Below, one piece after another: positions 1 to 64,000 of a DNA stretch of 64,000 bases. Within the stretch, counting starts at the first letter, position 1, and each line of letters opens with the position of its first letter. Under the pieces are notes generated by a model. That model was not told where the DNA came from, ran no database searches, and worked only from the letters and a program-made list of their open reading frames with translations. Source of the stretch: Gramella sp. MAR_2010_147 (GTDB lineage Bacteria; Bacteroidota; Bacteroidia; Flavobacteriales; Flavobacteriaceae); assembly GCF_900105135.1 (NCBI RefSeq), contig NZ_LT629741.1:2829001-2893000 (forward strand), written 5' to 3'. A program made the translations under genes and the position numbers.

Positions 1-590
1 CTCAAAAGGTACTGAATGCAGTAGATCCCGATAAGGATGTAGATGGATTTCATCCCACTAATTTCGGGAAAATGGCGTTGGATATGACCAGTTTTATCCC
101 TGCGACACCCTTTGGAATTTTAGAACTTTTAGAGCGTTATGATATTCCTACCAAAGGAAAACATACCGTAGTGATTGGGAGAAGTTATATCGTAGGACGG
201 CCTATGAGTATTTTAATGGGAAGAAGTGGATTTCCTGGAAATTCTACTGTTACCTTAACACATGAATTTACCAAGAATATTACTCAGGTAACATCTCAGG
301 CAGATATTATCATTATAGCTGTTGGAATCCCTGATTTTCTAAAAGGTGAGATGATCAAGGATGATGCTGTAATCATCGATGTTGGAATTACCCGTGTTCC
401 AGATGATAATACTGAAAAAGGATACGTCATTAAAGGAGATGTAGATTTCGAGAATGTAAGTAAACGTGCCTCTTACATAACACCAGTTCCTGGTGGCGTG
501 GGACCAATGACGGTCTCGATGTTATTGAAGAATACTTTACTGGCCAGAGAAAGACATAAACATAGAGCTTCAGAAGCTTTGAAGAAATAA
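1..590 (+). CDS. folD: Methylenetetrahydrofolate dehydrogenase/cyclohydrolase FolD (5' truncated)
   Basis: Bifunctional cytosolic enzyme of one-carbon metabolism that interconverts 5,10-methylene-, methenyl- and 10-formyl-tetrahydrofolate using NADP. The reading frame is open from base 3 to the stop, so the gene begins before the window; about 195 C-terminal residues are present. Visible are the family stretch DGFHPTNFG, the substrate-proximal PATPFGI, the Rossmann-type VVIGRSYIVGRPM (GRS-x-x-VG-x-P signature) and the C-terminal PVPGGVGPMT signature. An internal ATG at 72 is not the true start, because the upstream codons encode conserved FolD sequence. A strong terminator follows directly. 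Identification is secure. Confidence 0.96.
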   Translation, partial: QKVLNAVDPDKDVDGFHPTNFGKMALDMTSFIPATPFGILELLERYDIPTKGKHTVVIGRSYIVGRPMSILMGRSGFPGNSTVTLTHEFTKNITQVTSQADIIIIAVGIPDFLKGEMIKDDAVIIDVGITRVPDDNTEKGYVIKGDVDFENVSKRASYITPVPGGVGPMTVSMLLKNTLLARERHKHRASEALKK

Positions 591-622
591 AAAGAGGGAG
601 TTTTTAACTCCCTCTTTTTATT
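591..622. terminator. Bidirectional intrinsic terminator
   Basis: A 12-bp perfect stem (591-602 with 606-617) with a 3-base loop is flanked by A-rich and T-rich tracts. It therefore works for folD on the plus strand and for the convergent DUF1232 gene on the minus strand. Confidence 0.9.
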
Positions 623-1036
623 TTATAAAGCGCCACTTGTATCGCCGTGCTCCAATTTCCAGTCCAGATAACTATGAATATCTGTTTGTATAAATCTCAG
701 GCCAAAAGTGATGATAGCCATATCATCTATATATCCGAGCCCCGGGATAAAATCTGGAATAATATCTAAAGGATTAAGCACGTATAAAAAGGAGAACGCA
801 ATGGTGGCAATTGTAAACCACGGCACTTTGGTATAAATACCTTTTCTGTAATCTTTAAGCATTCCATACATCACTTTAGCTAGCTCTGCATACTTCTGAA
901 GTACTCCCGAGTTATTAATCTTTTCATCAACCTCTTCTTTACTATTCATAGCGATGGTAACATCGTCATTGTCAATTTTCGTGATTTCAGATTTCACATA
1001 GTCTTCTTCTATTTCTTTTTTCCATTTTCCGAACAT
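623..1036 (-). CDS. YkvA/DUF1232 family membrane protein
   Basis: Protein of 137 residues. The C-terminal half carries the DUF1232 (YkvA-like) core: a hydrophobic segment around residues 72-90 followed by LNPLDIIPDFIPGLGYIDD, the hallmark of the family. The N-terminal 45 residues are charged and probably cytosolic. The function of the family is not established. It lies 16 bases downstream of the AI-2E-type permease gene on the same strand, so the two are probably co-transcribed. Family assignment is firm; no role can be stated. Confidence 0.88.
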   Translation of the reverse strand: MFGKWKKEIEEDYVKSEITKIDNDDVTIAMNSKEEVDEKINNSGVLQKYAELAKVMYGMLKDYRKGIYTKVPWFTIATIAFSFLYVLNPLDIIPDFIPGLGYIDDMAIITFGLRFIQTDIHSYLDWKLEHGDTSGAL

Positions 1037-1052
1037 ATCTTTTTATTTTTTG

Positions 1053-2072
1053 TTATAACCTGTGGTGTGAATTCCCATATTCTTTCTTGTAAATCTTCAG
1101 AATTAGAAGAAACAAAGAGATTAATAATGGGCCGAATATCAGTCCTATAAACCCGAAAAGAGGGACTCCTACAATAACCCCGAAAAGTGTTATTAGAGGA
1201 TGAACGCTCGCAAGTTTTTCGAGCACATATAGGCGTATAATATTATCTGTAGAGCCTACTACTACAAAACCGTAAATAAGTAACGCGATGGCCTGGAAAT
1301 CATTTCCCTGAGCAAATAACAAGATGCATGCAGGTAAAATTCCTATTGCAGTCCCTATAAAAGGGATCATAGAGCCAATTGCCGTAATTACGAACCAGAA
1401 AAACGGATCTGGGACACCAAATATTAAAAAACCGATCAGAGCAATAATTCCCTGAACGATCGCAACCAGTGGGATCCCTAGTGCATTTGATTTTACCAGT
1501 TGATTGCTTTCTTCTCCAATGATCCTAAGATTATCTTTGCCTAATGGAATATAAGTGATCATAGAATCCCGCATAGATTGACGATTGGTCAACATATAAT
1601 ATAGCATGAAGTACATAATACCAATAGCTATAATTGCATTAAAAGTGCCTCCCGCTAAATTTTGAAGATTGGAAGATACCCAATTAGTAATGGAGGTCGT
1701 GTCTATACTTGAGCTGATGCTAAATCCAATTTCTGCTTCAATATTATTTAACTGATCTTTTAGTGCTTTTAGTACTCTTTCAGAATTTGCAACAGCTTTT
1801 CCTATTTTGGAAGTTAGCATAATCGCAATTAGGGTAACGGGAATAAGGATCCCTACAAAAGAACCAGCCATAAGAAGAGAAGCCGCTAATGGTGGTCGCC
1901 AGCCTCTATTAACTAATTTCTTCATCCAGCCCTTTAATATCACGTATAAGGTTACCGCCCCCAGAACTCCAGAGAGATATGGCAAAGTTTCTCTTACAAT
2001 TAAGACCGTTAAAAAAAGCACGAGTAGCAGGACAAAAATTTGTCTGACTAAGGATGGTTTAAGTCTATCCAT
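1053..2072 (-). CDS. AI-2E/PerM family transporter (UPF0118)
   Basis: Inner-membrane protein of 339 residues with about eight hydrophobic segments arranged as in the PerM/UPF0118 family: two helices near the N-terminus, a polar linker of about 70 residues (roughly 85-140), then a cluster of C-terminal helices with the glycine/proline-rich FIGTAIGILPA and FGVIVGVPLFGFIGLIFGPLL. Members export small molecules or ions (E. coli TqsA, AI-2; sodium/proton antiport in some bacilli). The substrate here cannot be predicted. It sits in a leftward run with a VOC protein upstream and a DUF1232 protein downstream. Confidence 0.88.
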   Translation of the reverse strand: MDRLKPSLVRQIFVLLLVLFLTVLIVRETLPYLSGVLGAVTLYVILKGWMKKLVNRGWRPPLAASLLMAGSFVGILIPVTLIAIMLTSKIGKAVANSERVLKALKDQLNNIEAEIGFSISSSIDTTSITNWVSSNLQNLAGGTFNAIIAIGIMYFMLYYMLTNRQSMRDSMITYIPLGKDNLRIIGEESNQLVKSNALGIPLVAIVQGIIALIGFLIFGVPDPFFWFVITAIGSMIPFIGTAIGILPACILLFAQGNDFQAIALLIYGFVVVGSTDNIIRLYVLEKLASVHPLITLFGVIVGVPLFGFIGLIFGPLLISLFLLILKIYKKEYGNSHHRL

Positions 2073-2105
2073 TTTTTGGCTGGTTGGTTTGTAAACTTAA
2101 AAAAA

Positions 2106-2528
2106 CTATACGGCAAAAAGCTGATCCATATTTTTGAAAGCTTTGAATTCTAAAGCATTTCCGCAGGGATCCTTAAAAAACATCGTTGCTTGTTCGCCCG
2201 GCTTTCCTTCAAATCGAATATAGGGTTCTATCACAAAATCAACATTTTTACTCTTTAATAACTTCGCAAATTCCTGAAATACATCCCATTGTAATACAAC
2301 ACCAAAATGTGGTACCGGTACCTCTTTTCCATCTACAGGATTTGATGTTGCGGCCTTAGTTTCTTGAGGATCCTGGTAATGAATCACCAGTTGATGACCA
2401 AAGAAGTTGAAATCAACCCAATGATCGCTACTGCGACCTTCGCCACAACCAAGGGTCTCTTTATAGAATTTTCTACATTTCTGAAGGTCGGAAACAGGGA
2501 TGGCAAGGTGAAATGGTTGTACTTTCAT
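2106..2528 (-). CDS. VOC family (glyoxalase/bleomycin resistance fold) protein
   Basis: About 140 residues with the paired beta-alpha-beta-beta-beta modules of the vicinal oxygen chelate superfamily: an N-terminal [17 protein letters not shown], then HFGVVLQWD in mid-protein and [16 protein letters not shown] at the C-terminus. Candidate metal ligands are the His of FHLAI, the His of HFGVV and the Glu of ALEFK. The start is placed at the internal Met giving [11 protein letters not shown], because the upstream eight residues are outside the conserved domain. Substrate unknown. Confidence 0.85.
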
Positions 2529-2641
2529 GCTGTAAATATTAATTCTGGACACTATTAAAGATAAGATAATCGATCTTATTCAAGAATCTAAAATTAACAA
2601 GAACTATGTACAAATACTCAAGCTTACGAGCTAATTCTCTG

Positions 2642-3442
2642 TTAAGATTTAGACTTGCGAGGTCTTTTCCCTTTTCGTGAAGTTGGTTTAATAGGAGTTT
2701 CAATTTTAGAACCTTCTTCAGTTTTGGTAGATTCACCGGTTAGACCATTAATGGTTTTTAATTCATCTGGAGTTAAATCCCGCCATTGTCCTACAGGTAT
2801 ATCAAGAGAAACATTCATGATTCGTACTCTTTTCAGGGCGGTAACTTCATAGTCTAAATATTCACACATTCGGCGAATTTGCCGGTTTAGTCCCTGAGTT
2901 AAGATAATTCTGAAGGAATGATGACCAAGCTTTTCTACTTCGCAGTCCCGGGTTACCGTATCCAGGATGGGAATTCCCGACGACATTTTTTTTATGAAAT
3001 CTGAAGTGATCGGTTTATTCACAGAAACTACGTATTCCTTTTCATGATTGTTCCTGGCCCGAAGAATTTTATTCACAATATCACCATCGTTGGTCAGAAA
3101 AATAAGGCCTTCACTAGGTTTGTCAAGTCGGCCAATAGGGAAAATTCGTTTAGGATAATTTATGTAATCTATAATATTGTCCTTTTCCACCCGGGTATCG
3201 GTGGTGCAAACGATACCAACAGGTTTGTTGAAAGCGATGTACACATTAGGTTCTTTCAGTTCTTCTTTGGAAACAGGTTTGCCGTCTACTTTTACAAGAT
3301 CGCCCGGAGTTACTTTAGTTCCCATTTCGGGAACCTTGTCGTTAATGGTAATCCTGCCCTGATCTATAAGTTTATCGGCTGCTCTTCTGGAGCAATAACC
3401 TAACTGACTTAAATACTTGTTGATGCGTACTTCTTCTGCCAT
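2642..3442 (-). CDS. rluF: Pseudouridine synthase, RluF-like (RsuA/RluB/E/F family)
   Basis: RNA pseudouridine synthase of 266 residues. It has an N-terminal S4 RNA-binding domain (residues 1-60, with [16 protein letters not shown]) and then a catalytic domain with the RsuA-family motif [17 protein letters not shown], whose Asp is the presumed nucleophile. [18 protein letters not shown] is the usual C-terminal family signature. A lysine/arginine-rich tail ends the protein. In E. coli RluF modifies 23S rRNA U2604; the exact site here is inferred from overall similarity. The start at 3442 is preferred over an ORF extension to 3526, because a -7 element lies at 3460-3467 and would exclude the longer form. 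Confidence 0.88.
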
Positions 3443-3459
3443 AAAATCTATTCTCCTGC

Positions 3460-3467
3460 AAAGATAC
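3460..3467 (-). promoter_or_regulatory. Bacteroidota -7 element of the RluF-like gene
   Basis: Read on the minus strand this is TATCTTTG, a match to the TAnnTTTG -7 consensus, 17 bases upstream of the chosen start codon. It implies a very short leader. No good -33 TTG is visible at the usual distance. Confidence 0.45.
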
Positions 3468-3524
3468 GGGATAAGAATTTTAGGACCGAAACTGAAAAAA
3501 GATAAAATTTTCAAAACCTCAGGC

Positions 3525-3548
3525 AACCTTTTGTAACTTTCACACGTC
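3525..3548 (+). promoter_or_regulatory. Putative ECF-sigma-dependent promoter
   Basis: GGCAAC (AAC at 3525-3527), a 17-base spacer and CGTC (3545-3548) resemble the AAC / CGTC architecture of ECF promoters. It sits just before an ECF sigma gene, as expected for autoregulation. Transcription would begin near 3555, about a dozen bases before the start codon. Confidence 0.5.
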
Positions 3549-3567
3549 TATATAAATAGAAGACCTT

Positions 3568-4140
3568 GTGAAAATGGTGAAAGTTATACAGCTTTTTAAA
3601 AATGAATCCTCTTTGATCAAAAGAGCATCCTCGGGAAATCGAGATGCGCAGCAAAGAATTTATGAGATTCATGCACCAAAGATGCTAAGCATTTGCAGAC
3701 AGTATATCAAGGATATACATCATGCTGAGGACGCAATGCTGAATGGGTTTTTTAAGGTATTCTCACATCTGAAGGATTTTAAGGAAGAAGGTAGTTTTGA
3801 AGGTTGGATACGAAAGATCATGGTTCGAGAATCCATTTCTTTCTTAAGACAGCATAAGAAACTGGAATTTCAGGAAGACCTTGGGCAGGAAACGCCAGAG
3901 GTTTTCAATAATATAAAATCTGAAATGGATGTGGCCGATATTCAGGCTTTAATAGACGCATTGCCCGAGGGTTATAAAATGGTGTTTGTTCTGTATGCGG
4001 TGGAAGGTTACAAGCATTCTGAAATAGCAAAAATGCTTGACATAAATGAGGGGACTTCGAAATCCCAGTTATTTAAAGCACGAAAAATGCTTCAGGAAAA
4101 ATTAAAAACAAATAATTCATCAGTTTATGGCACCAATTAA
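3568..4140 (+). CDS. ECF-type RNA polymerase sigma factor
   Basis: Alternative sigma factor of 190 residues with region 2 (about 20-90, including HAEDAMLNGFFKVFSHL and FEGWIRKIM) and region 4 (about 125-180, with the helix-turn-helix GYKHSEIAKMLDINEGTSKS). It lacks region 3, as expected for the ECF group. The start is GTG at 3568; an ATG at 3574 is equally possible. The gene overlaps the next one by 14 bases, a sign of translational coupling to a membrane partner that may regulate it. The upstream ECF-type promoter suggests autoregulation. The regulon is unknown. Confidence 0.92.
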   Translation: MKMVKVIQLFKNESSLIKRASSGNRDAQQRIYEIHAPKMLSICRQYIKDIHHAEDAMLNGFFKVFSHLKDFKEEGSFEGWIRKIMVRESISFLRQHKKLEFQEDLGQETPEVFNNIKSEMDVADIQALIDALPEGYKMVFVLYAVEGYKHSEIAKMLDINEGTSKSQLFKARKMLQEKLKTNNSSVYGTN

Positions 4141-4897
4141 ATTTGAAGAACATATAAAAGAGAAGCTGGATGAAAGAGAAATTCAGCCTTCAGCAGAAAG
4201 CTGGGAAAAATTAGATTCCAGACTAAATAGGCCTGAAAAAAGCTCCGGAAGAAAAGTCTGGATCCCATCTATTGCTGCGATCATGCTACTTTTAATTGCC
4301 AGCCTGTTGTTTGTTAATCAGCAAGAGCAGAAATCAGCTCCAGTGGTAGAAACTCCTGCGGAGGAAAAAATTCAGAAGAAATCCAAAGAAAGTCAGTTCG
4401 AAGAGCCGATAGAATTAGCTTCCGAAGAAACTAGTATTGACGCTCGTTCAGAAAGTGAGAAAATAGTTCGTAATACCGCTGAAAAATTTGTGAATCCACA
4501 GAGGAATCAGAGCGCACCAAAAACAACGCTAGCCTCAAATCCTGTTCAAAAACGAGATGTTCTAATGCCTGTTTCCATCGAAAATATTTCCGAGGAGGTG
4601 GTGGTAGAAGTCGATCTATCTTTAAAAGTACAGGAGCTTCTGGCGAGTATTTCTAAAGCTGAAAAAAAATCTGGCAAAAGAATTACAGAAAGTGAAGTTG
4701 ATGCATTACTTGCAGAAGCAGTAAAGGAAATAAGTAAAAATACTCCTGAAAAGTATTCCGGAAATTTTGTAGATGCAGAAAATCTTTTAGCCGACGTGGA
4801 ATATGATGTAGATCAATCTTTTAGAAAAGAAGTATTCGAATTTCTGAAAGAAGAATTCAAAAAAGCAAGAACAGCAGTTGCAACCCGAAACGATTAA
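4127..4897 (+). CDS. Membrane-anchored protein coupled to ECF sigma factor (possible anti-sigma)
   Basis: Protein of 256 residues. The first 40 residues form a polar cytosolic segment (FEEHIKEKLDEREIQPSAESWEKL). A single transmembrane helix follows at about 45-63, then a long Glu/Lys-rich, probably periplasmic region with predicted coiled-coil character around 165-235. Its 14-base overlap with the sigma gene and its topology (short cytosolic part, one helix, outside domain) fit an anti-sigma or sigma-partner role. No canonical zinc-binding anti-sigma motif is present, so the function is inference from context. Confidence 0.6.
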   Translation: MAPIKFEEHIKEKLDEREIQPSAESWEKLDSRLNRPEKSSGRKVWIPSIAAIMLLLIASLLFVNQQEQKSAPVVETPAEEKIQKKSKESQFEEPIELASEETSIDARSESEKIVRNTAEKFVNPQRNQSAPKTTLASNPVQKRDVLMPVSIENISEEVVVEVDLSLKVQELLASISKAEKKSGKRITESEVDALLAEAVKEISKNTPEKYSGNFVDAENLLADVEYDVDQSFRKEVFEFLKEEFKKARTAVATRND

Positions 4898-5000
4898 TTA
4901 ATAAACTTAATATTCATCATCCCGAAAGGGTCATTCATCAATCATTTTGATAAGGAGGGCTTTTGCCTGAATTTGATAAAACTAAAAACTATCCAAGATC

Positions 5001-6047
5001 ATGAAAACAATCATTATTTACCTCACACTAGCATTATTTTCCCTGATAGCCCCTACAGGTTATAGCCAGGAAACCGAAAATTTACCTCAGGAGAAAAATT
5101 CGGAGAGGATATTTGAAAAGAAAAAACAAGAGATAATTTCAGAAGAAAAGGAAAAGCTGAAAGCCAAGGTAGAGATGTACAATGCGCAATTAGAAAACAA
5201 AGTGATTACGCAGGATGAAGCAGAAAGGTTAAAGAAAGAAGCAGCAGTCTTACATGCTAAGAATATAGAAAATCGACTGGCTATTCTTGAAAATGAGTTT
5301 GAACTAAAGGAACGCAATGAAGGAGATGGTAACATGGTTTCCATCGAATTGGGGGCCGATGGAAAAGTTCTGAAGGTAAACTCTACCGAAAGGGACAGAA
5401 AATATGATAACAGAACCACCAGCGATCTTGTTCTGGCTGCAGGTTTTAATAATGCACTTTCTGATGGGCAGTCTTTAAATGATTCTGACTTTAAAATTGG
5501 AGGCAGCCGTTTCTTTGAAATTGGATGGGCATGGAAAACGAGGGTTTTCGATAATTCTAACTGGTTAAGACTTAAATATGGTTTTTCATTCCAGTTTAAC
5601 GGATTGAAACCTACAGATAATCGATATTTCGTAGAAGATGGTGCCCTTACCGAGCTTCAGGAATTTGAATATGATCTGGATAAGTCAAAATTCAGAATGG
5701 ATAACCTTGTAGTTCCCGTGCATTTTGAGTTCGGGCCTTCTACCAAAACTGAAACTTCTAAAACTATTCGCTATAATGCCGACGGAAAAATAAAATTAGG
5801 TCTTGGGGGATATGCCGGTTTTAATATTGGAGAACGTCAAAAGTTGAAATATAAGATTGACGGTGACAAACAAAAAGATAAGCTAAAGGGAGGGTACAAT
5901 ACGAATGATTTTGTCTACGGGCTTAGTGGATACCTGGGCTGGGGAGGCGCTACCCTTTATGCTAAATACGACCTGAATCCTATATTTCAAGACCCAAATA
6001 TAGAACTACATAATTTTTCTCTGGGTCTTAGGTTTGATGTTGATTAA
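5001..6047 (+). CDS. Outer-membrane beta-barrel protein with N-terminal coiled coil
   Basis: 348 residues. A Sec signal peptide ends near residue 22 (APTGYSQ). Residues 30-100 are a charged, heptad-like helix (many E/K/L, probable coiled coil). From about 115 onward the sequence alternates aromatic and polar residues as in a beta-barrel and ends in the aromatic-rich NFSLGLRFDVD, with a C-terminal strand typical of outer-membrane proteins. It follows the sigma/anti-sigma-like pair in the same direction after 103 bases and is a plausible target or sensor of that system. No specific family recognised. Confidence 0.65.
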   Translation: MKTIIIYLTLALFSLIAPTGYSQETENLPQEKNSERIFEKKKQEIISEEKEKLKAKVEMYNAQLENKVITQDEAERLKKEAAVLHAKNIENRLAILENEFELKERNEGDGNMVSIELGADGKVLKVNSTERDRKYDNRTTSDLVLAAGFNNALSDGQSLNDSDFKIGGSRFFEIGWAWKTRVFDNSNWLRLKYGFSFQFNGLKPTDNRYFVEDGALTELQEFEYDLDKSKFRMDNLVVPVHFEFGPSTKTETSKTIRYNADGKIKLGLGGYAGFNIGERQKLKYKIDGDKQKDKLKGGYNTNDFVYGLSGYLGWGGATLYAKYDLNPIFQDPNIELHNFSLGLRFDVD

Positions 6048-6070
6048 TTAGCCAATATAGTTTAGTTTTG
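6043..6070 (+). promoter_or_regulatory. Promoter candidate upstream of dnaG, overlapping a terminator
   Basis: A -33 TTG (6040-6042), a 20-base spacer and TAGTTTTG (6063-6070) match the Bacteroidota consensus. Initiation would fall near 6077, inside the left arm of the downstream terminator hairpin. Confidence 0.45.
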
Positions 6071-6071
6071 C

Positions 6072-6116
6072 AGGGCTTTAAATTTGATAAATCATTTTTA
6101 AAGCCCTTTCTTTTTT
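6072..6116 (+). terminator. Intrinsic terminator after the beta-barrel gene
   Basis: Arms 6072-6082 and 6097-6107 pair perfectly (11 bp, AGGGCTTTAAA), with a 14-base loop and a T-rich tract to 6116. It separates the sigma-factor cluster from dnaG. Confidence 0.85.
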
Positions 6117-6146
6117 AGTAATTTCCGAATAAATATTCTCACTGAA

Positions 6147-8102
6147 TTGATCTCTAGAACTACCATAGATAATGTATTTGAAACCGCCCGGGTAGAGGAG
6201 GTAATTGGTGATTTTGTTCAGTTAAAGAGGTCTGGGAGTAATTTGAAAGGATTAAGTCCTTTTACCGATGAGCGTTCTCCCAGTTTTATGGTTTCTCCTG
6301 TGAAGCAGATCTGGAAAGATTTCAGTAGTGGTAAAGGAGGAAATGTGGTGGCTTTCTTGATGGAACATGAGCATTTCAATTACCCTGAAGCCATTAAATA
6401 CCTCGCTAAGAAATACGGGATAGAGATCGAGGAAACGGAGCAAAGCGATGAACAGAAGGAACAGGCGAATGAGAGGGAAAGCATGTACCTCGTTTCAGAA
6501 TATGCAAATGAGTTCTTTCAGAAGAGAATGCATGAAACCGATGAAGGAAAAGCTATTGGTTTAAGCTATTTTAAGGAACGTGGTTTTACTTCTGAAACTA
6601 TTAAAAAGTTCGATCTTGGTTATTCTCCTGATGATTGGGAGGTATTCACTAAAACGGCTCTTGAAGATGGTTACAAGCTGGAATATCTTGAGAAAACGGG
6701 CCTCACCATTGTAAAGGAAGATAAACGATTTGACAGGTTTAAAGGACGGGTAATGTTCCCAATCCACTCCATGTCTGGCCGGGTACTGGGTTTTGGAGGT
6801 AGAATTCTTTCAAACACTAAAAAAGCTGCAAAATATCTCAACTCTCCAGAGAGTGATATTTATCATAAAAGCAAAGTCCTTTACGGAATATACTATGCAA
6901 AGCAGGCAATCGCCAAGGAAGATAATTGCTACCTGGTAGAAGGATATACTGATGTGATCCAGTTTCATCAAAGTGGAATTGAGAATACTGTTTCATCTTC
7001 AGGAACTGCATTAACCCCAGAGCAGATTAGACTTATTAACAGGTTAACAAAGAATATCACTGTACTTTTTGATGGGGATGCTGCGGGAACCAGGGCTTCT
7101 CTGCGCGGGATAGATCTTATACTGGAGCAGGGGATGAATGTGAAAGTTTGTCCGTTTCCGGAGGGCGAAGACCCTGATAGTTTTGCCCGGTCTAATTCAG
7201 AAGATGAATTACGTGAATTCCTGGAAGAGAATTCTTATGATTTCATTACCTACAAGGCTTCCTTGCTTATGGATGAAGCTAAGAACGATCCGGTTAAAAA
7301 AGCAGGCCTCATCAGGGATATGGTGAATAGTATTGCTAAAATTCCTGATAATATCCAGCGGGAAGTTTATTTACAGGAATGCTCCAGGATCATGGATATT
7401 TCTGAAGATGTGCTCTATGCTACACTGGCTCAGATCGAAAATAAAGGTTCCGGTTCTTCCAGCCAGCCCAAGAAAAAGAAAATGGAGGTGGTCAAGGAAG
7501 AGTCGGCTGCCAAAACCAAAGTAGATCCTTTATACGAACTGGAAAGAAAGATCATTAGTCTTCTTGTTCTTTATGGACGGGAAGAAGGTGAATTTCACGA
7601 TATGCTCTTAAAACAAAATGATCAGGGCGAAATGATCTATGAGTCAGAAATTCAGGAATCAAAAGTATTTGAGAAGATATTTTTAGATCTTCAGGAAGAT
7701 GAGATAGAATTTACGAATGAAGATTTTAAAAAATTATTTCTACTTCTTATAGAAAAATTGAATAGCGAAGATGAGTTTGGGGTAGAGATGATCATTAACG
7801 ATATTGAAGAATCTCAGGCAATAAAGTTAACAGATATCCTTATGGAGGAAGAGCAGTACGAATTGCACGATTGGGATAGACATGATATTCCTGTAAAAAC
7901 GAAAGATCAGGGGATTTCTCAATATGTGACACAAACAATTCTCTCCCTTAGAAGGCACCTGGTTGGTAGAAAGATAAGCGAACTTCTGGAAGAAATGAAA
8001 GAGGTTGATTCTGAGATCGATAGAACTGAAAAGATTCAGGAAATAATGAGCTATACCAGCTTAAGTACTATTATATCTGACAGACTAGGCCGGGTTATGT
8101 AG
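6147..8102 (+). CDS. dnaG: DNA primase DnaG, zinc-ligand-less
   Basis: Synthesises RNA primers for replication. The protein has 651 residues: an N-terminal CHC2-type domain (1-100), the catalytic core with TOPRIM motifs (EGYTD near residue 268; DGDAAG near 311) and a C-terminal helicase-binding region (about 440-651). The start is TTG at 6147; the resulting MISRTTIDNVFE matches family N-termini. The four zinc ligands expected at C-x2-H-x17-C-x2-C are Ser37, Thr40, Asp58 and Ser61 here, at exactly the canonical spacing, so the fold is kept but zinc cannot be bound. I recall the same loss in other Flavobacteriaceae primases. The gene ends convergently with, and overlaps by 8 bases, the response regulator gene. 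Confidence 0.96.
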   Translation: MISRTTIDNVFETARVEEVIGDFVQLKRSGSNLKGLSPFTDERSPSFMVSPVKQIWKDFSSGKGGNVVAFLMEHEHFNYPEAIKYLAKKYGIEIEETEQSDEQKEQANERESMYLVSEYANEFFQKRMHETDEGKAIGLSYFKERGFTSETIKKFDLGYSPDDWEVFTKTALEDGYKLEYLEKTGLTIVKEDKRFDRFKGRVMFPIHSMSGRVLGFGGRILSNTKKAAKYLNSPESDIYHKSKVLYGIYYAKQAIAKEDNCYLVEGYTDVIQFHQSGIENTVSSSGTALTPEQIRLINRLTKNITVLFDGDAAGTRASLRGIDLILEQGMNVKVCPFPEGEDPDSFARSNSEDELREFLEENSYDFITYKASLLMDEAKNDPVKKAGLIRDMVNSIAKIPDNIQREVYLQECSRIMDISEDVLYATLAQIENKGSGSSSQPKKKKMEVVKEESAAKTKVDPLYELERKIISLLVLYGREEGEFHDMLLKQNDQGEMIYESEIQESKVFEKIFLDLQEDEIEFTNEDFKKLFLLLIEKLNSEDEFGVEMIINDIEESQAIKLTDILMEEEQYELHDWDRHDIPVKTKDQGISQYVTQTILSLRRHLVGRKISELLEEMKEVDSEIDRTEKIQEIMSYTSLSTIISDRLGRVM

Positions 8103-8733
8103 TATTTAGTTGAAGTAGTCTTGATTGTGTAATAAGATCTGCAACATTGTCTACCTTTAATTTCTTCAGCAATCTTGTTTTATAGGTGCTTACTGTTTTC
8201 TCGTTAATATCCAGCGCTTCGGCGATATCTTTATTCCTCTTACCTGAGGAAAGTAAATTTAATACCTCAGTTTCTCTTGTAGAAAGCTTCTTGAATTTTG
8301 TAATTAAACTCTTACCTCTTGAGATGCCAGAGTTTAATTTTTCTGTAATATTCCTGTTTAGGTAAATTCCTCCACGGGCAACCTGGTAAATTGCTTTCTC
8401 TAAGGTTTCGTTGTCTGTATGTTTAGAAATATAACCAGCGGCTCCTGCCTTGATGGCACTTAAGGCATACATCTCTTCTGGGTGCGAACTAAAAATTAAG
8501 GTTTTAACCTCTGGAAATTCCTGTTTTATACGCCTAATAGCGTTGATCCCGTTAATTTGGGGAAGATCTAATTCTACGATCAAGACGTCTGGTGCATCTT
8601 TTTCTAACTGGTTAAAAAGCTGGGTTCCGCTTCCTACTCTTCCAGTTACCTGTAATGCCGGATTGTTTTGAAGTATACATTTTACACCCTCCAGAATGAT
8701 GGGGTGGTGATCTGCAATTAATACTCGATACAT
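8095..8733 (-). CDS. LuxR/NarL-type response regulator with atypical receiver
   Basis: DNA-binding regulator of 212 residues: receiver domain (1-118) and C-terminal LuxR-type helix-turn-helix (about 145-205, with LSTRETEVLNLLSSGKRNKDIAEAL). The receiver is unusual. The position that normally holds the phosphorylated Asp (D-x-x-[ML]-P) is Glu54 in VELDLPQINGI, and the second acidic-pocket residue is His9 in ADHHP. The conserved Lys (GYISK) remains. No histidine kinase gene is adjacent. It may be phosphorylation-independent. Downstream targets are unknown. Confidence 0.88.
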   Translation of the reverse strand: MYRVLIADHHPIILEGVKCILQNNPALQVTGRVGSGTQLFNQLEKDAPDVLIVELDLPQINGINAIRRIKQEFPEVKTLIFSSHPEEMYALSAIKAGAAGYISKHTDNETLEKAIYQVARGGIYLNRNITEKLNSGISRGKSLITKFKKLSTRETEVLNLLSSGKRNKDIAEALDINEKTVSTYKTRLLKKLKVDNVADLITQSRLLQLNTT

Positions 8734-8847
8734 GATTTTAAGTTAAAAACAAGTCCGGGGGTAACTCGTTGAGTTTAGTTTTGTTAACCTAAAATAATGC
8801 TTTGCCTTTTTATAAAGTGAAAGAGCTGTAGTTATTCGATAAGATGT

Positions 8848-9639
8848 CTATTTCTTTAGATGAACGGGTATTTCACATACCGGAATAGGAACCATTTTGT
8901 GTCTGTTGGCAGTGTTAAGCCTTTGATAAATATTAAAAACCTCTCGCTGTCTTCCTTCAAAATCCTGAGCAGTTTTTCCCTCTTCCATGCTTTTCATCGC
9001 CCATTCGAGTTCATCATAAGAAGCTCCTAGCTGATCTTCATCGCTTCTGCTGTCGCCAAATAATCCATCGGTAGGAGCGGCAAGCATGATTTCTTCAATA
9101 ATATTTAAATAATTGCCCAATTCGTAAACTTCACTTTTTAGAAGATCGGCTATAGGGCTAAGATCTACACCTCCGTCACCATATTTAGTGTAAAATCCTA
9201 CACCAAAATCCTCTACTTTATTTCCTGTGCCTGCAACCAGGTACTTGTGAAGTCCTGCAAAGTAATATAACGTGGTCATTCGTAATCTTGCTCTGGAATT
9301 GGCTAGGGCCAGGTCTAGAGAAGAGGTTTCCCTGTGTTGGGGCATACCGTCTTTGAACTGATCAAAAACAGGGGTAAGGTTAACTTCAAGGGTACTTACA
9401 TTAGCAAAATTATGCTGTAACTCAGAGATGTGTTTTCTAGCTCTGCTTATTTGGTTTTTGCCTTGATGAATGGGCATTTCAAGGGAAAGAGTAGGTAAAC
9501 CCGTTTTTGCGCATAATGTTGAAGTCACTGCAGAGTCAATTCCGCCGCTAACACCTATTACAAACCCATTCATATTGGCTTTTGTAGCATAATCTTTAAG
9601 CCAGTTTATAATGTGGTCAGCTACTTTTTCGATCGGCAT
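8848..9639 (-). CDS. nadE: NH3-dependent NAD+ synthetase
   Basis: Final step of NAD biosynthesis: ATP-dependent amidation of deamido-NAD+ using ammonia. 263 residues, the length of the ammonia-dependent form with no N-terminal glutaminase domain. The PP-loop is SGGIDSAV (about residues 30-37). RARLRMTTLYYFA, GTGNKVEDFGVGFYTKYGDG and DLSPIADLLKSEVY are family blocks lining the NaAD and ATP sites. It is transcribed divergently from gldB, 106 bases apart. Confidence 0.94.
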   Translation of the reverse strand: MPIEKVADHIINWLKDYATKANMNGFVIGVSGGIDSAVTSTLCAKTGLPTLSLEMPIHQGKNQISRARKHISELQHNFANVSTLEVNLTPVFDQFKDGMPQHRETSSLDLALANSRARLRMTTLYYFAGLHKYLVAGTGNKVEDFGVGFYTKYGDGGVDLSPIADLLKSEVYELGNYLNIIEEIMLAAPTDGLFGDSRSDEDQLGASYDELEWAMKSMEEGKTAQDFEGRQREVFNIYQRLNTANRHKMVPIPVCEIPVHLKK

Positions 9640-9643
9640 AATA

Positions 9644-9675
9644 TTGGGTGATTAAATTTGTAAATAATACCTTTG
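9644..9675 (+). promoter_or_regulatory. Promoter of gldB
   Basis: TTG (9644-9646), a 21-base spacer and TACCTTTG (9668-9675) match the TTG / TAnnTTTG consensus, about 70 bases upstream of the gldB start. Confidence 0.55.
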
Positions 9676-9680
9676 CCCAA

Positions 9681-9688
9681 CAAATCTA
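9681..9688 (-). promoter_or_regulatory. -7 element of nadE
   Basis: On the minus strand this is TAGATTTG (TAnnTTTG), 42 bases upstream of the nadE start. The -33 element is not obvious. It faces and overlaps the gldB promoter region. Confidence 0.4.
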
Positions 9689-9745
9689 ACACTTAAAGCC
9701 AATTTTTAAAAGGGACGGGCGTTAAAGCCTTCATAATAGAGAACT

Positions 9746-10705
9746 ATGCTGAAGAAATTATGGTTTTTACTGCTATTTGCAAGTCTGTTTTCCTGTAATA
9801 ATAATTCTGAAACCGAGGCTAAGATTGAAAAGATCGATGCAGATTTTGAATTGATTCGATTTGATCAAAAATTTTCCCAGGCTACAGAAGCAAATCTCCC
9901 AGAACTTAAATCTCAATATCCTTTCCTTTTTCCGGAACAATACCCAGATAGTGTCTGGATACAGAAGTTAAACGATAGTATTCAGGTGGAAATTAATGCT
10001 GAGGTAAACAAAGCCTACCCTCAGTTTACAGAGGAAAAAGATGATCTGCATGCCCTTTTTCAGCATGTGAAATATTATTTTCCAGATTTTCAGGTGCCAG
10101 ATGTAGTTACGGTGACTTCAGAAGTAGACTATAAAAATAAGATTATTTATACCGGTGAATACATGTTTGTCTCCCTCGATACGTACCTGGGAGAAGATCA
10201 TAAATTTTACGTAGGCTTACAGGAATATTTGAAGAAAAATTTCAGGAAAAATCAGATTGTTCCCGATGCTGCAGGGGAGATCGCTATGAAATATGTTCCA
10301 AAAGCGGAGTCCCGAACTTTTTTAGCGCATATGTTGTACTATGGAAAGATTTTGTATTTAAAGGATAGGTTTATTCCATTTAGAAGTGAAGAAGAAAAAA
10401 TAGGATATACAACTGCAGAGTTTGAATGGGCTCAGGCTAATGAAGACCAAATATGGAGGTATTTTATAGAGAATGAACTTATCTACGATACAGATTCTCA
10501 ATTATATACCAGGTTTTTGTATCCTGCACCTTTTTCTAAGTTTTATCTCCAGCTCGATGCGGAATCCCCGGCAAGATTAGGGCAATATATAGGCTGGAAC
10601 ATTGTTCGCGCTTACATGGATAAAAACGATGTTTCCATCAATAAAATGCTGAATACATCAGCTGAAGAAATTTTTAATAAAGCAAAATACAAACCCAAAA
10701 AATAA
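9746..10705 (+). CDS. gldB: Gliding motility lipoprotein GldB
   Basis: 319 residues with a lipoprotein signal (hydrophobic segment ending LFASLFSC, Cys at 17) followed by Asn residues. The rest shows the conserved GldB sequence: IDADFELIRFDQKF near the N-terminus, YPDSVWIQKLNDS, and a C-terminal ARLGQYIGWNIVRAYM block that recalls DUF2268-like proteins. GldB is required for surface gliding in Flavobacterium johnsoniae and is placed in the cell envelope; its biochemical role is unresolved. Its stop codon overlaps the gldC start by one base, so the pair is co-transcribed. Confidence 0.92.
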   Translation: MLKKLWFLLLFASLFSCNNNSETEAKIEKIDADFELIRFDQKFSQATEANLPELKSQYPFLFPEQYPDSVWIQKLNDSIQVEINAEVNKAYPQFTEEKDDLHALFQHVKYYFPDFQVPDVVTVTSEVDYKNKIIYTGEYMFVSLDTYLGEDHKFYVGLQEYLKKNFRKNQIVPDAAGEIAMKYVPKAESRTFLAHMLYYGKILYLKDRFIPFRSEEEKIGYTTAEFEWAQANEDQIWRYFIENELIYDTDSQLYTRFLYPAPFSKFYLQLDAESPARLGQYIGWNIVRAYMDKNDVSINKMLNTSAEEIFNKAKYKPKK

Positions 10706-11043
10706 TGTCTCAATTCAAAAAGTCTGAAATAAATATAGAAGTGGTTACAGATGAAAATCATGTGCCTGAAAATATCACCTGGAGTGCTCAGGATGGTAAT
10801 ATACACAAAGAAGAAGCAAAAGCTTTGATGCTATCAGTTTGGGATAGTAAAGATCAGGAAACGTTGAGAATAGATCTTTGGACTAAAGAAATGCCGGTAG
10901 ACGAAATGAAAAAGTTCTTCCATCAAACTTTAGTATCTATGAGTGACACCTATTTTAGAGCGACTCAGGATGACAAGATGCGCGATACCATGAAAGATTT
11001 TTGCGATTACTTTGCTGAAAAGACAGAGATCAAGAAGAGTTAA
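10705..11043 (+). CDS. gldC: Gliding motility protein GldC
   Basis: 112-residue soluble protein with no signal peptide. It matches GldC in size, in position immediately behind gldB (1-base overlap) and in sequence (SEINIEVVTDENHVPENITW; MKDFCDYFAEKTEI at the end). In F. johnsoniae GldC is needed for gliding; the molecular function is unknown. A further small gene follows with no gap, so this is likely a three-gene transcript. Confidence 0.92.
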   Translation: MSQFKKSEINIEVVTDENHVPENITWSAQDGNIHKEEAKALMLSVWDSKDQETLRIDLWTKEMPVDEMKKFFHQTLVSMSDTYFRATQDDKMRDTMKDFCDYFAEKTEIKKS

Positions 11044-11403
11044 TTGGAAAAGCTCATTTTTGTATATAATTCTGATTCTGGTAAATTGAATGCTATTATG
11101 GGTTCACTTCATAAAGTGGTGAATCCATCTACTTATTCCTGCAAATTATGTGAGCTTACCTATGGCACATTTCACGAACGAACAGCCTGGAAAAAATTTA
11201 GAGAAAACCTTGATTTGGAAACCGAGTTTCTTCATAAGGATGAATTTCAGAAGTTATATGCTTCAAAATTTGGTCATAAGTTTGAGTTCCCTGTTATTTT
11301 GGTGCAAACTAATAAGGGCATCGAGGTGCTAATTTCCAATAAAGAATTTTCAGAGATCAATAATTTGGAGGTTTTAATCAAAACCATAAAAAGACATCTT
11401 TAA
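11044..11403 (+). CDS. Conserved small protein of the gldBC transcript
   Basis: 119 residues beginning with TTG directly after the gldC stop (zero spacing), so translation is probably coupled. It contains CKLCELTYGTF (a CxxC pair near residues 33-36), EKLIFVYNSDSGKLNA at the N-terminus and PVILVQTNKGIEVLIS. The CxxC and beta-alpha pattern suggest a small thiol or metal site, but no known family could be assigned; database labels such as GTPase for similar proteins lack a P-loop here. The 3' end overlaps the convergent lipoprotein gene by 4 bases. Confidence 0.7.
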   Translation: MEKLIFVYNSDSGKLNAIMGSLHKVVNPSTYSCKLCELTYGTFHERTAWKKFRENLDLETEFLHKDEFQKLYASKFGHKFEFPVILVQTNKGIEVLISNKEFSEINNLEVLIKTIKRHL

Positions 11404-12101
11404 GGGAAAAACAAATTCCAATTATGTTTGTCCAAATGTTGTACAAATCCCGAAGCAGCATTTTCACCGTTTCGAATCAGTGTTTCTCCATTCGATTTTA
11501 TTAAAGCGTAAGATCCGTTGCATGTGGGGTGTTTAAAGATGCTGTTTCTAAAAAAATTATGTTTGTCTAGAAAAAAATATTCTTCCTTAGGTGAAGATGT
11601 GTTAGAGAGTTTGATTCCTCCCTCAAAGAAAACTAGAAATATGACGTTTGGATAATTTTTTTCGATGTACTCCACCCAGGGTTGCATCCAGTTTTTTCGC
11701 TCCAGGACCCTTTTCTTATCCCAGGTGTTCATCTCTTTCACCTCTAATCCATAAGTACATAAATCATTTAAGTAGTTATAGTTTATGAGAAAAATGGTAG
11801 TGTCACTTATTTTTCTATTGGTAACTGACTCAATTTGCTTTTTTATTAGTTGGTACTTTACCTCATAAGTATAATATTCATAATTATGAAGTTGTGCGAC
11901 CCTACCACTATCTTTATCATAGTAATCCCATCTGGAAAAGCTTTGATCTCTATCTCGCCAGCTTTCTAAGAATTTATTTTTTCTTATACTATCTCCATCC
12001 TTATCTTGATAATATTTTGGTTTTTGGAGATGTAAGGGGGTATTGCAGGAATAAAAAAATAGAGTGATTATATAAATGAAAAATATTTCGTTTAATTTCA
12101 T
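11400..12101 (-). CDS. Hypothetical lipoprotein
   Basis: 233 residues with a lipoprotein signal peptide (IIFFIYIITLFFYSC-like, Cys at about 19). The mature part is rich in Tyr, Lys and Asp with no recognisable domain. Features such as SDTTIFLINYNYLNDLCTYGLEV and WMQPWVEYIEKNYPNVIFLVFFEGG look like a secreted alpha/beta protein. It is convergent with the gldBC transcript and stands alone. Base composition is a little more AT-rich than its neighbours. Function unknown. Confidence 0.65.
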   Translation of the reverse strand: MKLNEIFFIYIITLFFYSCNTPLHLQKPKYYQDKDGDSIRKNKFLESWRDRDQSFSRWDYYDKDSGRVAQLHNYEYYTYEVKYQLIKKQIESVTNRKISDTTIFLINYNYLNDLCTYGLEVKEMNTWDKKRVLERKNWMQPWVEYIEKNYPNVIFLVFFEGGIKLSNTSSPKEEYFFLDKHNFFRNSIFKHPTCNGSYALIKSNGETLIRNGENAASGFVQHLDKHNWNLFFP

Positions 12102-12236
12102 AAATGATAAAAAAGTAGCTAATGGTAGGGCAAGCAGAATAATTTCTAGCTCCTAAATTAAAAGAAAAGTATCAAATTCCAAAAATACCCTAAGAATGCG
12201 ACAAACGGATTTTTTATTAGTATATAAAAGTGTTTG

Positions 12237-12845
12237 CTAAATATAGGTTTTTAGCTGGCCGTTTACGCTATCTATATACTCCAGGATATCTTCCTGTCCC
12301 AGTTTTGAAGTTGCCGAAGTAATGAAATACTCGGGTATTTCTTCCCAACTCTCTAGCATTTCAGCTTTATAGTTCTCAATATTTTTTTCGAGTACTTTGT
12401 CTTTTAGCTTATCTGCTTTTGTGAAAATGATGCAAAAAGGAATATTGTGGGTGCCCAGCCATTGCATAAATTCCATATCTATAGGTTGAGGTTTATGCCT
12501 GGAATCTATTAACACAAAAGCGCAGATCATTTGCTCCCTTTTTTCAAAATAAGCAGTGATAAATTTTTGAAAGACTTTTTTAGTAGATTTTGAAACCTGG
12601 GCATAACCATAACCCGGTAGATCTACTAAATGCCAGTTATTATTGATCAAAAAATGATTGATCAATTGGGTCTTTCCAGGTTTTGCTGAAGTTTTTGCAA
12701 GAGCCTTTCTGCCTGTAAGCATGTTGATTAAGGAAGACTTTCCAACATTACTCCTGCCAATAAAAGCATATTCTGGCAGTGTGCTGTTAGGGCACTGATC
12801 AACTTTGGAGTTGCTCACTACAAATTCAGCAGTCTTAATTTTCAT
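12237..12845 (-). CDS. engB: Ribosome-biogenesis GTPase EngB/YsxC
   Basis: Essential TrmE-Era-type GTPase that assists 50S subunit assembly. 202 residues: G1 GRSNVGKSS (about 31-39), G2 region with PGKTQLINHF, G3 DLPGYG, G4 TKAD and the G5-like ITSATS. The length agrees with the family. It is 10 bases downstream of the alpha/beta hydrolase gene on the same strand, so probably the second gene of a two-gene transcript. Confidence 0.95.
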   Translation of the reverse strand: MKIKTAEFVVSNSKVDQCPNSTLPEYAFIGRSNVGKSSLINMLTGRKALAKTSAKPGKTQLINHFLINNNWHLVDLPGYGYAQVSKSTKKVFQKFITAYFEKREQMICAFVLIDSRHKPQPIDMEFMQWLGTHNIPFCIIFTKADKLKDKVLEKNIENYKAEMLESWEEIPEYFITSATSKLGQEDILEYIDSVNGQLKTYI

Positions 12846-12855
12846 AAAAATTATT

Positions 12856-13620
12856 TTAGATCTCTCGCTGTTTTAGCCAGTCATGAAATACCTGGTTGAA
12901 TTCTTCCGGATGCTCCATCATGGCAGCATGGCCACATTTGTCTATCCAGTAAAGATCTGAATCTGGTAAAAGACGTTGAAAATCTTCAGCGACTTCAGGC
13001 GGCGTTACCGTGTCATTTTCACCCCAGATAATACAGGTAGGTGTCTTCATGTTTGGAAGATCCTTTGCCATATTATGACGAATGGCGCTTTTTGCAATAG
13101 CCAGGGTTTTAACCAGTTTATTACGGTCGCTTACGGTATTATAAACTTCATCCACGATCTCTTTTGTAGCAACTTCAGGATCGTAAAAAACAGCTTCCGC
13201 TTTCTTTTTGATAAAATCGTAGTCACCACGTCTGGGGTAACTTTCTCCCATGGCATTTTCATAAAGACCGGAACTCCCGGTGATAACAAGTGCCTGGACT
13301 ACCTCAGGAAACATTTTTGTTGCTAATAGCGCAATATGACCTCCTAGTGAATTACCAAGAAGGATCACATTATCATATCCTTTAAAATCAATAAATTCTT
13401 TTAAGTATTTAGCAAATGTCCCTACACTGGTTTTTAAAAGTGACATCGAGTAAAGTGGCAATTCCGGGATTAGAACTTTGTATCCCTTTTCCGGAAAATA
13501 ATTAACTACACCATCAAAATTACTGAGCCCGCCCATAAGTCCGTGAAGAATAACAATCGGTGTTCCTTCGCCTTTTTCAAGATATGTGAATTTCCCCTCC
13601 TGCCTTAAGTGATCTTTCAT
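12856..13620 (-). CDS. Alpha/beta hydrolase
   Basis: 254 residues of the alpha/beta-hydrolase fold, cytosolic (no signal peptide). Oxyanion-hole HGLMGG (about 26-31), nucleophile elbow GNSLGG (Ser91), acid Asp in GENDTVTP and His in CGHAAMMEHPEEF form a complete triad. A lid-like helical insert occupies about 115-190. Substrate unknown; similar genes beside engB in Bacteroidota are annotated only as hydrolases. Probably heads a transcript with engB; a TATATTTG -7 element lies at 13646-13653 on the minus strand. Confidence 0.88.
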   Translation of the reverse strand: MKDHLRQEGKFTYLEKGEGTPIVILHGLMGGLSNFDGVVNYFPEKGYKVLIPELPLYSMSLLKTSVGTFAKYLKEFIDFKGYDNVILLGNSLGGHIALLATKMFPEVVQALVITGSSGLYENAMGESYPRRGDYDFIKKKAEAVFYDPEVATKEIVDEVYNTVSDRNKLVKTLAIAKSAIRHNMAKDLPNMKTPTCIIWGENDTVTPPEVAEDFQRLLPDSDLYWIDKCGHAAMMEHPEEFNQVFHDWLKQREI

Positions 13621-13645
13621 TGATAGCCTTTGCGGTTAGCAATCG

Positions 13646-13653
13646 CAAATATA
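13646..13653 (-). promoter_or_regulatory. -7 element of the hydrolase-engB transcript
   Basis: Minus-strand TATATTTG, 26 bases upstream of the hydrolase start; no clear -33 TTG at 17-23 bases. Confidence 0.4.
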
Positions 13654-13827
13654 GCGATTTCGATACAAGTATAATCATTTTTGAGCAACTGCAAAGGCTT
13701 TTCTGCGATGTGGGAAAATTATAATCACCATGTTTTTTTAACCAAATTTCTCCCGTTTTATCATCGATTTTCAAATTCCTGAATCCTAAGTAAATAGCTC
13801 TATTTAAAAGGTTTTCAAATACATACG

Positions 13828-13876
13828 GTGGTAAAACTTATCAACATTGTGGTAAAAAGTGGTAAATTGTGGTAAT
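13828..13876 (+). promoter_or_regulatory. MraZ-type operator: phased GTGGTAA repeats
   Basis: Four direct copies of GTGGTAA(A/T) start at 13828, 13849, 13859 and 13869. The last three are spaced exactly 10 bp, one helical turn, as in the known MraZ binding arrays (TGGG-like boxes at 10-bp period in E. coli). The array runs up to the -7 element of the mraZ promoter, so an MraZ ring bound here would block transcription. Confidence 0.75.
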
Positions 13877-13884
13877 ATTTTCAA

Positions 13885-13892
13885 TATATTTG
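13885..13892 (+). promoter_or_regulatory. -7 element of the division/cell-wall cluster
   Basis: TATATTTG matches TAnnTTTG, 19 bases before the mraZ start codon. A TTG at 13867-13869 lies 15 bases upstream, inside the GTGGTAA repeats. Confidence 0.5.
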
Positions 13893-13910
13893 GCTCTATA
13901 AAGCTTAACC

Positions 13911-14378
13911 GTGATAAATTTAATTGGGACATACGAATGTAAAGTCGATGCGAAAGGCCGATTGATGGTGCCTTCAGCATTGAAAAAGCAATTGGCTCCC
14001 ATGATGCAGGAAGGTTTTGTGATTAAAAGAGCAGTTTTTCAAAACTGTCTGGAGCTTTACCCGATGGAAGAGTGGAATGTGTTGATGAAAAAAATGAACG
14101 GGTTAAACAGGTTCAAGAAAAAAAACAATGATTTTATAAGAAGGTTTACTGCCGGGGTGAAAACTGTTGAGGTTGACACCAACGGCAGATTGTTAATTCC
14201 TAAAGATCTGGTTGGTTTTGCCGGAATTGAGAAAGAGATCGTTCTTTCTTCAGCAATTAACATTGTAGAGATTTGGGATAAAGATAAGTATGAACAAACC
14301 CTTGATGCTTCTTCAGATGATTTCGCAGATCTGGCTGAAGAGGTGATGGGAAATGATGATTTTGATGAAATATCATAA
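13911..14378 (+). CDS. mraZ: Transcriptional regulator MraZ
   Basis: DNA-binding repressor of the division and cell-wall cluster, forming ring-shaped oligomers. 155 residues with two tandem SpoVT/AbrB-like halves: GTYECKVDAKGRLMVPSALK (about 4-23) and VEVDTNGRLLIPKDLVGFA (about 84-102). The start is GTG at 13911. It lies directly downstream of four GTGGTAA boxes that fit its operator. The 3' end overlaps rsmH by 14 bases, coupling the two. Confidence 0.95.
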   Translation: MINLIGTYECKVDAKGRLMVPSALKKQLAPMMQEGFVIKRAVFQNCLELYPMEEWNVLMKKMNGLNRFKKKNNDFIRRFTAGVKTVEVDTNGRLLIPKDLVGFAGIEKEIVLSSAINIVEIWDKDKYEQTLDASSDDFADLAEEVMGNDDFDEIS

Positions 14379-15261
14379 TCCGGTTCTTTTAAAAGAGTCT
14401 GTTGATGGTCTTGAAATAAAACCTGACGGAGTCTATGTGGATGTGACTTTTGGAGGTGGGGGTCATTCTAAAGCGATTTTAGAACAACTTGGGTCTGAAG
14501 GAAAGCTTTATGCTTTTGATCAGGATAAGGACGCTCTCGAAAATAAGATAGACGATGATCGGTTTACACTTATTAATGAAAACTTCAGATTTCTAAAGCG
14601 TTTTTTGAGATTTTATGGTGTAAAGAAGGTTGATGGGATTCTTGGTGATTTTGGGGTTTCCTCCCATCAGTTCAATGAAGCTGAAAGAGGGTTTTCTACC
14701 AGATTCGATGCGAAACTGGACATGAGGATGAACCAGGGAGATAAGTTGAGTGCCTATGAGGTGATCAATGAATATGAAGAAGAGCAATTGAAAAAAATGT
14801 TCTACGCATATGCAGACCTTAAGAATGCTCCTAAACTGGCCAGGACGATTGTTTCAGAAAGAAAAAACAATCCAATCGAAACCAGTGAACAGTTAAATGA
14901 GTTATTGAAGCCTTTGTTGTTTAAAGGGAAAGAAAATAAGATCCTGGCGCAGATCTATCAGGCGATACGAATAGAGGTGAATCAGGAAATTGAAGTTCTT
15001 AAAGAGTTTTTGCTGCAGACCGAAGCGATTTTGAAGCCGGGCGGAAGGCTCAGTTTGATCTCTTATCATTCATTGGAAGATAGATTAGTAAAAAGGTATA
15101 TAAGGAGTGGTTTGTTTGAAGGGGAGCCTGAGAAAGATATGTATGGAAATATTTCAGTCCCATTTAAAAAAGTAAACGGATTGATAATTCCGTCAAAAGA
15201 AGAAATCAAAGCGAATAACAGGGCCAGAAGTGCCAAATTAAGGGTGGCAAGAAAGTTATAA
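14365..15261 (+). CDS. rsmH: 16S rRNA (cytosine1402-N4)-methyltransferase RsmH
   Basis: SAM-dependent methyltransferase that modifies C1402 of 16S rRNA in the decoding centre. About 298 residues. The start at 14365 gives MKYHNPVLLKESVDGL, the family N-terminus; an in-frame ATG 12 bases earlier is less likely. SAM motif VDVTFGGGGHS, GILGDFGVSSHQ and the C-terminal LISYHSLEDRLVKRY and NNRARSAKLRVA signatures are present. Overlaps mraZ; a 6-base gap precedes the ftsL-like gene. Confidence 0.96.
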   Translation: MKYHNPVLLKESVDGLEIKPDGVYVDVTFGGGGHSKAILEQLGSEGKLYAFDQDKDALENKIDDDRFTLINENFRFLKRFLRFYGVKKVDGILGDFGVSSHQFNEAERGFSTRFDAKLDMRMNQGDKLSAYEVINEYEEEQLKKMFYAYADLKNAPKLARTIVSERKNNPIETSEQLNELLKPLLFKGKENKILAQIYQAIRIEVNQEIEVLKEFLLQTEAILKPGGRLSLISYHSLEDRLVKRYIRSGLFEGEPEKDMYGNISVPFKKVNGLIIPSKEEIKANNRARSAKLRVARKL

Positions 15262-15267
15262 AAGACA

Positions 15268-15585
15268 ATGAAAAAAGGTTTTTACAACATACTGAAAGCG
15301 AATTTTCTTATCAGTGAAGATGCTGTAAAAAACTGGCGTTTTATTGTTTTCTGTACGGTGCTGGCTATAGTGATGATCGCGAGTTCACATAGTGCAGAAC
15401 AGAAAGTTCATCAAATAGCGAGATTGAATAATGAAGTGAGAGAGTTAAGAAGTGAATTTGTTGAAAGACGTTCAGATCTTATGAAAATTAAGATGGAGTC
15501 TACCATTACTGAAAAAATGGTAGAAAAAGGGATAGGGCCTTCAGAAACCCCACCCAATAAAATAAGAGTGATAATAAAAGATTAA
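15268..15585 (+). CDS. ftsL: FtsL-like cell division protein
   Basis: 105-residue bitopic protein with an N-terminal cytosolic part, one transmembrane helix (about 25-43, RFIVFCTVLAIVMIASS) and a short periplasmic coiled coil (IARLNNEVRELRSEFVERRSD). Sequence similarity to E. coli FtsL is not visible. The assignment rests on size, topology and position between rsmH and ftsI, where Bacteroidota carry an FtsL-like gene. It would act in the FtsQLB-type divisome subcomplex. Confidence 0.82.
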   Translation: MKKGFYNILKANFLISEDAVKNWRFIVFCTVLAIVMIASSHSAEQKVHQIARLNNEVRELRSEFVERRSDLMKIKMESTITEKMVEKGIGPSETPPNKIRVIIKD

Positions 15586-15591
15586 CCTGCA

Positions 15592-17583
15592 ATGGCTACA
15601 ACCGAAAAAAGCATCCTGAATCGCATGTATTTCGTGGCTGGCTGTCTGCTTGTTTTTGCGATAGCCGTAGGTTTCAAGTTGCTCGATATTCAGTTTGCCC
15701 ATGGCGATTATTATAAAGAGCTCGCTGAAGAGCGTACTTTAAAAAATTTCAAAATTCCGGCAAATCGTGGTAATCTATACGATGTCAATGGAAATCTTCT
15801 CGCAACATCGGTACCTAAGTATGATATACGTTTTGATGCGGTAACGGTTTCAGATAAGAATTTCGAAGAGAATATTGGTCAGCTTTCAGAAAAGCTTTCA
15901 AAAATGTTGGGTCGTTCAGCTTCTTACTATTCTCAAAAATTAAGAACTGCAAGAGCCAATAAACAACGTTATGTTCTCATCGCTAAAAACCTGGGTTATT
16001 CAGAATACATGAAGATCAAATCTTTTCCTATGTTCAATCTTGGAGCTTATAAAGGTGGGATGATCACAGAGCAAAGCACGGTTAGGGAGCACCCTCTGGG
16101 AAAAATGGGAGAGAGAACGGTAGGTTATGAGAGAAGGGATGAGAATGGATATTTTACCAGGGTTGGTCTGGAAGGAGCTTTCAGTAATTATTTAAGGGGG
16201 ACCGACGGTAGAAGACTTAAGCAAAAGATCGCCAAAGGACAGTGGAAACCTATTAGTGATAATAATGAAATGGAGCCTAAAGATGGGTATGACGTGGTGT
16301 CTACTATAGATGTGAATATTCAGGATATTGCTCATCACTCATTACTTCGTCAACTGGAATATTTTGAAGCAGAACATGGCACCGTAGTGGTTATGGAAAC
16401 TGCTACCGGGGAAATCAAGGCTATGTCTAATTTGGGAAGAACCAAGGAAGGTACCTATTTTGAAAAGCGGAACTATGCTGTTTATGAAGCCCATGAGCCT
16501 GGCTCAACTTTCAAGTTAATGGCAATGGTTGCTGCACTTGAAGATAAGGTGATAGATACCAGTGAGGTCATTGATACTGAAAATGGAGTGGTGAGATTTT
16601 ATGGAAGGCCAGTTAGAGATTCCCGTCATGGTGGTTACGGAGAAATTTCTGCTGCGAAAGCATTTGAAGTTTCATCAAATACAGCATTTACAAAAATGAT
16701 CACGGAAGGTTATAAGAATAATCCTTCGAAATTTGTTGATCGACTTTATTCAATGGGACTTAACCAGAAAATTGGTCTTGAAATAAAAGGTGAGGGATCC
16801 CCCCGAATTCCTCACCCTCAAGACAAAAGCTGGAATGGTTTGAGCCTGCCCTGGATGGCATTTGGTTACGGTGTGTCTATCACGCCTCTGCAAACACTAA
16901 CCTTTTATAATGCCATTGCCAACGATGGCGAGATGATCAAGCCAAGATTTATTAAAGAAGTAAAAGATCGTGATAAGCCAGTTATTACTATGGATAAGCA
17001 GGTAATGAATCCTGCTATTTGTTCTGTGGAAACAGCAAAGAAGGTACGGGCGATGATGAAGAAAACAGTGGAACGTGGTACAGCGGCGAATATCTATACA
17101 GAAAACTTTTCCATGGCTGGCAAAACCGGAACCTGTCAAACTGAATACTGGATAGAACCGGGAAGATACATCGCATCTTTTGCTGGATATTTCCCAGCTG
17201 AAAATCCCAAATACTCCTGCATTGTTGTAATTCATAAACCAAATAGGAGAAAAGGTTACTACGGGAATATTGTAGCAGCTCCTGTTTTTAAAGATATCGC
17301 ACGAAAGATCTATACAGATACACCAGTGATGGATGAACTGGAGTCGCTGGAGGTAAACGATGACAAGGTAAAGACAGATTTTGAAAAATATTACGCGCAG
17401 ATACAGGATGAAAAACTCTTGATGCCAGATGTTACCGGGATGCCCGCAATGGATGCGATCTCGATTCTGGAAAATCTTGGATTGGAAGTAAGATTTAATG
17501 GAAAGGGAGTGGTAAAACGGCAATCTGTATCTGCAGGTCAAAAACTAAAGAATAAACAAACTGTAAAACTGGAATTGAGTTAA
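15592..17583 (+). CDS. ftsI: Division transpeptidase FtsI/PBP3 with C-terminal PASTA domain
   Basis: Septal peptidoglycan transpeptidase (class B PBP). 663 residues: a short cytosolic N-terminus, a membrane anchor (about 12-32), the PBP dimerisation domain and the transpeptidase domain with SxxK in EPGSTFKLM (about 304-307), SSNTAF (SxN) and AGKTGT (KTG). Residues about 605-663 form a PASTA domain (LLMPDVTGMPAMDAISILEN...), the SpoVD-like arrangement usual in Bacteroidota rather than the E. coli form. Overlaps murE by 1 base. Confidence 0.95.
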   Translation: MATTEKSILNRMYFVAGCLLVFAIAVGFKLLDIQFAHGDYYKELAEERTLKNFKIPANRGNLYDVNGNLLATSVPKYDIRFDAVTVSDKNFEENIGQLSEKLSKMLGRSASYYSQKLRTARANKQRYVLIAKNLGYSEYMKIKSFPMFNLGAYKGGMITEQSTVREHPLGKMGERTVGYERRDENGYFTRVGLEGAFSNYLRGTDGRRLKQKIAKGQWKPISDNNEMEPKDGYDVVSTIDVNIQDIAHHSLLRQLEYFEAEHGTVVVMETATGEIKAMSNLGRTKEGTYFEKRNYAVYEAHEPGSTFKLMAMVAALEDKVIDTSEVIDTENGVVRFYGRPVRDSRHGGYGEISAAKAFEVSSNTAFTKMITEGYKNNPSKFVDRLYSMGLNQKIGLEIKGEGSPRIPHPQDKSWNGLSLPWMAFGYGVSITPLQTLTFYNAIANDGEMIKPRFIKEVKDRDKPVITMDKQVMNPAICSVETAKKVRAMMKKTVERGTAANIYTENFSMAGKTGTCQTEYWIEPGRYIASFAGYFPAENPKYSCIVVIHKPNRRKGYYGNIVAAPVFKDIARKIYTDTPVMDELESLEVNDDKVKTDFEKYYAQIQDEKLLMPDVTGMPAMDAISILENLGLEVRFNGKGVVKRQSVSAGQKLKNKQTVKLELS

Positions 17584-19049
17584 TGAGCGTTCTAAAAGAT
17601 ATACTCTATAAAGTGAATATGAAATCGGTTACCGGGGATACCGGTGTGACCATTAATAATATTCATTTTGATTCCAGGAAGGTGCAGCTGAATGATGTAT
17701 TTATCGCTATTAGAGGTGCAGTCTCTGATGGTCATGATTTTATTAGAAATGCTGAAGATCAGGGAGCGCTTGCTATAGTATGTGAACAAATTCCTGAAGA
17801 CATAATCAATGGGGTTACCTATATAGAGGTTGAAGATACAAAAAAGGCTCTGGCCTATATATCAGCTAATTTCTACGATAATCCGTCAGAAAAATTAAAA
17901 CTGGTTGGCGTAACAGGTACCAATGGAAAAACTACCATTGCTACCTTGTTATATGATCTTTTTACCAAAGCAGGCTTTAAATGCGGATTGCTTTCTACAG
18001 TAAAGGTGATGGTTGGGAATGATGAACATTCGGCTATTAGAACTACACCTGATTCTATCACTATCAATGCATATTTAAAAGATATGAATGATGCAGGTGT
18101 GGAATTTTGCTTTATGGAAGTGAGTTCTCATGGTATAGATCAGCATAGAACCACAGCATTAAAATTTGAAGGCGGAATTTTCACCAATCTCTCCCATGAT
18201 CATTTAGATTATCATAAAGATTTTGCAGAGTATCGCGATGTCAAAAAACGTTTTTTCGATGAGCTTTCCTCTTCTGCATTTGCATTGACCAATGCAGATG
18301 ATAAGAACGGTGCAGTAATGCTTCAGAATACGAAAGCTAAAAAACATACCTATGCTTTAAAGTCTTATGCAGATTTTAAGGCCCAGATCCTGGAAAATAA
18401 TTTCACTGGTTTACTGCTGAAAATTGATGATCAGGAATTATGGACAAAACTCATAGGGAATTTTAACGCTTATAATGTTCTGGCGATCTACGCTACGGCA
18501 GATCTTCTGGGATTAAAAACTTTAGAGATACTTAGAATTATAAGTGAGCTTAATGCTGTAAATGGCAGGTTTCAGTATGTTATTTCTAAAAAAGAAAAGA
18601 TCACGGCTATAGTTGACTATGCTCATACTCCGGATGCTTTGAAAAATGTACTGGAAACGATCAATAGCATTAGAACCAGGAATGAAGAGCTTATTACTGT
18701 TGTTGGCTGTGGTGGAGATAGAGATAGCACTAAAAGACCAAAAATGGGCCATATCGCTTCAGCTTTAAGCACCAAGGTGATTTTTACCAGTGATAATCCA
18801 AGAACTGAAGATCCTGAAAAAATTATTACTGAAGTGGAGGCTGGAGTAGAACCTCAGAATTTTAAAAAAACAATAAGTGTTACCAATAGAAAGCAGGCGA
18901 TTAAAACAGCTTGCCAGATGGCGGGAGCAAACGATATAATCTTAATTGCCGGGAAAGGCCATGAGACCTACCAGGAAGTTAACGGAGAGCGAATAGATTT
19001 TGACGACCTCAGGATCGTGAAAGAATTTTTAAAACAACTGGAGAAATAA
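17583..19049 (+). CDS. murE: UDP-MurNAc-L-Ala-D-Glu:meso-diaminopimelate ligase MurE
   Basis: Adds the third stem-peptide residue in the cytosol. 488 residues with the ATP loop [12 protein letters not shown] (about 108-119), the central Mur-ligase motif [12 protein letters not shown] and the C-terminal recognition motif DNPRTEDP. The DNPR tetrad is the known marker of meso-diaminopimelate specificity, so the peptidoglycan of this organism should be of the mDAP type. Overlaps ftsI and mraY by one base each. Confidence 0.96.
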
Positions 19050-20281
19050 TGCTGTATTACTTATTTCAATTTCTAGAAGAACAGTATCAGTTGCCGGGAG
19101 CGCAGTTGTTTGAATTCCTGTCGTTCAGATCGGCGATGGCGATCATTTTATCGCTGGGAATCTCTACGATTTATGGTAAGAGAATTATTAATTACCTGAG
19201 AGCTAAACAAATTGGAGAAAGTGTACGGGATCTTGGATTAAAAGGTCAGACTGAGAAGGCCGGAACTCCAACGATGGGAGGTGTGATCATCATCATTTCA
19301 ACATTAATTCCGGTGCTGCTTTTCGCGAAACTGGAAAATATATATGTTATTCTTTTAATTGTTACCACCCTTTGGATGGGAGCTATTGGATTTCTGGATG
19401 ATTATATCAAAACTTTTAAAAAGGACAAGGAAGGCTTAAAAGGAATTTTTAAGGTGATCGGTCAGATTGGGTTAGGATTGATCGTAGGTTGTACCATGTA
19501 TTTTCATCCGCAAATCACCACCAAAGAAGTGGTCACAGATACCAGTCCTACTGAAAATGTGATTGCCCGTGCTGAAGTGGTAGATATGGGGCCGGAAGTT
19601 AAGGATACTACGACTACTATTCCTTTCGTGAAAAACAACGAATTTGAATATTCAAGCCTGATAAGCTGGATTAATCCGTCACTGGTCAATTATGCCTGGC
19701 TGATTTTTATCCCCATAGTAATATTTATCGTAACCGCGGTTTCTAATGGAGCAAATCTTACCGATGGGATTGATGGACTTGCCGCAGGTTCTTCGGCCAT
19801 AATAGTATTAACGCTGGGTCTTTTCGCCTGGGTTTCAGGTAACATTATTTTCTCTGATTACCTGAATATCATGTATATACCTCGTTCTGGCGAGATGACC
19901 ATTTTTATCACCGCTTTTGCAGGTGCCTTAGTCGGGTTTTTATGGTACAACACATTTCCGGCGCAGGTTTTTATGGGAGATACCGGAAGTTTGACCATTG
20001 GTGGGATTATAGCAGTTCTGGCCATTGCAACAAGAAAAGAATTATTGATCCCGCTTTTATGCGGAATCTTTTTGATAGAAAACCTTTCGGTAGTGATGCA
20101 GGTAGGATGGTTCAAGTTCACTAAAAGAAAATATGGTGAAGGAAGAAGGATTTTCCTCATGTCCCCATTGCACCATCATTATCAGAAGAAAGGGAAACAT
20201 GAGAGCAAGATTGTAGTAAGGTTCTGGATTGTTGGGATCTTCCTGGCAATTCTAACTATAGTAACGCTAAAAGTTCGCTAA
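19049..20281 (+). CDS. mraY: Phospho-MurNAc-pentapeptide translocase MraY
   Basis: Integral membrane enzyme transferring phospho-MurNAc-pentapeptide to undecaprenyl phosphate, forming lipid I. 410 residues, about 50 longer than E. coli MraY. The extra length is a polar insert at about 152-205 ([20 protein letters not shown] ... [10 protein letters not shown]) between transmembrane helices. Catalytic motifs are [22 protein letters not shown] and VFMGDTGSL; the C-terminal [11 protein letters not shown] is the conserved histidine motif. The insert is typical of Bacteroidota as far as I recall. Confidence 0.96.
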
Positions 20282-20291
20282 GCTGATAACT

Positions 20292-21629
20292 GTGAGTAAG
20301 AAGATAGTCATACTAGGTGGTGGAGAAAGCGGAATTGGAACCGCGATCCTGGCGAAGAAAAATGGATATGATGTTTTTCTTTCTGATCAAGGAACGATCA
20401 AGGATAAATACAAAGAAGTTCTTAAACATATTGAGATCGAATGGGAAGATGAAAAGCATACGGAATCGAAGATTTTTGATGCAGATGTGGTAATGAAAAG
20501 TCCTGGGATTCCTGATACTGTGCCAATGATAAAACAGTTGAGGGAAAAAGGAATTTCTGTGATTTCTGAAATAGAATTCGCATCCAGGTTTTCTGAAGTC
20601 CCGGTAATTGGAATTACCGGTAGTAATGGAAAAACCACTGTGACTAATCTTGTGCAACACGTATTAAATGAAGCTAAAGTTGATTCGCTAATGGGTGGGA
20701 ATATCGGGAATAGCTACGCCAAGATGGTAGCCGATGAAAAACCCGATTGGTTTGTGCTGGAACTAAGCAGTTTTCAGCTGGACGGAATTGAAAAATTCAG
20801 ACCACATATCGCGATTTTAACCAATATCACTCCAGATCATCTGGACAGGTATGATTATAAACTGGAAAATTATATCGCCTCAAAATTTAGAATTGCTAAA
20901 AATCAGACGGAGGAAGATTTTTTCATCTATGATGCAGATGATCAAAATATTACTGAGTGGTTGAAAGAACATCCTGTAAAATCTCAAAAACTACCATTTT
21001 CAATAGAAAACAAGTTTGAAAATGGTGCTTATATAGAAAATGAAAATATTGTTGTAACAATTAATAACACCAAATTTACTATGCCAACATCAGAGCTTGC
21101 CCTTCAGGGCAAACATAATGCTAAAAATGCCATGGCCGCTTCCATGGTTTCTCAATTACTTCGTATTAGAAAACAGACCATACGTGAAAGTATGGCCAAT
21201 TTTCAGGGTGTGGAACATCGTCTTGAAAAAGTGCTGAAGATAAATAATGTGCTTTATATCAACGATTCAAAAGCAACTAATATAAATGCGACTTTTTACG
21301 CACTGGAAAGCATGGAATCTGAGACTGTCTGGATTCTTGGGGGTGTAGACAAGGGAAATGTCTATGATGATTTACTTCCCCTGGTAAACGAAAAAGTAAA
21401 GGCCATTATTTGCCTTGGGGTTGATAATGCTAAGATTGTAAATGCTTTTGGAAATATCGTAGATACAATGGTAGAAACAACTTCAATGAACGAAGCTGTT
21501 CAAATGGCATACAGACTGGCTGATAAGGGTGACAATGTATTGCTTTCACCGGCATGTGCCAGCTTCGATTTATTCGAAAATTACGAAGACAGGGGAAGAC
21601 AATTTAAAGAAGCAGTTAGGAACTTGTAA
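20292..21629 (+). CDS. murD: UDP-MurNAc-L-alanine:D-glutamate ligase MurD
   Basis: Adds D-glutamate to UDP-MurNAc-L-Ala. 445 residues: N-terminal Rossmann-like UDP-binding domain (ILGGGESGIGTAILAKK), ATP loop GITGSNGKTTVT (about 105-116), central LELSSFQLDG and NITPDHLDRY, and C-terminal domain with NDSKATNINAT and LSPACASFD. The start is GTG at 20292, 10 bases after mraY. An 84-base gap with an inverted repeat follows before ftsW, the only sizeable gap in the cluster. Confidence 0.95.
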   Translation: MSKKIVILGGGESGIGTAILAKKNGYDVFLSDQGTIKDKYKEVLKHIEIEWEDEKHTESKIFDADVVMKSPGIPDTVPMIKQLREKGISVISEIEFASRFSEVPVIGITGSNGKTTVTNLVQHVLNEAKVDSLMGGNIGNSYAKMVADEKPDWFVLELSSFQLDGIEKFRPHIAILTNITPDHLDRYDYKLENYIASKFRIAKNQTEEDFFIYDADDQNITEWLKEHPVKSQKLPFSIENKFENGAYIENENIVVTINNTKFTMPTSELALQGKHNAKNAMAASMVSQLLRIRKQTIRESMANFQGVEHRLEKVLKINNVLYINDSKATNINATFYALESMESETVWILGGVDKGNVYDDLLPLVNEKVKAIICLGVDNAKIVNAFGNIVDTMVETTSMNEAVQMAYRLADKGDNVLLSPACASFDLFENYEDRGRQFKEAVRNL

Positions 21630-21632
21630 TAC

Positions 21633-21688
21633 GTCATCCTGAACTTGTTTCAGGATATTGTTTTGATAGAAGCTGTAACAAGTTCAGC
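21633..21688. repeat. Inverted REP-like doublet between murD and ftsW
   Basis: CTGAACTTGTTTCAG (21639-21653) pairs with CTGTAACAAGTTCAG (21673-21687) at 14 of 15 positions across a 19-base loop, and each arm is itself a short palindrome. The left unit with its GTCATC flank (21633-21656) resembles the dispersed GTCATnCTGAACTTGTTTCAG intergenic repeat that I know from many marine bacteria. A further copy lies at 60291-60313. Confidence 0.7.
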
Positions 21689-21713
21689 TTAACGTTCAAA
21701 GAGAAAGAATTAA

Positions 21714-22922
21714 ATGAGCAATCTTTTTGCAAATCTTAAAGGAGACAAAGTGATCTGGGCAGTAGCCGGACTGTTGGCAATATTTTCATTTTTGCCGGTT
21801 TACAGCGCCAGTAGTAACCTTGCTTATCTCCATGGCGATGGAAGTACTTCCGGGTATCTGGTGGTACACTTTTTCCATTTGCTTTTAGGATTTTGCGTAT
21901 TGTTCGCAGTTCATAAAATACCCTATCATTATTTCCGCGGAATCTCCATTCTGCTATTACCAGTAGTGATATTGTTGCTTTTGTTTACAATCGCACAGGG
22001 AACCACTATAGATGGTGCTTATGCCAGTAGGTGGATTCAAATTCCGGTATTAAATGTATCATTTCAGTCGTCTACTTTAGCTGCTGTAGTGCTTATGGTC
22101 TATTTGGCCAGGTATTTATCGAAGATCACTGAAAAGACAGTGACTTTTAAAGAAACAATTCTTCCACTCTGGCTGCCTGTTTTCGTGGTATTAATATTAA
22201 TTTTGCCGGCCAATTTCTCCACCACGGCGATCATTTTTTGTATGACGCTGGTGTTGATGTTCTTAGGAGGATATCCAATAAAATACTTAGGTGCAATTGT
22301 AGGTGTAGGGATCGTGATGCTTAGCATTTTCATTCTTACAGCTAAAGCATTTCCCGGACTTTTACCCAACAGGGTAGATACCTGGACCAGCAGGATTGAA
22401 ACTTTTTTTGATGATGAAGAGGGAACAGAGCAATATCAGGTTGAAAAGGCCAAGATCGCAATCGCTCAGGGAGGAATCACAGGAACCGGAATTGGAAAAA
22501 GCGTTCAGAGAAATTTTTTACCACAGTCATCTTCAGATTTTATTTACGCCATCATCGTAGAAGAAATGGGATTGATAGGTGGTTTTGGAGTGATGCTTGC
22601 ATACCTGTTATTACTGTTCAGGATCGTGATTGTGGCTACCAAGGCCAATACAGTCTTTGGGAAACTCGTTGTAATGGGAGTTGGTTTACCGGTGGTCTTT
22701 CAGGCATTAATTAATATGGGTGTCGCGGTAGAATTATTTCCGGTAACAGGACAAACGCTTCCGCTGGTTAGTAGCGGGGGAACATCGGTCTGGATGACTT
22801 GTATTGCACTTGGAATTATTTTGAGTGTAAGCGCAAAAAGAGAAGAATTAAAAGAATCTGAAAATTCAGAAATAGAAGGTGAAGGAGAAAATCCTCTGGA
22901 CATCTTAAGCGAAGCGATATGA
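21714..22922 (+). CDS. ftsW: Septal peptidoglycan polymerase FtsW (SEDS family)
   Basis: Lipid II polymerase of the divisome working with FtsI. 402 residues with about ten transmembrane helices. SEDS signatures include [16 protein letters not shown] (related to the RW-x-x-G-x-x-x-QPSE region), [45 protein letters not shown] (positions about 240-284), and [15 protein letters not shown] near the C-terminus. A charged C-terminal tail of about 30 residues follows. Overlaps murG by 4 bases. Confidence 0.95.
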
Positions 22923-24022
22923 AAAAAGGTTTACGCGTCATATTATCTGGTGGTGGTACAGGAGGGCATATTTATCCTGCGATCGCTATTGCTGATGAGG
23001 TAAAAAGAAGATATCCCGATGCCGAGATCCTTTTTGTTGGTGCTCAGGACCGCATGGAGATGGAAAAAGTTCCACAGGCGGGTTATGAGATTGAAGGGCT
23101 TTGGATAAGTGGAATAGACAGGTCTTTCAGTCTTAAGAACTTTATTTTTCCTTTTAAATTAATGAGCAGTCTTTCTAAATCCAGAAAGATCATTAAAAGT
23201 TTTAAGCCAGATATCGTTATAGGAACCGGTGGCTTTGCCAGTGGTCCGCTTTTAAGAGTTGCGACTTCCAGGGGGATTCCAACCTTGATCCAGGAGCAGA
23301 ATTCCTTACCAGGTGTTACCAATAGAATTCTATCAAAAAATGTAAGTATAATTTGTGCGGCTTACGAAAATGTGAAAAATGTTTTTCCTGCCGAAAAGAC
23401 GATTATTACAGGGAACCCTGTGAGACAGGATCTTTTAGAAGTAAAGCAAATAAGAGATGAAGCTTTAAAGCATTTTAAGCTTTCCAGGGATAAGAAAACT
23501 GTTTTGGTGCTTGGAGGAAGCCTGGGTGCAAGAAGAATGAACAAACTCATCGAGAATCATCTAAAGAAATTTAAAGATGAAGATGTGCAACTCATCTGGC
23601 AGATCGGTAAACTTTATTTTGATGAGTATAAGAAATATGCTTCTGCAAGTGTTAGAGCTAAGGAATTCATAAATAGAATGGATTATGCCTATGCAGCTGC
23701 AGATGTGATCATATCAAGAGCTGGAGCGGGGAGCGTTTCTGAACTTTGTGTTGTGGGAAAACCGGTTTTATTTATACCGTCTCCAAATGTGGCTGAAAAC
23801 CACCAGGCAAAAAATGCGATGGCGGTAACAGATCATGATGCGGCTTTGATGATCACGGAAGATGAATTGACTGAAAGATTTGAACTTTGTTTTTTTAGTC
23901 TGTTAAAAGACGAAAGAAGAATGAAGCGTTTTGGAACAAATATTAAAAAACTAGCGTTGCCAAATGCTACTTCAGATATTGTGGACGAAGTTGAGAAATT
24001 GATAAACAAGAAATCAAAATAA
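22919..24022 (+). CDS. murG: UDP-GlcNAc:lipid I GlcNAc transferase MurG
   Basis: Peripheral membrane glycosyltransferase (GT28) that makes lipid II. 367 residues with the N-terminal [18 protein letters not shown] motif, [10 protein letters not shown] and [12 protein letters not shown], and the C-terminal donor site [12 protein letters not shown] plus [12 protein letters not shown] and NHQAKNA. Starts within the ftsW stop region (ATGA overlap). The next gene starts with TTG immediately after the stop. Confidence 0.96.
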
Positions 24023-25381
24023 TTGAAGGATCTTAACCACATAAAGCATTTTTATTTCATCGGGATCGGTGGAATTGGGATGAGCGCACTTGCCAGGTAT
24101 TTTAAGGCAAAGGGCTCGTATGTGGCTGGTTATGATCGCACGTTAACAGAGTTAACTAAAATCCTGGAGCAAGAGGGGATCGAAGCTAATTATAAGGATG
24201 ATGTGAGTTTAATTCCTGAAAACATTCTTAATAATCGGGAAAATACACTCATTGTTTATACTCCGGCAGTGCCAAGAGATCATCAGCAATTAGGAATGCT
24301 TAAAGAGCAAGGTTTTAATGTCATTAAAAGAGCGCAGTTGTTAGGTCTGGTAACAGATAAAAAGCAATGTCTTGCTGTTGCAGGAACTCACGGTAAAACC
24401 ACAACTACAGCCATTCTAGGCCACTTATTAAAAGAAACCGGAGCTAAAGTAACTGCTTTCTTAGGCGGAATTAGTGAAGATATTCAGTCTAATTTGATCA
24501 CGCAGGGAGATGATGTTATTGTGGTGGAAGCTGATGAATTTGATCGCTCATTTCTTAATCTGTCACCAAATATTGCGGCGATCACTTCTATGGATGCAGA
24601 TCATCTTGATATCTATGGAGATAAATCTGAATTGGAAAAATCGTTTAAGGAGTTTGCAGCTAAAGTTCCGAAAGATGGAAAACTCTTTGTGAAAAGTGGA
24701 TTAGTCATAAGTGGAAGTAGTATTGGAATAAATGATAACAGCGATTTTTCAGCTGAAAATGTTAGAATTGAAGACGGTTCTTATGTTTTTGATCTGAAAA
24801 CTCCTTCAGAAACTATAAAGAATTTAAAATTTAATCTGCCCGGCAAACATAATTTGCTAAATGCTATAACAGCCCTGGCAATGGCGATCGAGTACGGAAC
24901 CCCAACCCACGATCTCACCAGGGCTTTATATAGTTTTAAAGGTGTTAAACGCAGATTTAGTTATAAGATAAAAACGGAGAATCTGGTTTTAATTGATGAT
25001 TATGCACATCACCCTACTGAAATTTCAGCAGTGCACCAGGCAGTTCGTGAGATGTACCCCAATAAAAAGGTTTTAGCGGTTTTTCAACCCCACTTGTTTA
25101 GCCGTACCCGTGACTTCGCTGAAGATTTTGCCTCAAGCCTTTCAGATTTTGATAAGGTATTCCTGTTGGATATATATCCCGCAAGGGAATTACCCATTGA
25201 AGGGATTTCTTCAGCATGGTTACTGGATAAAATAAAAAATTCTAAAAAAGCACTTGTACAAAAAAAAGACTTGCTTAAAATGATCAAAGCTGAAATGGCT
25301 GAAGTCGTTGTAATGATGGGAGCAGGAGATATTGGAGAAGAAGTTGAAAATGTAAAAAAAATGTTGTTACATGAAGCGTAG
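24023..25381 (+). CDS. murC: UDP-MurNAc:L-alanine ligase MurC
   Basis: First amino-acid-adding Mur ligase. 452 residues: IGIGGIGMSALARYF Rossmann motif, ATP loop AGTHGKTTTTAILGH (about 117-131), VEADEFDRSFL and DADHLDIYGD in the central domain, and DDYAHHPTEI plus FQPHLFSRT in the C-terminal domain. The start is TTG at 24023, abutting the murG stop; the sequence from there, LKDLNHIKHFYFIGIGG, fits the family. Its end overlaps ftsQ by 11 bases. Confidence 0.95.
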   Translation: MKDLNHIKHFYFIGIGGIGMSALARYFKAKGSYVAGYDRTLTELTKILEQEGIEANYKDDVSLIPENILNNRENTLIVYTPAVPRDHQQLGMLKEQGFNVIKRAQLLGLVTDKKQCLAVAGTHGKTTTTAILGHLLKETGAKVTAFLGGISEDIQSNLITQGDDVIVVEADEFDRSFLNLSPNIAAITSMDADHLDIYGDKSELEKSFKEFAAKVPKDGKLFVKSGLVISGSSIGINDNSDFSAENVRIEDGSYVFDLKTPSETIKNLKFNLPGKHNLLNAITALAMAIEYGTPTHDLTRALYSFKGVKRRFSYKIKTENLVLIDDYAHHPTEISAVHQAVREMYPNKKVLAVFQPHLFSRTRDFAEDFASSLSDFDKVFLLDIYPARELPIEGISSAWLLDKIKNSKKALVQKKDLLKMIKAEMAEVVVMMGAGDIGEEVENVKKMLLHEA

Positions 25382-26087
25382 TTTAGGGTACATAAAGGCT
25401 TTCGTTCTAGTGGCAATTGTTGGTCTCCTGTATGGGTTTGCTGAAAAACGACATAAGTCGCGAAATATCAGCGAAGTAAAGGTGGAGTTTACTGATAGCG
25501 AAAATCTCTATGTGACTGAGGAAGTGGTTAATAAATTGTTAATACAAAATAAAGCGACTGTCTCGAGCATAGATAAAGAAACTTTAGATTTGAATAGGGT
25601 GGAATCTCTTTTAAATGAACACCAAATGATTGAAAATGCGGAAGTTTACCTCACACTCGATGGTAAGCTCGAAGCAAAAGTAAGTCAGAGAAAGCCGATA
25701 GGCAGAGTAGTTGGGAATTCATCGTTTTATTTGGATAAGAATGGGGAGATCATGCCGCTATCTCAGTTTTATTCGGCAAGAGTGCCTTTAATGTTCGGTT
25801 TTGATGGTTCTAATGTTTCAAAAGCATATAGCATCATAGATTATATAAAGAAAGATGCGTTCTTAAAAAGACATATTACCGGTATTAACCGGTTAAAAGG
25901 TGATAAATATACGCTTGATCTAAGAGAGCAGGATTTTGAACTGTATTTTGGGGATTCAGGCAACGTGGCTTTAAAATTCAACAATTTCAAGGCCTTTTAT
26001 AAAAAAGCACAAAAAGAAGAAAAGTTAGATACCTACAAAAAAGTGAACCTACAATTTGGCGACCAGGTTGTATGCACGAAAAAATAG
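25371..26087 (+). CDS. ftsQ: Cell division protein FtsQ
   Basis: 238-residue bitopic membrane protein: short N-terminus, one transmembrane helix (about 6-23, GYIKAFVLVAIVGLLYGF), then a POTRA-like periplasmic domain (about 32-105, including VEFTDSENLYVTEEVVNKLL and VYLTLDGKLEAKVSQRKPIGRV) and a beta domain. Position between murC and ftsA and overlap with murC support the assignment. FtsQ scaffolds the FtsQLB complex. Confidence 0.92.
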   Translation: MKRSLGYIKAFVLVAIVGLLYGFAEKRHKSRNISEVKVEFTDSENLYVTEEVVNKLLIQNKATVSSIDKETLDLNRVESLLNEHQMIENAEVYLTLDGKLEAKVSQRKPIGRVVGNSSFYLDKNGEIMPLSQFYSARVPLMFGFDGSNVSKAYSIIDYIKKDAFLKRHITGINRLKGDKYTLDLREQDFELYFGDSGNVALKFNNFKAFYKKAQKEEKLDTYKKVNLQFGDQVVCTKK

Positions 26088-26090
26088 TTT

Positions 26091-27443
26091 ATGGAACAAA
26101 ACGATATTGCAGTAGGATTAGATATTGGAACAACAAAGATTGTGGCTATGATTGGCCGCAAGAATGAGTATGGCAAGGTAGAGATCATTGGGATTGGAAA
26201 ATCTAAATCTCTTGGTGTACATCGAGGTGTAGTGAATAACATTACGCAAACCATCCAGTCTATCCAGCAGGCAATACAGGAAGCGGAAGCCGATAGCGGT
26301 TTAAAGATTAGTGAAGTAGTGGTTGGAATTGCGGGACAGCATATTAGAAGTCTTCAGCACAGTGACTATATAACCCGTCAGAGCCCTGATGAAGTGATAG
26401 ATGCAGATGATATTCATACGCTTTGCAACCAGGTTCACAAATTGGTGATGTTGCCTGGAGAGGAGATCATTCATGTGCTTCCGCAGGAATTTAAAGTAGA
26501 CGGTCAGGCTGAAATTAAAGAGCCTATCGGGATGTATGGTGGGCGGCTTGAAGCCAATTTTCACGTGGTCGTGGGCCAGGTCTCTTCTATTAGAAATATT
26601 GGAAGATGCGTAAAAAGTTCCGGACTTGAACTTTCAGCAGTAACCCTGGAGCCATTAGCATCAGCAAATGCGGTCTTAAGTCAGGAAGAAAAAGAAGCTG
26701 GAGTTGCGCTAATTGATATTGGCGGTGGTACTACCGATCTGGCCATTTTCAAAGACGGAATTATTCGCCATACAGCTGTGATCCCTTTCGGCGGAAATGT
26801 GATCACTGAAGATATTAAAGAAGGATGCTCGATCATTGAAAAGCAAGCTGAATTATTGAAGATTAAATTCGGTTCCGCATGGCCGGGTGAAAATAAGGAT
26901 AATGAGATCGTTTCAATTCCAGGATTACGAGGAAGAGAACCTAAGGAAATTACCTTAAAAAATCTCTCAAAGATCATTCATGCTCGCGTAGTTGAAATTA
27001 TTGAACAGGTATACCTGGAGATCAAGAATTACGGGCATGATGAACAAAAGAAGAAATTGATCGCTGGCCTTGTATTAACAGGTGGTGGTGCACAATTGAA
27101 GCACATCAAACAGCTGGCTGAATATATCACGGGAATGGATACCAGAATTGGTTATCCTAATGAGCATTTAGCCGGAACAACAGATTCAGAAACTACAAGT
27201 CCGGTTTATGCTACCGCCGTAGGATTAGTGATGAATAGCCTTGAAAAAGGAAATAGCAGATTTCAGGAAGAGGCCGTGCTGTCAGAAAAAAGCCCGGTAG
27301 AAGATTCCGGAGAAAATGAAGAAGGGGATCAGTTTTATGAAGAAGCTGATCTGGAGGAACAAACCTCGAAAAAAGTGGCCCGAAAAAGCATTTTTGATAA
27401 GTGGGCAGAGAAATTCAAAGATTTTTTAGATAACGCAGAGTAA
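26091..27443 (+). CDS. ftsA: Cell division protein FtsA
   Basis: Actin-like ATPase that tethers FtsZ to the membrane. 450 residues: phosphate 1 motif VGLDIGTTKIVAMIG, the 1C (SHS2) subdomain at about 80-160, phosphate 2 LIDIGGGTTDLAIF and adenosine motif LVLTGGGAQLKHI. After an acidic linker (about 395-430) the C-terminal KSIFDKWAEKFKDFL is an amphipathic helix, the expected membrane-targeting sequence. Separated by 28 bases from ftsZ. Confidence 0.96.
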   Translation: MEQNDIAVGLDIGTTKIVAMIGRKNEYGKVEIIGIGKSKSLGVHRGVVNNITQTIQSIQQAIQEAEADSGLKISEVVVGIAGQHIRSLQHSDYITRQSPDEVIDADDIHTLCNQVHKLVMLPGEEIIHVLPQEFKVDGQAEIKEPIGMYGGRLEANFHVVVGQVSSIRNIGRCVKSSGLELSAVTLEPLASANAVLSQEEKEAGVALIDIGGGTTDLAIFKDGIIRHTAVIPFGGNVITEDIKEGCSIIEKQAELLKIKFGSAWPGENKDNEIVSIPGLRGREPKEITLKNLSKIIHARVVEIIEQVYLEIKNYGHDEQKKKLIAGLVLTGGGAQLKHIKQLAEYITGMDTRIGYPNEHLAGTTDSETTSPVYATAVGLVMNSLEKGNSRFQEEAVLSEKSPVEDSGENEEGDQFYEEADLEEQTSKKVARKSIFDKWAEKFKDFLDNAE

Positions 27444-27471
27444 TAAAGATACAACCAGTAAAACAGAGTTT

Positions 27472-29469
27472 ATGAGCAGTACAGAATTTGGAGACATCTC
27501 ATTCGATTTACCTAAGAATCAATCGAACGTCATCAAAGTGATAGGAGTAGGCGGTGGAGGAAGCAATGCCATCAACCATATGTTCCAGTTGGGAATTAAA
27601 GGGGTTGATTTTGTTGTTTGTAATACCGATTCCCAGGCACTAGAGAACAGTTCGGTTCCAAACAAGATTCAATTAGGTGTGACCCTTACCGAAGGACTTG
27701 GAGCAGGAGCAAATCCCGAAATTGGGGAAAAAGCAGCAGTAGAAAGTTTTGAGGAAATCAAACAAATGCTGGATTCTAACACCAAGATGGTTTTTATAAC
27801 TGCCGGAATGGGTGGTGGTACCGGAACCGGGGCTGCGCCAATCATTGCCAAGCAGGCCAAGGAACTGGATATCCTTACGGTTGGTATTGTAACGATTCCT
27901 TTTCAGTTTGAAGGGAAAAACAGAAATGAACAGGCACAATTAGGGGTTGAAAGACTACGCCAGAATGTTGATTCTCTAATTGTGATCAATAATAATAAGC
28001 TTCGTGAGGTTTATGGAAACCTTGGTTTTAAAGCCGGTTTTTCAAAAGCTGATGAGGTCCTTGCCACAGCTTCCAGAGGTATTGCAGAGGTAATTACGCA
28101 TCATTACACGCAAAACATTGACTTGCGGGATGCGAAAACCGTGCTTAGTAAAAGCGGTACTGCAATTATGGGGTCTGCCCAGGCTTCAGGAGCCAGCAGG
28201 GCTACAGATGCTATTATGAAAGCTCTTGATTCTCCGTTATTAAACGATAATAAGATCACCGGTGCCAAAAATGTTTTACTGCTTATTGTATCTGGCAACG
28301 AAGAGATTACTATTGACGAAATTGGGGAAATTAACGATCATATTCAGGCGGAGGCTGGACATTCTGCTAACATTATTATGGGTGTTGGTGAAGATGAATC
28401 TTTAGAAGATGCGATTGCCGTAACTATTATTGCTACTGGTTTTGATGTAGAACAGCAAAACGAGATCACTAATACTGAAACTAAAAAGATCATCCATACA
28501 CTGGAAGATGAGCAAAGGGCTGAGCAGGATTTAACTACTAAGAAATCTGCCCCTATTTCACAGGTGACCAATGCACCTGTAAATGATAATCCAAAGAATG
28601 AATTGCAATTTGACGAGCCTGCAAAGGATGAGAAAATAGTTCATAAGCTGGATGAGTCTGTGGAGGAAGTTGACGAAGTGGGCAATATTCATAAGAAAGT
28701 AGATGATGTTCTTAAAACGCCAGATTTCGCTCGTAAACTGGATGTGACTTATGAAGAAGTTGATCCTGAAGATTTCATTATTAACGATACAAATGAAGAT
28801 GCTGGTTCAATGGAAGTAAATGAACCTGAAGAGACCAAATCTGAAAGTGAAGATCAATTCATGTTTACTTTTGATATGCCAATGAACAAGGAAGAAGAAA
28901 AGCCTGCTTCCACTGAAAAGTCTCAGGAAGTAACAAGGCATCATCTTGAAGAGGAGGAGATCAAAGAGGAAGCGAAGAATATTAAAGTCAACGAAGCGGT
29001 AGAGATCGTTCCGGTTACTGAAAGTTCTGCCCAGGGAATCAAAAGATATAGTCTTGACGATTATATGGAAATGGAGCAGAAGCTTGAAAATTCTAAGGCT
29101 CCTAAGAAAGAAGAAGTGAAAGATGAGACTATCGCTTTTGAAAAGAAAACCGTAGCTCCGGCTCCTGAAAAGGAAAATACGGGTGACGGCCATGATCCTT
29201 TCGATAATCCTATTTCTTCTGAAGTGGTAAGACAAAGAACCGCCGAGCGGAAGGCGAAAATGAAGGAATTCAATTATAAGTTTAGAACCGGAGGATCAGC
29301 TCAAATAGATGAGATCGAGAAACAACCTGCTTACAAGAGAGCAGGTATCGAACTTGATAATTCAAAACCTGGAGAAGGTAAATTATCCCGTACCAGTATA
29401 GATCAGGATGAAAATAATGATCTGCATTTTAGAAAGAACAACTCTTTTCTACACGATAATGTAGATTAA
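27472..29469 (+). CDS. ftsZ: Cell division protein FtsZ with long C-terminal linker
   Basis: Tubulin-like GTPase forming the Z ring. 665 residues, against about 380 in E. coli. The GTPase core (about 15-325) carries VGGGGSNAINHM, the tubulin signature GGGTGTGAAP and the synergy loop region NNNKLREVYGNLGFKAGFSKADE. Residues about 330-600 form an acidic, low-complexity, probably disordered linker. The C-terminus contains RTAERKAKMKEFNYKF and KQPAYKRAGI, conserved-looking segments that may contact FtsA. Last gene of the cluster, closed by a perfect terminator. Confidence 0.96.
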   Translation: MSSTEFGDISFDLPKNQSNVIKVIGVGGGGSNAINHMFQLGIKGVDFVVCNTDSQALENSSVPNKIQLGVTLTEGLGAGANPEIGEKAAVESFEEIKQMLDSNTKMVFITAGMGGGTGTGAAPIIAKQAKELDILTVGIVTIPFQFEGKNRNEQAQLGVERLRQNVDSLIVINNNKLREVYGNLGFKAGFSKADEVLATASRGIAEVITHHYTQNIDLRDAKTVLSKSGTAIMGSAQASGASRATDAIMKALDSPLLNDNKITGAKNVLLLIVSGNEEITIDEIGEINDHIQAEAGHSANIIMGVGEDESLEDAIAVTIIATGFDVEQQNEITNTETKKIIHTLEDEQRAEQDLTTKKSAPISQVTNAPVNDNPKNELQFDEPAKDEKIVHKLDESVEEVDEVGNIHKKVDDVLKTPDFARKLDVTYEEVDPEDFIINDTNEDAGSMEVNEPEETKSESEDQFMFTFDMPMNKEEEKPASTEKSQEVTRHHLEEEEIKEEAKNIKVNEAVEIVPVTESSAQGIKRYSLDDYMEMEQKLENSKAPKKEEVKDETIAFEKKTVAPAPEKENTGDGHDPFDNPISSEVVRQRTAERKAKMKEFNYKFRTGGSAQIDEIEKQPAYKRAGIELDNSKPGEGKLSRTSIDQDENNDLHFRKNNSFLHDNVD

Positions 29470-29485
29470 TTTTAACCTAGCCACG

Positions 29486-29519
29486 AAAAAAGGCTGCCAA
29501 TTGGCAGCCTTTTTTTATT
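29486..29519. terminator. Intrinsic terminator of the division/cell-wall cluster
   Basis: A perfect 15-bp palindromic stem (AAAAAAGGCTGCCAA at 29486-29500 with its complement 29501-29515) and a T tract. The symmetry means it can stop transcription from both sides, also for the convergent small gene. Confidence 0.92.
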
Positions 29520-29534
29520 AAGTAAAATTAAATA

Positions 29535-29741
29535 CTATGAGTTCTGGCTCTTTGCCTGAACTTCATCGGTGTCTTTTCTGTATTTTAACATTGAAATTCC
29601 GGCAACAAAGAATACGAAGCCTAGGATAGTAAGCGCCCAGGGGCTGAGCATTAATGCTACACTGCCAAAAATTCCTAATACACCCATTACAAGTGCAATT
29701 GCACCTCCAATAAGCATAATCATTGCTAAGATTTTAATCAT
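29535..29741 (-). CDS. Small two-helix membrane protein
   Basis: 68 residues with two hydrophobic segments (about 3-25 and 30-50) separated by a short Pro/Ser turn, and a polar C-terminal tail (KYRKDTDEVQAKSQNS). No family recognised. Convergent with ftsZ behind the terminator and 68 bases downstream of the pyrophosphatase gene, so it could be read from the same promoter. Good start context and composition make a real gene likely. Confidence 0.6.
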   Translation of the reverse strand: MIKILAMIMLIGGAIALVMGVLGIFGSVALMLSPWALTILGFVFFVAGISMLKYRKDTDEVQAKSQNS

Positions 29742-29809
29742 ATCTAGTATTATTGGTTATAAAATAAAAGTAATTAAAGAATTGAAAGTAACATGAATAT
29801 TAACAAATT

Positions 29810-30298
29810 TTACAATTCTGCATGATTTCGTAATATCTTATTTTCAGTTTCCTTTTCGTCAGCCCAGCCCTGTATTTCAGTTTTATCTGCAGGATCGTAA
29901 TTTGTAAACCAGCTTTCCAGAATATTCTTCACTGGTTCGTATTTTTTAACGAAATCTTTAAAAGTTTCAGCATCGATCGTTCTCAGTTTGGGGTCTGCAG
30001 GAATAGCAATTACTTTAAAATCCTCCTCATCTGCATCAATCAATTTAAGCATACCAATGGGAATTATTTCTATAATTTCGCCGGAAGGGATGGTAGAGCT
30101 AAGCACCATTACATCCAAGGCATCCCCGTCTCCTCCTTTTTTTGGATCTGAAAAGGTGGAAGGGATAAAACCATAATTGGCTGGATAGGCTAGAAAGTCA
30201 ATTGTTCTTTCTTTCCCTTCTCTCAAAGATGGCTTAAAGACTTTAGAGATCTTATCATACTCGATTTTAGAATTGGTCCCAGCCGGGATCTCTATCAC
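29810..30298 (-). CDS. ppa: Inorganic pyrophosphatase (family I); signal peptide interrupted
   Basis: Hydrolyses pyrophosphate. The open frame from GTG at 30298 gives 162 residues with VIEIPAGTNSKIEYD, YPANYGFIPSTF, the metal-binding GGDGDALDVMVL signature and WFTNYDP..IQGWAD, so the catalytic domain is intact. Upstream in the same frame, beginning at ATG 30406, the sequence reads MRYLLII-stop-CLCLFIGCKSS, then continues to this domain. This is a lipoprotein signal (lipobox FIGC) broken by one TAA at 30383-30385. ATG 30406 is 2 bases after the upstream gene's stop, supporting it as the ancestral start. As read, only a shorter, cytosolic enzyme could be made by internal initiation. Confidence 0.88.
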   Translation of the reverse strand: MIEIPAGTNSKIEYDKISKVFKPSLREGKERTIDFLAYPANYGFIPSTFSDPKKGGDGDALDVMVLSSTIPSGEIIEIIPIGMLKLIDADEEDFKVIAIPADPKLRTIDAETFKDFVKKYEPVKNILESWFTNYDPADKTEIQGWADEKETENKILRNHAEL

Positions 30299-30408
30299 TG
30301 CCTGATAATACCCGTTTTTGGATTTAAGATCTGTGTTGAGATAATCTATTGACGATTTGCACCCGATAAATAAACATAGGCATTAAATTATCAAAAGATA
30401 TCTCATGG

Positions 30409-30966
30409 TTAATTCCAGTAGATCATAAAGTATTTGATCTTGGCATCATCCGGTATCTGGGAAGCCATGATCTTACTATCGGTATCATACCTTAGGTTGG
30501 TAGGTAATTGATTTTTATCTATGGTAATGTATGCGTTTATTTCGTCCAGAAATACCACTGCAGAGTTTATGGTATTTTCAATTCTGGAGATAGTATAATT
30601 TTCTACAACCTCCTTAAAAGTACTTTTAATGTTTATTCCATGTTTAGTTTCATATCGTGGATCCAGAATCCTGATGTAGCCTATAGTACTCGTTGAGTCA
30701 AACTCCTGTAGAGGTTCCAGACTCATCAAAGCCTGCCCGTCTTCGCTAAAAATCTTGATCTCATCTGTTGAACGAAATTCCTGCGGACCGCTGGTTTGCC
30801 TTACTATACTGTCTCCCTGAAAAATTGAATCTAATTGATTTATCTTAATATCTTTTTTTAGGGGGCCAACCTGGGTAGGCGAAATAAGAAATGGATTTTC
30901 TTCATCACTGGTACAGGATAATACACTAATACATAAACCAATAATCAATAAAGCTCTTTTGTACAT
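30409..30966 (-). CDS. Hypothetical lipoprotein upstream of the pyrophosphatase
   Basis: 185 residues with a clear lipoprotein signal (LLIIGLCISVLSC, Cys at 18). The mature part contains a Ser/Thr/Asp-rich region and alternating beta-like segments (SEDGQALMSLEPLQEFD, IGYIRILDPRYETK, NAYITIDKNQLP). No family recognised. It is 18 bases downstream of the HerA-like ATPase gene and just ahead of ppa, so the three likely form one leftward transcript. Confidence 0.65.
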   Translation of the reverse strand: MYKRALLIIGLCISVLSCTSDEENPFLISPTQVGPLKKDIKINQLDSIFQGDSIVRQTSGPQEFRSTDEIKIFSEDGQALMSLEPLQEFDSTSTIGYIRILDPRYETKHGINIKSTFKEVVENYTISRIENTINSAVVFLDEINAYITIDKNQLPTNLRYDTDSKIMASQIPDDAKIKYFMIYWN

Positions 30967-30984
30967 TTTAAATGGTAGAATTTT

Positions 30985-32505
30985 TTATTTTAAAAATTTG
31001 TTGAGTATCCCCATTACTCCTCTTATAAAGGTCGCGCTGGTCAATACTTTTATAATGGCTCCCTCGGTGCTTTTTGTTCGACGGCGGGAACTGGTTTTCG
31101 TTACTTCTTTTCTTTCTTTTTTAGCCTTTTCTTTTGCTTCCTCTTTTTCTGCAATTTCAATTTTCTTATTCAGAATTTCGTAAGCACTCTCTCTATCAAT
31201 TTCCTGATTATATTTTGGAACAAGATCAGAGTTTTTGATTAGGTCCTTTAATTCCTTATCGGTAAGGATATCCATCCTGCTCATAGGTGCTCTAAGCATC
31301 GTCGCAACTAGCGGAGAAGGTCTTCCTTTTTCATCTAATGCAGAGACTAAAGCCTCGCCTATACCTAACGCAGTAAGCATGTTTTTGGTATCGTAAAATT
31401 CTGATTCCGGATAATTTTCCGCAGCTAGTTTTATCGCTTTCCTGTCTTTAGCGGTGAAAGCTCTTAAAGCGTGCTGAACTTTTAATCCTAGCTGTCCAAG
31501 TACTTCTTCAGGAACATCAGCAGGATTTTGAGTCACAAAATAAATTCCAACTCCCTTAGATCTTATCAATTTTACGATGCTTTCAATTTGATCTAATAAT
31601 GCATCTGAGGCCTCGTCAAAAATAAGATGAGCCTCATCTATAAATAATACCAGTTCCGGTTTATCCATATCTCCTTTTTCCGGAAATGTGGAATAGATTT
31701 CAGCAAGCAGGCTTAACATAAAAGTTGAAAATAGTTTGGGCCTGTCCTGGATATCTGTAAGTCTTAGGATATTTACGAAACCTTTACCCTCTCTTGTCTT
31801 TCTAAGAAGATCGTTTACTTCAAAACTTCGCTCTCCAAAAAAAAGATCGGCGCCTTGTTGCTCCAGAGCTACAATTTTGCGCAGAATAGCTCCTGTGGAT
31901 GCTGAAGAAATCCTACCGTAATCTTTTTCAAACTCCTTTTTCCCGTCTTCAGTTGAATATTGAATGATCTTCTTGAGATCTTTAAGGTCTAATAAGGGCA
32001 GCTGATTGTCATCACAATATTTAAAGATAATAGCTAAAATTCCAGATTGTGTTGCATTTAAATCTAATATTCTGGATAATAAAACAGGGCCAAATTCACT
32101 CACAGTTGCTCTTAGCCTTATTCCATCCTGGTCTGAGAGGCTTAAGATCTCAACGGGAGATTGCCGAGAGGTAAATGGGAAGTCGAGTTTATTGTGTCTT
32201 TCTGTAATAAAATCTTTTTCCTCCGCAGGTTGTGCGATGCCACTTAAGTCTCCTTTTACATCCATCAATAATACAGGAACCCCTTTTTCTGAAAGATTTT
32301 CAGAAATGATCTGTAGTGTTTTTGATTTTCCTGTACCGGTAGCCCCCGCGATCAAACCATGACGGTTCATGGTTTTTAGTGGGATTTTTACTGCTGCTTC
32401 AGAATGTACATTTCCATTCAACATCCCGGCACCTAAATAAAGATAATCGCCTTTTGTGGTATAGCCTTTTTTAATTTTTTCAATGAATTGTGCCGCTTTG
32501 TCCAT
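30985..32505 (-). CDS. HerA/DUF853-like ATPase
   Basis: About 506 residues of the HerA-FtsK superfamily. Walker A is GATGTGKSKTLQI (about 50-62), Walker B is LVLFIDEAHLIFDEASD (about 270) and a downstream GVGIYFVTQNPADVPE is the sensor-like strand typical of DUF853 (E. coli YjgR-like) proteins. A Lys/Glu-rich stretch sits near the C-terminus. The start is the internal ATG at 32505, giving MDKAAQFIEKIKKGY; the longer ORF adds unrelated residues. Biological role unknown. Confidence 0.88.
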   Translation of the reverse strand: MDKAAQFIEKIKKGYTTKGDYLYLGAGMLNGNVHSEAAVKIPLKTMNRHGLIAGATGTGKSKTLQIISENLSEKGVPVLLMDVKGDLSGIAQPAEEKDFITERHNKLDFPFTSRQSPVEILSLSDQDGIRLRATVSEFGPVLLSRILDLNATQSGILAIIFKYCDDNQLPLLDLKDLKKIIQYSTEDGKKEFEKDYGRISSASTGAILRKIVALEQQGADLFFGERSFEVNDLLRKTREGKGFVNILRLTDIQDRPKLFSTFMLSLLAEIYSTFPEKGDMDKPELVLFIDEAHLIFDEASDALLDQIESIVKLIRSKGVGIYFVTQNPADVPEEVLGQLGLKVQHALRAFTAKDRKAIKLAAENYPESEFYDTKNMLTALGIGEALVSALDEKGRPSPLVATMLRAPMSRMDILTDKELKDLIKNSDLVPKYNQEIDRESAYEILNKKIEIAEKEEAKEKAKKERKEVTKTSSRRRTKSTEGAIIKVLTSATFIRGVMGILNKFLK

Positions 32506-32646
32506 TAATGCTAAGTTATTATAAAAATGATAATTCAAAAGAATAAAACAATCCACTTCTGTAAAGAGAAGAAAATTGTTTTAATTTAAATATAGGCTTA
32601 CTTTTATAAATATCAGAATATGATCTAAAAGACTATTTTTATAAGA

Positions 32647-33786
32647 ATGAGAAAATATCTACTTCTTCCTTTACTAATAGTGCTTATTGGTGGCTGCGGT
32701 TTAAGGAGGAACCTACTGAAACAAATTTCGGTTTCTGAAGACACAAAGCTTGCGCCAGTATTTCAAAATGCCGAAAAGTATGAACTTCAGATCATGTATT
32801 CCAGGATCATCAAAAAAAATGGGGGAGTTGAATTCCATGATTATAAATACCGGGTAGATTCTGAAGCTTATTTTTATCCCGCCAGCACCGTTAAATTACC
32901 TATTGCAGTTCTAAGTCTTGAGAAACTTAATGAATTAAATACGGAAGGAGTGAAAATTGACAAAAATACAAGCTATTATTTGGAGAGTGATTCGGTAGAA
33001 AACAGGATCGAGGATGATATAAAAGCCATTTTCGCAGTAAGTGATAATGAGGCTTACAATCGTTTATTCGAGTTTTTGGGACAGGATTATATTAATTCCA
33101 GAATGAAAGCAAAAGGCCTGGCGTCAATTCGTATCTCTCACAGATTTTCTGGTGAAGGTTCTGGTGACACCCTTACCCGTCAAATGATTTTTAAAACTGA
33201 AGATGGAGATTTTGAATTACCCGTCACGAATAATGCAAAGGCTGATTCACTGGAAATATATGATGTAATTAAAGGAAAGGCCTATATGAAAGAAGGGGAA
33301 AAAGTAGATGAACCTTTTAGTTTTGCCCTGAAGAATTATTTTCCGGTCGAAACTCAACATAATCTGATGAAGAGACTTTTCTTTCCGGAAGTCTTTGAGA
33401 AATGCCAAATCTTTGATCTTACAAAGGAAGATAAGATGTTCCTTAAAGAAGCAATGTCAAATTTACCAAGAGAACTTGATTATGATGAAACCAAATTTTA
33501 TGATAGCTACGGAAAGTTCTTTATCTACGGTGATTCAAAGGAAAGGATTCCTGCACATGTAAAAATTTATAACAAAGTGGGCTATGCCTACGGCACGCTA
33601 ACCGAGACTGCTTATATTGAAGATGAGAAAAACGATATTCAATTTTTACTTACAGCGACTTTACTCGTAAATAAAAATGAGATTTTTAATGATAATATTT
33701 ACGAATACGATAACATAGGAATCCCTTTTCTGGCTGAACTGGGCAGGCAGCTCTACCAAAAAGAATTGCTTCGGCGTAAAAATTAG
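32647..33786 (+). CDS. Class A beta-lactamase-fold serine hydrolase lipoprotein
   Basis: 379 residues, lipoprotein signal ending VLIGGC (Cys at 17). The catalytic set of the penicillin-recognising fold is present: SxxK as Ser80-Thr-Val-Lys83 in YPASTVKLP and SDN at 132-134 (VSDNEAYNR). The third motif is less clear, possibly NKVGYAYGTLTE. The Glu166-type deacylation residue of true class A beta-lactamases cannot be confirmed, so it could be a peptidase, esterase or lactamase-like envelope enzyme. Convergent with the LD-carboxypeptidase gene, 4 bases apart. Confidence 0.82.
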   Translation: MRKYLLLPLLIVLIGGCGLRRNLLKQISVSEDTKLAPVFQNAEKYELQIMYSRIIKKNGGVEFHDYKYRVDSEAYFYPASTVKLPIAVLSLEKLNELNTEGVKIDKNTSYYLESDSVENRIEDDIKAIFAVSDNEAYNRLFEFLGQDYINSRMKAKGLASIRISHRFSGEGSGDTLTRQMIFKTEDGDFELPVTNNAKADSLEIYDVIKGKAYMKEGEKVDEPFSFALKNYFPVETQHNLMKRLFFPEVFEKCQIFDLTKEDKMFLKEAMSNLPRELDYDETKFYDSYGKFFIYGDSKERIPAHVKIYNKVGYAYGTLTETAYIEDEKNDIQFLLTATLLVNKNEIFNDNIYEYDNIGIPFLAELGRQLYQKELLRRKN

Positions 33787-33790
33787 ACAT

Positions 33791-34846
33791 TTACTTCACC
33801 GCTGGAGACAACATTGTGATAGTGCCTTTAGAAGCATTGAGCTGAATCTCCAAACCATTCGGGATGGTGGCATTGTCATTAATATGCCCGATCATTGCTC
33901 CAGAATAAGCCGGGATATTCAATGGTTTAATATAATGATCTATAACTTCTTCAAGAGTTAACGAGCCATAACCGCTTCCGCCGGGATCGCAATCGGTACA
34001 TTTTCCAAAAACAAAACCACTGATCTGTTCAAATACACCACCTAAATATAACTGGGACATCATTCTGTCAACGGCATAGATCTTTTCACCTACATCTTCC
34101 AGGTACAGGATTTTTCCTTTCCAGTCTTGTGGGAAATATTCAGAACCCATAATTCCGGTAAGTACAGAAAGATTTCCACCAAGAAGCTGACCCGTTACCG
34201 TTCCTTCATTTATCACTCTGATTCGATTTTTGGTTTGAACAAGCTCATCCCCTTTATTTTTTGGGTTTTCGTAGGTGATCGCTTCCTTTTGAAAAAGAAG
34301 ACGCTTTAAATAGTCATAGCTAAAGGAATTCCAGCTGGATACTGCCACCGGCCCATGGAAAGTTATAAGTCCCGTTTTTTCGAAAATGGCCATGTGTAAT
34401 GCTGTAATATCGCTATATCCAAGAAAGATCTTGGGATTGTTCTTTATTGCTTCATAGTCTAATTTATCCAGAATTCTTGCAGCTCCTGAACCTCCTCGCA
34501 AAGCGATTACCGCTTTGATAGAATCATCTCTGAACATTTCGTTGAATTCTTCAGCTCTTTCTTCATCGGTACCAGCCAGGTGGCCATAACGGTTCCTGGT
34601 GTTTTTCCCGAATTTTACCTTCAAGCCCATGGCTTCAAAAGATTCCTTTGCAATTTCATAGGGTTCCGACTCGAAAATAGCACTGGCGGGGCTTACAATC
34701 CCAATAGTATCCCCTTCTATTAAAGCTTCCGGAAGTAAGGTGTCACTACTTAACCTGAACTCCTTAAGACTATTGAATGAGTGTGTATTTAGCGGTAGTA
34801 AAAGTCCGCCAATCCCTATATTCTGAATAAATTTTCTTCTTTGCAT
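33791..34846 (-). CDS. ldcA: LD-carboxypeptidase (peptidase S66)
   Basis: Serine peptidase of the LdcA/MccF family, which in E. coli trims the terminal D-Ala from murein tetrapeptides. 351 residues: an N-terminal RRKFIQNIGIGG segment resembling a Tat or Sec signal, GDTIGIVSPASA, ALRGGSGAARILD, the nucleophile in GYSDITALH (Ser145), the catalytic Glu in LYLEDVGE and His in GAMIGHINDN. It starts 16 bases after the PBP4 gene stop, forming a two-gene transcript of peptidoglycan peptidases. MccF-like activity on other substrates cannot be excluded. Confidence 0.9.
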   Translation of the reverse strand: MQRRKFIQNIGIGGLLLPLNTHSFNSLKEFRLSSDTLLPEALIEGDTIGIVSPASAIFESEPYEIAKESFEAMGLKVKFGKNTRNRYGHLAGTDEERAEEFNEMFRDDSIKAVIALRGGSGAARILDKLDYEAIKNNPKIFLGYSDITALHMAIFEKTGLITFHGPVAVSSWNSFSYDYLKRLLFQKEAITYENPKNKGDELVQTKNRIRVINEGTVTGQLLGGNLSVLTGIMGSEYFPQDWKGKILYLEDVGEKIYAVDRMMSQLYLGGVFEQISGFVFGKCTDCDPGGSGYGSLTLEEVIDHYIKPLNIPAYSGAMIGHINDNATIPNGLEIQLNASKGTITMLSPAVK

Positions 34847-34862
34847 TTGAGTAGGTTCTGTT

Positions 34863-36227
34863 TTAATAGTAGTCTCTTACCTGTTCCAGTATTTTGGTCA
34901 TTCCTTCTTTTAATTCTGAAGTTGAAACCGTATAATTACTATTCATAAAGCTAAAAATAAGAATTCTTCCCTTTTTAGTGATAAGGAAACCACTTAGACT
35001 ATGATTGTTTCTTAAAGTTCCTGTTTTGGCATAAATGTATGGTGTTTCAGCTTTATAGTAATTTTTTAAAGTTCCAGATTCGCCTCCCACGGCCAGTATT
35101 TTAAAAAGTTTTTCTGTAGGTATTTCTTCTTCTATTTTCTCGATCAGCCTTACCATCGATCTTGGAGTGAATAAATTATATCTGGAAAGACCTGACCCAT
35201 CATACCACATTGGCTCATCTGGCAGATCCTGAAGATAATTCTCTTTCATGTAATCTATAGCGATACTTGTTTTTAAAGTATCAGATACTTTATCTGCAGC
35301 CATCAACAGGATTTGTTCGGCAATAAAATTATCACTTGCCTGCATCATTCTTTTGTAAATACTATCAGCAGAGACACTGTAAACTGTATTTTCCAAATCA
35401 CTGCTTTTTAATTTGCCATGATAAACTTCTACGGGTTTATTAATTGTATCCGAAATGATTTCTGTTATAAGCTTGTGAGAGAAATTAAAAGGAATGTATT
35501 GAGTGAAATTTTCTTCTCTCTTAAAATCCTGGAATTCCATACTATTTGACGCAATATTTCTTTGGGTGTATTTATTTGTGGGATCTGTTGGATTTACCGA
35601 TGCGATAGAATCCTGAAATAATTTAGGGTAAACCGTAGGAGTATTTGAACCTTTATTAAATTTAATTTCCAACAGGTTGCCATAAACGGGCAGGTCAATC
35701 TTTTCTGCAGAATAGTAAGAGTCGTAATCATCCCAGGCCCATCCAGAACCAAGTCGCTTTTCTTTATAAACGGGAGGAGCATAGAATAATTTGTATGCAT
35801 TGTGTTTTAAAAAACCATGTACTTTTGATTCTGGCAGATGAGGATTAAGAAAAGAAGGGTCTCCTGTGCCTCTAAAAATTAAGCTGTCACCTTTAATGGT
35901 GTACTTCAGGGCCGGGATTGAGTCTCCTATGATTTTCAAACCTGTATAAAGTGTAAATAATTTAGTGTTCGAAGCCGGTGTAAAATATTTGTCCGCATCA
36001 TGGGTATAGAGCATGCTATTCTCTGCGGGATCGTAAATAGCTAATCCAGTAAAACCTTGATTAAATACTCTTGATTCACGAAAATCTGCTTCTATTTTTT
36101 TGTTCGTTTTCTTTATTGCGGAACAGGAAGCGAGTATAAAGGAAATAAAAATAATTAAGGATAGTCTCTTAACAATTGTTGAGGTATATACGCTTGTTTT
36201 TAGGTTTTTAATCTGTAGTGATACCAT
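34863..36227 (-). CDS. dacB: PBP4-type D-alanyl-D-alanine carboxypeptidase/endopeptidase (S13)
   Basis: Peptidoglycan DD-peptidase of 454 residues. The signal has an unusually long N-region and a lipobox-like ILASC (Cys 35), suggesting a lipoprotein. Catalytic motifs: SxxK as Ser86-Asn-Thr-Lys89 in TPASNTKLF, SxN in QASDNFIAEQ, and KTG in YAKTGTLRN. The S13-type insert between the SxxK and SxN motifs is present. It is transcribed divergently from the SusC gene. Confidence 0.9.
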   Translation of the reverse strand: MVSLQIKNLKTSVYTSTIVKRLSLIIFISFILASCSAIKKTNKKIEADFRESRVFNQGFTGLAIYDPAENSMLYTHDADKYFTPASNTKLFTLYTGLKIIGDSIPALKYTIKGDSLIFRGTGDPSFLNPHLPESKVHGFLKHNAYKLFYAPPVYKEKRLGSGWAWDDYDSYYSAEKIDLPVYGNLLEIKFNKGSNTPTVYPKLFQDSIASVNPTDPTNKYTQRNIASNSMEFQDFKREENFTQYIPFNFSHKLITEIISDTINKPVEVYHGKLKSSDLENTVYSVSADSIYKRMMQASDNFIAEQILLMAADKVSDTLKTSIAIDYMKENYLQDLPDEPMWYDGSGLSRYNLFTPRSMVRLIEKIEEEIPTEKLFKILAVGGESGTLKNYYKAETPYIYAKTGTLRNNHSLSGFLITKKGRILIFSFMNSNYTVSTSELKEGMTKILEQVRDYY

Positions 36228-36365
36228 GGTGTTAAGGCAGGTTTAGGGTATTGAATGTTGAAATATGGTTAATAATAATGAAATATTTTAATAAGGTAGT
36301 GAACTTTTGTAAAATAATATATGTTATATTTAAACTTCATTCACAATTACTTAACAAATTAAGGT

Positions 36366-39300
36366 ATGAAATTAAAAACTTTAATGATGGCCTTTTTGGC
36401 TGTTTTTCAATTTGCAACCTTGTCAGCACAAGAAAACTCTGTTAACGGTCTGGTAACCGGATCTGAGAACGGAGAACCTCTTATGGGGGTGAATGTTGTG
36501 ATCAAGGACACAAATCGGGGAACCGTAACCGATTTTGAAGGAAATTATCAAATTAATGTTCAATCTGGAGAAACCATTGTATTCTCATCACTTGGGTTTG
36601 AGACACAGGAAATTCCATACTCAGGTCAATCTACTCTGGATGTCACTTTGGTGGCAGACCTGGAGAGTCTCGATGAGGTAGTTGTGACTTCCTTTGGGAT
36701 TGAACAGGAGAAAAAATCACTTGGTTATGCTGTACAGGAAATAGATTCAGAAGAAATCGCAAAAACCAAGCAGCAAAACCTTGTAAGTGCTTTGCAGGGT
36801 CAGGCAGCCGGTGTTCAGGTGACGAACTCCGGAGGTGCTCCGGGCATGAGTGCTCGAATTATTATCAGGGGTGTTAATTCTCTTGACCCTAATGCAGACA
36901 ATCAGCCACTATTCGTAATCGATGGGGTTCCGATAGACAATTCAACTATAGAATCGAATGGTACGCCTCGTGGACTTTCTAATCGTGCCGCTGATATTAA
37001 TCCGAATGATATTGAATCCCTTAACATTCTGAAAGGCGCTGCCGCAACTGCTCTTTACGGAGTAAGAGCCGCCAATGGAGCTGTTATTATTACAACCAAA
37101 AAAGGGAAGGCTGGTAGAGTGAGAATTAATTTGAATAGTTCTGTGGGATTTGATGAGATTAATCAGTATCCGGAATTTCAGGAAACATATGGTCAGGGAT
37201 TCTCGGGAGTATATGATCCAACTTCTTTTTGGCCTAACTGGGGTCCTTCAATGGAAGAAATCAATCAAATAGATCCTGATGTTAGGTTTCATGATATATG
37301 GTCTGATGCTATGAGAACCGGTGTGCAAATAGATAACAATATTAGTATATCTGGAGGTGGTGAAAATGCTACGTTTTACGGTTCAATAGGGAAGCTGGAT
37401 CAGGAAGGAATTATTCCATTCAGTGACTGGGCAAGAACTTCGGCGAAATTAAGTGGAGAGGTTAAGTTTAGTGAGAAGTTTAAATTCTCAGGAAATATAA
37501 ATTATACTGTTTCAGGAGGTAACCGTGTGCCACATGATCGATTTATGGAACGTTTAGTTTATTGGACTCCCAATCACGATGTGGAAGATTATATTAATCC
37601 AGACGGTACCATGAATACTTATCAAAATACGAATCCAATCTACGATGCTCGTTTTAGTACTTTTGAGGATGAGGTAAATAGAACCGTAGGTAATTTGAGA
37701 TTTACGTACAGTCCGTTAGAATGGTTAGACCTTAATTATTTAATTGGAACAGATTATTATAGTGATAGAAGAACAGAGATTACACCTGGACCTCTGGGAA
37801 TTGATGGAGAAGTTCCACTGAGTAGCACTGGATTCATAACAGAAACCAGGATTAACAGTAGAGATATTAACTCTAACTTTTATATAACTCTTAAAAAGGA
37901 CTGGAACGAAAAATTGAATACAACCTTGCGTTTAGGTAATGATATTTTTGAAAGAGATTATGAAAGAGTAGATGCGACCGGTGAAAATTTTGTGATCCCA
38001 AGATTTTATGATTTAAGTTATGCGAGCCAGATTTCAAATTCCCAGGATAAAAGAAAAAGAAGACTGGTGGGAGTTTACGGGGACCTCATGCTCAATTACG
38101 CTGAAACCATTTTCTTAAATGTTACTGCAAGAAATGACTGGACTTCTACATTGCCTATTGGTAATAATTCATTTTTCTACCCTTCGGTTAATTTAGGATA
38201 TGTATTTACTGAAAGCTTTGAACAGCCAGATTGGTTTACCTTTGGTAAAGTAAGAGGTTCCTGGGCACAGGTTGGTAAGGATACCGATCCATACCTGATT
38301 GGGCAAACTTATGCTTCACCTTCTATTTATCCTTTAGGCGGTCAGGTTGGATTTACCAGATTTAGCCAGTTTGGTGATCTTGAATTAAAACCTGAAAAAA
38401 CTACGGCCATAGAATTTGGAACCGACCTTCGATTCTTCGAAAACAGGTTAGGAGTAGATGTTACCTGGTATAAATCTAATAGTAAAGATCAAATCATACC
38501 GGTGCCTGTTAGTGAAACAGCAGGTTTTTCAACTTTTGTGACCAATGCCGGAGAAATTGAAAACAGGGGATGGGAATTTATCTTAAGAGGAACCCCGATT
38601 AAACAGGAAGACTTTAGGTGGGATGTTTCTTTTAATGCGTCATATAATAAAAATGAAGTTAAAAGTATTAGGGAAGGTATAGAAGAAATTGTGGTTGGTG
38701 GCCAGTTTGGATACGGAGGGTCTTCCGTTACTATAAAGCTTCTGGAAGGTGAGCCATACGGTAATATTTTTGGAACCAGCTATTCCAGATTAGGAGCAGA
38801 CCCTAATAGTATTTATCTGAAGGAAGGACTTCCAATCATTATTGGAGAGAATGGCTTTCCAGATAGAAATAGCAGTCAGCTTGTTTTGGGTAACACAACT
38901 CCAAAATGGATTGGTGGTTTAAAGAATGATTTTACTTATAAAGGTTTTGACTTTTCTTTTCTGGTAGACTTCCGGGCGGGAGTTGATCAATACAATCAAT
39001 ATGATAACTTCTTTTCTGCATTTGGTATAGCAGAATATACTTTAAATCGAAATGAAACCATTGTTTTTGATGGGGTGCTCGCCGATGGATCTCCAAATAC
39101 ACAGCAAGTTTGGCTTGGGCAGGGAGAAGGTCCTGATGGAAGAAATTACGGTGCCGGATTTTATAGGAATACCTATCGTACGGTAAGTGAAAACTTTGTT
39201 CAGGATGCTGCATTCATAAAATTGAGAAATGTAACCCTGGCATATAATTTTCAGGAGAATGTGCTCAATGCGTTGCCATTTGAATCGGCAAGGTTGTCTG

Positions 39301-39452
39301 TAGCTGCGAATAATATTATCTTATATACTCCGTGGGACGGGTTCGATCCTGAGTCATTTAGCTCAGGAGCCGGAGGAAATGCTACTGGTTTGACAGGATT
39401 GGGTTATCCGGGTGTTCGAAGCTTATTTTTCACGCTAAACCTTGGACTTTAA
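36366..39452 (+). CDS. SusC/RagA-family TonB-dependent outer-membrane transporter
   Basis: 1028 residues. Signal peptide (FQFATLSAQ) then a carboxypeptidase-regulatory-like domain (about 25-100, VNGLVTGSENGEPLMGVNVV), a TonB-box-like DEVVVTSFGI, the plug (about 115-230, with LQGQAAGVQVTNSGGAPG and NILKGAAATALYG) and a 22-strand barrel. Paired with SusD 18 bases downstream. SusCD complexes import oligomers: glycans or, in RagAB, peptides. Surrounding peptidoglycan peptidases hint at a peptide or muropeptide substrate (inference). Confidence 0.94.
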   Translation: MKLKTLMMAFLAVFQFATLSAQENSVNGLVTGSENGEPLMGVNVVIKDTNRGTVTDFEGNYQINVQSGETIVFSSLGFETQEIPYSGQSTLDVTLVADLESLDEVVVTSFGIEQEKKSLGYAVQEIDSEEIAKTKQQNLVSALQGQAAGVQVTNSGGAPGMSARIIIRGVNSLDPNADNQPLFVIDGVPIDNSTIESNGTPRGLSNRAADINPNDIESLNILKGAAATALYGVRAANGAVIITTKKGKAGRVRINLNSSVGFDEINQYPEFQETYGQGFSGVYDPTSFWPNWGPSMEEINQIDPDVRFHDIWSDAMRTGVQIDNNISISGGGENATFYGSIGKLDQEGIIPFSDWARTSAKLSGEVKFSEKFKFSGNINYTVSGGNRVPHDRFMERLVYWTPNHDVEDYINPDGTMNTYQNTNPIYDARFSTFEDEVNRTVGNLRFTYSPLEWLDLNYLIGTDYYSDRRTEITPGPLGIDGEVPLSSTGFITETRINSRDINSNFYITLKKDWNEKLNTTLRLGNDIFERDYERVDATGENFVIPRFYDLSYASQISNSQDKRKRRLVGVYGDLMLNYAETIFLNVTARNDWTSTLPIGNNSFFYPSVNLGYVFTESFEQPDWFTFGKVRGSWAQVGKDTDPYLIGQTYASPSIYPLGGQVGFTRFSQFGDLELKPEKTTAIEFGTDLRFFENRLGVDVTWYKSNSKDQIIPVPVSETAGFSTFVTNAGEIENRGWEFILRGTPIKQEDFRWDVSFNASYNKNEVKSIREGIEEIVVGGQFGYGGSSVTIKLLEGEPYGNIFGTSYSRLGADPNSIYLKEGLPIIIGENGFPDRNSSQLVLGNTTPKWIGGLKNDFTYKGFDFSFLVDFRAGVDQYNQYDNFFSAFGIAEYTLNRNETIVFDGVLADGSPNTQQVWLGQGEGPDGRNYGAGFYRNTYRTVSENFVQDAAFIKLRNVTLAYNFQENVLNALPFESARLSVAANNIILYTPWDGFDPESFSSGAGGNATGLTGLGYPGVRSLFFTLNLGL

Positions 39453-39470
39453 AATTTAAAAATTTTCGAT

Positions 39471-40883
39471 ATGAAATTTAAAATAAATAAATACAAATAT
39501 GTAATCCTTGCGTTTGCGTTTTTGCTTGTCTCATGCGATGATTACCTGGATATTAATGAGAATCCTAACAATCCAACCGAAGCACCTTTGGCGGGATTGA
39601 TGGTGAATTCAACATTTGAAACTGCGCAGAATACTTTCAGAATGGGTGATATAGCGACAAATTATGTGCAGTATCTGGCGTCTCCCAATGAAGCAAGTTC
39701 TTCAGATATTATGGAGCCGGTGAGTTATAGCGGTACCTGGAGAGCTCTTTATAACGTTATGACCGATATTAACGATATGATTCTGAAAGCACAGAATGAA
39801 GAAGCGAATCATTATGAGGGGATAGGACAAATTCTTATGGCTTATAATTTAGCTTTAACAGTTGATGCCTGGGGAGATGTTCCGTATAGTGAAGGTTTTA
39901 ATTTTGTTACTGTAACCCCATCTTTTGATGACGATGCGCAATTGTACACAGAAATTTTAGGACTTCTTGATCTAGGAATAGCGAATCTTTCTATGGAAAC
40001 CAGTACCTCTGTAGGTAACGATGATTTTATTTATAACGGTGACGCAGAGAACTGGATCAAATTTGCATACATGCTAAAAGCTCGATATCTCAACCATTAT
40101 AGTGAAACGGGTAGTTATGATCCCAATGCTGTTCTTTCTGCTCTGGAAAATGGATTCGAAAGCAATGCTGATGATGCTCAAATGGAATATTTTGAAGAAG
40201 AATTTAATCCCTGGGCAGATGTAGCTATAGATAATGCGAATCTGTTTCTTGGAGGATGGATTTCAGAACAGTTTATTGAAGCTCTGGACGGAACCACTTT
40301 TGGAGTTGAAGATCCGCGATTGCCATTGATGGTCGGAGCTACCGATGATGGGGAATACATAGGTACTGAGAATGGAGCAGGTAGAGGAAATGCCCCGGAA
40401 CAGGGAGCAAGATCTGTTCTGGAAGAAGGTGATTTCTACACTACCAGGCAGGGGCCGGTTTTAATAGCAACTTATGCCGAACAGAAATTTATAGAAGCTG
40501 AAGCTGCTTTCGGAATTGATAAAGCCAGATCCTATCAGGCATATCTTGATGGCATAAGAGCTCATATGGAAAAAGTAGGAGTAGAAGCATCTGAAATCGA
40601 TGCTTATATAAACTCTGATGAGGTAAGCATGGGTGTAGATGCCTTCACAATGCAAGATATTTTCAAGGAAAAGTGGGTGTCTTTGTTTCTTAATCCGGAA
40701 GCATGGGTGGATGCACGACGTTTTGACTATGGCTACGAGAATTTTGATCTACCAGAAAATATTAATCCAGATTTAAATGGAATGTTTATTAGAAGACTGG
40801 CCTATCCAGATTCAGAAGTAAGCAGAAATGGTAATAACGTGCCAGATGTGACCTTACTGGATCCTGTCTTCTGGGATGAATAA
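39471..40883 (+). CDS. SusD/RagB-family outer-membrane lipoprotein
   Basis: 470 residues, lipoprotein with signal ending FLLVSC (Cys at 22), then DDYLDINENPNNPTEA, the usual SusD N-terminus. The helical TPR-like core and the C-terminal W-x-D-x-R-R-like segment (NPEAWVDARRFDYGYEN) match the SusD-like_2 group often found in peptide or unknown-substrate systems. Forms the lid of the SusC transporter. A strong terminator closes the pair. Confidence 0.92.
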   Translation: MKFKINKYKYVILAFAFLLVSCDDYLDINENPNNPTEAPLAGLMVNSTFETAQNTFRMGDIATNYVQYLASPNEASSSDIMEPVSYSGTWRALYNVMTDINDMILKAQNEEANHYEGIGQILMAYNLALTVDAWGDVPYSEGFNFVTVTPSFDDDAQLYTEILGLLDLGIANLSMETSTSVGNDDFIYNGDAENWIKFAYMLKARYLNHYSETGSYDPNAVLSALENGFESNADDAQMEYFEEEFNPWADVAIDNANLFLGGWISEQFIEALDGTTFGVEDPRLPLMVGATDDGEYIGTENGAGRGNAPEQGARSVLEEGDFYTTRQGPVLIATYAEQKFIEAEAAFGIDKARSYQAYLDGIRAHMEKVGVEASEIDAYINSDEVSMGVDAFTMQDIFKEKWVSLFLNPEAWVDARRFDYGYENFDLPENINPDLNGMFIRRLAYPDSEVSRNGNNVPDVTLLDPVFWDE

Positions 40884-40897
40884 AAATTAATTAATTT

Positions 40898-40927
40898 AAA
40901 GCCCTGTCTTTGGCAGGGCTTTTTTTA
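40898..40927 (+). terminator. Intrinsic terminator of the susCD pair
   Basis: A 9-bp stem (AAAGCCCTG 40898-40906 with CAGGGCTTT 40914-40922), 7-base loop, and T tract to 40927. Confidence 0.88.
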
Positions 40928-40975
40928 TATAAAATAATTTAAATGAAGACTTGAAAGATATACGTCATAATCGGG

Positions 40976-41608
40976 ATGCTCTTTATATTTCTGGGTTCAT
41001 GTAAATCTCCAGGAATCATAGATAAACCTATAAACTTTGAAGAGGATCGCATAGATCTAACTTTGGAATATATGCAGGATCGTTATGGGCTGGACAGAAA
41101 ATCACCTGAAATAGATCCAAAGATGATCGTTTTGTATTGGACGGCAATTCCAACACTTGAAGATTCATTTCAGGCATTCAAAAGTTCAAAATTGCCTCAA
41201 TCCAGGGAAGCGATTTCAGGAGCGAGTCAGTTAAATGTATCTGCACATTTCCTGGTAGCTAGAGATGGTACTATTTATAGGTTAATGCCTGAAACCATGA
41301 TGGCCCGGCATGTCATTGGATTGAATCATACCGCCATTGGGGTTGAAAACGTGGGAGGAACTAAAGATACTCCGCTTACAAATGCCCAATTAAAATCCAA
41401 TATCTGGCTGGTTAATTATTTAAGTGGTAAATATGACATTCAATATGTAATTGGTCATTATGAATATACCAACTTTGAAGATCATGAATTATGGTTGGAG
41501 AAAGATTCAGGCTATAGAACAGAAAAGGTTGACCCTGGCGAAGATTTTATGAAAGCAGTTAGAGATGCAACACAAAACAGGAATTTCAGGAAAGTTCCTT
41601 CAAAATAA
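40976..41608 (+). CDS. AmiD-like N-acetylmuramoyl-L-alanine amidase, probably inactivated
   Basis: Amidase_2 family; members cleave the MurNAc-L-Ala bond. The open frame gives 210 residues, beginning with only eight residues before the lipobox Cys (MLFIFLGSC). In the same frame ATG 40943 would give MKT-stop-KIYVIIGMLFIFLGSC, a normal lipoprotein signal interrupted by TGA at 40952-40954. The zinc site is also damaged: the first ligand, His in the family motif (V-L-H-W-T-A), is Tyr54 here (VLYWTA, codon TAT). The second His (VIGHYEY) and Asp (KVDPGEDF) remain. It is followed after 5 bases by the M14 peptidase gene. Likely a decaying gene. Confidence 0.78.
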   Translation: MLFIFLGSCKSPGIIDKPINFEEDRIDLTLEYMQDRYGLDRKSPEIDPKMIVLYWTAIPTLEDSFQAFKSSKLPQSREAISGASQLNVSAHFLVARDGTIYRLMPETMMARHVIGLNHTAIGVENVGGTKDTPLTNAQLKSNIWLVNYLSGKYDIQYVIGHYEYTNFEDHELWLEKDSGYRTEKVDPGEDFMKAVRDATQNRNFRKVPSK

Positions 41609-41613
41609 TAAAT

Positions 41614-43080
41614 ATGAAAAGAATTTTTATACAGGTTTTAGCGGTATTGGTGATTTCTAATATTTCAATAGCTCAAAATGATGAATTTTCAGAGGAACTA
41701 TTTGAAGGATATTCAGAATTTAAAGAAAAAGAGATCACGAAAAGAAGAATTAAACATAAAGATGTTATTTCTCTTTTGGAAAAACTGATGTCTGACGAAG
41801 ATATTAAATTTCAAAAAGTAGGAGAATCCATTAAAGGCCGAAGTCTTAATCTAATAAGTTTAGGTACTGGTAAAACTGATGTTTTTCTCTGGTCACAGAT
41901 GCATGGAGACGAATCTACTGCGACCATGGCTATTTTTGATATTCTCAATTTTTTTAAATCAGATGAATTTGAAGATGAAAAAAGAATAATGCTGAAGGAA
42001 TTAAAAATTCACTTTCTGCCCATGCTTAATCCTGATGGAGCTGAAAAGTTTACCCGGCGTAATGCTCTGGGGATAGATGTAAATCGTGATGCGCTGCGAC
42101 TTCAGTCTCCAGAGGCGAAAACATTAAAAAGAATAAGAGATAGTCTTGATGCTGATTTTGGTTTTAATCTTCACGATCAAAGTAAATATTACAATGCCGA
42201 AAGGACTGAAAAGCCGGCTACGATCTCTTTCCTGGCTCCGGCTTATAATTATGAAAAAGAGATAAACGAAGTTCGGGGAAATGCGATGAAAATTATTGTG
42301 GGGATGAATAAAGTGCTTCAAAAGTATGCTCCGGGACAGGTGGGTAGATATAATGATGATTTTGAACCAAGAGCTTTTGGAGATAATATTCAGAAATGGG
42401 GTACAAGTACAATTTTAATAGAGTCTGGAGGCTATCCAAATGATCCTGAAAAACAGGAGATCCGAAAATTAAATTTCGTGAGTATTCTTGCAGCCCTTAA
42501 TGCTATTGCTACTGAAAGTTATAAGAATGAAGAAATTTCAGAATACGAAAACATTCCAAATAACGACAGAATGTTATTTGATCTTAAATTAACCGGGTTA
42601 CATTATGAGATGGATGGAGAGGATTTTGTGCTGGATATTGGTATAAACAGATCTGAAACCGATCTGGAAGGAAATTCAGATTTTTACTATTCAGGAAGAA
42701 TAGCAGATCAGGGAGACCTTTCTACAAGTTATGGTTATGAGGAGGTTGATGCTAGTGGTTTAAAATTGGAAATGGGTGAAATTTATCCTGAGACAATAAA
42801 CTCTAAACGCGAATTAGATGATCTTGATCCCGTCAATTTACTAAAAGAGGGATATGCATATTTACATGTTAGCTCTGAAATGATGGATAAAAAACACTCC
42901 AATTATCCCTTGAATATGGTTTCAGAGGATTTTACCCTGGAAAAAGATTTACAACCAGGAACGGGAGCAAATTTTTTCCTTTATAAAGATGGGGAAGTGA
43001 AGTATGCTATTATTAATGGATTTTTGAGTAATCTGGAAGAGCCTCACGAGGATATAAAAAACACTATAATTTATAATTAG
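41614..43080 (+). CDS. M14-family zinc carboxypeptidase
   Basis: Secreted peptidase of 488 residues: signal peptide to about residue 20 (SNISIAQ), then the M14 catalytic domain with HxxE in QMHGDEST (His97, Glu100), substrate-binding GIDVNRDA, the third zinc His in FNLHDQSK and the catalytic Glu in ILIESGG. A beta-rich C-terminal region of about 180 residues is not recognised. M14 includes peptidoglycan-peptide amidases such as MpaA, which would suit the neighbouring genes, but specificity is not visible. Confidence 0.87.
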   Translation: MKRIFIQVLAVLVISNISIAQNDEFSEELFEGYSEFKEKEITKRRIKHKDVISLLEKLMSDEDIKFQKVGESIKGRSLNLISLGTGKTDVFLWSQMHGDESTATMAIFDILNFFKSDEFEDEKRIMLKELKIHFLPMLNPDGAEKFTRRNALGIDVNRDALRLQSPEAKTLKRIRDSLDADFGFNLHDQSKYYNAERTEKPATISFLAPAYNYEKEINEVRGNAMKIIVGMNKVLQKYAPGQVGRYNDDFEPRAFGDNIQKWGTSTILIESGGYPNDPEKQEIRKLNFVSILAALNAIATESYKNEEISEYENIPNNDRMLFDLKLTGLHYEMDGEDFVLDIGINRSETDLEGNSDFYYSGRIADQGDLSTSYGYEEVDASGLKLEMGEIYPETINSKRELDDLDPVNLLKEGYAYLHVSSEMMDKKHSNYPLNMVSEDFTLEKDLQPGTGANFFLYKDGEVKYAIINGFLSNLEEPHEDIKNTIIYN

Positions 43081-43132
43081 TGCGATTGGTTTATTCAGTC
43101 CTTCTTAAGTAATTTAGAAGTTATAGTTTCCT

Positions 43133-43140
43133 TATCTTTG
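43133..43140 (+). promoter_or_regulatory. -7 element immediately before queE
   Basis: TATCTTTG (TAnnTTTG) ends 6 bases before the ATG at 43147, so transcription would begin at or next to the start codon, giving a leaderless or nearly leaderless mRNA. Confidence 0.4.
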
Positions 43141-43146
43141 CAGGCT

Positions 43147-43779
43147 ATGATTTCAGAAGAGACAAGAGAGCTGGTAGACAGAGGAGTGATGCTTCCTTTA
43201 ATGGAAGAATTCTATACGATACAGGGAGAAGGTTTTCATAAGGGGACCGCGGCTTATTTTATTAGAATAGGCGGTTGCGATGTAGGTTGTCACTGGTGCG
43301 ATGTGAAAGAAAGCTGGGATGCAGAAGTTCATCCGCCAACACATGTTGGACAAATAGTTGAAAATGCCATTAAGTATAGTAAAACGATTGTGATTACCGG
43401 AGGGGAGCCACTTACCTGGGACATGACAACATTAACCACTAATCTTAAGAATCAGGGCTGTGATATCCATATTGAAACTTCCGGAGCTTATGACCTCTCA
43501 GGGACCTGGGATTGGATATGTCTTTCGCCTAAGAAAATAAAACTCCCGAAGAATGAAATTTATCCCGTTGCAAACGAACTGAAAGTGATTGTCTTTAATA
43601 AACATGATCTTAAATTTGCAGAGGAGCAGGCAGCAAAGGTAAATAAGGATTGTATTCTTTATCTGCAGCCGGAATGGAGCAAAAGAGAGGAGATAATTCC
43701 ATTAATAGTAGATTATGTAATGGCTAATCCTAAATGGAAGGTGTCTTTGCAAACACATAAATACCTGAATATTCCATAA
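43147..43779 (+). CDS. queE: 7-carboxy-7-deazaguanine synthase QueE
   Basis: Radical SAM enzyme making the 7-deazaguanine core of queuosine. About 210 residues. FYTIQGEGFHKGTAAYFIRIGGCDVGCHWCDVKE (in two parts here: QGEGFHKG and CDVGCHWCDVKE) holds the CxxxCxxC cluster motif and the family QGEG motif; ITGGEP follows. The start is ATG 43147; a TTG 9 bases earlier lies inside the -7 element. No other queuosine genes are near. Closed by a strong terminator. Confidence 0.93.
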   Translation: MISEETRELVDRGVMLPLMEEFYTIQGEGFHKGTAAYFIRIGGCDVGCHWCDVKESWDAEVHPPTHVGQIVENAIKYSKTIVITGGEPLTWDMTTLTTNLKNQGCDIHIETSGAYDLSGTWDWICLSPKKIKLPKNEIYPVANELKVIVFNKHDLKFAEEQAAKVNKDCILYLQPEWSKREEIIPLIVDYVMANPKWKVSLQTHKYLNIP

Positions 43780-43780
43780 A

Positions 43781-43806
43781 AAAAACGCCCTTCATGGGCG
43801 TTTTTA
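43781..43806. terminator. Bidirectional terminator between queE and the DUF2911 gene
   Basis: A 10-bp perfect stem (43781-43790 with 43796-43805), loop TTCAT, A and T tracts on either side; serves both convergent genes. Confidence 0.9.
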
Positions 43807-43828
43807 GATTACTTTATTTTGTATAAGG

Positions 43829-44407
43829 TTATTTAACAGATTCAAAAGGAACTTTCACATAACTGTCATCCCATCCAATTAAAAGATCTGCGCCTTTATT
43901 AGACTCCTGGAATGCCATTGAAAGAGACTCAATAGTATTTGGAGCCTGTCTTACAGGAACGTTAATCCTGACTTTGTCCTCCTTATCGGTATATTCATAA
44001 GAACCCCATGTATTGGTTTTGTTATTTAGAATAACCGTCCATTCTTTTTCACCTGGAATAGAGTATAGCGTGTAAGTTCCCGCCTTTACTACAGCATTTG
44101 CTACTTTCATATCCTGGTATAATGTAAGTTCGGTAGCTTCATTCGCTCCCGTTCTCCATACCTCACCATAAGGTATAAGTTTTCCGAAGATCTCTCTATC
44201 CCTTTTTTGTGGTCGGCTATAGATCACTCGGGCAACGGCCACATCATTCTTGTCTCTATACAAAGCAAGATCCATAGGGCTTGCATCCATTTTGGAGAAT
44301 TTCAGCTCTTCTTTAGAAAAATTCACCTTGTCCTCTTCCTGTGCATTTACAGGATTCGCGATCAATAAACAAATAAGGCTTATTCCGCCTAGTATTAGAT
44401 TTTTCAT
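43829..44407 (-). CDS. DUF2911 family exported protein
   Basis: 192 residues with a Sec signal peptide (LLIANPVNAQ). The mature part carries the DUF2911 hallmarks: ARVIYSRPQKRDREIFGKL, LIPYGEVWRTGANEATEL and KAGTYTLYSIPGEKEWTVILN. Members are common in Bacteroidota, but the function is unknown; the fold suggests an immunoglobulin-like or beta-sandwich domain. Stands alone, divergent from asnB. Confidence 0.88.
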   Translation of the reverse strand: MKNLILGGISLICLLIANPVNAQEEDKVNFSKEELKFSKMDASPMDLALYRDKNDVAVARVIYSRPQKRDREIFGKLIPYGEVWRTGANEATELTLYQDMKVANAVVKAGTYTLYSIPGEKEWTVILNNKTNTWGSYEYTDKEDKVRINVPVRQAPNTIESLSMAFQESNKGADLLIGWDDSYVKVPFESVK

Positions 44408-44658
44408 GTCTTTTTAGTTTAAATATTCAATAAAGATAATTGAAGCATGCTGTTAGCATTGTTAAAAAAGAACAAAGTTGCTGTTAAAATTTTAAAGCTT
44501 TACAGATGAAAGAAATAAACCTAATATTTAAAAATAAACTTTAAAATTATATCAAAAACTTTAATTATTGTTTTTAATTATTACTTAAATAGCGTCTAGT
44601 GTTTTATGAAAGTAAGTTTAAACTCATATTTGTATTATAATTATAAATAATATTAGTC

Positions 44659-46269
44659 ATGTGTGGAATTTTAGCAGTTATCGGAAAAGACATTGAAGCG
44701 GCAAAAATTAGTGGCCTTTCAAAAAGAATGTCCCATAGAGGACCCGATGAAAGCGGATTAAAAATTACAGAGAAAGGTTATGTGTTGTCGCATGAACGTC
44801 TTTCTATTGTAGATCTAACAACAGGTATTCAGCCAATTCAAGGATCCAGTTCAGCCTGGATGGTTCATAATGGTGAGATCTATAACCACGTGGCATTAAG
44901 AAATAACGAACTAAAAGATCATACTTTTAGAACTACCGGAGATTCTGAAGTGATCGTACATATGTATGAAAAGTATGGGTACGATTTTGTAGATAAATTA
45001 GATGGGGTCTTTTCATTTGTAATTATTGATGGTGACGATTTTATTGTCGGGAGAGATCCAATTGGAGTTAAACCGTTGTATTACGGAACAGATGAAAAGG
45101 GTGCTTTGTGGTTTGCAAGTGAAATGAAAGCTCTGACCGATCATTGTCTGGAATTTTCAGCATTCCCTCCTGGTCATTATTATACGCCTGAAACCGGTTT
45201 TGTAAGATATTATACTCCAGAATGGTTTGATGCTGAAAAGGCGGTACAGCCAGCAGATCTGGCTAAACTGAGAGAGAGTCTTATAGAAGCGACCAGGAAA
45301 AGATTAATGGCAGATGTGCCATTAGGCGTATTACTGAGTGGTGGTCTCGATTCTTCCCTTACATCGTCTATTGCAGCAAGATTAATGGAGGATTCCGGTC
45401 AAAAACTGCATTCTTTTTCTATAGGGTTGGATGCTGAAGCGCCAGATTTGATCGCAGCTAGAAAAGTGGCTGAATTTTTAGGAACCGAGCATCATGAAAT
45501 TCACTTCACTGTGGAAGAAGGTATACAAATCCTTGAGAAACTGGTGTGGCATTTAGAAACCTATGATGTGACTTCAATTAGAGCAAGCACACCTATGTAT
45601 TTCCTTTCGAAAGCAATTGCGGAAAAAGGTATTAAAGTAGTGCTTTCCGGAGAAGGTTCAGATGAGATTTTTGGAGGTTATCTGTATTTTAAAAATGCTC
45701 CTTCAGCTAAAGAATTTCAAAAAGAAACTATTAGGAGAGTGCAAAGGCTAGCTACAGCCGATTGTTTAAGGGCTGATAAGTCAACAATGGCCCATGGTCT
45801 GGAAGCGAGAGTTCCTTTCTTAGATAAAGCTTTTCTGAAAACTGCAATAGAAATGGTACCAGAAGAAAAAATGCCATCTACTTATGATGGAGCTGAAAAA
45901 TATATTCTTAGAAAGGCATTTGACACGCCAGAAAGGCCATTTTTGCCAGATGAGGTTCTATGGAGACAAAAAGAGCAGTTTAGCGATGGAGTTGGTTACA
46001 ACTGGATTGATGAGCTTATTGATTATGCTTCAAAGCAGGTAAGCGATGAGCAAATGGAAGCAGCTGCAGAGAAATATCCTGTAAACACACCTGCCACAAA
46101 AGAAGCTTATTTCTATAGAACATTGTTCTCTAAACATTTTCCTCAGGATTCTGCTGCGAAAACGGTAAAAAGATGGGTTCCGAAATGGCAAAAAGATTTG
46201 GATCCAAGCGGAAGAGCAAACGAAACTCATGTAGCTCCGGGAATGAAAAAGGAGATGGCAAAAGTTTAG
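44659..46269 (+). CDS. asnB: Asparagine synthetase B (glutamine-hydrolysing)
   Basis: Converts aspartate to asparagine using glutamine and ATP. 536 residues: the N-terminal class II glutaminase starts MCGILAVIG with nucleophile Cys2, followed by RGPDESG and VHNGEIYN; the C-terminal synthetase has the PP-loop LLSGGLDSSLT (about 231-241) and LSGEGSDEIFGGY. An upstream near-match -7 element, CATATTTG, lies at 44625-44632. A terminator shared with the gyrB upstream region follows. Confidence 0.96.
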   Translation: MCGILAVIGKDIEAAKISGLSKRMSHRGPDESGLKITEKGYVLSHERLSIVDLTTGIQPIQGSSSAWMVHNGEIYNHVALRNNELKDHTFRTTGDSEVIVHMYEKYGYDFVDKLDGVFSFVIIDGDDFIVGRDPIGVKPLYYGTDEKGALWFASEMKALTDHCLEFSAFPPGHYYTPETGFVRYYTPEWFDAEKAVQPADLAKLRESLIEATRKRLMADVPLGVLLSGGLDSSLTSSIAARLMEDSGQKLHSFSIGLDAEAPDLIAARKVAEFLGTEHHEIHFTVEEGIQILEKLVWHLETYDVTSIRASTPMYFLSKAIAEKGIKVVLSGEGSDEIFGGYLYFKNAPSAKEFQKETIRRVQRLATADCLRADKSTMAHGLEARVPFLDKAFLKTAIEMVPEEKMPSTYDGAEKYILRKAFDTPERPFLPDEVLWRQKEQFSDGVGYNWIDELIDYASKQVSDEQMEAAAEKYPVNTPATKEAYFYRTLFSKHFPQDSAAKTVKRWVPKWQKDLDPSGRANETHVAPGMKKEMAKV

Positions 46270-46293
46270 TATTTATCACTATTTATTCATAAT

Positions 46294-46333
46294 ACCCGAA
46301 ACCTTAAAGAATTCTTTAGGGCTTCGGGTTTTT
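46294..46333 (+). terminator. Intrinsic terminator after asnB
   Basis: Outer stem ACCCGAA (46294-46300) with TTCGGGT (46323-46329), an inner stem around GAATTC, then a T tract. Confidence 0.85.
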
Positions 46334-46369
46334 CCACATAATATGTTGATAACTTAAGGGCTTATAAGC
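46330..46369 (+). promoter_or_regulatory. Possible DnaA boxes upstream of gyrB
   Basis: TTTTCCACA (46330-46338) and the inverted TTATCAACA (46344-46352 on the minus strand) each differ at one base from the TTATCCACA consensus. A 10-bp palindrome GCTTATAAGC follows at 46360-46369. Suggestive only. Confidence 0.3.
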
Positions 46370-46401
46370 TTGCTTCGACCTGTTAAAAATATGCGAATTG
46401 T

Positions 46402-46409
46402 TATATTTG
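46402..46409 (+). promoter_or_regulatory. -7 element of gyrB
   Basis: TATATTTG, 39 bases before the gyrB start; no well-spaced -33 TTG visible. Confidence 0.5.
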
Positions 46410-46436
46410 TTCGTTGTCCAAAATTGACGAAATTAA

Positions 46437-48389
<1,953 letters not shown>

Positions 48390-48410
48390 GCAGTTCTAAC
48401 ATATATTTTA

Positions 48411-48447
48411 AAAGACCCACACCGTGCTAATAAGTGTGGGTTTTTTT
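48411..48447 (+). terminator. Intrinsic terminator after gyrB
   Basis: An 8-bp stem ACCCACAC (48415-48422) with GTGTGGGT (48434-48441), 11-base loop, T tract. Confidence 0.88.
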
Positions 48448-48508
48448 CGTTCTTATAAGAAGCGAGCCTATATTTTATTATTTTTACAACAACCTAATCT
48501 ACTATACC

Positions 48509-49483
48509 GTGAAAAATTTTAAATACCTTTTTTTAGTCCTTATTTTTGCATCAGGTAAGTCATTTTCTCAGGCTATACCTCAGGAGGGAACAGATATAAT
48601 TAATGATTTTTTAATTCTAGCTGATGGTTTTGCGAGTCCTGCATCTGAAAGCGCTGCTTATCAGGCTACAGCCGGCTGGTTCACCTCTGCAAGAGCACTT
48701 GAACCCTGGAAAGTAGATGTTTCACTTCATGCAAATGCCTTATTTGTGCCATCCAGTAAAAAGGAATTTACTGTTAAGGATAATGATTTTACAAATCTTA
48801 CTATTAATGATGGGGATCGTGGTGCTGTAATTCCAACAGCTTTTGGAACAGATTCTGAAGTAATGTTCAATGGTAGCTTTATGGGCGAGGATTTTTCTTT
48901 TCAGGCCATAGAAGGGATAGATAAAGGGGCTCTTTTTTATCCGTTTGCTCAGGTTTCAGTTGGTTTACCGTATGGATTTCAGCTAGGAGTTAGGGCGCTT
49001 CCTGAACTGGAAGTAGATGGTTCAAAATTCAGCACCTATGGAGTAGGTCTAAAGCATAATTTTAGCCAGTATTTTAGATTTAACGATGAGGAAGATCTTC
49101 AGGTTGCAGGGATTATAGCCTATGATATTTTTGATGTTAAATACGAATTTCAGCAAATAAGTGTACCTAATCTGGTAAATCTTGATCTAATAGATGTAAG
49201 TGCCGGTGTGTGGATGGCTGAGGTGATGGCTTCCAAGAAGTATGAAAATTTCGAAATTTTCGGGGCTTTAGGTGTTGCTCAGTCAGATTTTGAATATGAA
49301 TTTGGGGGTGATGGTATTGCTCTTGGATTAGTTAATTCAAATCTTGCAACTTTAAATGACAAGGAAGCTCAGTTTAAAGGTGATATTGGATTCAATCTTT
49401 ACTTTGAAAAGTTTAAAATCAGTACTATGGCGACTGCTGGTAAATTTGTGAATCTAAATATCGGCTTGCACTTCTTATTGTAA
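48509..49483 (+). CDS. DUF6588 family exported protein
   Basis: About 324 residues from GTG 48509 (MKNFKYLFLVLIFASGKSFSQ), a normal Sec signal. An ORF extension to 48434 would start inside the gyrB terminator and is rejected. The mature part resembles the DUF6588 group: a secreted beta-rich protein with TDIINDFLILADGFASPASE near the start, WKVDVSLHANALFVPSSKK, and an aromatic C-terminal strand NLNIGLHFLL suggesting an outer-membrane barrel. Function unknown. Confidence 0.75.
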   Translation: MKNFKYLFLVLIFASGKSFSQAIPQEGTDIINDFLILADGFASPASESAAYQATAGWFTSARALEPWKVDVSLHANALFVPSSKKEFTVKDNDFTNLTINDGDRGAVIPTAFGTDSEVMFNGSFMGEDFSFQAIEGIDKGALFYPFAQVSVGLPYGFQLGVRALPELEVDGSKFSTYGVGLKHNFSQYFRFNDEEDLQVAGIIAYDIFDVKYEFQQISVPNLVNLDLIDVSAGVWMAEVMASKKYENFEIFGALGVAQSDFEYEFGGDGIALGLVNSNLATLNDKEAQFKGDIGFNLYFEKFKISTMATAGKFVNLNIGLHFLL

Positions 49484-49577
49484 ACCTATAATGATTTAAC
49501 CATTCCTTATTATTATTACTGCCTCATTATTCGTAATTTCGCTGTCATTATTAATAGAAATTAAATAATATTTTAAC

Positions 49578-50504
49578 ATGAAAGTTACCATAGTAGGAGC
49601 AGGTGCGGTAGGTGCCAGCTGTGCGGAATATGTTGCCATCAAAAATTTTGCTTCAGAAGTTGTATTGCTTGATATTAAAGAAGGTTACGCTGAAGGTAAA
49701 GCAATGGACCTTATGCAAACAGCAACTCTTAATGGCTTCGATACAAAAATAACAGGAAGTACAAACGATTACTCTAAAACTGCAAATTCTGATATTGCTG
49801 TTATTACCAGCGGTATTCCTCGTAAACCGGGAATGACAAGAGAGGAATTGATTGGGATCAACGCAGGTATTGTGAAAGAAGTTTCTGCGAACCTTATTAA
49901 ACATTCACCAGATGTTACTTTAATCGTTGTAAGTAATCCTATGGATACGATGACTTACCTGGTACATAAAACTACAGGGCTTCCTAAAAATAAGATTATT
50001 GGGATGGGTGGCGCACTAGATAGCGCTCGTTTTAAGTATAGATTAAGTGAGGCACTGGAATGCCCTCCATCAGACGTTGATGGAATGGTGATAGGTGGTC
50101 ATAGTGATACCGGTATGGTACCTCTAACCAGGCTTGCTACAAGAAATTCTGTTCCTGTAACCGCTTTTTTATCAGAAGATAGACTGAATCAGGTTTCTGA
50201 AGATACTAAAGTAGGAGGGGCAACCCTTACAAAATTATTGGGAACTAGTGCCTGGTACGCTCCAGGAGCTGCTGTTTCGGGATTGGTGCAGGCTATTGCT
50301 TGCGATCAGAAAAAAATGTTCCCATGTTCAGCCTTATTAGAAGGTGAGTATGGACTAAGCGATCTTTGTATTGGTGTGCCGGCTATTCTTGGAAAAGATG
50401 GTTTGGAGAAAATTGTGGAATTGAAACTGGATGATGCTGAAAAGGCAAAAATGAAGGAGAGTGCTGAAGGTGTGAAAAAAACCAACGGATTACTTGACGT
50501 GTAA
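49578..50504 (+). CDS. mdh: Malate dehydrogenase
   Basis: NAD-dependent oxidation of malate to oxaloacetate in the TCA cycle. 308 residues of the LDH-like MDH type: VGAGAVGASCAEYV Rossmann motif, SGIPRKPGMTREELIGIN substrate loop (Arg residues in RKPGMTR), VSNPMDTMTYL, MGGALDSARFKYRL and the active-site GGHSDTGMV. Length and motifs are normal. Ends at an intrinsic terminator. Confidence 0.96.
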   Translation: MKVTIVGAGAVGASCAEYVAIKNFASEVVLLDIKEGYAEGKAMDLMQTATLNGFDTKITGSTNDYSKTANSDIAVITSGIPRKPGMTREELIGINAGIVKEVSANLIKHSPDVTLIVVSNPMDTMTYLVHKTTGLPKNKIIGMGGALDSARFKYRLSEALECPPSDVDGMVIGGHSDTGMVPLTRLATRNSVPVTAFLSEDRLNQVSEDTKVGGATLTKLLGTSAWYAPGAAVSGLVQAIACDQKKMFPCSALLEGEYGLSDLCIGVPAILGKDGLEKIVELKLDDAEKAKMKESAEGVKKTNGLLDV

Positions 50505-50535
50505 TTTTTTAGTAAAATTCATTCAAAATACTCTT

Positions 50536-50563
50536 GAAGGCCACAGTTTCTGTGGCTTTTTTG
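50536..50563 (+). terminator. Intrinsic terminator after mdh
   Basis: Stem GCCACA (50540-50545) with TGTGGC (50551-50556), GTTTC loop, T tract. Confidence 0.85.
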
Positions 50564-50599
50564 TTGGATTTAAAAGTTAAAATTATCCAAAAAAAAATA

Positions 50600-50630
50600 T
50601 TGGGATTTGAATTATGAAGTCCTATATTTG
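50600..50630 (+). promoter_or_regulatory. Promoter of secDF
   Basis: TTG (50600-50602), a 20-base spacer and TATATTTG (50623-50630) match the Bacteroidota consensus; the start codon is 43 bases further on. Confidence 0.65.
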
Positions 50631-50672
50631 TCCGTTTTTAAAATCGACCTATAATCAATAATTTGAGGAATA

Positions 50673-53600
50673 ATGCAGAATAAAGGACTGATTAAAGTTT
50701 TTGCAATTTTGTTTGGGCTGGTATGTCTTTATCAGCTGTCTTTTACGTTTATAACAAATAATGTTGAGACTGATGCTGAGGAGTTTGCCGTACAGGAAAT
50801 TGACGAAAGTGTAGAGAATTACTCAGAATTACGTGACCAGGCAGAAGCCAGGTATTTAGATTCTATCGGTAATAACGATGTCATAGCTGGAATTACTTAC
50901 AATGATGCTAAAGACAAGGAGCTAAATAAGGGACTTGACCTTAAGGGAGGGATCAATGTGATCCTTCAGATTTCTGTTAGAGATATCTTAAGCGGACTAG
51001 CTAATGACACAAGAGACCCGGCTTTTAGAAAAGCAATTGCTCAGGCTGATGAAGCTCAAACTGACAGTCAGGAAAACTACGTAGATCTTTTCTTTGAGGC
51101 ATTCAATGATATTCCTAATGCTAAACTGGCATCTCCAGATGTATTTGCTAATAAGACGCTAAGCGATGAGGTGAACTTCAATATGACCAATGAAGAAGTT
51201 GAGCCAATTATTAGAAAAAAGATTGATGAGTCCATTACTTCAGCTTTTGAAGTATTGAGAAAACGTATTGATAAATTTGGTGTTACACAACCAAATATTC
51301 AGCGTCTTGGAAATTCAGGAAGAATTCTTGTTGAATTACCTGGTGCTAAAGATATAAGCAGGGTTAAAAACCTTCTTCAAAGTACAGCTCAGTTAGAATT
51401 CTGGCATGTATATAAAAACAATGAAATAGGAAATTTCCTTGTTCAGGCGAATAACAGAATCGCAGAAATGAAACGATCAGAAGAGGTTACTTCAGAAGAA
51501 GAAACCGATTCTACTGCCACTTCTGGTGATAGTGAAATTGATGAGCTTTTAGCTGATGCTGAAGACAGCACGGAAGTTGAAACAGGAAATAATCCACTTT
51601 TTGACCTTATTGTATCTCCAGGTTATCAGGGAGGTCCAGTTCTCGCAACTTTTAAAGTTCAGGATACAGCGAAGGTGATGGATTATATTCAGAATCCACA
51701 AATTAGATCGCTACTTCCTTCGGAAATGAGATATGCGAAATTTGTTTGGGGAGTTGCTGATGAAGATACACAGACTACCGGATTATATGCCTTAAAGGGT
51801 AACCGTAACATGGAGCCACCATTGAGTGGGAGCGTAATTACCGATGCTCAGCAAACATACGACCAGTTAGGGCGTATTGCTGTGAGCATGCAAATGGATG
51901 GTACCGGAGCTAAGATCTGGGAAGATATGACCGGTAAGGCTTCTAACGAACAAAGCCAGATCGCGATTGTACTTGATAATATTGTTTATTCTGCGCCAGG
52001 TGTTTCTACCGGAGCAATTTCGGGTGGAAGAAGTGAGATCTCTGGTGATTTTACGATCACCGAAGGTCAGGATTTAGCAAACGTATTACGTGCGGGTAAA
52101 CTTCCTGCATCGGCAGATATCATCCAAAGTGAGGTGGTTGGACCATCATTAGGTCAGGAAGCTATAGACAGCGGTATCATGTCATTTGTGATTGCTTTAA
52201 TCCTTGTTTTGATCTGGATGATCCTTTATTACGGAAAAGCAGGAATTTTTGCAGATATCGCCCTTGTGGTGAATATTCTTTTCATATTTGGTATTCTGGC
52301 AGGTCTTGGTGCCGTTCTTACATTACCTGGTATTGCCGGTATTGTGTTAACTATTGGTATGTCTGTAGATGCTAACGTACTTATTTTTGAAAGGATTAAA
52401 GAAGAACTGGCTAAAGGTAAAATGCAAAGAGATGCTATTAAAGATGGTTTCAACAATGCATTATCTTCAATTCTTGATGCGAACATCACTACAGGTCTTA
52501 CAGGTCTAATTTTATTCCTTCTTGGAACAGGACCTATCAAAGGTTTTGCAACTACTTTATTAATTGGTATCGCTACCTCTTTGTTTACGGCGATCTTTAT
52601 TACAAGATTGTTTATTGACGGATATGGTATTAAAGGCAAATCATTAGAATTTGCGACCTCTCTTACCAAGAACCTGTTTACCAATATGAATATCGACTTC
52701 CTTAAGAAAAGGAAAATTGCTTATGTAGTTTCAGGATTATTCATTTTGATTAGTGTTGGTTCACTTTTCGTACAGGGACTTAACCAGGGTGTTGATTTTG
52801 TTGGAGGTAGAACTTATACGGTAAGATTTGCTGAAGATGTGAATCCTACGGAAGTTCAAAGCGATCTTGTTGCTACCTTTGGAAGTGCCGAAGCAAAAAC
52901 CTTTGGCCCGAACAATCAATTAAAAATTACCACTAAATATAAAGTTGATCAGGAAGGTGCTGAAGTCGATGAGGAAATTCAAAGATCACTTTATGAATCC
53001 CTTGGCTCTTATCTGCCTGCAGATATTACTTATGAGGAATTTACAGATGGAGCAGATGACAAACAGGTGGGAGTAATGAAATCTATGAAGGTTGGCGCAA
53101 CCATTGCAGATGATATTAAAAATGCTTCTTTCTGGGCAGTATTAGGTTCGTTGATCGTAGTGTTCCTTTATATCTTATTGCGTTTTAGAAAATGGCAATT
53201 TAGTTTAGGTGCTGTAGCTGCAGTATTTCATGATGTACTTGTAGTATTAGGTATCTTCTCTTTACTTTATAAAGTGATGCCGTTTAACATGGAAATAGAT
53301 CAGGCGTTTATTGCTGCGATCCTTACTGTAATTGGTTACTCACTTAATGATACCGTGGTGGTATTTGACCGTATCAGGGAATTTGTGAACGAGCATACTA
53401 CCTGGCCGCTTAAAAAGACAGTAAATGCAGCGCTGAACAGTACGTTGAGCAGAACATTAAATACCTCGCTTACTACCTTGGTGGTTCTTCTAGCGATCTT
53501 CATCTTTGGAGGAGAAAGTATTAGAGGATTCATGTTCGCACTTATAGTTGGTGTTATTGTGGGTACCTATTCTTCGTTATTCATTGCAACTCCTGTAATG

Positions 53601-53675
53601 GTTGATAGCGTTAAGAAAAAGTCTTCCATTCAGAAGAAAGAAAAGCCGAAGACCGAAGAGACTGCTACTGCATAA
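50673..53675 (+). CDS. secDF: Fused protein-export membrane protein SecDF
   Basis: RND-type proton-driven factor that pulls preproteins through SecYEG. 1000 residues joining SecD (about 1-665) and SecF (about 670-1000). SecD part: GLDLKGGINVILQI, the large periplasmic domain with a Ser/Glu/Asp-rich insert near 275-305, and GMSVDANVLIFERIKEEL. SecF part: QGVDFVGGRTYTVRF and GYSLNDTVVVFDRIRE. The two six-helix bundles are visible. The insert in the SecD periplasmic domain is the only variable region noticed. Confidence 0.96.
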   Translation: MQNKGLIKVFAILFGLVCLYQLSFTFITNNVETDAEEFAVQEIDESVENYSELRDQAEARYLDSIGNNDVIAGITYNDAKDKELNKGLDLKGGINVILQISVRDILSGLANDTRDPAFRKAIAQADEAQTDSQENYVDLFFEAFNDIPNAKLASPDVFANKTLSDEVNFNMTNEEVEPIIRKKIDESITSAFEVLRKRIDKFGVTQPNIQRLGNSGRILVELPGAKDISRVKNLLQSTAQLEFWHVYKNNEIGNFLVQANNRIAEMKRSEEVTSEEETDSTATSGDSEIDELLADAEDSTEVETGNNPLFDLIVSPGYQGGPVLATFKVQDTAKVMDYIQNPQIRSLLPSEMRYAKFVWGVADEDTQTTGLYALKGNRNMEPPLSGSVITDAQQTYDQLGRIAVSMQMDGTGAKIWEDMTGKASNEQSQIAIVLDNIVYSAPGVSTGAISGGRSEISGDFTITEGQDLANVLRAGKLPASADIIQSEVVGPSLGQEAIDSGIMSFVIALILVLIWMILYYGKAGIFADIALVVNILFIFGILAGLGAVLTLPGIAGIVLTIGMSVDANVLIFERIKEELAKGKMQRDAIKDGFNNALSSILDANITTGLTGLILFLLGTGPIKGFATTLLIGIATSLFTAIFITRLFIDGYGIKGKSLEFATSLTKNLFTNMNIDFLKKRKIAYVVSGLFILISVGSLFVQGLNQGVDFVGGRTYTVRFAEDVNPTEVQSDLVATFGSAEAKTFGPNNQLKITTKYKVDQEGAEVDEEIQRSLYESLGSYLPADITYEEFTDGADDKQVGVMKSMKVGATIADDIKNASFWAVLGSLIVVFLYILLRFRKWQFSLGAVAAVFHDVLVVLGIFSLLYKVMPFNMEIDQAFIAAILTVIGYSLNDTVVVFDRIREFVNEHTTWPLKKTVNAALNSTLSRTLNTSLTTLVVLLAIFIFGGESIRGFMFALIVGVIVGTYSSLFIATPVMVDSVKKKSSIQKKEKPKTEETATA

Positions 53676-53695
53676 GTTTAGTAGATATAATTTTA

Positions 53696-53730
53696 TAAAA
53701 AGGCTTTCCATTTTTGGGAAGCCTTTTTTA
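53696..53730 (+). terminator. Intrinsic terminator after secDF
   Basis: AAAAAGGCTTTCC pairs with GGGAAGCCTTTTT (one G-T pair) across a 6-base loop; T tract follows. Confidence 0.85.
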
Positions 53731-53762
53731 ATGATCTTTCTATAGATATTTGGAGTTACATA

Positions 53763-54044
53763 ATGAAAACTGAATTTAGAACTATTGAAATTGGAAAATT
53801 TATAGCATCTATTTTTGTGATGTTTTTTATGTGTTTGTTACTACAGAGAACCATAGGATTCGATGCAGATGCTATTTATTATACGCTGCCATTTATCGCG
53901 TTACTTTACCTTATTTTTAGAGGAAAAATATGCTTCGCAATGCATGATAGCGAATTGTCTATTTGTTGGGTGAGGCGTCCATTTCTCTGTTCTTTTGGGA
54001 ATAAGATAATTGAATATTCCAGTATTATTTATTGGAAGTACTAA
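53763..54044 (+). pseudogene. Membrane protein gene, N-terminal fragment of a broken gene
   Basis: 93 codons with two hydrophobic segments (about 12-30 and 40-54), then a polar part ending in EYSSIIYWKY and TAA at 54042-54044. The same frame continues past the stop with gene-like sequence (GPDAIIIILKPGEVVNLKSSIF) until about 54120, where one extra T in a TTT run shifts it into the frame of the downstream fragment. Two lesions in one gene point to real decay. The overall layout (two helices, soluble part, two helices) recalls PH-domain-like membrane proteins; no family is certain. Confidence 0.65.
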
Positions 54045-54135
54045 ACAAGTAGCCGTGGGCCAGATGCCATCATTATTATTTTAAAACCTGGTGAGGTAGT
54101 CAATTTAAAATCTTCGATATTCAATACCAGGGACT

Positions 54136-54459
54136 TTGGAACGTGAAATCTTTAAAAATCTTAGTTTAAAAGTTTCAGAATACCATTCCAATACTTCTTC
54201 TGAAGTATTAAAAGACAAAATTTTAAAATCTGTTTATTTTAAGAAGATAGAAACGCGGATTGTTTCGAATAAAAAATTACTATGGGTCATTGGGTGTATT
54301 GAAATTGCAATCCTTGTGTTATCGGTCTTAAGTAAAAAGTTCAGGGAAGTGAACCAGGTTTGGATTATATTCTCTGTTCTTCTTTTTGTATTTGTAGTGG
54401 CAAGTCTAAGAACTCATTACCTGAAGAATGAAAAGCAGGATCTTTTAAATTGGGATTAA
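54136..54459 (+). pseudogene. Membrane protein gene, C-terminal fragment of the same broken gene
   Basis: Open frame of 107 codons from TTG. Upstream codons in the same frame (FNTRD before LEREIFKNL) join smoothly to the N-terminal fragment once a single base near 54120 is removed. It has a helical cytosolic part (residues 1-50) and two hydrophobic segments (about 51-68 and 77-95). It may be untranslated, or produced only if ribosomes reinitiate. Confidence 0.6.
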
Positions 54460-54462
54460 ATG

Positions 54463-54963
54463 CTATTCAATTCTTTCAAAACTAAACGTATCATTTTTCT
54501 CAAGTCCCCATTGATCTGATAATCCACCGTTAATCTCCAGGATATATTGCGCAGGGCCTTCAGATGGCAAGGAGGTTTCATCTCTTGGAGTCGCATTTTT
54601 CTGAATACTAACAAGGCTACTATCGGCATCATAATAAATAATATCCAATGGGATATAGGTGTTTTTCATATAAAAGCTGCGCACCCTTTCAGAAGTATAT
54701 AGAAAAAGCATTCCCTGGTCTTCTTTCATACTTTCACGGTACATTAGACCGGTTTGGTGTTCATAATCGCTTTCAGCAAGTTCAATATCGAGTTTTTGTA
54801 TGGTATCTCCAGATGCCTTAATTAAATAGAGCACACCTTCTTTAGTGAAAGTAATGGGTTCTGTTTCTATGGTCTCTACTTTCTTATCATTATCACCGCA
54901 ACCGCTGAATGATAAACCGATAAGTAAAGTAAAAACAGCCAGGCTTAAGATTCTTTTGCTCAT
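54463..54963 (-). CDS. DUF192 domain lipoprotein
   Basis: 166 residues from ATG 54963. Lipoprotein signal with lipobox LSFSGC (Cys at 22), then a DUF192 domain: IELAESDYEHQTGLMYRESM, MLFLYTSERVRSFYMKNTYIPLDIIYYDADS and QYILEINGG. The role of the family is unknown. The ATG overlaps the lgt stop by 4 bases, so translation is coupled to lgt, whose enzyme would lipidate this protein. A longer ORF start at 55035 lies inside lgt and is rejected. Confidence 0.88.
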   Translation of the reverse strand: MSKRILSLAVFTLLIGLSFSGCGDNDKKVETIETEPITFTKEGVLYLIKASGDTIQKLDIELAESDYEHQTGLMYRESMKEDQGMLFLYTSERVRSFYMKNTYIPLDIIYYDADSSLVSIQKNATPRDETSLPSEGPAQYILEINGGLSDQWGLEKNDTFSFERIE

Positions 54964-55784
54964 GTCACCGTTTTTTGTTTTTGAGGTCTGTACATAAAAT
55001 ATAACCCCGCTATTACAAATGGAATACTTAACCATTGTCCGGTATTTAACAGCCAGTTGGCGCGTTCGCCAACCTGTGGTTCTTTAATGAATTCTATAAA
55101 GAACCTCACTGTCCATAATAATACAAGAAATAACCCGAAAATATAGCCTGTTTTAAAGCGTTTTTCTGTCTTCCAGTATAAGAACCATAAAATAAGGAAA
55201 ATTGCCAGATAACAGGCTGATTCGTACAACTGAGCCGGATGTCTGGCGAAGTCTTCGCCCAGTTTTTCAAATACTATCCCGTAATCTGAATTTGTTGGTT
55301 TTCCTATAATTTCAGAATTGATGAAATTTCCTATTCTAACAAAGATAGCTCCACTGGCAACAGGAATCACGATCCTGTCCAGGATCCATAAGACTGGTTT
55401 CTGAATAATTCTTTTAGCATAAAGGTACATGGCAATGATAATCCCTATAGCGGCACCATGACTGGCTAAACCTCTAAATCCTGTAAATTCAAATTCAGGT
55501 TCAAAGCGAACTGGAAGAAAAATTTCCAGTAAATGATTCTGAAAATATTCCCAGTCATAAAAAATCACATGGCCTAATCTCGCACCAATTAGGGTGGCAA
55601 GAACAGTATATATAAAGAGAGAATCTAATTTTTCTATGTCAATACCTTCACGGGTATAAATGTTTTTCATAATATACCACCCAAGCGTAAAGGCGATAAT
55701 GAACATTAAGCTATAATAGTGAAGGGTAATAATTCCCAGGTCCAGTCCTTCTGACGGATTCCAGTGAATGGCATTAAGAAGCAT
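54960..55784 (-). CDS. lgt: Prolipoprotein diacylglyceryl transferase
   Basis: First enzyme of bacterial lipoprotein maturation; transfers diacylglyceryl from phosphatidylglycerol to the lipobox Cys. 274 residues, about seven transmembrane helices. FRGLASHGAAIGIIIAMY carries the essential His-Gly motif, and RIGNFINSEIIGKPT is the Lgt signature (Arg143-type residue). Part of the leftward run folE-cysS-yidD-lgt-DUF192. The many lipoproteins in this window depend on it. Confidence 0.95.
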   Translation of the reverse strand: MLLNAIHWNPSEGLDLGIITLHYYSLMFIIAFTLGWYIMKNIYTREGIDIEKLDSLFIYTVLATLIGARLGHVIFYDWEYFQNHLLEIFLPVRFEPEFEFTGFRGLASHGAAIGIIIAMYLYAKRIIQKPVLWILDRIVIPVASGAIFVRIGNFINSEIIGKPTNSDYGIVFEKLGEDFARHPAQLYESACYLAIFLILWFLYWKTEKRFKTGYIFGLFLVLLWTVRFFIEFIKEPQVGERANWLLNTGQWLSIPFVIAGLYFMYRPQKQKTVT

Positions 55785-55829
55785 ACTTATTTATTTGAAT
55801 GTTCGTAAATATACATATTTGGGAGTTCT

Positions 55830-56078
55830 TTAGCTCGATTTGTTATCGGATTTTCCCGGAACAGGATCATAACCACAACCTCCCCAGGGATGGCATCTTG
55901 AGATCCTTTTTAATCCTAACCAAAATCCTTTGAAAGCCCCATGAATTTCAATGGCCTTAAGCATATAGCTTGAGCATGTAGGCTCGTATCTGCAACTTGC
56001 AGGGGTAAGCGGAGAAATAAATTTCTTGTAGAATTGAACCAAGGCGGTTATTAGGTAACCAAAGTAGCGGTTCAGCAT
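55830..56078 (-). CDS. yidD: Membrane protein insertion efficiency factor YidD
   Basis: 82-residue membrane-associated protein with the conserved core [35 protein letters not shown] (positions about 12-46) and [16 protein letters not shown]. Length and Cys pattern match the family, which aids YidC-dependent insertion. Eight bases after cysS, 45 before lgt. Confidence 0.93.
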
Positions 56079-56086
56079 CGTGGAGC

Positions 56087-57571
56087 TTATTTTACGGAAA
56101 AAGAAGTACCTTCCTTACCGTCTTTAAGTTGAATTCCTAACTCCTGCAACTGATCTCTTATTTGATCACTTAAAGCAAAGTTCTTATTCACTCTTGCTTC
56201 TGCTCTTAGTTTTATTAAAAGTTCAATGGTCCCGGCTAATTTTTCTTCACCATTCTCATTTCCCGGAGCTGCATCAACCAGTCCAAGAATGTCAAACATA
56301 AATGCGTTCATTGTAGTTTTGAACTCCTCTTTATCAGTTTCGGTAATAGAAATAGAGCCGTCTTTAATCCCGTTAATAAGCTTAACGGCATCAAATAATT
56401 TAGCGATAAGAATGGGGCTGTTAAAGTCATCATTCATCGCATCATAGCAGGATTGTTTCCAGTCTTTTAAATTAAAATCTGAATTTTCTGAAACCGGTAG
56501 CTCGTCAATCGCGTAATATGCCTCCATCAAACGGTTAAAGCCTTTCTCGCTACCTGTTAATGCATCACTTGAAAAATCAAGTATGCTACGGTAATGAGCC
56601 TGAAGAACAAAGAACCTCACCACATTTGGTGAGAATGCCTTTGTAAGCACATCGTTATTTCCAGAAAATATTTCCTCTGGAAGAATAAAATTACCTGTAC
56701 TTTTTGCCATTTTCTTCCCGTTAAGGGTAAGCATGTTTGCATGCAGCCAGTAATTCACTGGAGATTTTCCGGTAGCAGCTTCTCCCTGTGCGATCTCACA
56801 TTCGTGATGGGGAAATTTTAGATCCATTCCGCCACCATGAATATCAAATTCTTCACCTAAATATTTAGTGCTCATCACCGTACATTCCAGGTGCCATCCG
56901 GGGAATCCGTCGCTCCAGGGCGATGGCCACCTCATAATATGTTGTGGCTCTGCTTTTTTCCATAGTGCAAAATCCTGCGGATTTCTTTTATCACTTTGGG
57001 CTGAAAGTTCACGGGTATTGGCGATCATATCTTCAATCGCCCTTCCGCTTAGTCTTCCGTATGAATGTTCTTTATTGAATTTAATCACATCAAAATAAAC
57101 CGATCCGTTTGCTTCGTAAGCAAAACCATTGTCAAGAATGGTTTTAATGATCTCTATTTGTTCAACGATATGCCCCGTAGCCGTTGGTTCGATGCTGGGA
57201 GGAAAGTTGTTGAACTTATTCAGAATATTATGAAAATCAACAGTATATTTTTGAACCACTTCCATAGGTTCAATTTGTTCCAGCCTGGCTTTTTTAGCAA
57301 TTCTGTCTTCACCGCTATCGGCATCATTTTCAAGATGGCCGGCATCGGTAATGTTTCTCACATAACGTACTTTATAGCCAAGATGTTTAAGGTATCTAAA
57401 AACAAGATCAAACGAGATAAATGTTCTGCAGTTTCCTAAATGTACATTGCTGTAAACTGTAGGTCCGCATACGTACATGCCTACATTTCCTTCATTTATC
57501 GGGGTGAAAATTTCCTTTTCACCGCTCATTGAATTATAAAGTTTCAGGCTTTGTTCCTGGTAAAGCGCCAT
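56087..57571 (-). CDS. cysS: Cysteinyl-tRNA synthetase
   Basis: Class Ia aminoacyl-tRNA synthetase of 494 residues. [17 protein letters not shown] contains the Cys/HIGH-like zinc and ATP site (HLGN), [17 protein letters not shown] follows, and WHLECTVMS and [18 protein letters not shown] are zinc-site blocks. The KMSKS loop is [11 protein letters not shown]. The C-terminal helical domain ends [15 protein letters not shown]. Normal length. 22 bases downstream of folE. Confidence 0.96.
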
Positions 57572-57593
57572 GTAATAAATGTATTTTGATTTA

Positions 57594-58271
57594 TTAGAAC
57601 GATGTGTCTAATTTAATATAATCAAGAAATTCTCTTCTAACTTCTTTCTTTTTAAATGACCCTCCAAATTCGCTGGTAACGGTGCTGCTTTCAATATCAC
57701 GAATTCCTCTACTGTTTACGCAAAGGTGTTTAGCATCTACCACACAGGCGACATCAGGGGTGCCTAAAACATTTTGAAGTTCATGTACAATTTGCATCGT
57801 CATTCGCTCCTGTACCTGAGGTCTTTTTGCAAAATAATCTACAATTCTGTTCATTTTAGAAAGTCCCACTACAGTTCCGTTAGAAATGTACGCAACGTGG
57901 GCTTTTCCAACGATTGGAAGAAGATGATGCTCACAGGTAGAATAAACAGTAATGTTTTTCTCTACCAGCATTTCACCGTATTTATATTTATTTTCGAAAG
58001 TCGAGGCTTTCGGTTTTCTTTTAGGGTGCAGGCCTGAAAAAATTTCATTTATGAACATTTTGGCTACTCGCTGCGGGGTGCCTTTCAAGCTATCATCTTC
58101 AAGATCTAAACCTAAAGTATTAAGGATGCTTTTCACATCTTTTTTAATAAGGTCAATTTTTTCTTCATCACTTAAATGGAACGCATCTTCTCTTAATGGA
58201 TTGTTTGCGCTGCTCCCTGCATGGGCATCGCCCATCTCTTCAATTTCATTCAAAATCTTATCTACTTTCAT
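57594..58271 (-). CDS. folE: GTP cyclohydrolase I
   Basis: Makes 7,8-dihydroneopterin triphosphate from GTP, the first step to tetrahydrofolate and also to queuosine precursors. About 225 residues: [18 protein letters not shown] (zinc Cys and catalytic His), [23 protein letters not shown] and [17 protein letters not shown]. The start at 58271 is chosen over 58322, because a TATCTTTG -7 element at 58312-58319 would put the RNA start downstream of the longer alternative. Confidence 0.94.
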
Positions 58272-58311
58272 GCTTTTTGCAATAATAGTCGGTAAAAACC
58301 GTATTGGCTTG

Positions 58312-58319
58312 CAAAGATA
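58312..58319 (-). promoter_or_regulatory. -7 element of the folE transcript
   Basis: Minus-strand TATCTTTG, 41 bases upstream of the folE ATG; the -33 TTG is not obvious at normal spacing. Confidence 0.45.
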
Positions 58320-58406
58320 CATATTTATAAGGTTTTGGCCTTAGTCAAAATTAGATAAGCCTTAACTGGCTATTTAGACATTATTTCCTAATTTACACGA
58401 GTTAAG

Positions 58407-60257
58407 ATGTTGTTTGGAATGAGAATAATTAAAATATTATTGATCTTTCTGCCAGGGCTATTTTTTGTTGATTCAATAAATGCTCAGGGAACAAGGTGTG
58501 CCGATATTGAGCCGTTTTGCGCCGGAAATGAGCGGTTAACATTTCCAAATGCAAACTTTAGAAACAGCTCACAAACCAATGGAGAGCTGGGGCCTGATTA
58601 CGGATGTCTTGACGATCAGCCATATCCCGCATGGTTCTTTTTGCAAATTGAAAATCCAGGAGATTTAAGGTTTAGGATATCTCAATATCAAAATGAAAAC
58701 GGTACTGGTGCAGCACTGGATGTAGATTTTGTAGTATGGGGGCCTTTTGATCGTGAAGCTGATTATTGCTCCGGTACTTCATTAAATGAGGATAAAATTG
58801 TTGACTGTAGTTACCTTCCAGATGCTGTAGAATTTATGTCAATTCCGAATGCACAAGCTAACGATATTTATGTAGTGGTAATAACAAACTTTGAGCAAGT
58901 GCCGGGGTTTATAAGCCTGGAGCAAACAAATGGGGGACAGGGTTCTACAGATTGTTCAATTCTTGATCTGGATCTGGGAGGAGTTATTTCTGTATGTGAT
59001 GATGATGAATATTTGCTAGATGGAACAACCGATGAAGATGCAACTTATGAATGGTTTGTTTTTAATCAAACTACTTCTCAATATGAGGCTATTCCTAATG
59101 AAAATGGGCCAACATATAATGTTACCCAATCTGGTGACTATAGATTGATAGTGACAGATCCCATTGAAGATAAATCTGAACAAGACGATGTCACAGTAAA
59201 TTTCTATGATTCCCCAACAATAGGAGAGCTTGACGAGCTTGCTGTTTGTACTGATGATACAGAAATTATCAATTTAAGACAGGCAGCTGAAGACCTAATA
59301 TCCCCTAATGGAGATTTAGCTAATTATGAAGTGTTTTTTTACGAATCTATTGAAGATGTAGACGAAGCTACACCTATACCATCTCCGCAGACTTATTCTT
59401 TTGAATTAGGGAAGACAATTTTTGCACAAGTACGTGATATAGTTAGCGGTTGTTTTTCCCCAACCACATCTTTTGAACTCATAACTTTTGATTTTCCTGA
59501 GTATGAGCTTCCTGAAAATTTGATCTTTTGTGTAGATGAAGAGCATAATTTGATAAGTCAGGTATCTATAGGTGAAGACCTGGGGGCTGGATATTTGTAC
59601 AAATGGTTTGATGGGGATGAATTGATTAGTACATCAGCAATTGTAACTTTTAATGAACTCCCGTTGTCAACAGAAGTAAAGTTAATTATTTCTCATCCCG
59701 AATCTGGTTGTGAACTTGAGTTTGAAACCAATCCGGTGCAAGTTTCCCGTCCTGAAATACTGTCGATTTCTATCTCAGGTTCAGATTTTGGGGAGGGTTA
59801 TACGGTAACTGCCACACCAGAAAATATAATAGGTGAAATTTATGCCGAATTTGAATATAGGCTTGATAATGGCAGTTGGCAGGCGAGTAATATCTTTAAT
59901 CAAGTGCCGCCGGGTAGTCATGTGGTGGTTGCCAGAGAAATTAATGGTTGTGGAGAAACCGCAAGTGAAAGTTTTTTCCTGGTGGGATACCCTCGTTTTT
60001 TTAGTCCTAATTCAGACGGATATAACGATACATGGAATTTAATCACAGATACATTTATAACGATCAAAAAATTATATGTTTTTGATAGATATGGTAAACT
60101 CATTCGAGAGTTAAATACTGCTCAGGGTAAGGGTTGGGATGGTACTTACAATGGAAAGCCGCTACCTGCAGACGACTATTGGTTTAGAGTTGAATTTGTA
60201 GACGAAAAAACAGGAGACCATCGGGAATACATGTCTAATTTCACCCTGATGAGATAA
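58407..60257 (+). CDS. T9SS type B sorting-domain (gliding motility-associated C-terminal) protein
   Basis: 616 residues, secreted. Signal peptide to about residue 27 (FFVDSINAQG; ATG at 58419 is an alternative start). The N-terminal region (about 28-190) has paired cysteines (RCADIEPFCAGNE; DYGCLDDQPYPAWFF). Middle Ig-like repeats (about 195-530) contain Cys-rich beta segments. The C-terminal about 85 residues, FFSPNSDGYNDTW ... YVFDRYGKLIREL ... GWDGTYNGKPLPADDYWF, are the type B CTD that routes cargo through the type IX secretion system. Probable surface adhesin or binding protein. Confidence 0.88.
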   Translation: MLFGMRIIKILLIFLPGLFFVDSINAQGTRCADIEPFCAGNERLTFPNANFRNSSQTNGELGPDYGCLDDQPYPAWFFLQIENPGDLRFRISQYQNENGTGAALDVDFVVWGPFDREADYCSGTSLNEDKIVDCSYLPDAVEFMSIPNAQANDIYVVVITNFEQVPGFISLEQTNGGQGSTDCSILDLDLGGVISVCDDDEYLLDGTTDEDATYEWFVFNQTTSQYEAIPNENGPTYNVTQSGDYRLIVTDPIEDKSEQDDVTVNFYDSPTIGELDELAVCTDDTEIINLRQAAEDLISPNGDLANYEVFFYESIEDVDEATPIPSPQTYSFELGKTIFAQVRDIVSGCFSPTTSFELITFDFPEYELPENLIFCVDEEHNLISQVSIGEDLGAGYLYKWFDGDELISTSAIVTFNELPLSTEVKLIISHPESGCELEFETNPVQVSRPEILSISISGSDFGEGYTVTATPENIIGEIYAEFEYRLDNGSWQASNIFNQVPPGSHVVVAREINGCGETASESFFLVGYPRFFSPNSDGYNDTWNLITDTFITIKKLYVFDRYGKLIRELNTAQGKGWDGTYNGKPLPADDYWFRVEFVDEKTGDHREYMSNFTLMR

Positions 60258-60290
60258 AAGACACTGTTCAAAAAATCAGTTTTTCGCCAG

Positions 60291-60313
60291 GCTGAAACAA
60301 AATTCAGAATGAC
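60291..60313 (-). repeat. Single REP-like unit
   Basis: The minus strand reads GTCATTCTGAATTTTGTTTC plus AGC, close to the GTCATCCTGAACTTGTTTCAG unit at 21633, with one inserted base. It lies in the short gap between the convergent T9SS cargo and porin genes. Confidence 0.55.
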
Positions 60314-60362
60314 TGTTTCTACTACTTTTAAAACAGTTTCGTGTGATTGCTAAATTTGTATT

Positions 60363-61868
60363 TTATAATCCAAATGTTAGGGATAGAACAACTTTAGAAA
60401 GGTCCCTGTTTGTATTTATAGGATCAGTTAAGCCTACGTTATAGATAGGTGTTGCCTCTTCATAACTGGCATTACTATATGCCAGGTCTAAATTGAGACT
60501 TCCAAAAGAATAACCAATTCCTCCACTGTAGCCGGTGAGATCACCAACACGAGTGTCATTAACAAATGGACTCTCTTCAAATCTATAACCTGCTCTTAAG
60601 CTAAAATTCGCTAGTCGGTATTCTCCGCCAACTCTGTAGGTAGATGCAGCCTTCATACTATTGGAGATAGTGTTATTAAGATCTTGAAAGTCTATATCAT
60701 TCTCAGGTTTGAATTTTGTATTAGAGTAATCTTTTCTACCGTAGTCAAAGCTTATTAAAGCCTGTTTTCCAAATAAATAAGCTGCGCTAGCTGATATTTT
60801 TGAGGGAATCTGAAGACGATATTCAGGATATATATTTACAATTCTGGGAGCAACACTTACAAACTCATCCATGGGACTATTTGTTTCTAAATATTGAGAT
60901 GTTTCCTCTCTTATGTTAAACCAGGTTGGGGAATCATAGGTTAATCCTACTCTAATATTTTCATTTAATTTTGCGATTCCTCCAAGTTGAAATGAAAATC
61001 CGTCTCCGTTGGTGCTTAAGTTATTCCCAAAATAGACCTCGGTGGTTAGGCTTTCCGGGTTATTATTGAATTCGCTGAATTCAGTTGAATTCTCATAATT
61101 AATAAAATGGGAGTTCAGGTTAAGTCCTAGGTATAGAAAGTCTTTGAACTGTGTTCCTGCATTAAATGTCAATTTTCCATTTAACCCCGTCGCAGCATAA
61201 GCATATCTCTGGTCAAAACTTCCTTCATCAATCAGGGAAAAGTATTCAGTGTTTTCAGGAGCATCACTTTCAGCCTCAATAACAAAGCCCTGATATCCTA
61301 AGAAAGCCTGTTGTACGCCAAATCCATAGTTTTCACCTAAAAAGGAATAAAGATCTGAGATATTTTCAGATCCCTGTAGTTGGAGAAGATCCAGAGGAAC
61401 ACCATTCGCATAATTTAGAAAATACTGATCTATAGAATTAGTTGAATTTCCTCTAACGACATAATTTTCTTCAAAATTATTTTGAGTGGAATAATTAAGC
61501 CCGAGTGAAATTTTTCTCCAATTGCTATCGCTGCTAGTAGTAAATACAAATACACCCCCAATATTATCCAGGTCTACGTCTGAATTATCACTGGCACTGC
61601 GACCATTATTGTAAGAAAAATTATTTTCAAGATTTCTGAAAGACAGGCTTGCCGTAGCGCTGCTCGATAAGAAAACGGCTGAAGAAGCAGGATTAAGCGA
61701 TATTGCGGAAATATCTCCACCAAGTGCTCCAAAAGCACCACTCATTCCTGTAAATCTTGCAGTTCCCGAAAGCTCTGATGTTGAATAGCGATAGGCATCC
61801 TGTAGTGTTTGACCTTCAACACATGAAATTGTTGCTATAAGTGCAATAAGGGATAGTATTCTTTTCAT
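60363..61868 (-). CDS. OmpP1/FadL-type outer-membrane transport protein
   Basis: 501 residues. Signal peptide (ATISCVEGQ) followed by DAYRYSTSELSGTARFTGMSGAFGALGGD and ISLNPASSAVF, the N-terminal hatch motifs of FadL-like proteins of Bacteroidota (NPA-S region). The rest is a beta-barrel with many alternating aromatic strands and the C-terminal LSKVVLSLTFGL. Likely a passive channel for hydrophobic compounds; substrate unknown. Follows the low-complexity lipoprotein gene after a terminator. Confidence 0.87.
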   Translation of the reverse strand: MKRILSLIALIATISCVEGQTLQDAYRYSTSELSGTARFTGMSGAFGALGGDISAISLNPASSAVFLSSSATASLSFRNLENNFSYNNGRSASDNSDVDLDNIGGVFVFTTSSDSNWRKISLGLNYSTQNNFEENYVVRGNSTNSIDQYFLNYANGVPLDLLQLQGSENISDLYSFLGENYGFGVQQAFLGYQGFVIEAESDAPENTEYFSLIDEGSFDQRYAYAATGLNGKLTFNAGTQFKDFLYLGLNLNSHFINYENSTEFSEFNNNPESLTTEVYFGNNLSTNGDGFSFQLGGIAKLNENIRVGLTYDSPTWFNIREETSQYLETNSPMDEFVSVAPRIVNIYPEYRLQIPSKISASAAYLFGKQALISFDYGRKDYSNTKFKPENDIDFQDLNNTISNSMKAASTYRVGGEYRLANFSLRAGYRFEESPFVNDTRVGDLTGYSGGIGYSFGSLNLDLAYSNASYEEATPIYNVGLTDPINTNRDLSKVVLSLTFGL

Positions 61869-61882
61869 TGATTATATTTTTA

Positions 61883-61917
61883 TAAAAAAACCTTACAGGT
61901 TCAATCCTGTAAGGTTC
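61883..61917 (-). terminator. Intrinsic terminator of the low-complexity lipoprotein gene
   Basis: Arms AACCTTACAGG and CCTGTAAGGTT (plus-strand 61889-61917) with a short loop; the T tract is on the minus strand (61884-61890). Confidence 0.85.
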
Positions 61918-61937
61918 AATTGTAGATTCATTAATTT

Positions 61938-63032
61938 TTATTGACCTCCGCCACGGCCACCTCTTGATGAGGATCTTCCACCAGAACTTCTTGTGGTGCC
62001 TGAGCTTCTGCTTAAACTACTTGAGCTTCTCACTGAACCGGATCTTGAAGAACTTGAACTTCTTCTTGAACTGGACGAGCGATATGTGCTGTTGCTACTT
62101 CTGGAAGATCTTTCATAAGTAGGGGAACTGCTTCTATTGCTACCAGTATCGTAACTTCTGGCAGGCGCGGTTCTTCGGCTTGTTCTTGTGTACACCCTGG
62201 CATCACTATCTCCGGCGCTACTTCGAACTCTGGAGGTTCCGTAATCTGAAGATCTGGAATTTCTTATATCTCTAATTCGTTGAGAATAGGAATTTCTTCG
62301 GCTAGGTCCTTCGCTATAAGTCGCTCTGGAATTTCTTCTACCATTATTATGTGCAACACGGGTATTATAAGGATTGTAGTAATCGTAATTGTTGTAATAG
62401 TGTGGGTAATATGGATTATAATATGGCCCAAAACCACCGTAACCGTAACGATGACCAAAACCAAACCCGAAATTTAGACCAAATCCTATATTCCATCTGG
62501 ATCCACCATAGGCGTAAGGTCCGTATCCTCCCCAGAAGTTTCCTGGCCAGTAAGGATCATACCAGCCACCGTAATGATGAGGGAATCCAAAACCATAACC
62601 ATATCTCCACGGGGAATAAAACCCTCCGTAAAAACCATTATTATATATGTTTACCGTATAGGTATCTGGATCTTGGCCCCAAGGAGCATTTCCACCAACA
62701 TAGGCCACGTCACCACCAATTTCAGAGTAATTTTCATACCTGTCATTAGAGCTATAGCTGTCTACATCAGTAAAAACAGCGCTTTCAAGAACTTCTCCAA
62801 CCATTTCAGATTGTTCAGAAAAAAGATTCTTATAATAAGAGTTATTACTGTTAGGTCTAACTTCCGTTGCCTCTTGTTCTGGCTGTTCAAGGATTCCTGG
62901 TCTGGATTCTCCATAAATTCCATCGGCTTCGTACCCTGAATATTGATAGGAACCACAGGAAACCAATGCGAAAACAGCCATCGGCGCGAGCAGAAGACTT
63001 AATTTATTTCTTAGAGTGTAGTAAAGTTCCAT
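61938..63032 (-). CDS. Gly/Tyr-rich and Ser/Arg-rich low-complexity lipoprotein
   Basis: 364 residues. Lipoprotein signal ending FALVSC (Cys at 26). Residues about 30-120 are acidic and polar. Residues about 125-225 are extremely rich in Gly, Tyr, Phe, Trp and Pro (YGYGFGFPHHYGGWYDPYW). The C-terminal about 135 residues are Ser/Arg repeats of the RSSSS kind ending GGRGGGQ. No conserved enzymatic motif. Such composition suggests an extended, sticky surface or matrix protein, but this is inference. Divergent from proS. Confidence 0.75.
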   Translation of the reverse strand: MELYYTLRNKLSLLLAPMAVFALVSCGSYQYSGYEADGIYGESRPGILEQPEQEATEVRPNSNNSYYKNLFSEQSEMVGEVLESAVFTDVDSYSSNDRYENYSEIGGDVAYVGGNAPWGQDPDTYTVNIYNNGFYGGFYSPWRYGYGFGFPHHYGGWYDPYWPGNFWGGYGPYAYGGSRWNIGFGLNFGFGFGHRYGYGGFGPYYNPYYPHYYNNYDYYNPYNTRVAHNNGRRNSRATYSEGPSRRNSYSQRIRDIRNSRSSDYGTSRVRSSAGDSDARVYTRTSRRTAPARSYDTGSNRSSSPTYERSSRSSNSTYRSSSSRRSSSSSRSGSVRSSSSLSRSSGTTRSSGGRSSSRGGRGGGQ

Positions 63033-63047
63033 TGGTAATTCTTTTTA

Positions 63048-63078
63048 TTGTTGGGCATGCTAAAAATAGTTAGTTTTG
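63048..63078 (+). promoter_or_regulatory. Promoter of proS
   Basis: TTG (63048-63050), a 20-base spacer and TAGTTTTG (63071-63078) fit the Bacteroidota consensus; the start codon is 59 bases downstream. Confidence 0.6.
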
Positions 63079-63131
63079 CCCGAACGGTTAGTATTATACA
63101 CCAAAAAAGATACAAGTTTTATGCCAAATAA

Positions 63132-64000
<869 letters not shown>

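Follow-up and report, generated by a model that had tools for sequence, protein, structure and literature searches.

Family I soluble inorganic pyrophosphatases (PF00719) are the closest described relatives of the enzyme considered here, whose domain matches nearly the whole of that profile (positions 2-150 of 153) with 111.1 bits, against a Pfam cut-off of 23.5. Among solved structures, 59 distinct sequences matched at E values up to 0.001 (best 3.3e-18). The acidic motif DGDxLD and the D....D.K region are present, as GGDGDALDV and DADEEDFKV, and align with two solved chains; we take the residues of this region to have the roles that they have in family I pyrophosphatases. By domain content, then, the gene codes for a predicted family I pyrophosphatase, with catalysis predicted from the domain. 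No paper on this gene appeared among the literature matches listed, which are excerpts; an excerpt of PMC12016528 describes another Christiangramia strain.

The gene lies on the reverse strand of the window, the 64,000-nucleotide stretch of the Gramella sp. MAR_2010_147 genome that was analysed, and its frame is interrupted by a single stop codon within a lipoprotein leader. Below we compare the locus with its counterparts in Christiangramia, the genus to which we refer throughout (24 genomes, comprising this one, G000, and 23 others), and in the wider family, and weigh four accounts of the stop besides the one that we favour.

An interrupted lipoprotein gene

The interval 30406-29810 (-) forms one gene of 198 codons (Table 1). 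Its translation reads MRYLLII-stop-CLCLFIGCKSSIDYL... and continues into a complete family I pyrophosphatase, as a sequence-only reading of the window had described. The details of that description held as well: the ATG at 30406 sits 2 bases past the end of the preceding gene (30966-30409), and the TAA at 30385-30383 is the only stop ahead of the terminal one, interrupting an otherwise regular lipoprotein signal with the lipobox FIGC. The lipobox cysteine is codon 16 and so lies 3′ of the stop at codon 8; an in-frame signal peptide running up to this cysteine is encoded, but the TAA cuts it. Between the stop and GTG 30298 there is no in-frame ATG, GTG or TTG, and an anchored lipoprotein form would therefore need read-through or a rare start. 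The protein recorded for this genome (P0003) begins at GTG 30298 and has 162 amino acids. For the 185-residue product of the preceding gene, Pfam and NCBIfam profiles gave no match.

Table 1 Features of the pyrophosphatase locus and of the second interrupted leader (window positions)
Feature	Position	Strand	Basis
Leader codons 1-7, MRYLLII	30386..30406	-	Translation; aligned leaders of relatives
In-frame TAA, codon 8; hydrophobic residue in the ten gene-holding congeners	30383..30385	-	Translation, alignment
Lipobox FIGC, codons 13-16, past the stop	30359..30370	-	Translation; Cys conserved in relatives
19-codon out-of-frame ORF (MPMFIYRVQIVNRLSQHRS); its ATG overlaps the TAA (TAATG)	30324..30383	-	By eye
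Predicted inorganic pyrophosphatase domain; longest common-start ORF (GTG 30298), 162 aa	29810..30298	-	PF00719
Upstream gene, 185-aa protein with lipoprotein-like leader (by eye); conserved 5′ border of slot	30409..30966	-	
68-aa membrane-like protein gene, no Pfam match; conserved 3′ border of slot	29535..29741	-	
Convergent gene, presumably ftsZ	27472..29469	+	Named by recognition of sequence
Amidase_2 lipoprotein gene, 72.4 bits; leader MKT-TGA-KIYVIIGMLFIFLGSC	40943-41608	+	Profile match

The gene is present at E <= 1e-40 in 10 of the 23 other genus genomes, and each of these ten carries an uninterrupted leader with a lipobox cysteine. Nine of them share the length of 198 codons with this gene, and their leaders align without gaps; the tenth (G012) has 197 codons. 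At codon 8 the column listing of the alignment gives I, V or L in all ten, a sense codon at exactly the place where this genome has its stop. Outside the genus, the same threshold is reached in 23 of 396 other genomes sampled from the family, and by a motif rule of our own a lipoprotein-like leader is in frame at all 23 loci, with TTG as the start codon in one. The statement in the sequence-only reading that flavobacterial pyrophosphatases can carry such leaders is thus borne out at the ten congener and 23 family loci, and its refuting condition, relatives that lack an in-frame leader, does not apply: the leader is open in all 33 relatives, and the stop is private to this genome among the 34 loci compared. 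The near-constant codon count, the gap-free leaders and the hydrophobic codon 8 indicate a genuine leader, not a fortuitous reading of upstream DNA. Predicted from sequence as it is, the lipoprotein leader is a real and widespread feature.

Two congeners illustrate the uninterrupted state. C. forsetii (G006, P0001) and C. sediminis (G011, P0006) hold the gene in the same slot and with the same 198 codons, the former with 83% identity over the whole frame and 86% past the stop, the latter with 82% and 84%, but in both the leader is uninterrupted. In the C. forsetii record the protein begins only at an internal ATG (186 aa, MYGCK...), so that the leader of its 198-codon frame is hidden.

One slot in several states

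The gene occupies a slot between the 185-aa gene and the 68-aa membrane-like gene, beside a convergent gene (27472..29469, +) that we take to be ftsZ from recognition of its sequence. Orthology follows from shared neighbours in the 11 gene-holding genus genomes, this one included, and from an alignment with a single gap, in one genome. The upstream slot gene was found in 23 of the 24 genus genomes, the exception being a genome that is 67% complete, and the 23 slots fall into nine with an intact gene, two with an in-frame TAA, one with an eroded remnant and 11 without significant trace. The remnant (G022; E values of 2.6e-27 and 7.4e-19) lacks the start codon and the central part of the gene; the G015 slot, with a marginal match at E 0.086, was counted as gene-less. 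Mapped on a tree built from the neighbouring 2 kb, in which several nodes are weakly supported, this distribution requires eight losses under Dollo and six changes under Fitch parsimony.

The two nonsense cases lie at different codons. C. aestuarii BS12 (G003, L054, P0027), like this genome, has a gene that aligns throughout apart from one in-frame TAA, but its stop is at codon 157, so that the leader is intact and the C-terminal part is lost. The truncated protein of 156 aa (P0027) is on record for three contigs, one of them under a name from another organism, and the C. aestuarii TAA is on these grounds probably not an assembly slip. The source with the divergent name files P0027 under Pontixanthobacter gangjinensis, probably a mislabelled record. 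For the present genome, the P0003 cluster comprises two member sequences on one contig, whose recorded length (3158583) exceeds that of the G000 contig (3158483) by 100, and the nearest protein beyond it is 86% identical; no second strain of the species was identified, so the TAA at codon 8 may not be fixed in the species.

We think it probable that the stop is a real and recent nonsense mutation that has removed an exported enzyme, and that it is a step in the repeated loss of a dispensable gene. The ancestral product would have been a family I inorganic pyrophosphatase that was exported and held by a lipid anchor. With the nonsense mutation at codon 8, translation would halt inside the signal peptide without yielding a lipoprotein, and the catalytic domain, no longer translated, would be an early pseudogene of what looks like an accessory gene, lost again and again in Christiangramia lineages. 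The frame is disrupted where its orthologues are open, the mark of a nonsense pseudogene. On this account the present gene would yield no useful product, and its loss would be neutral or weakly selected. Loss of export is thereby the best supported of the three readings first offered for this locus, although as a step in gene loss and not, as had been suggested, as the move of a functional enzyme into the cytosol.

A second soluble pyrophosphatase homologue is encoded elsewhere in the genome (G000:C1:1661885-1662196; 41% identical over residues 25-136, in an open frame of 172 aa), beside an H+-pyrophosphatase (1659391-1661520). The soluble homologue is presumably the cytosolic housekeeping enzyme, in which case loss of the exported enzyme would leave the removal of cytosolic pyrophosphate untouched.

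Selection, product and base accuracy

Selection was assessed with a codon model written for this analysis, with the free-branch test as the main result. Omega was 0.065 on the branch leading to this genome against 0.071 elsewhere (2 delta lnL 0.05), and omega = 1 on this branch was rejected (2 delta lnL 19.1); the underlying tree has weak nodes, with a support of 0.17 for grouping this genome with C. forsetii (G006). Omega is thus not raised, as it would be under relaxed selection past the disruption, and the same is expected if the stop is young. A second run with fixed branch lengths, which exaggerates contrasts with omega 1, put the neutral fraction of this branch over all codons at 0 as the best fit, and at 2.5% at most. 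With the same fixed lengths, codons 9-36 gave an omega of 0.078 and a neutral fraction of 0 (at most 15%) and codons 37-198 an omega of 0.060, while codons 1-16 alone say little (omega 0.341, neutral fraction 0.10, up to 0.85). On the C. aestuarii branch, where the gene is also broken, omega was 0.024 with free branches, below the rest (2 delta lnL 7.2), and 0.055 with fixed branch lengths (2 delta lnL 1.6); selection therefore shows no sign of loss there either. Normal purifying selection implies that the stop is young, that a product is still used or that the base is wrong, three options that the selection test does not separate. The lack of visible decay after the stop counts against gene loss; it is also what one would predict from a product still in use or from an error in the assembly.

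The enzyme might still be made without its anchor, as a cytosolic protein of 162 aa starting at GTG 30298, which we regard as unlikely. The PF00719 domain is nearly complete from this GTG, the 162-residue frame is open and constrained (the omega for codons 37-198 given above), and the recorded prediction takes this start. However, codons 9-36, which would be untranslated in this case, are constrained as well, and this argues against an old switch to GTG 30298, since those codons would otherwise have drifted. Codon 37 is GTG in five of the ten congeners too and hence not clearly a newly gained start; solved pyrophosphatases that match from query residue 1-3 have at least 10 residues before that point; and the genome already holds the second soluble homologue. 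Reinitiation at the ATG overlapping the stop was considered and rejected, as it leads out of frame into the 19-codon ORF and would not yield the enzyme.

We give no better chance to the idea that the TAA is a sequencing or assembly error in an intact gene. The lack of any sign of relaxed selection would fit such an error, as would a second interrupted leader 10.6 kb away (see below) and the unfinished state of the assembly. The first 7567 bases of the contig equal its last 7567 (L175 1-7567 and L275 10917-18483) with 27 gaps covering 28 bases and 0 mismatches, and we read these repeated ends as an untrimmed circular overlap. The error mode visible there is the indel, and this makes an error unlikely for the TAA, as one indel could not keep both flanks in frame, although contig ends may not represent the interior. 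Furthermore, comparing the window with the matching ORFs of four congeners (55, 47, 52 and 52) flagged no shifted-frame piece, and many congeners have a broken copy of this gene or none. Sequencing error, also among the readings first offered, is accordingly improbable from the assembly differences.

As a baseline for broken genes, 117 gene pairs were compared each way between this genome and C. forsetii (G006). On the side of this genome the comparison found one in-frame stop (column 152 of 155) and two frameshift flags, both inside the first 504 bases of the contig; the C. forsetii side had two in-frame stops. One window gene near 62.1-63.0 kb matched congener ORFs only in part: for 62547-63032 (-), the first ~160 residues of a gene of 353-362 aa in three congeners match, and the rest is missing or diverged.

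A second leader stop and comparison with known enzymes

The second interrupted leader belongs to an Amidase_2 lipoprotein gene (Table 1), in which a TGA at 40952-40954 forms codon 4, 10.6 kb from the pyrophosphatase stop. Leaders of this gene are open at that place in nine other gene-holding congeners, the gene being found in 10 of the 24 genus genomes at E <= 1e-30. From an in-frame ATG at 40976 there would be only eight residues ahead of the cysteine. Omega for the amidase is 0.100 on this branch against 0.055 elsewhere, a difference that is not significant (2 delta lnL 2.22), and it differs from 1 (2 delta lnL 14.1); in this test the leaders of G014, G004 and G017 entered in shortened form.

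A reference-free scan of our own design for leader stops returned two candidates in the 55 long frames of the window. Elsewhere in this genome it returned none in 654 long frames from 40 stretches (with 53 normal lipoprotein-like leaders), and it likewise returned none in 326 frames from 20 stretches of C. forsetii (G006) and none in 85 and in 227 frames from congener stretches around the matching region. The result for the 654 frames argues against a genome-wide habit, yet there are two cases in one window against none elsewhere. With two lipoprotein enzymes interrupted within 10.6 kb and the catalytic frames of both open and constrained, the strain could be supposed to un-export enzymes by means of leader stops, a proposal that we find more doubtful than either a cytosolic product or a base error. 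Were it true, a cytosolic or reduced form might stay in use through reinitiation or read-through at a low level. The two stops look like chance events in dispensable genes, not like a system.

Least credible of all is that the stop is read through and a low level of lipoprotein made, the last of the readings first offered: constraint on this branch on both sides of GTG 30298 would agree with it, but termination at a TAA followed by T is efficient, all 33 relatives lack the stop, and no tRNA with anticodon TTA or TCA was found at the places of the 50 Rfam tRNA matches. The Rfam scan scored 150 of its 228 first-look candidates and may have passed over an unusual tRNA. A tRNA-Pyl (cta) at L275 7335-7417 was called by ARAGORN alone; it is outside the Rfam list of the genome, is not expected to read TAA and is probably spurious.

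Nothing at this locus points to a new mechanism. If the stop is the recent nonsense mutation that we favour, the slot documents the loss of an exported pyrophosphatase across one marine genus, with the stages (intact, nonsense, eroded and gone) kept at a single locus. It also illustrates how automatic start calls, such as GTG 30298 here and the internal ATG of the C. forsetii record, can hide signal peptides that are lost or present. Compared with the named NCBIfam pyrophosphatase equivalogs, the protein scores below the curated cut-offs (69.7 against 200, 55.1 against 246 and 40.2 against 247 bits); compared with typical family I enzymes of PF00719, it belongs to a flavobacterial branch that carries a lipoprotein-like leader.
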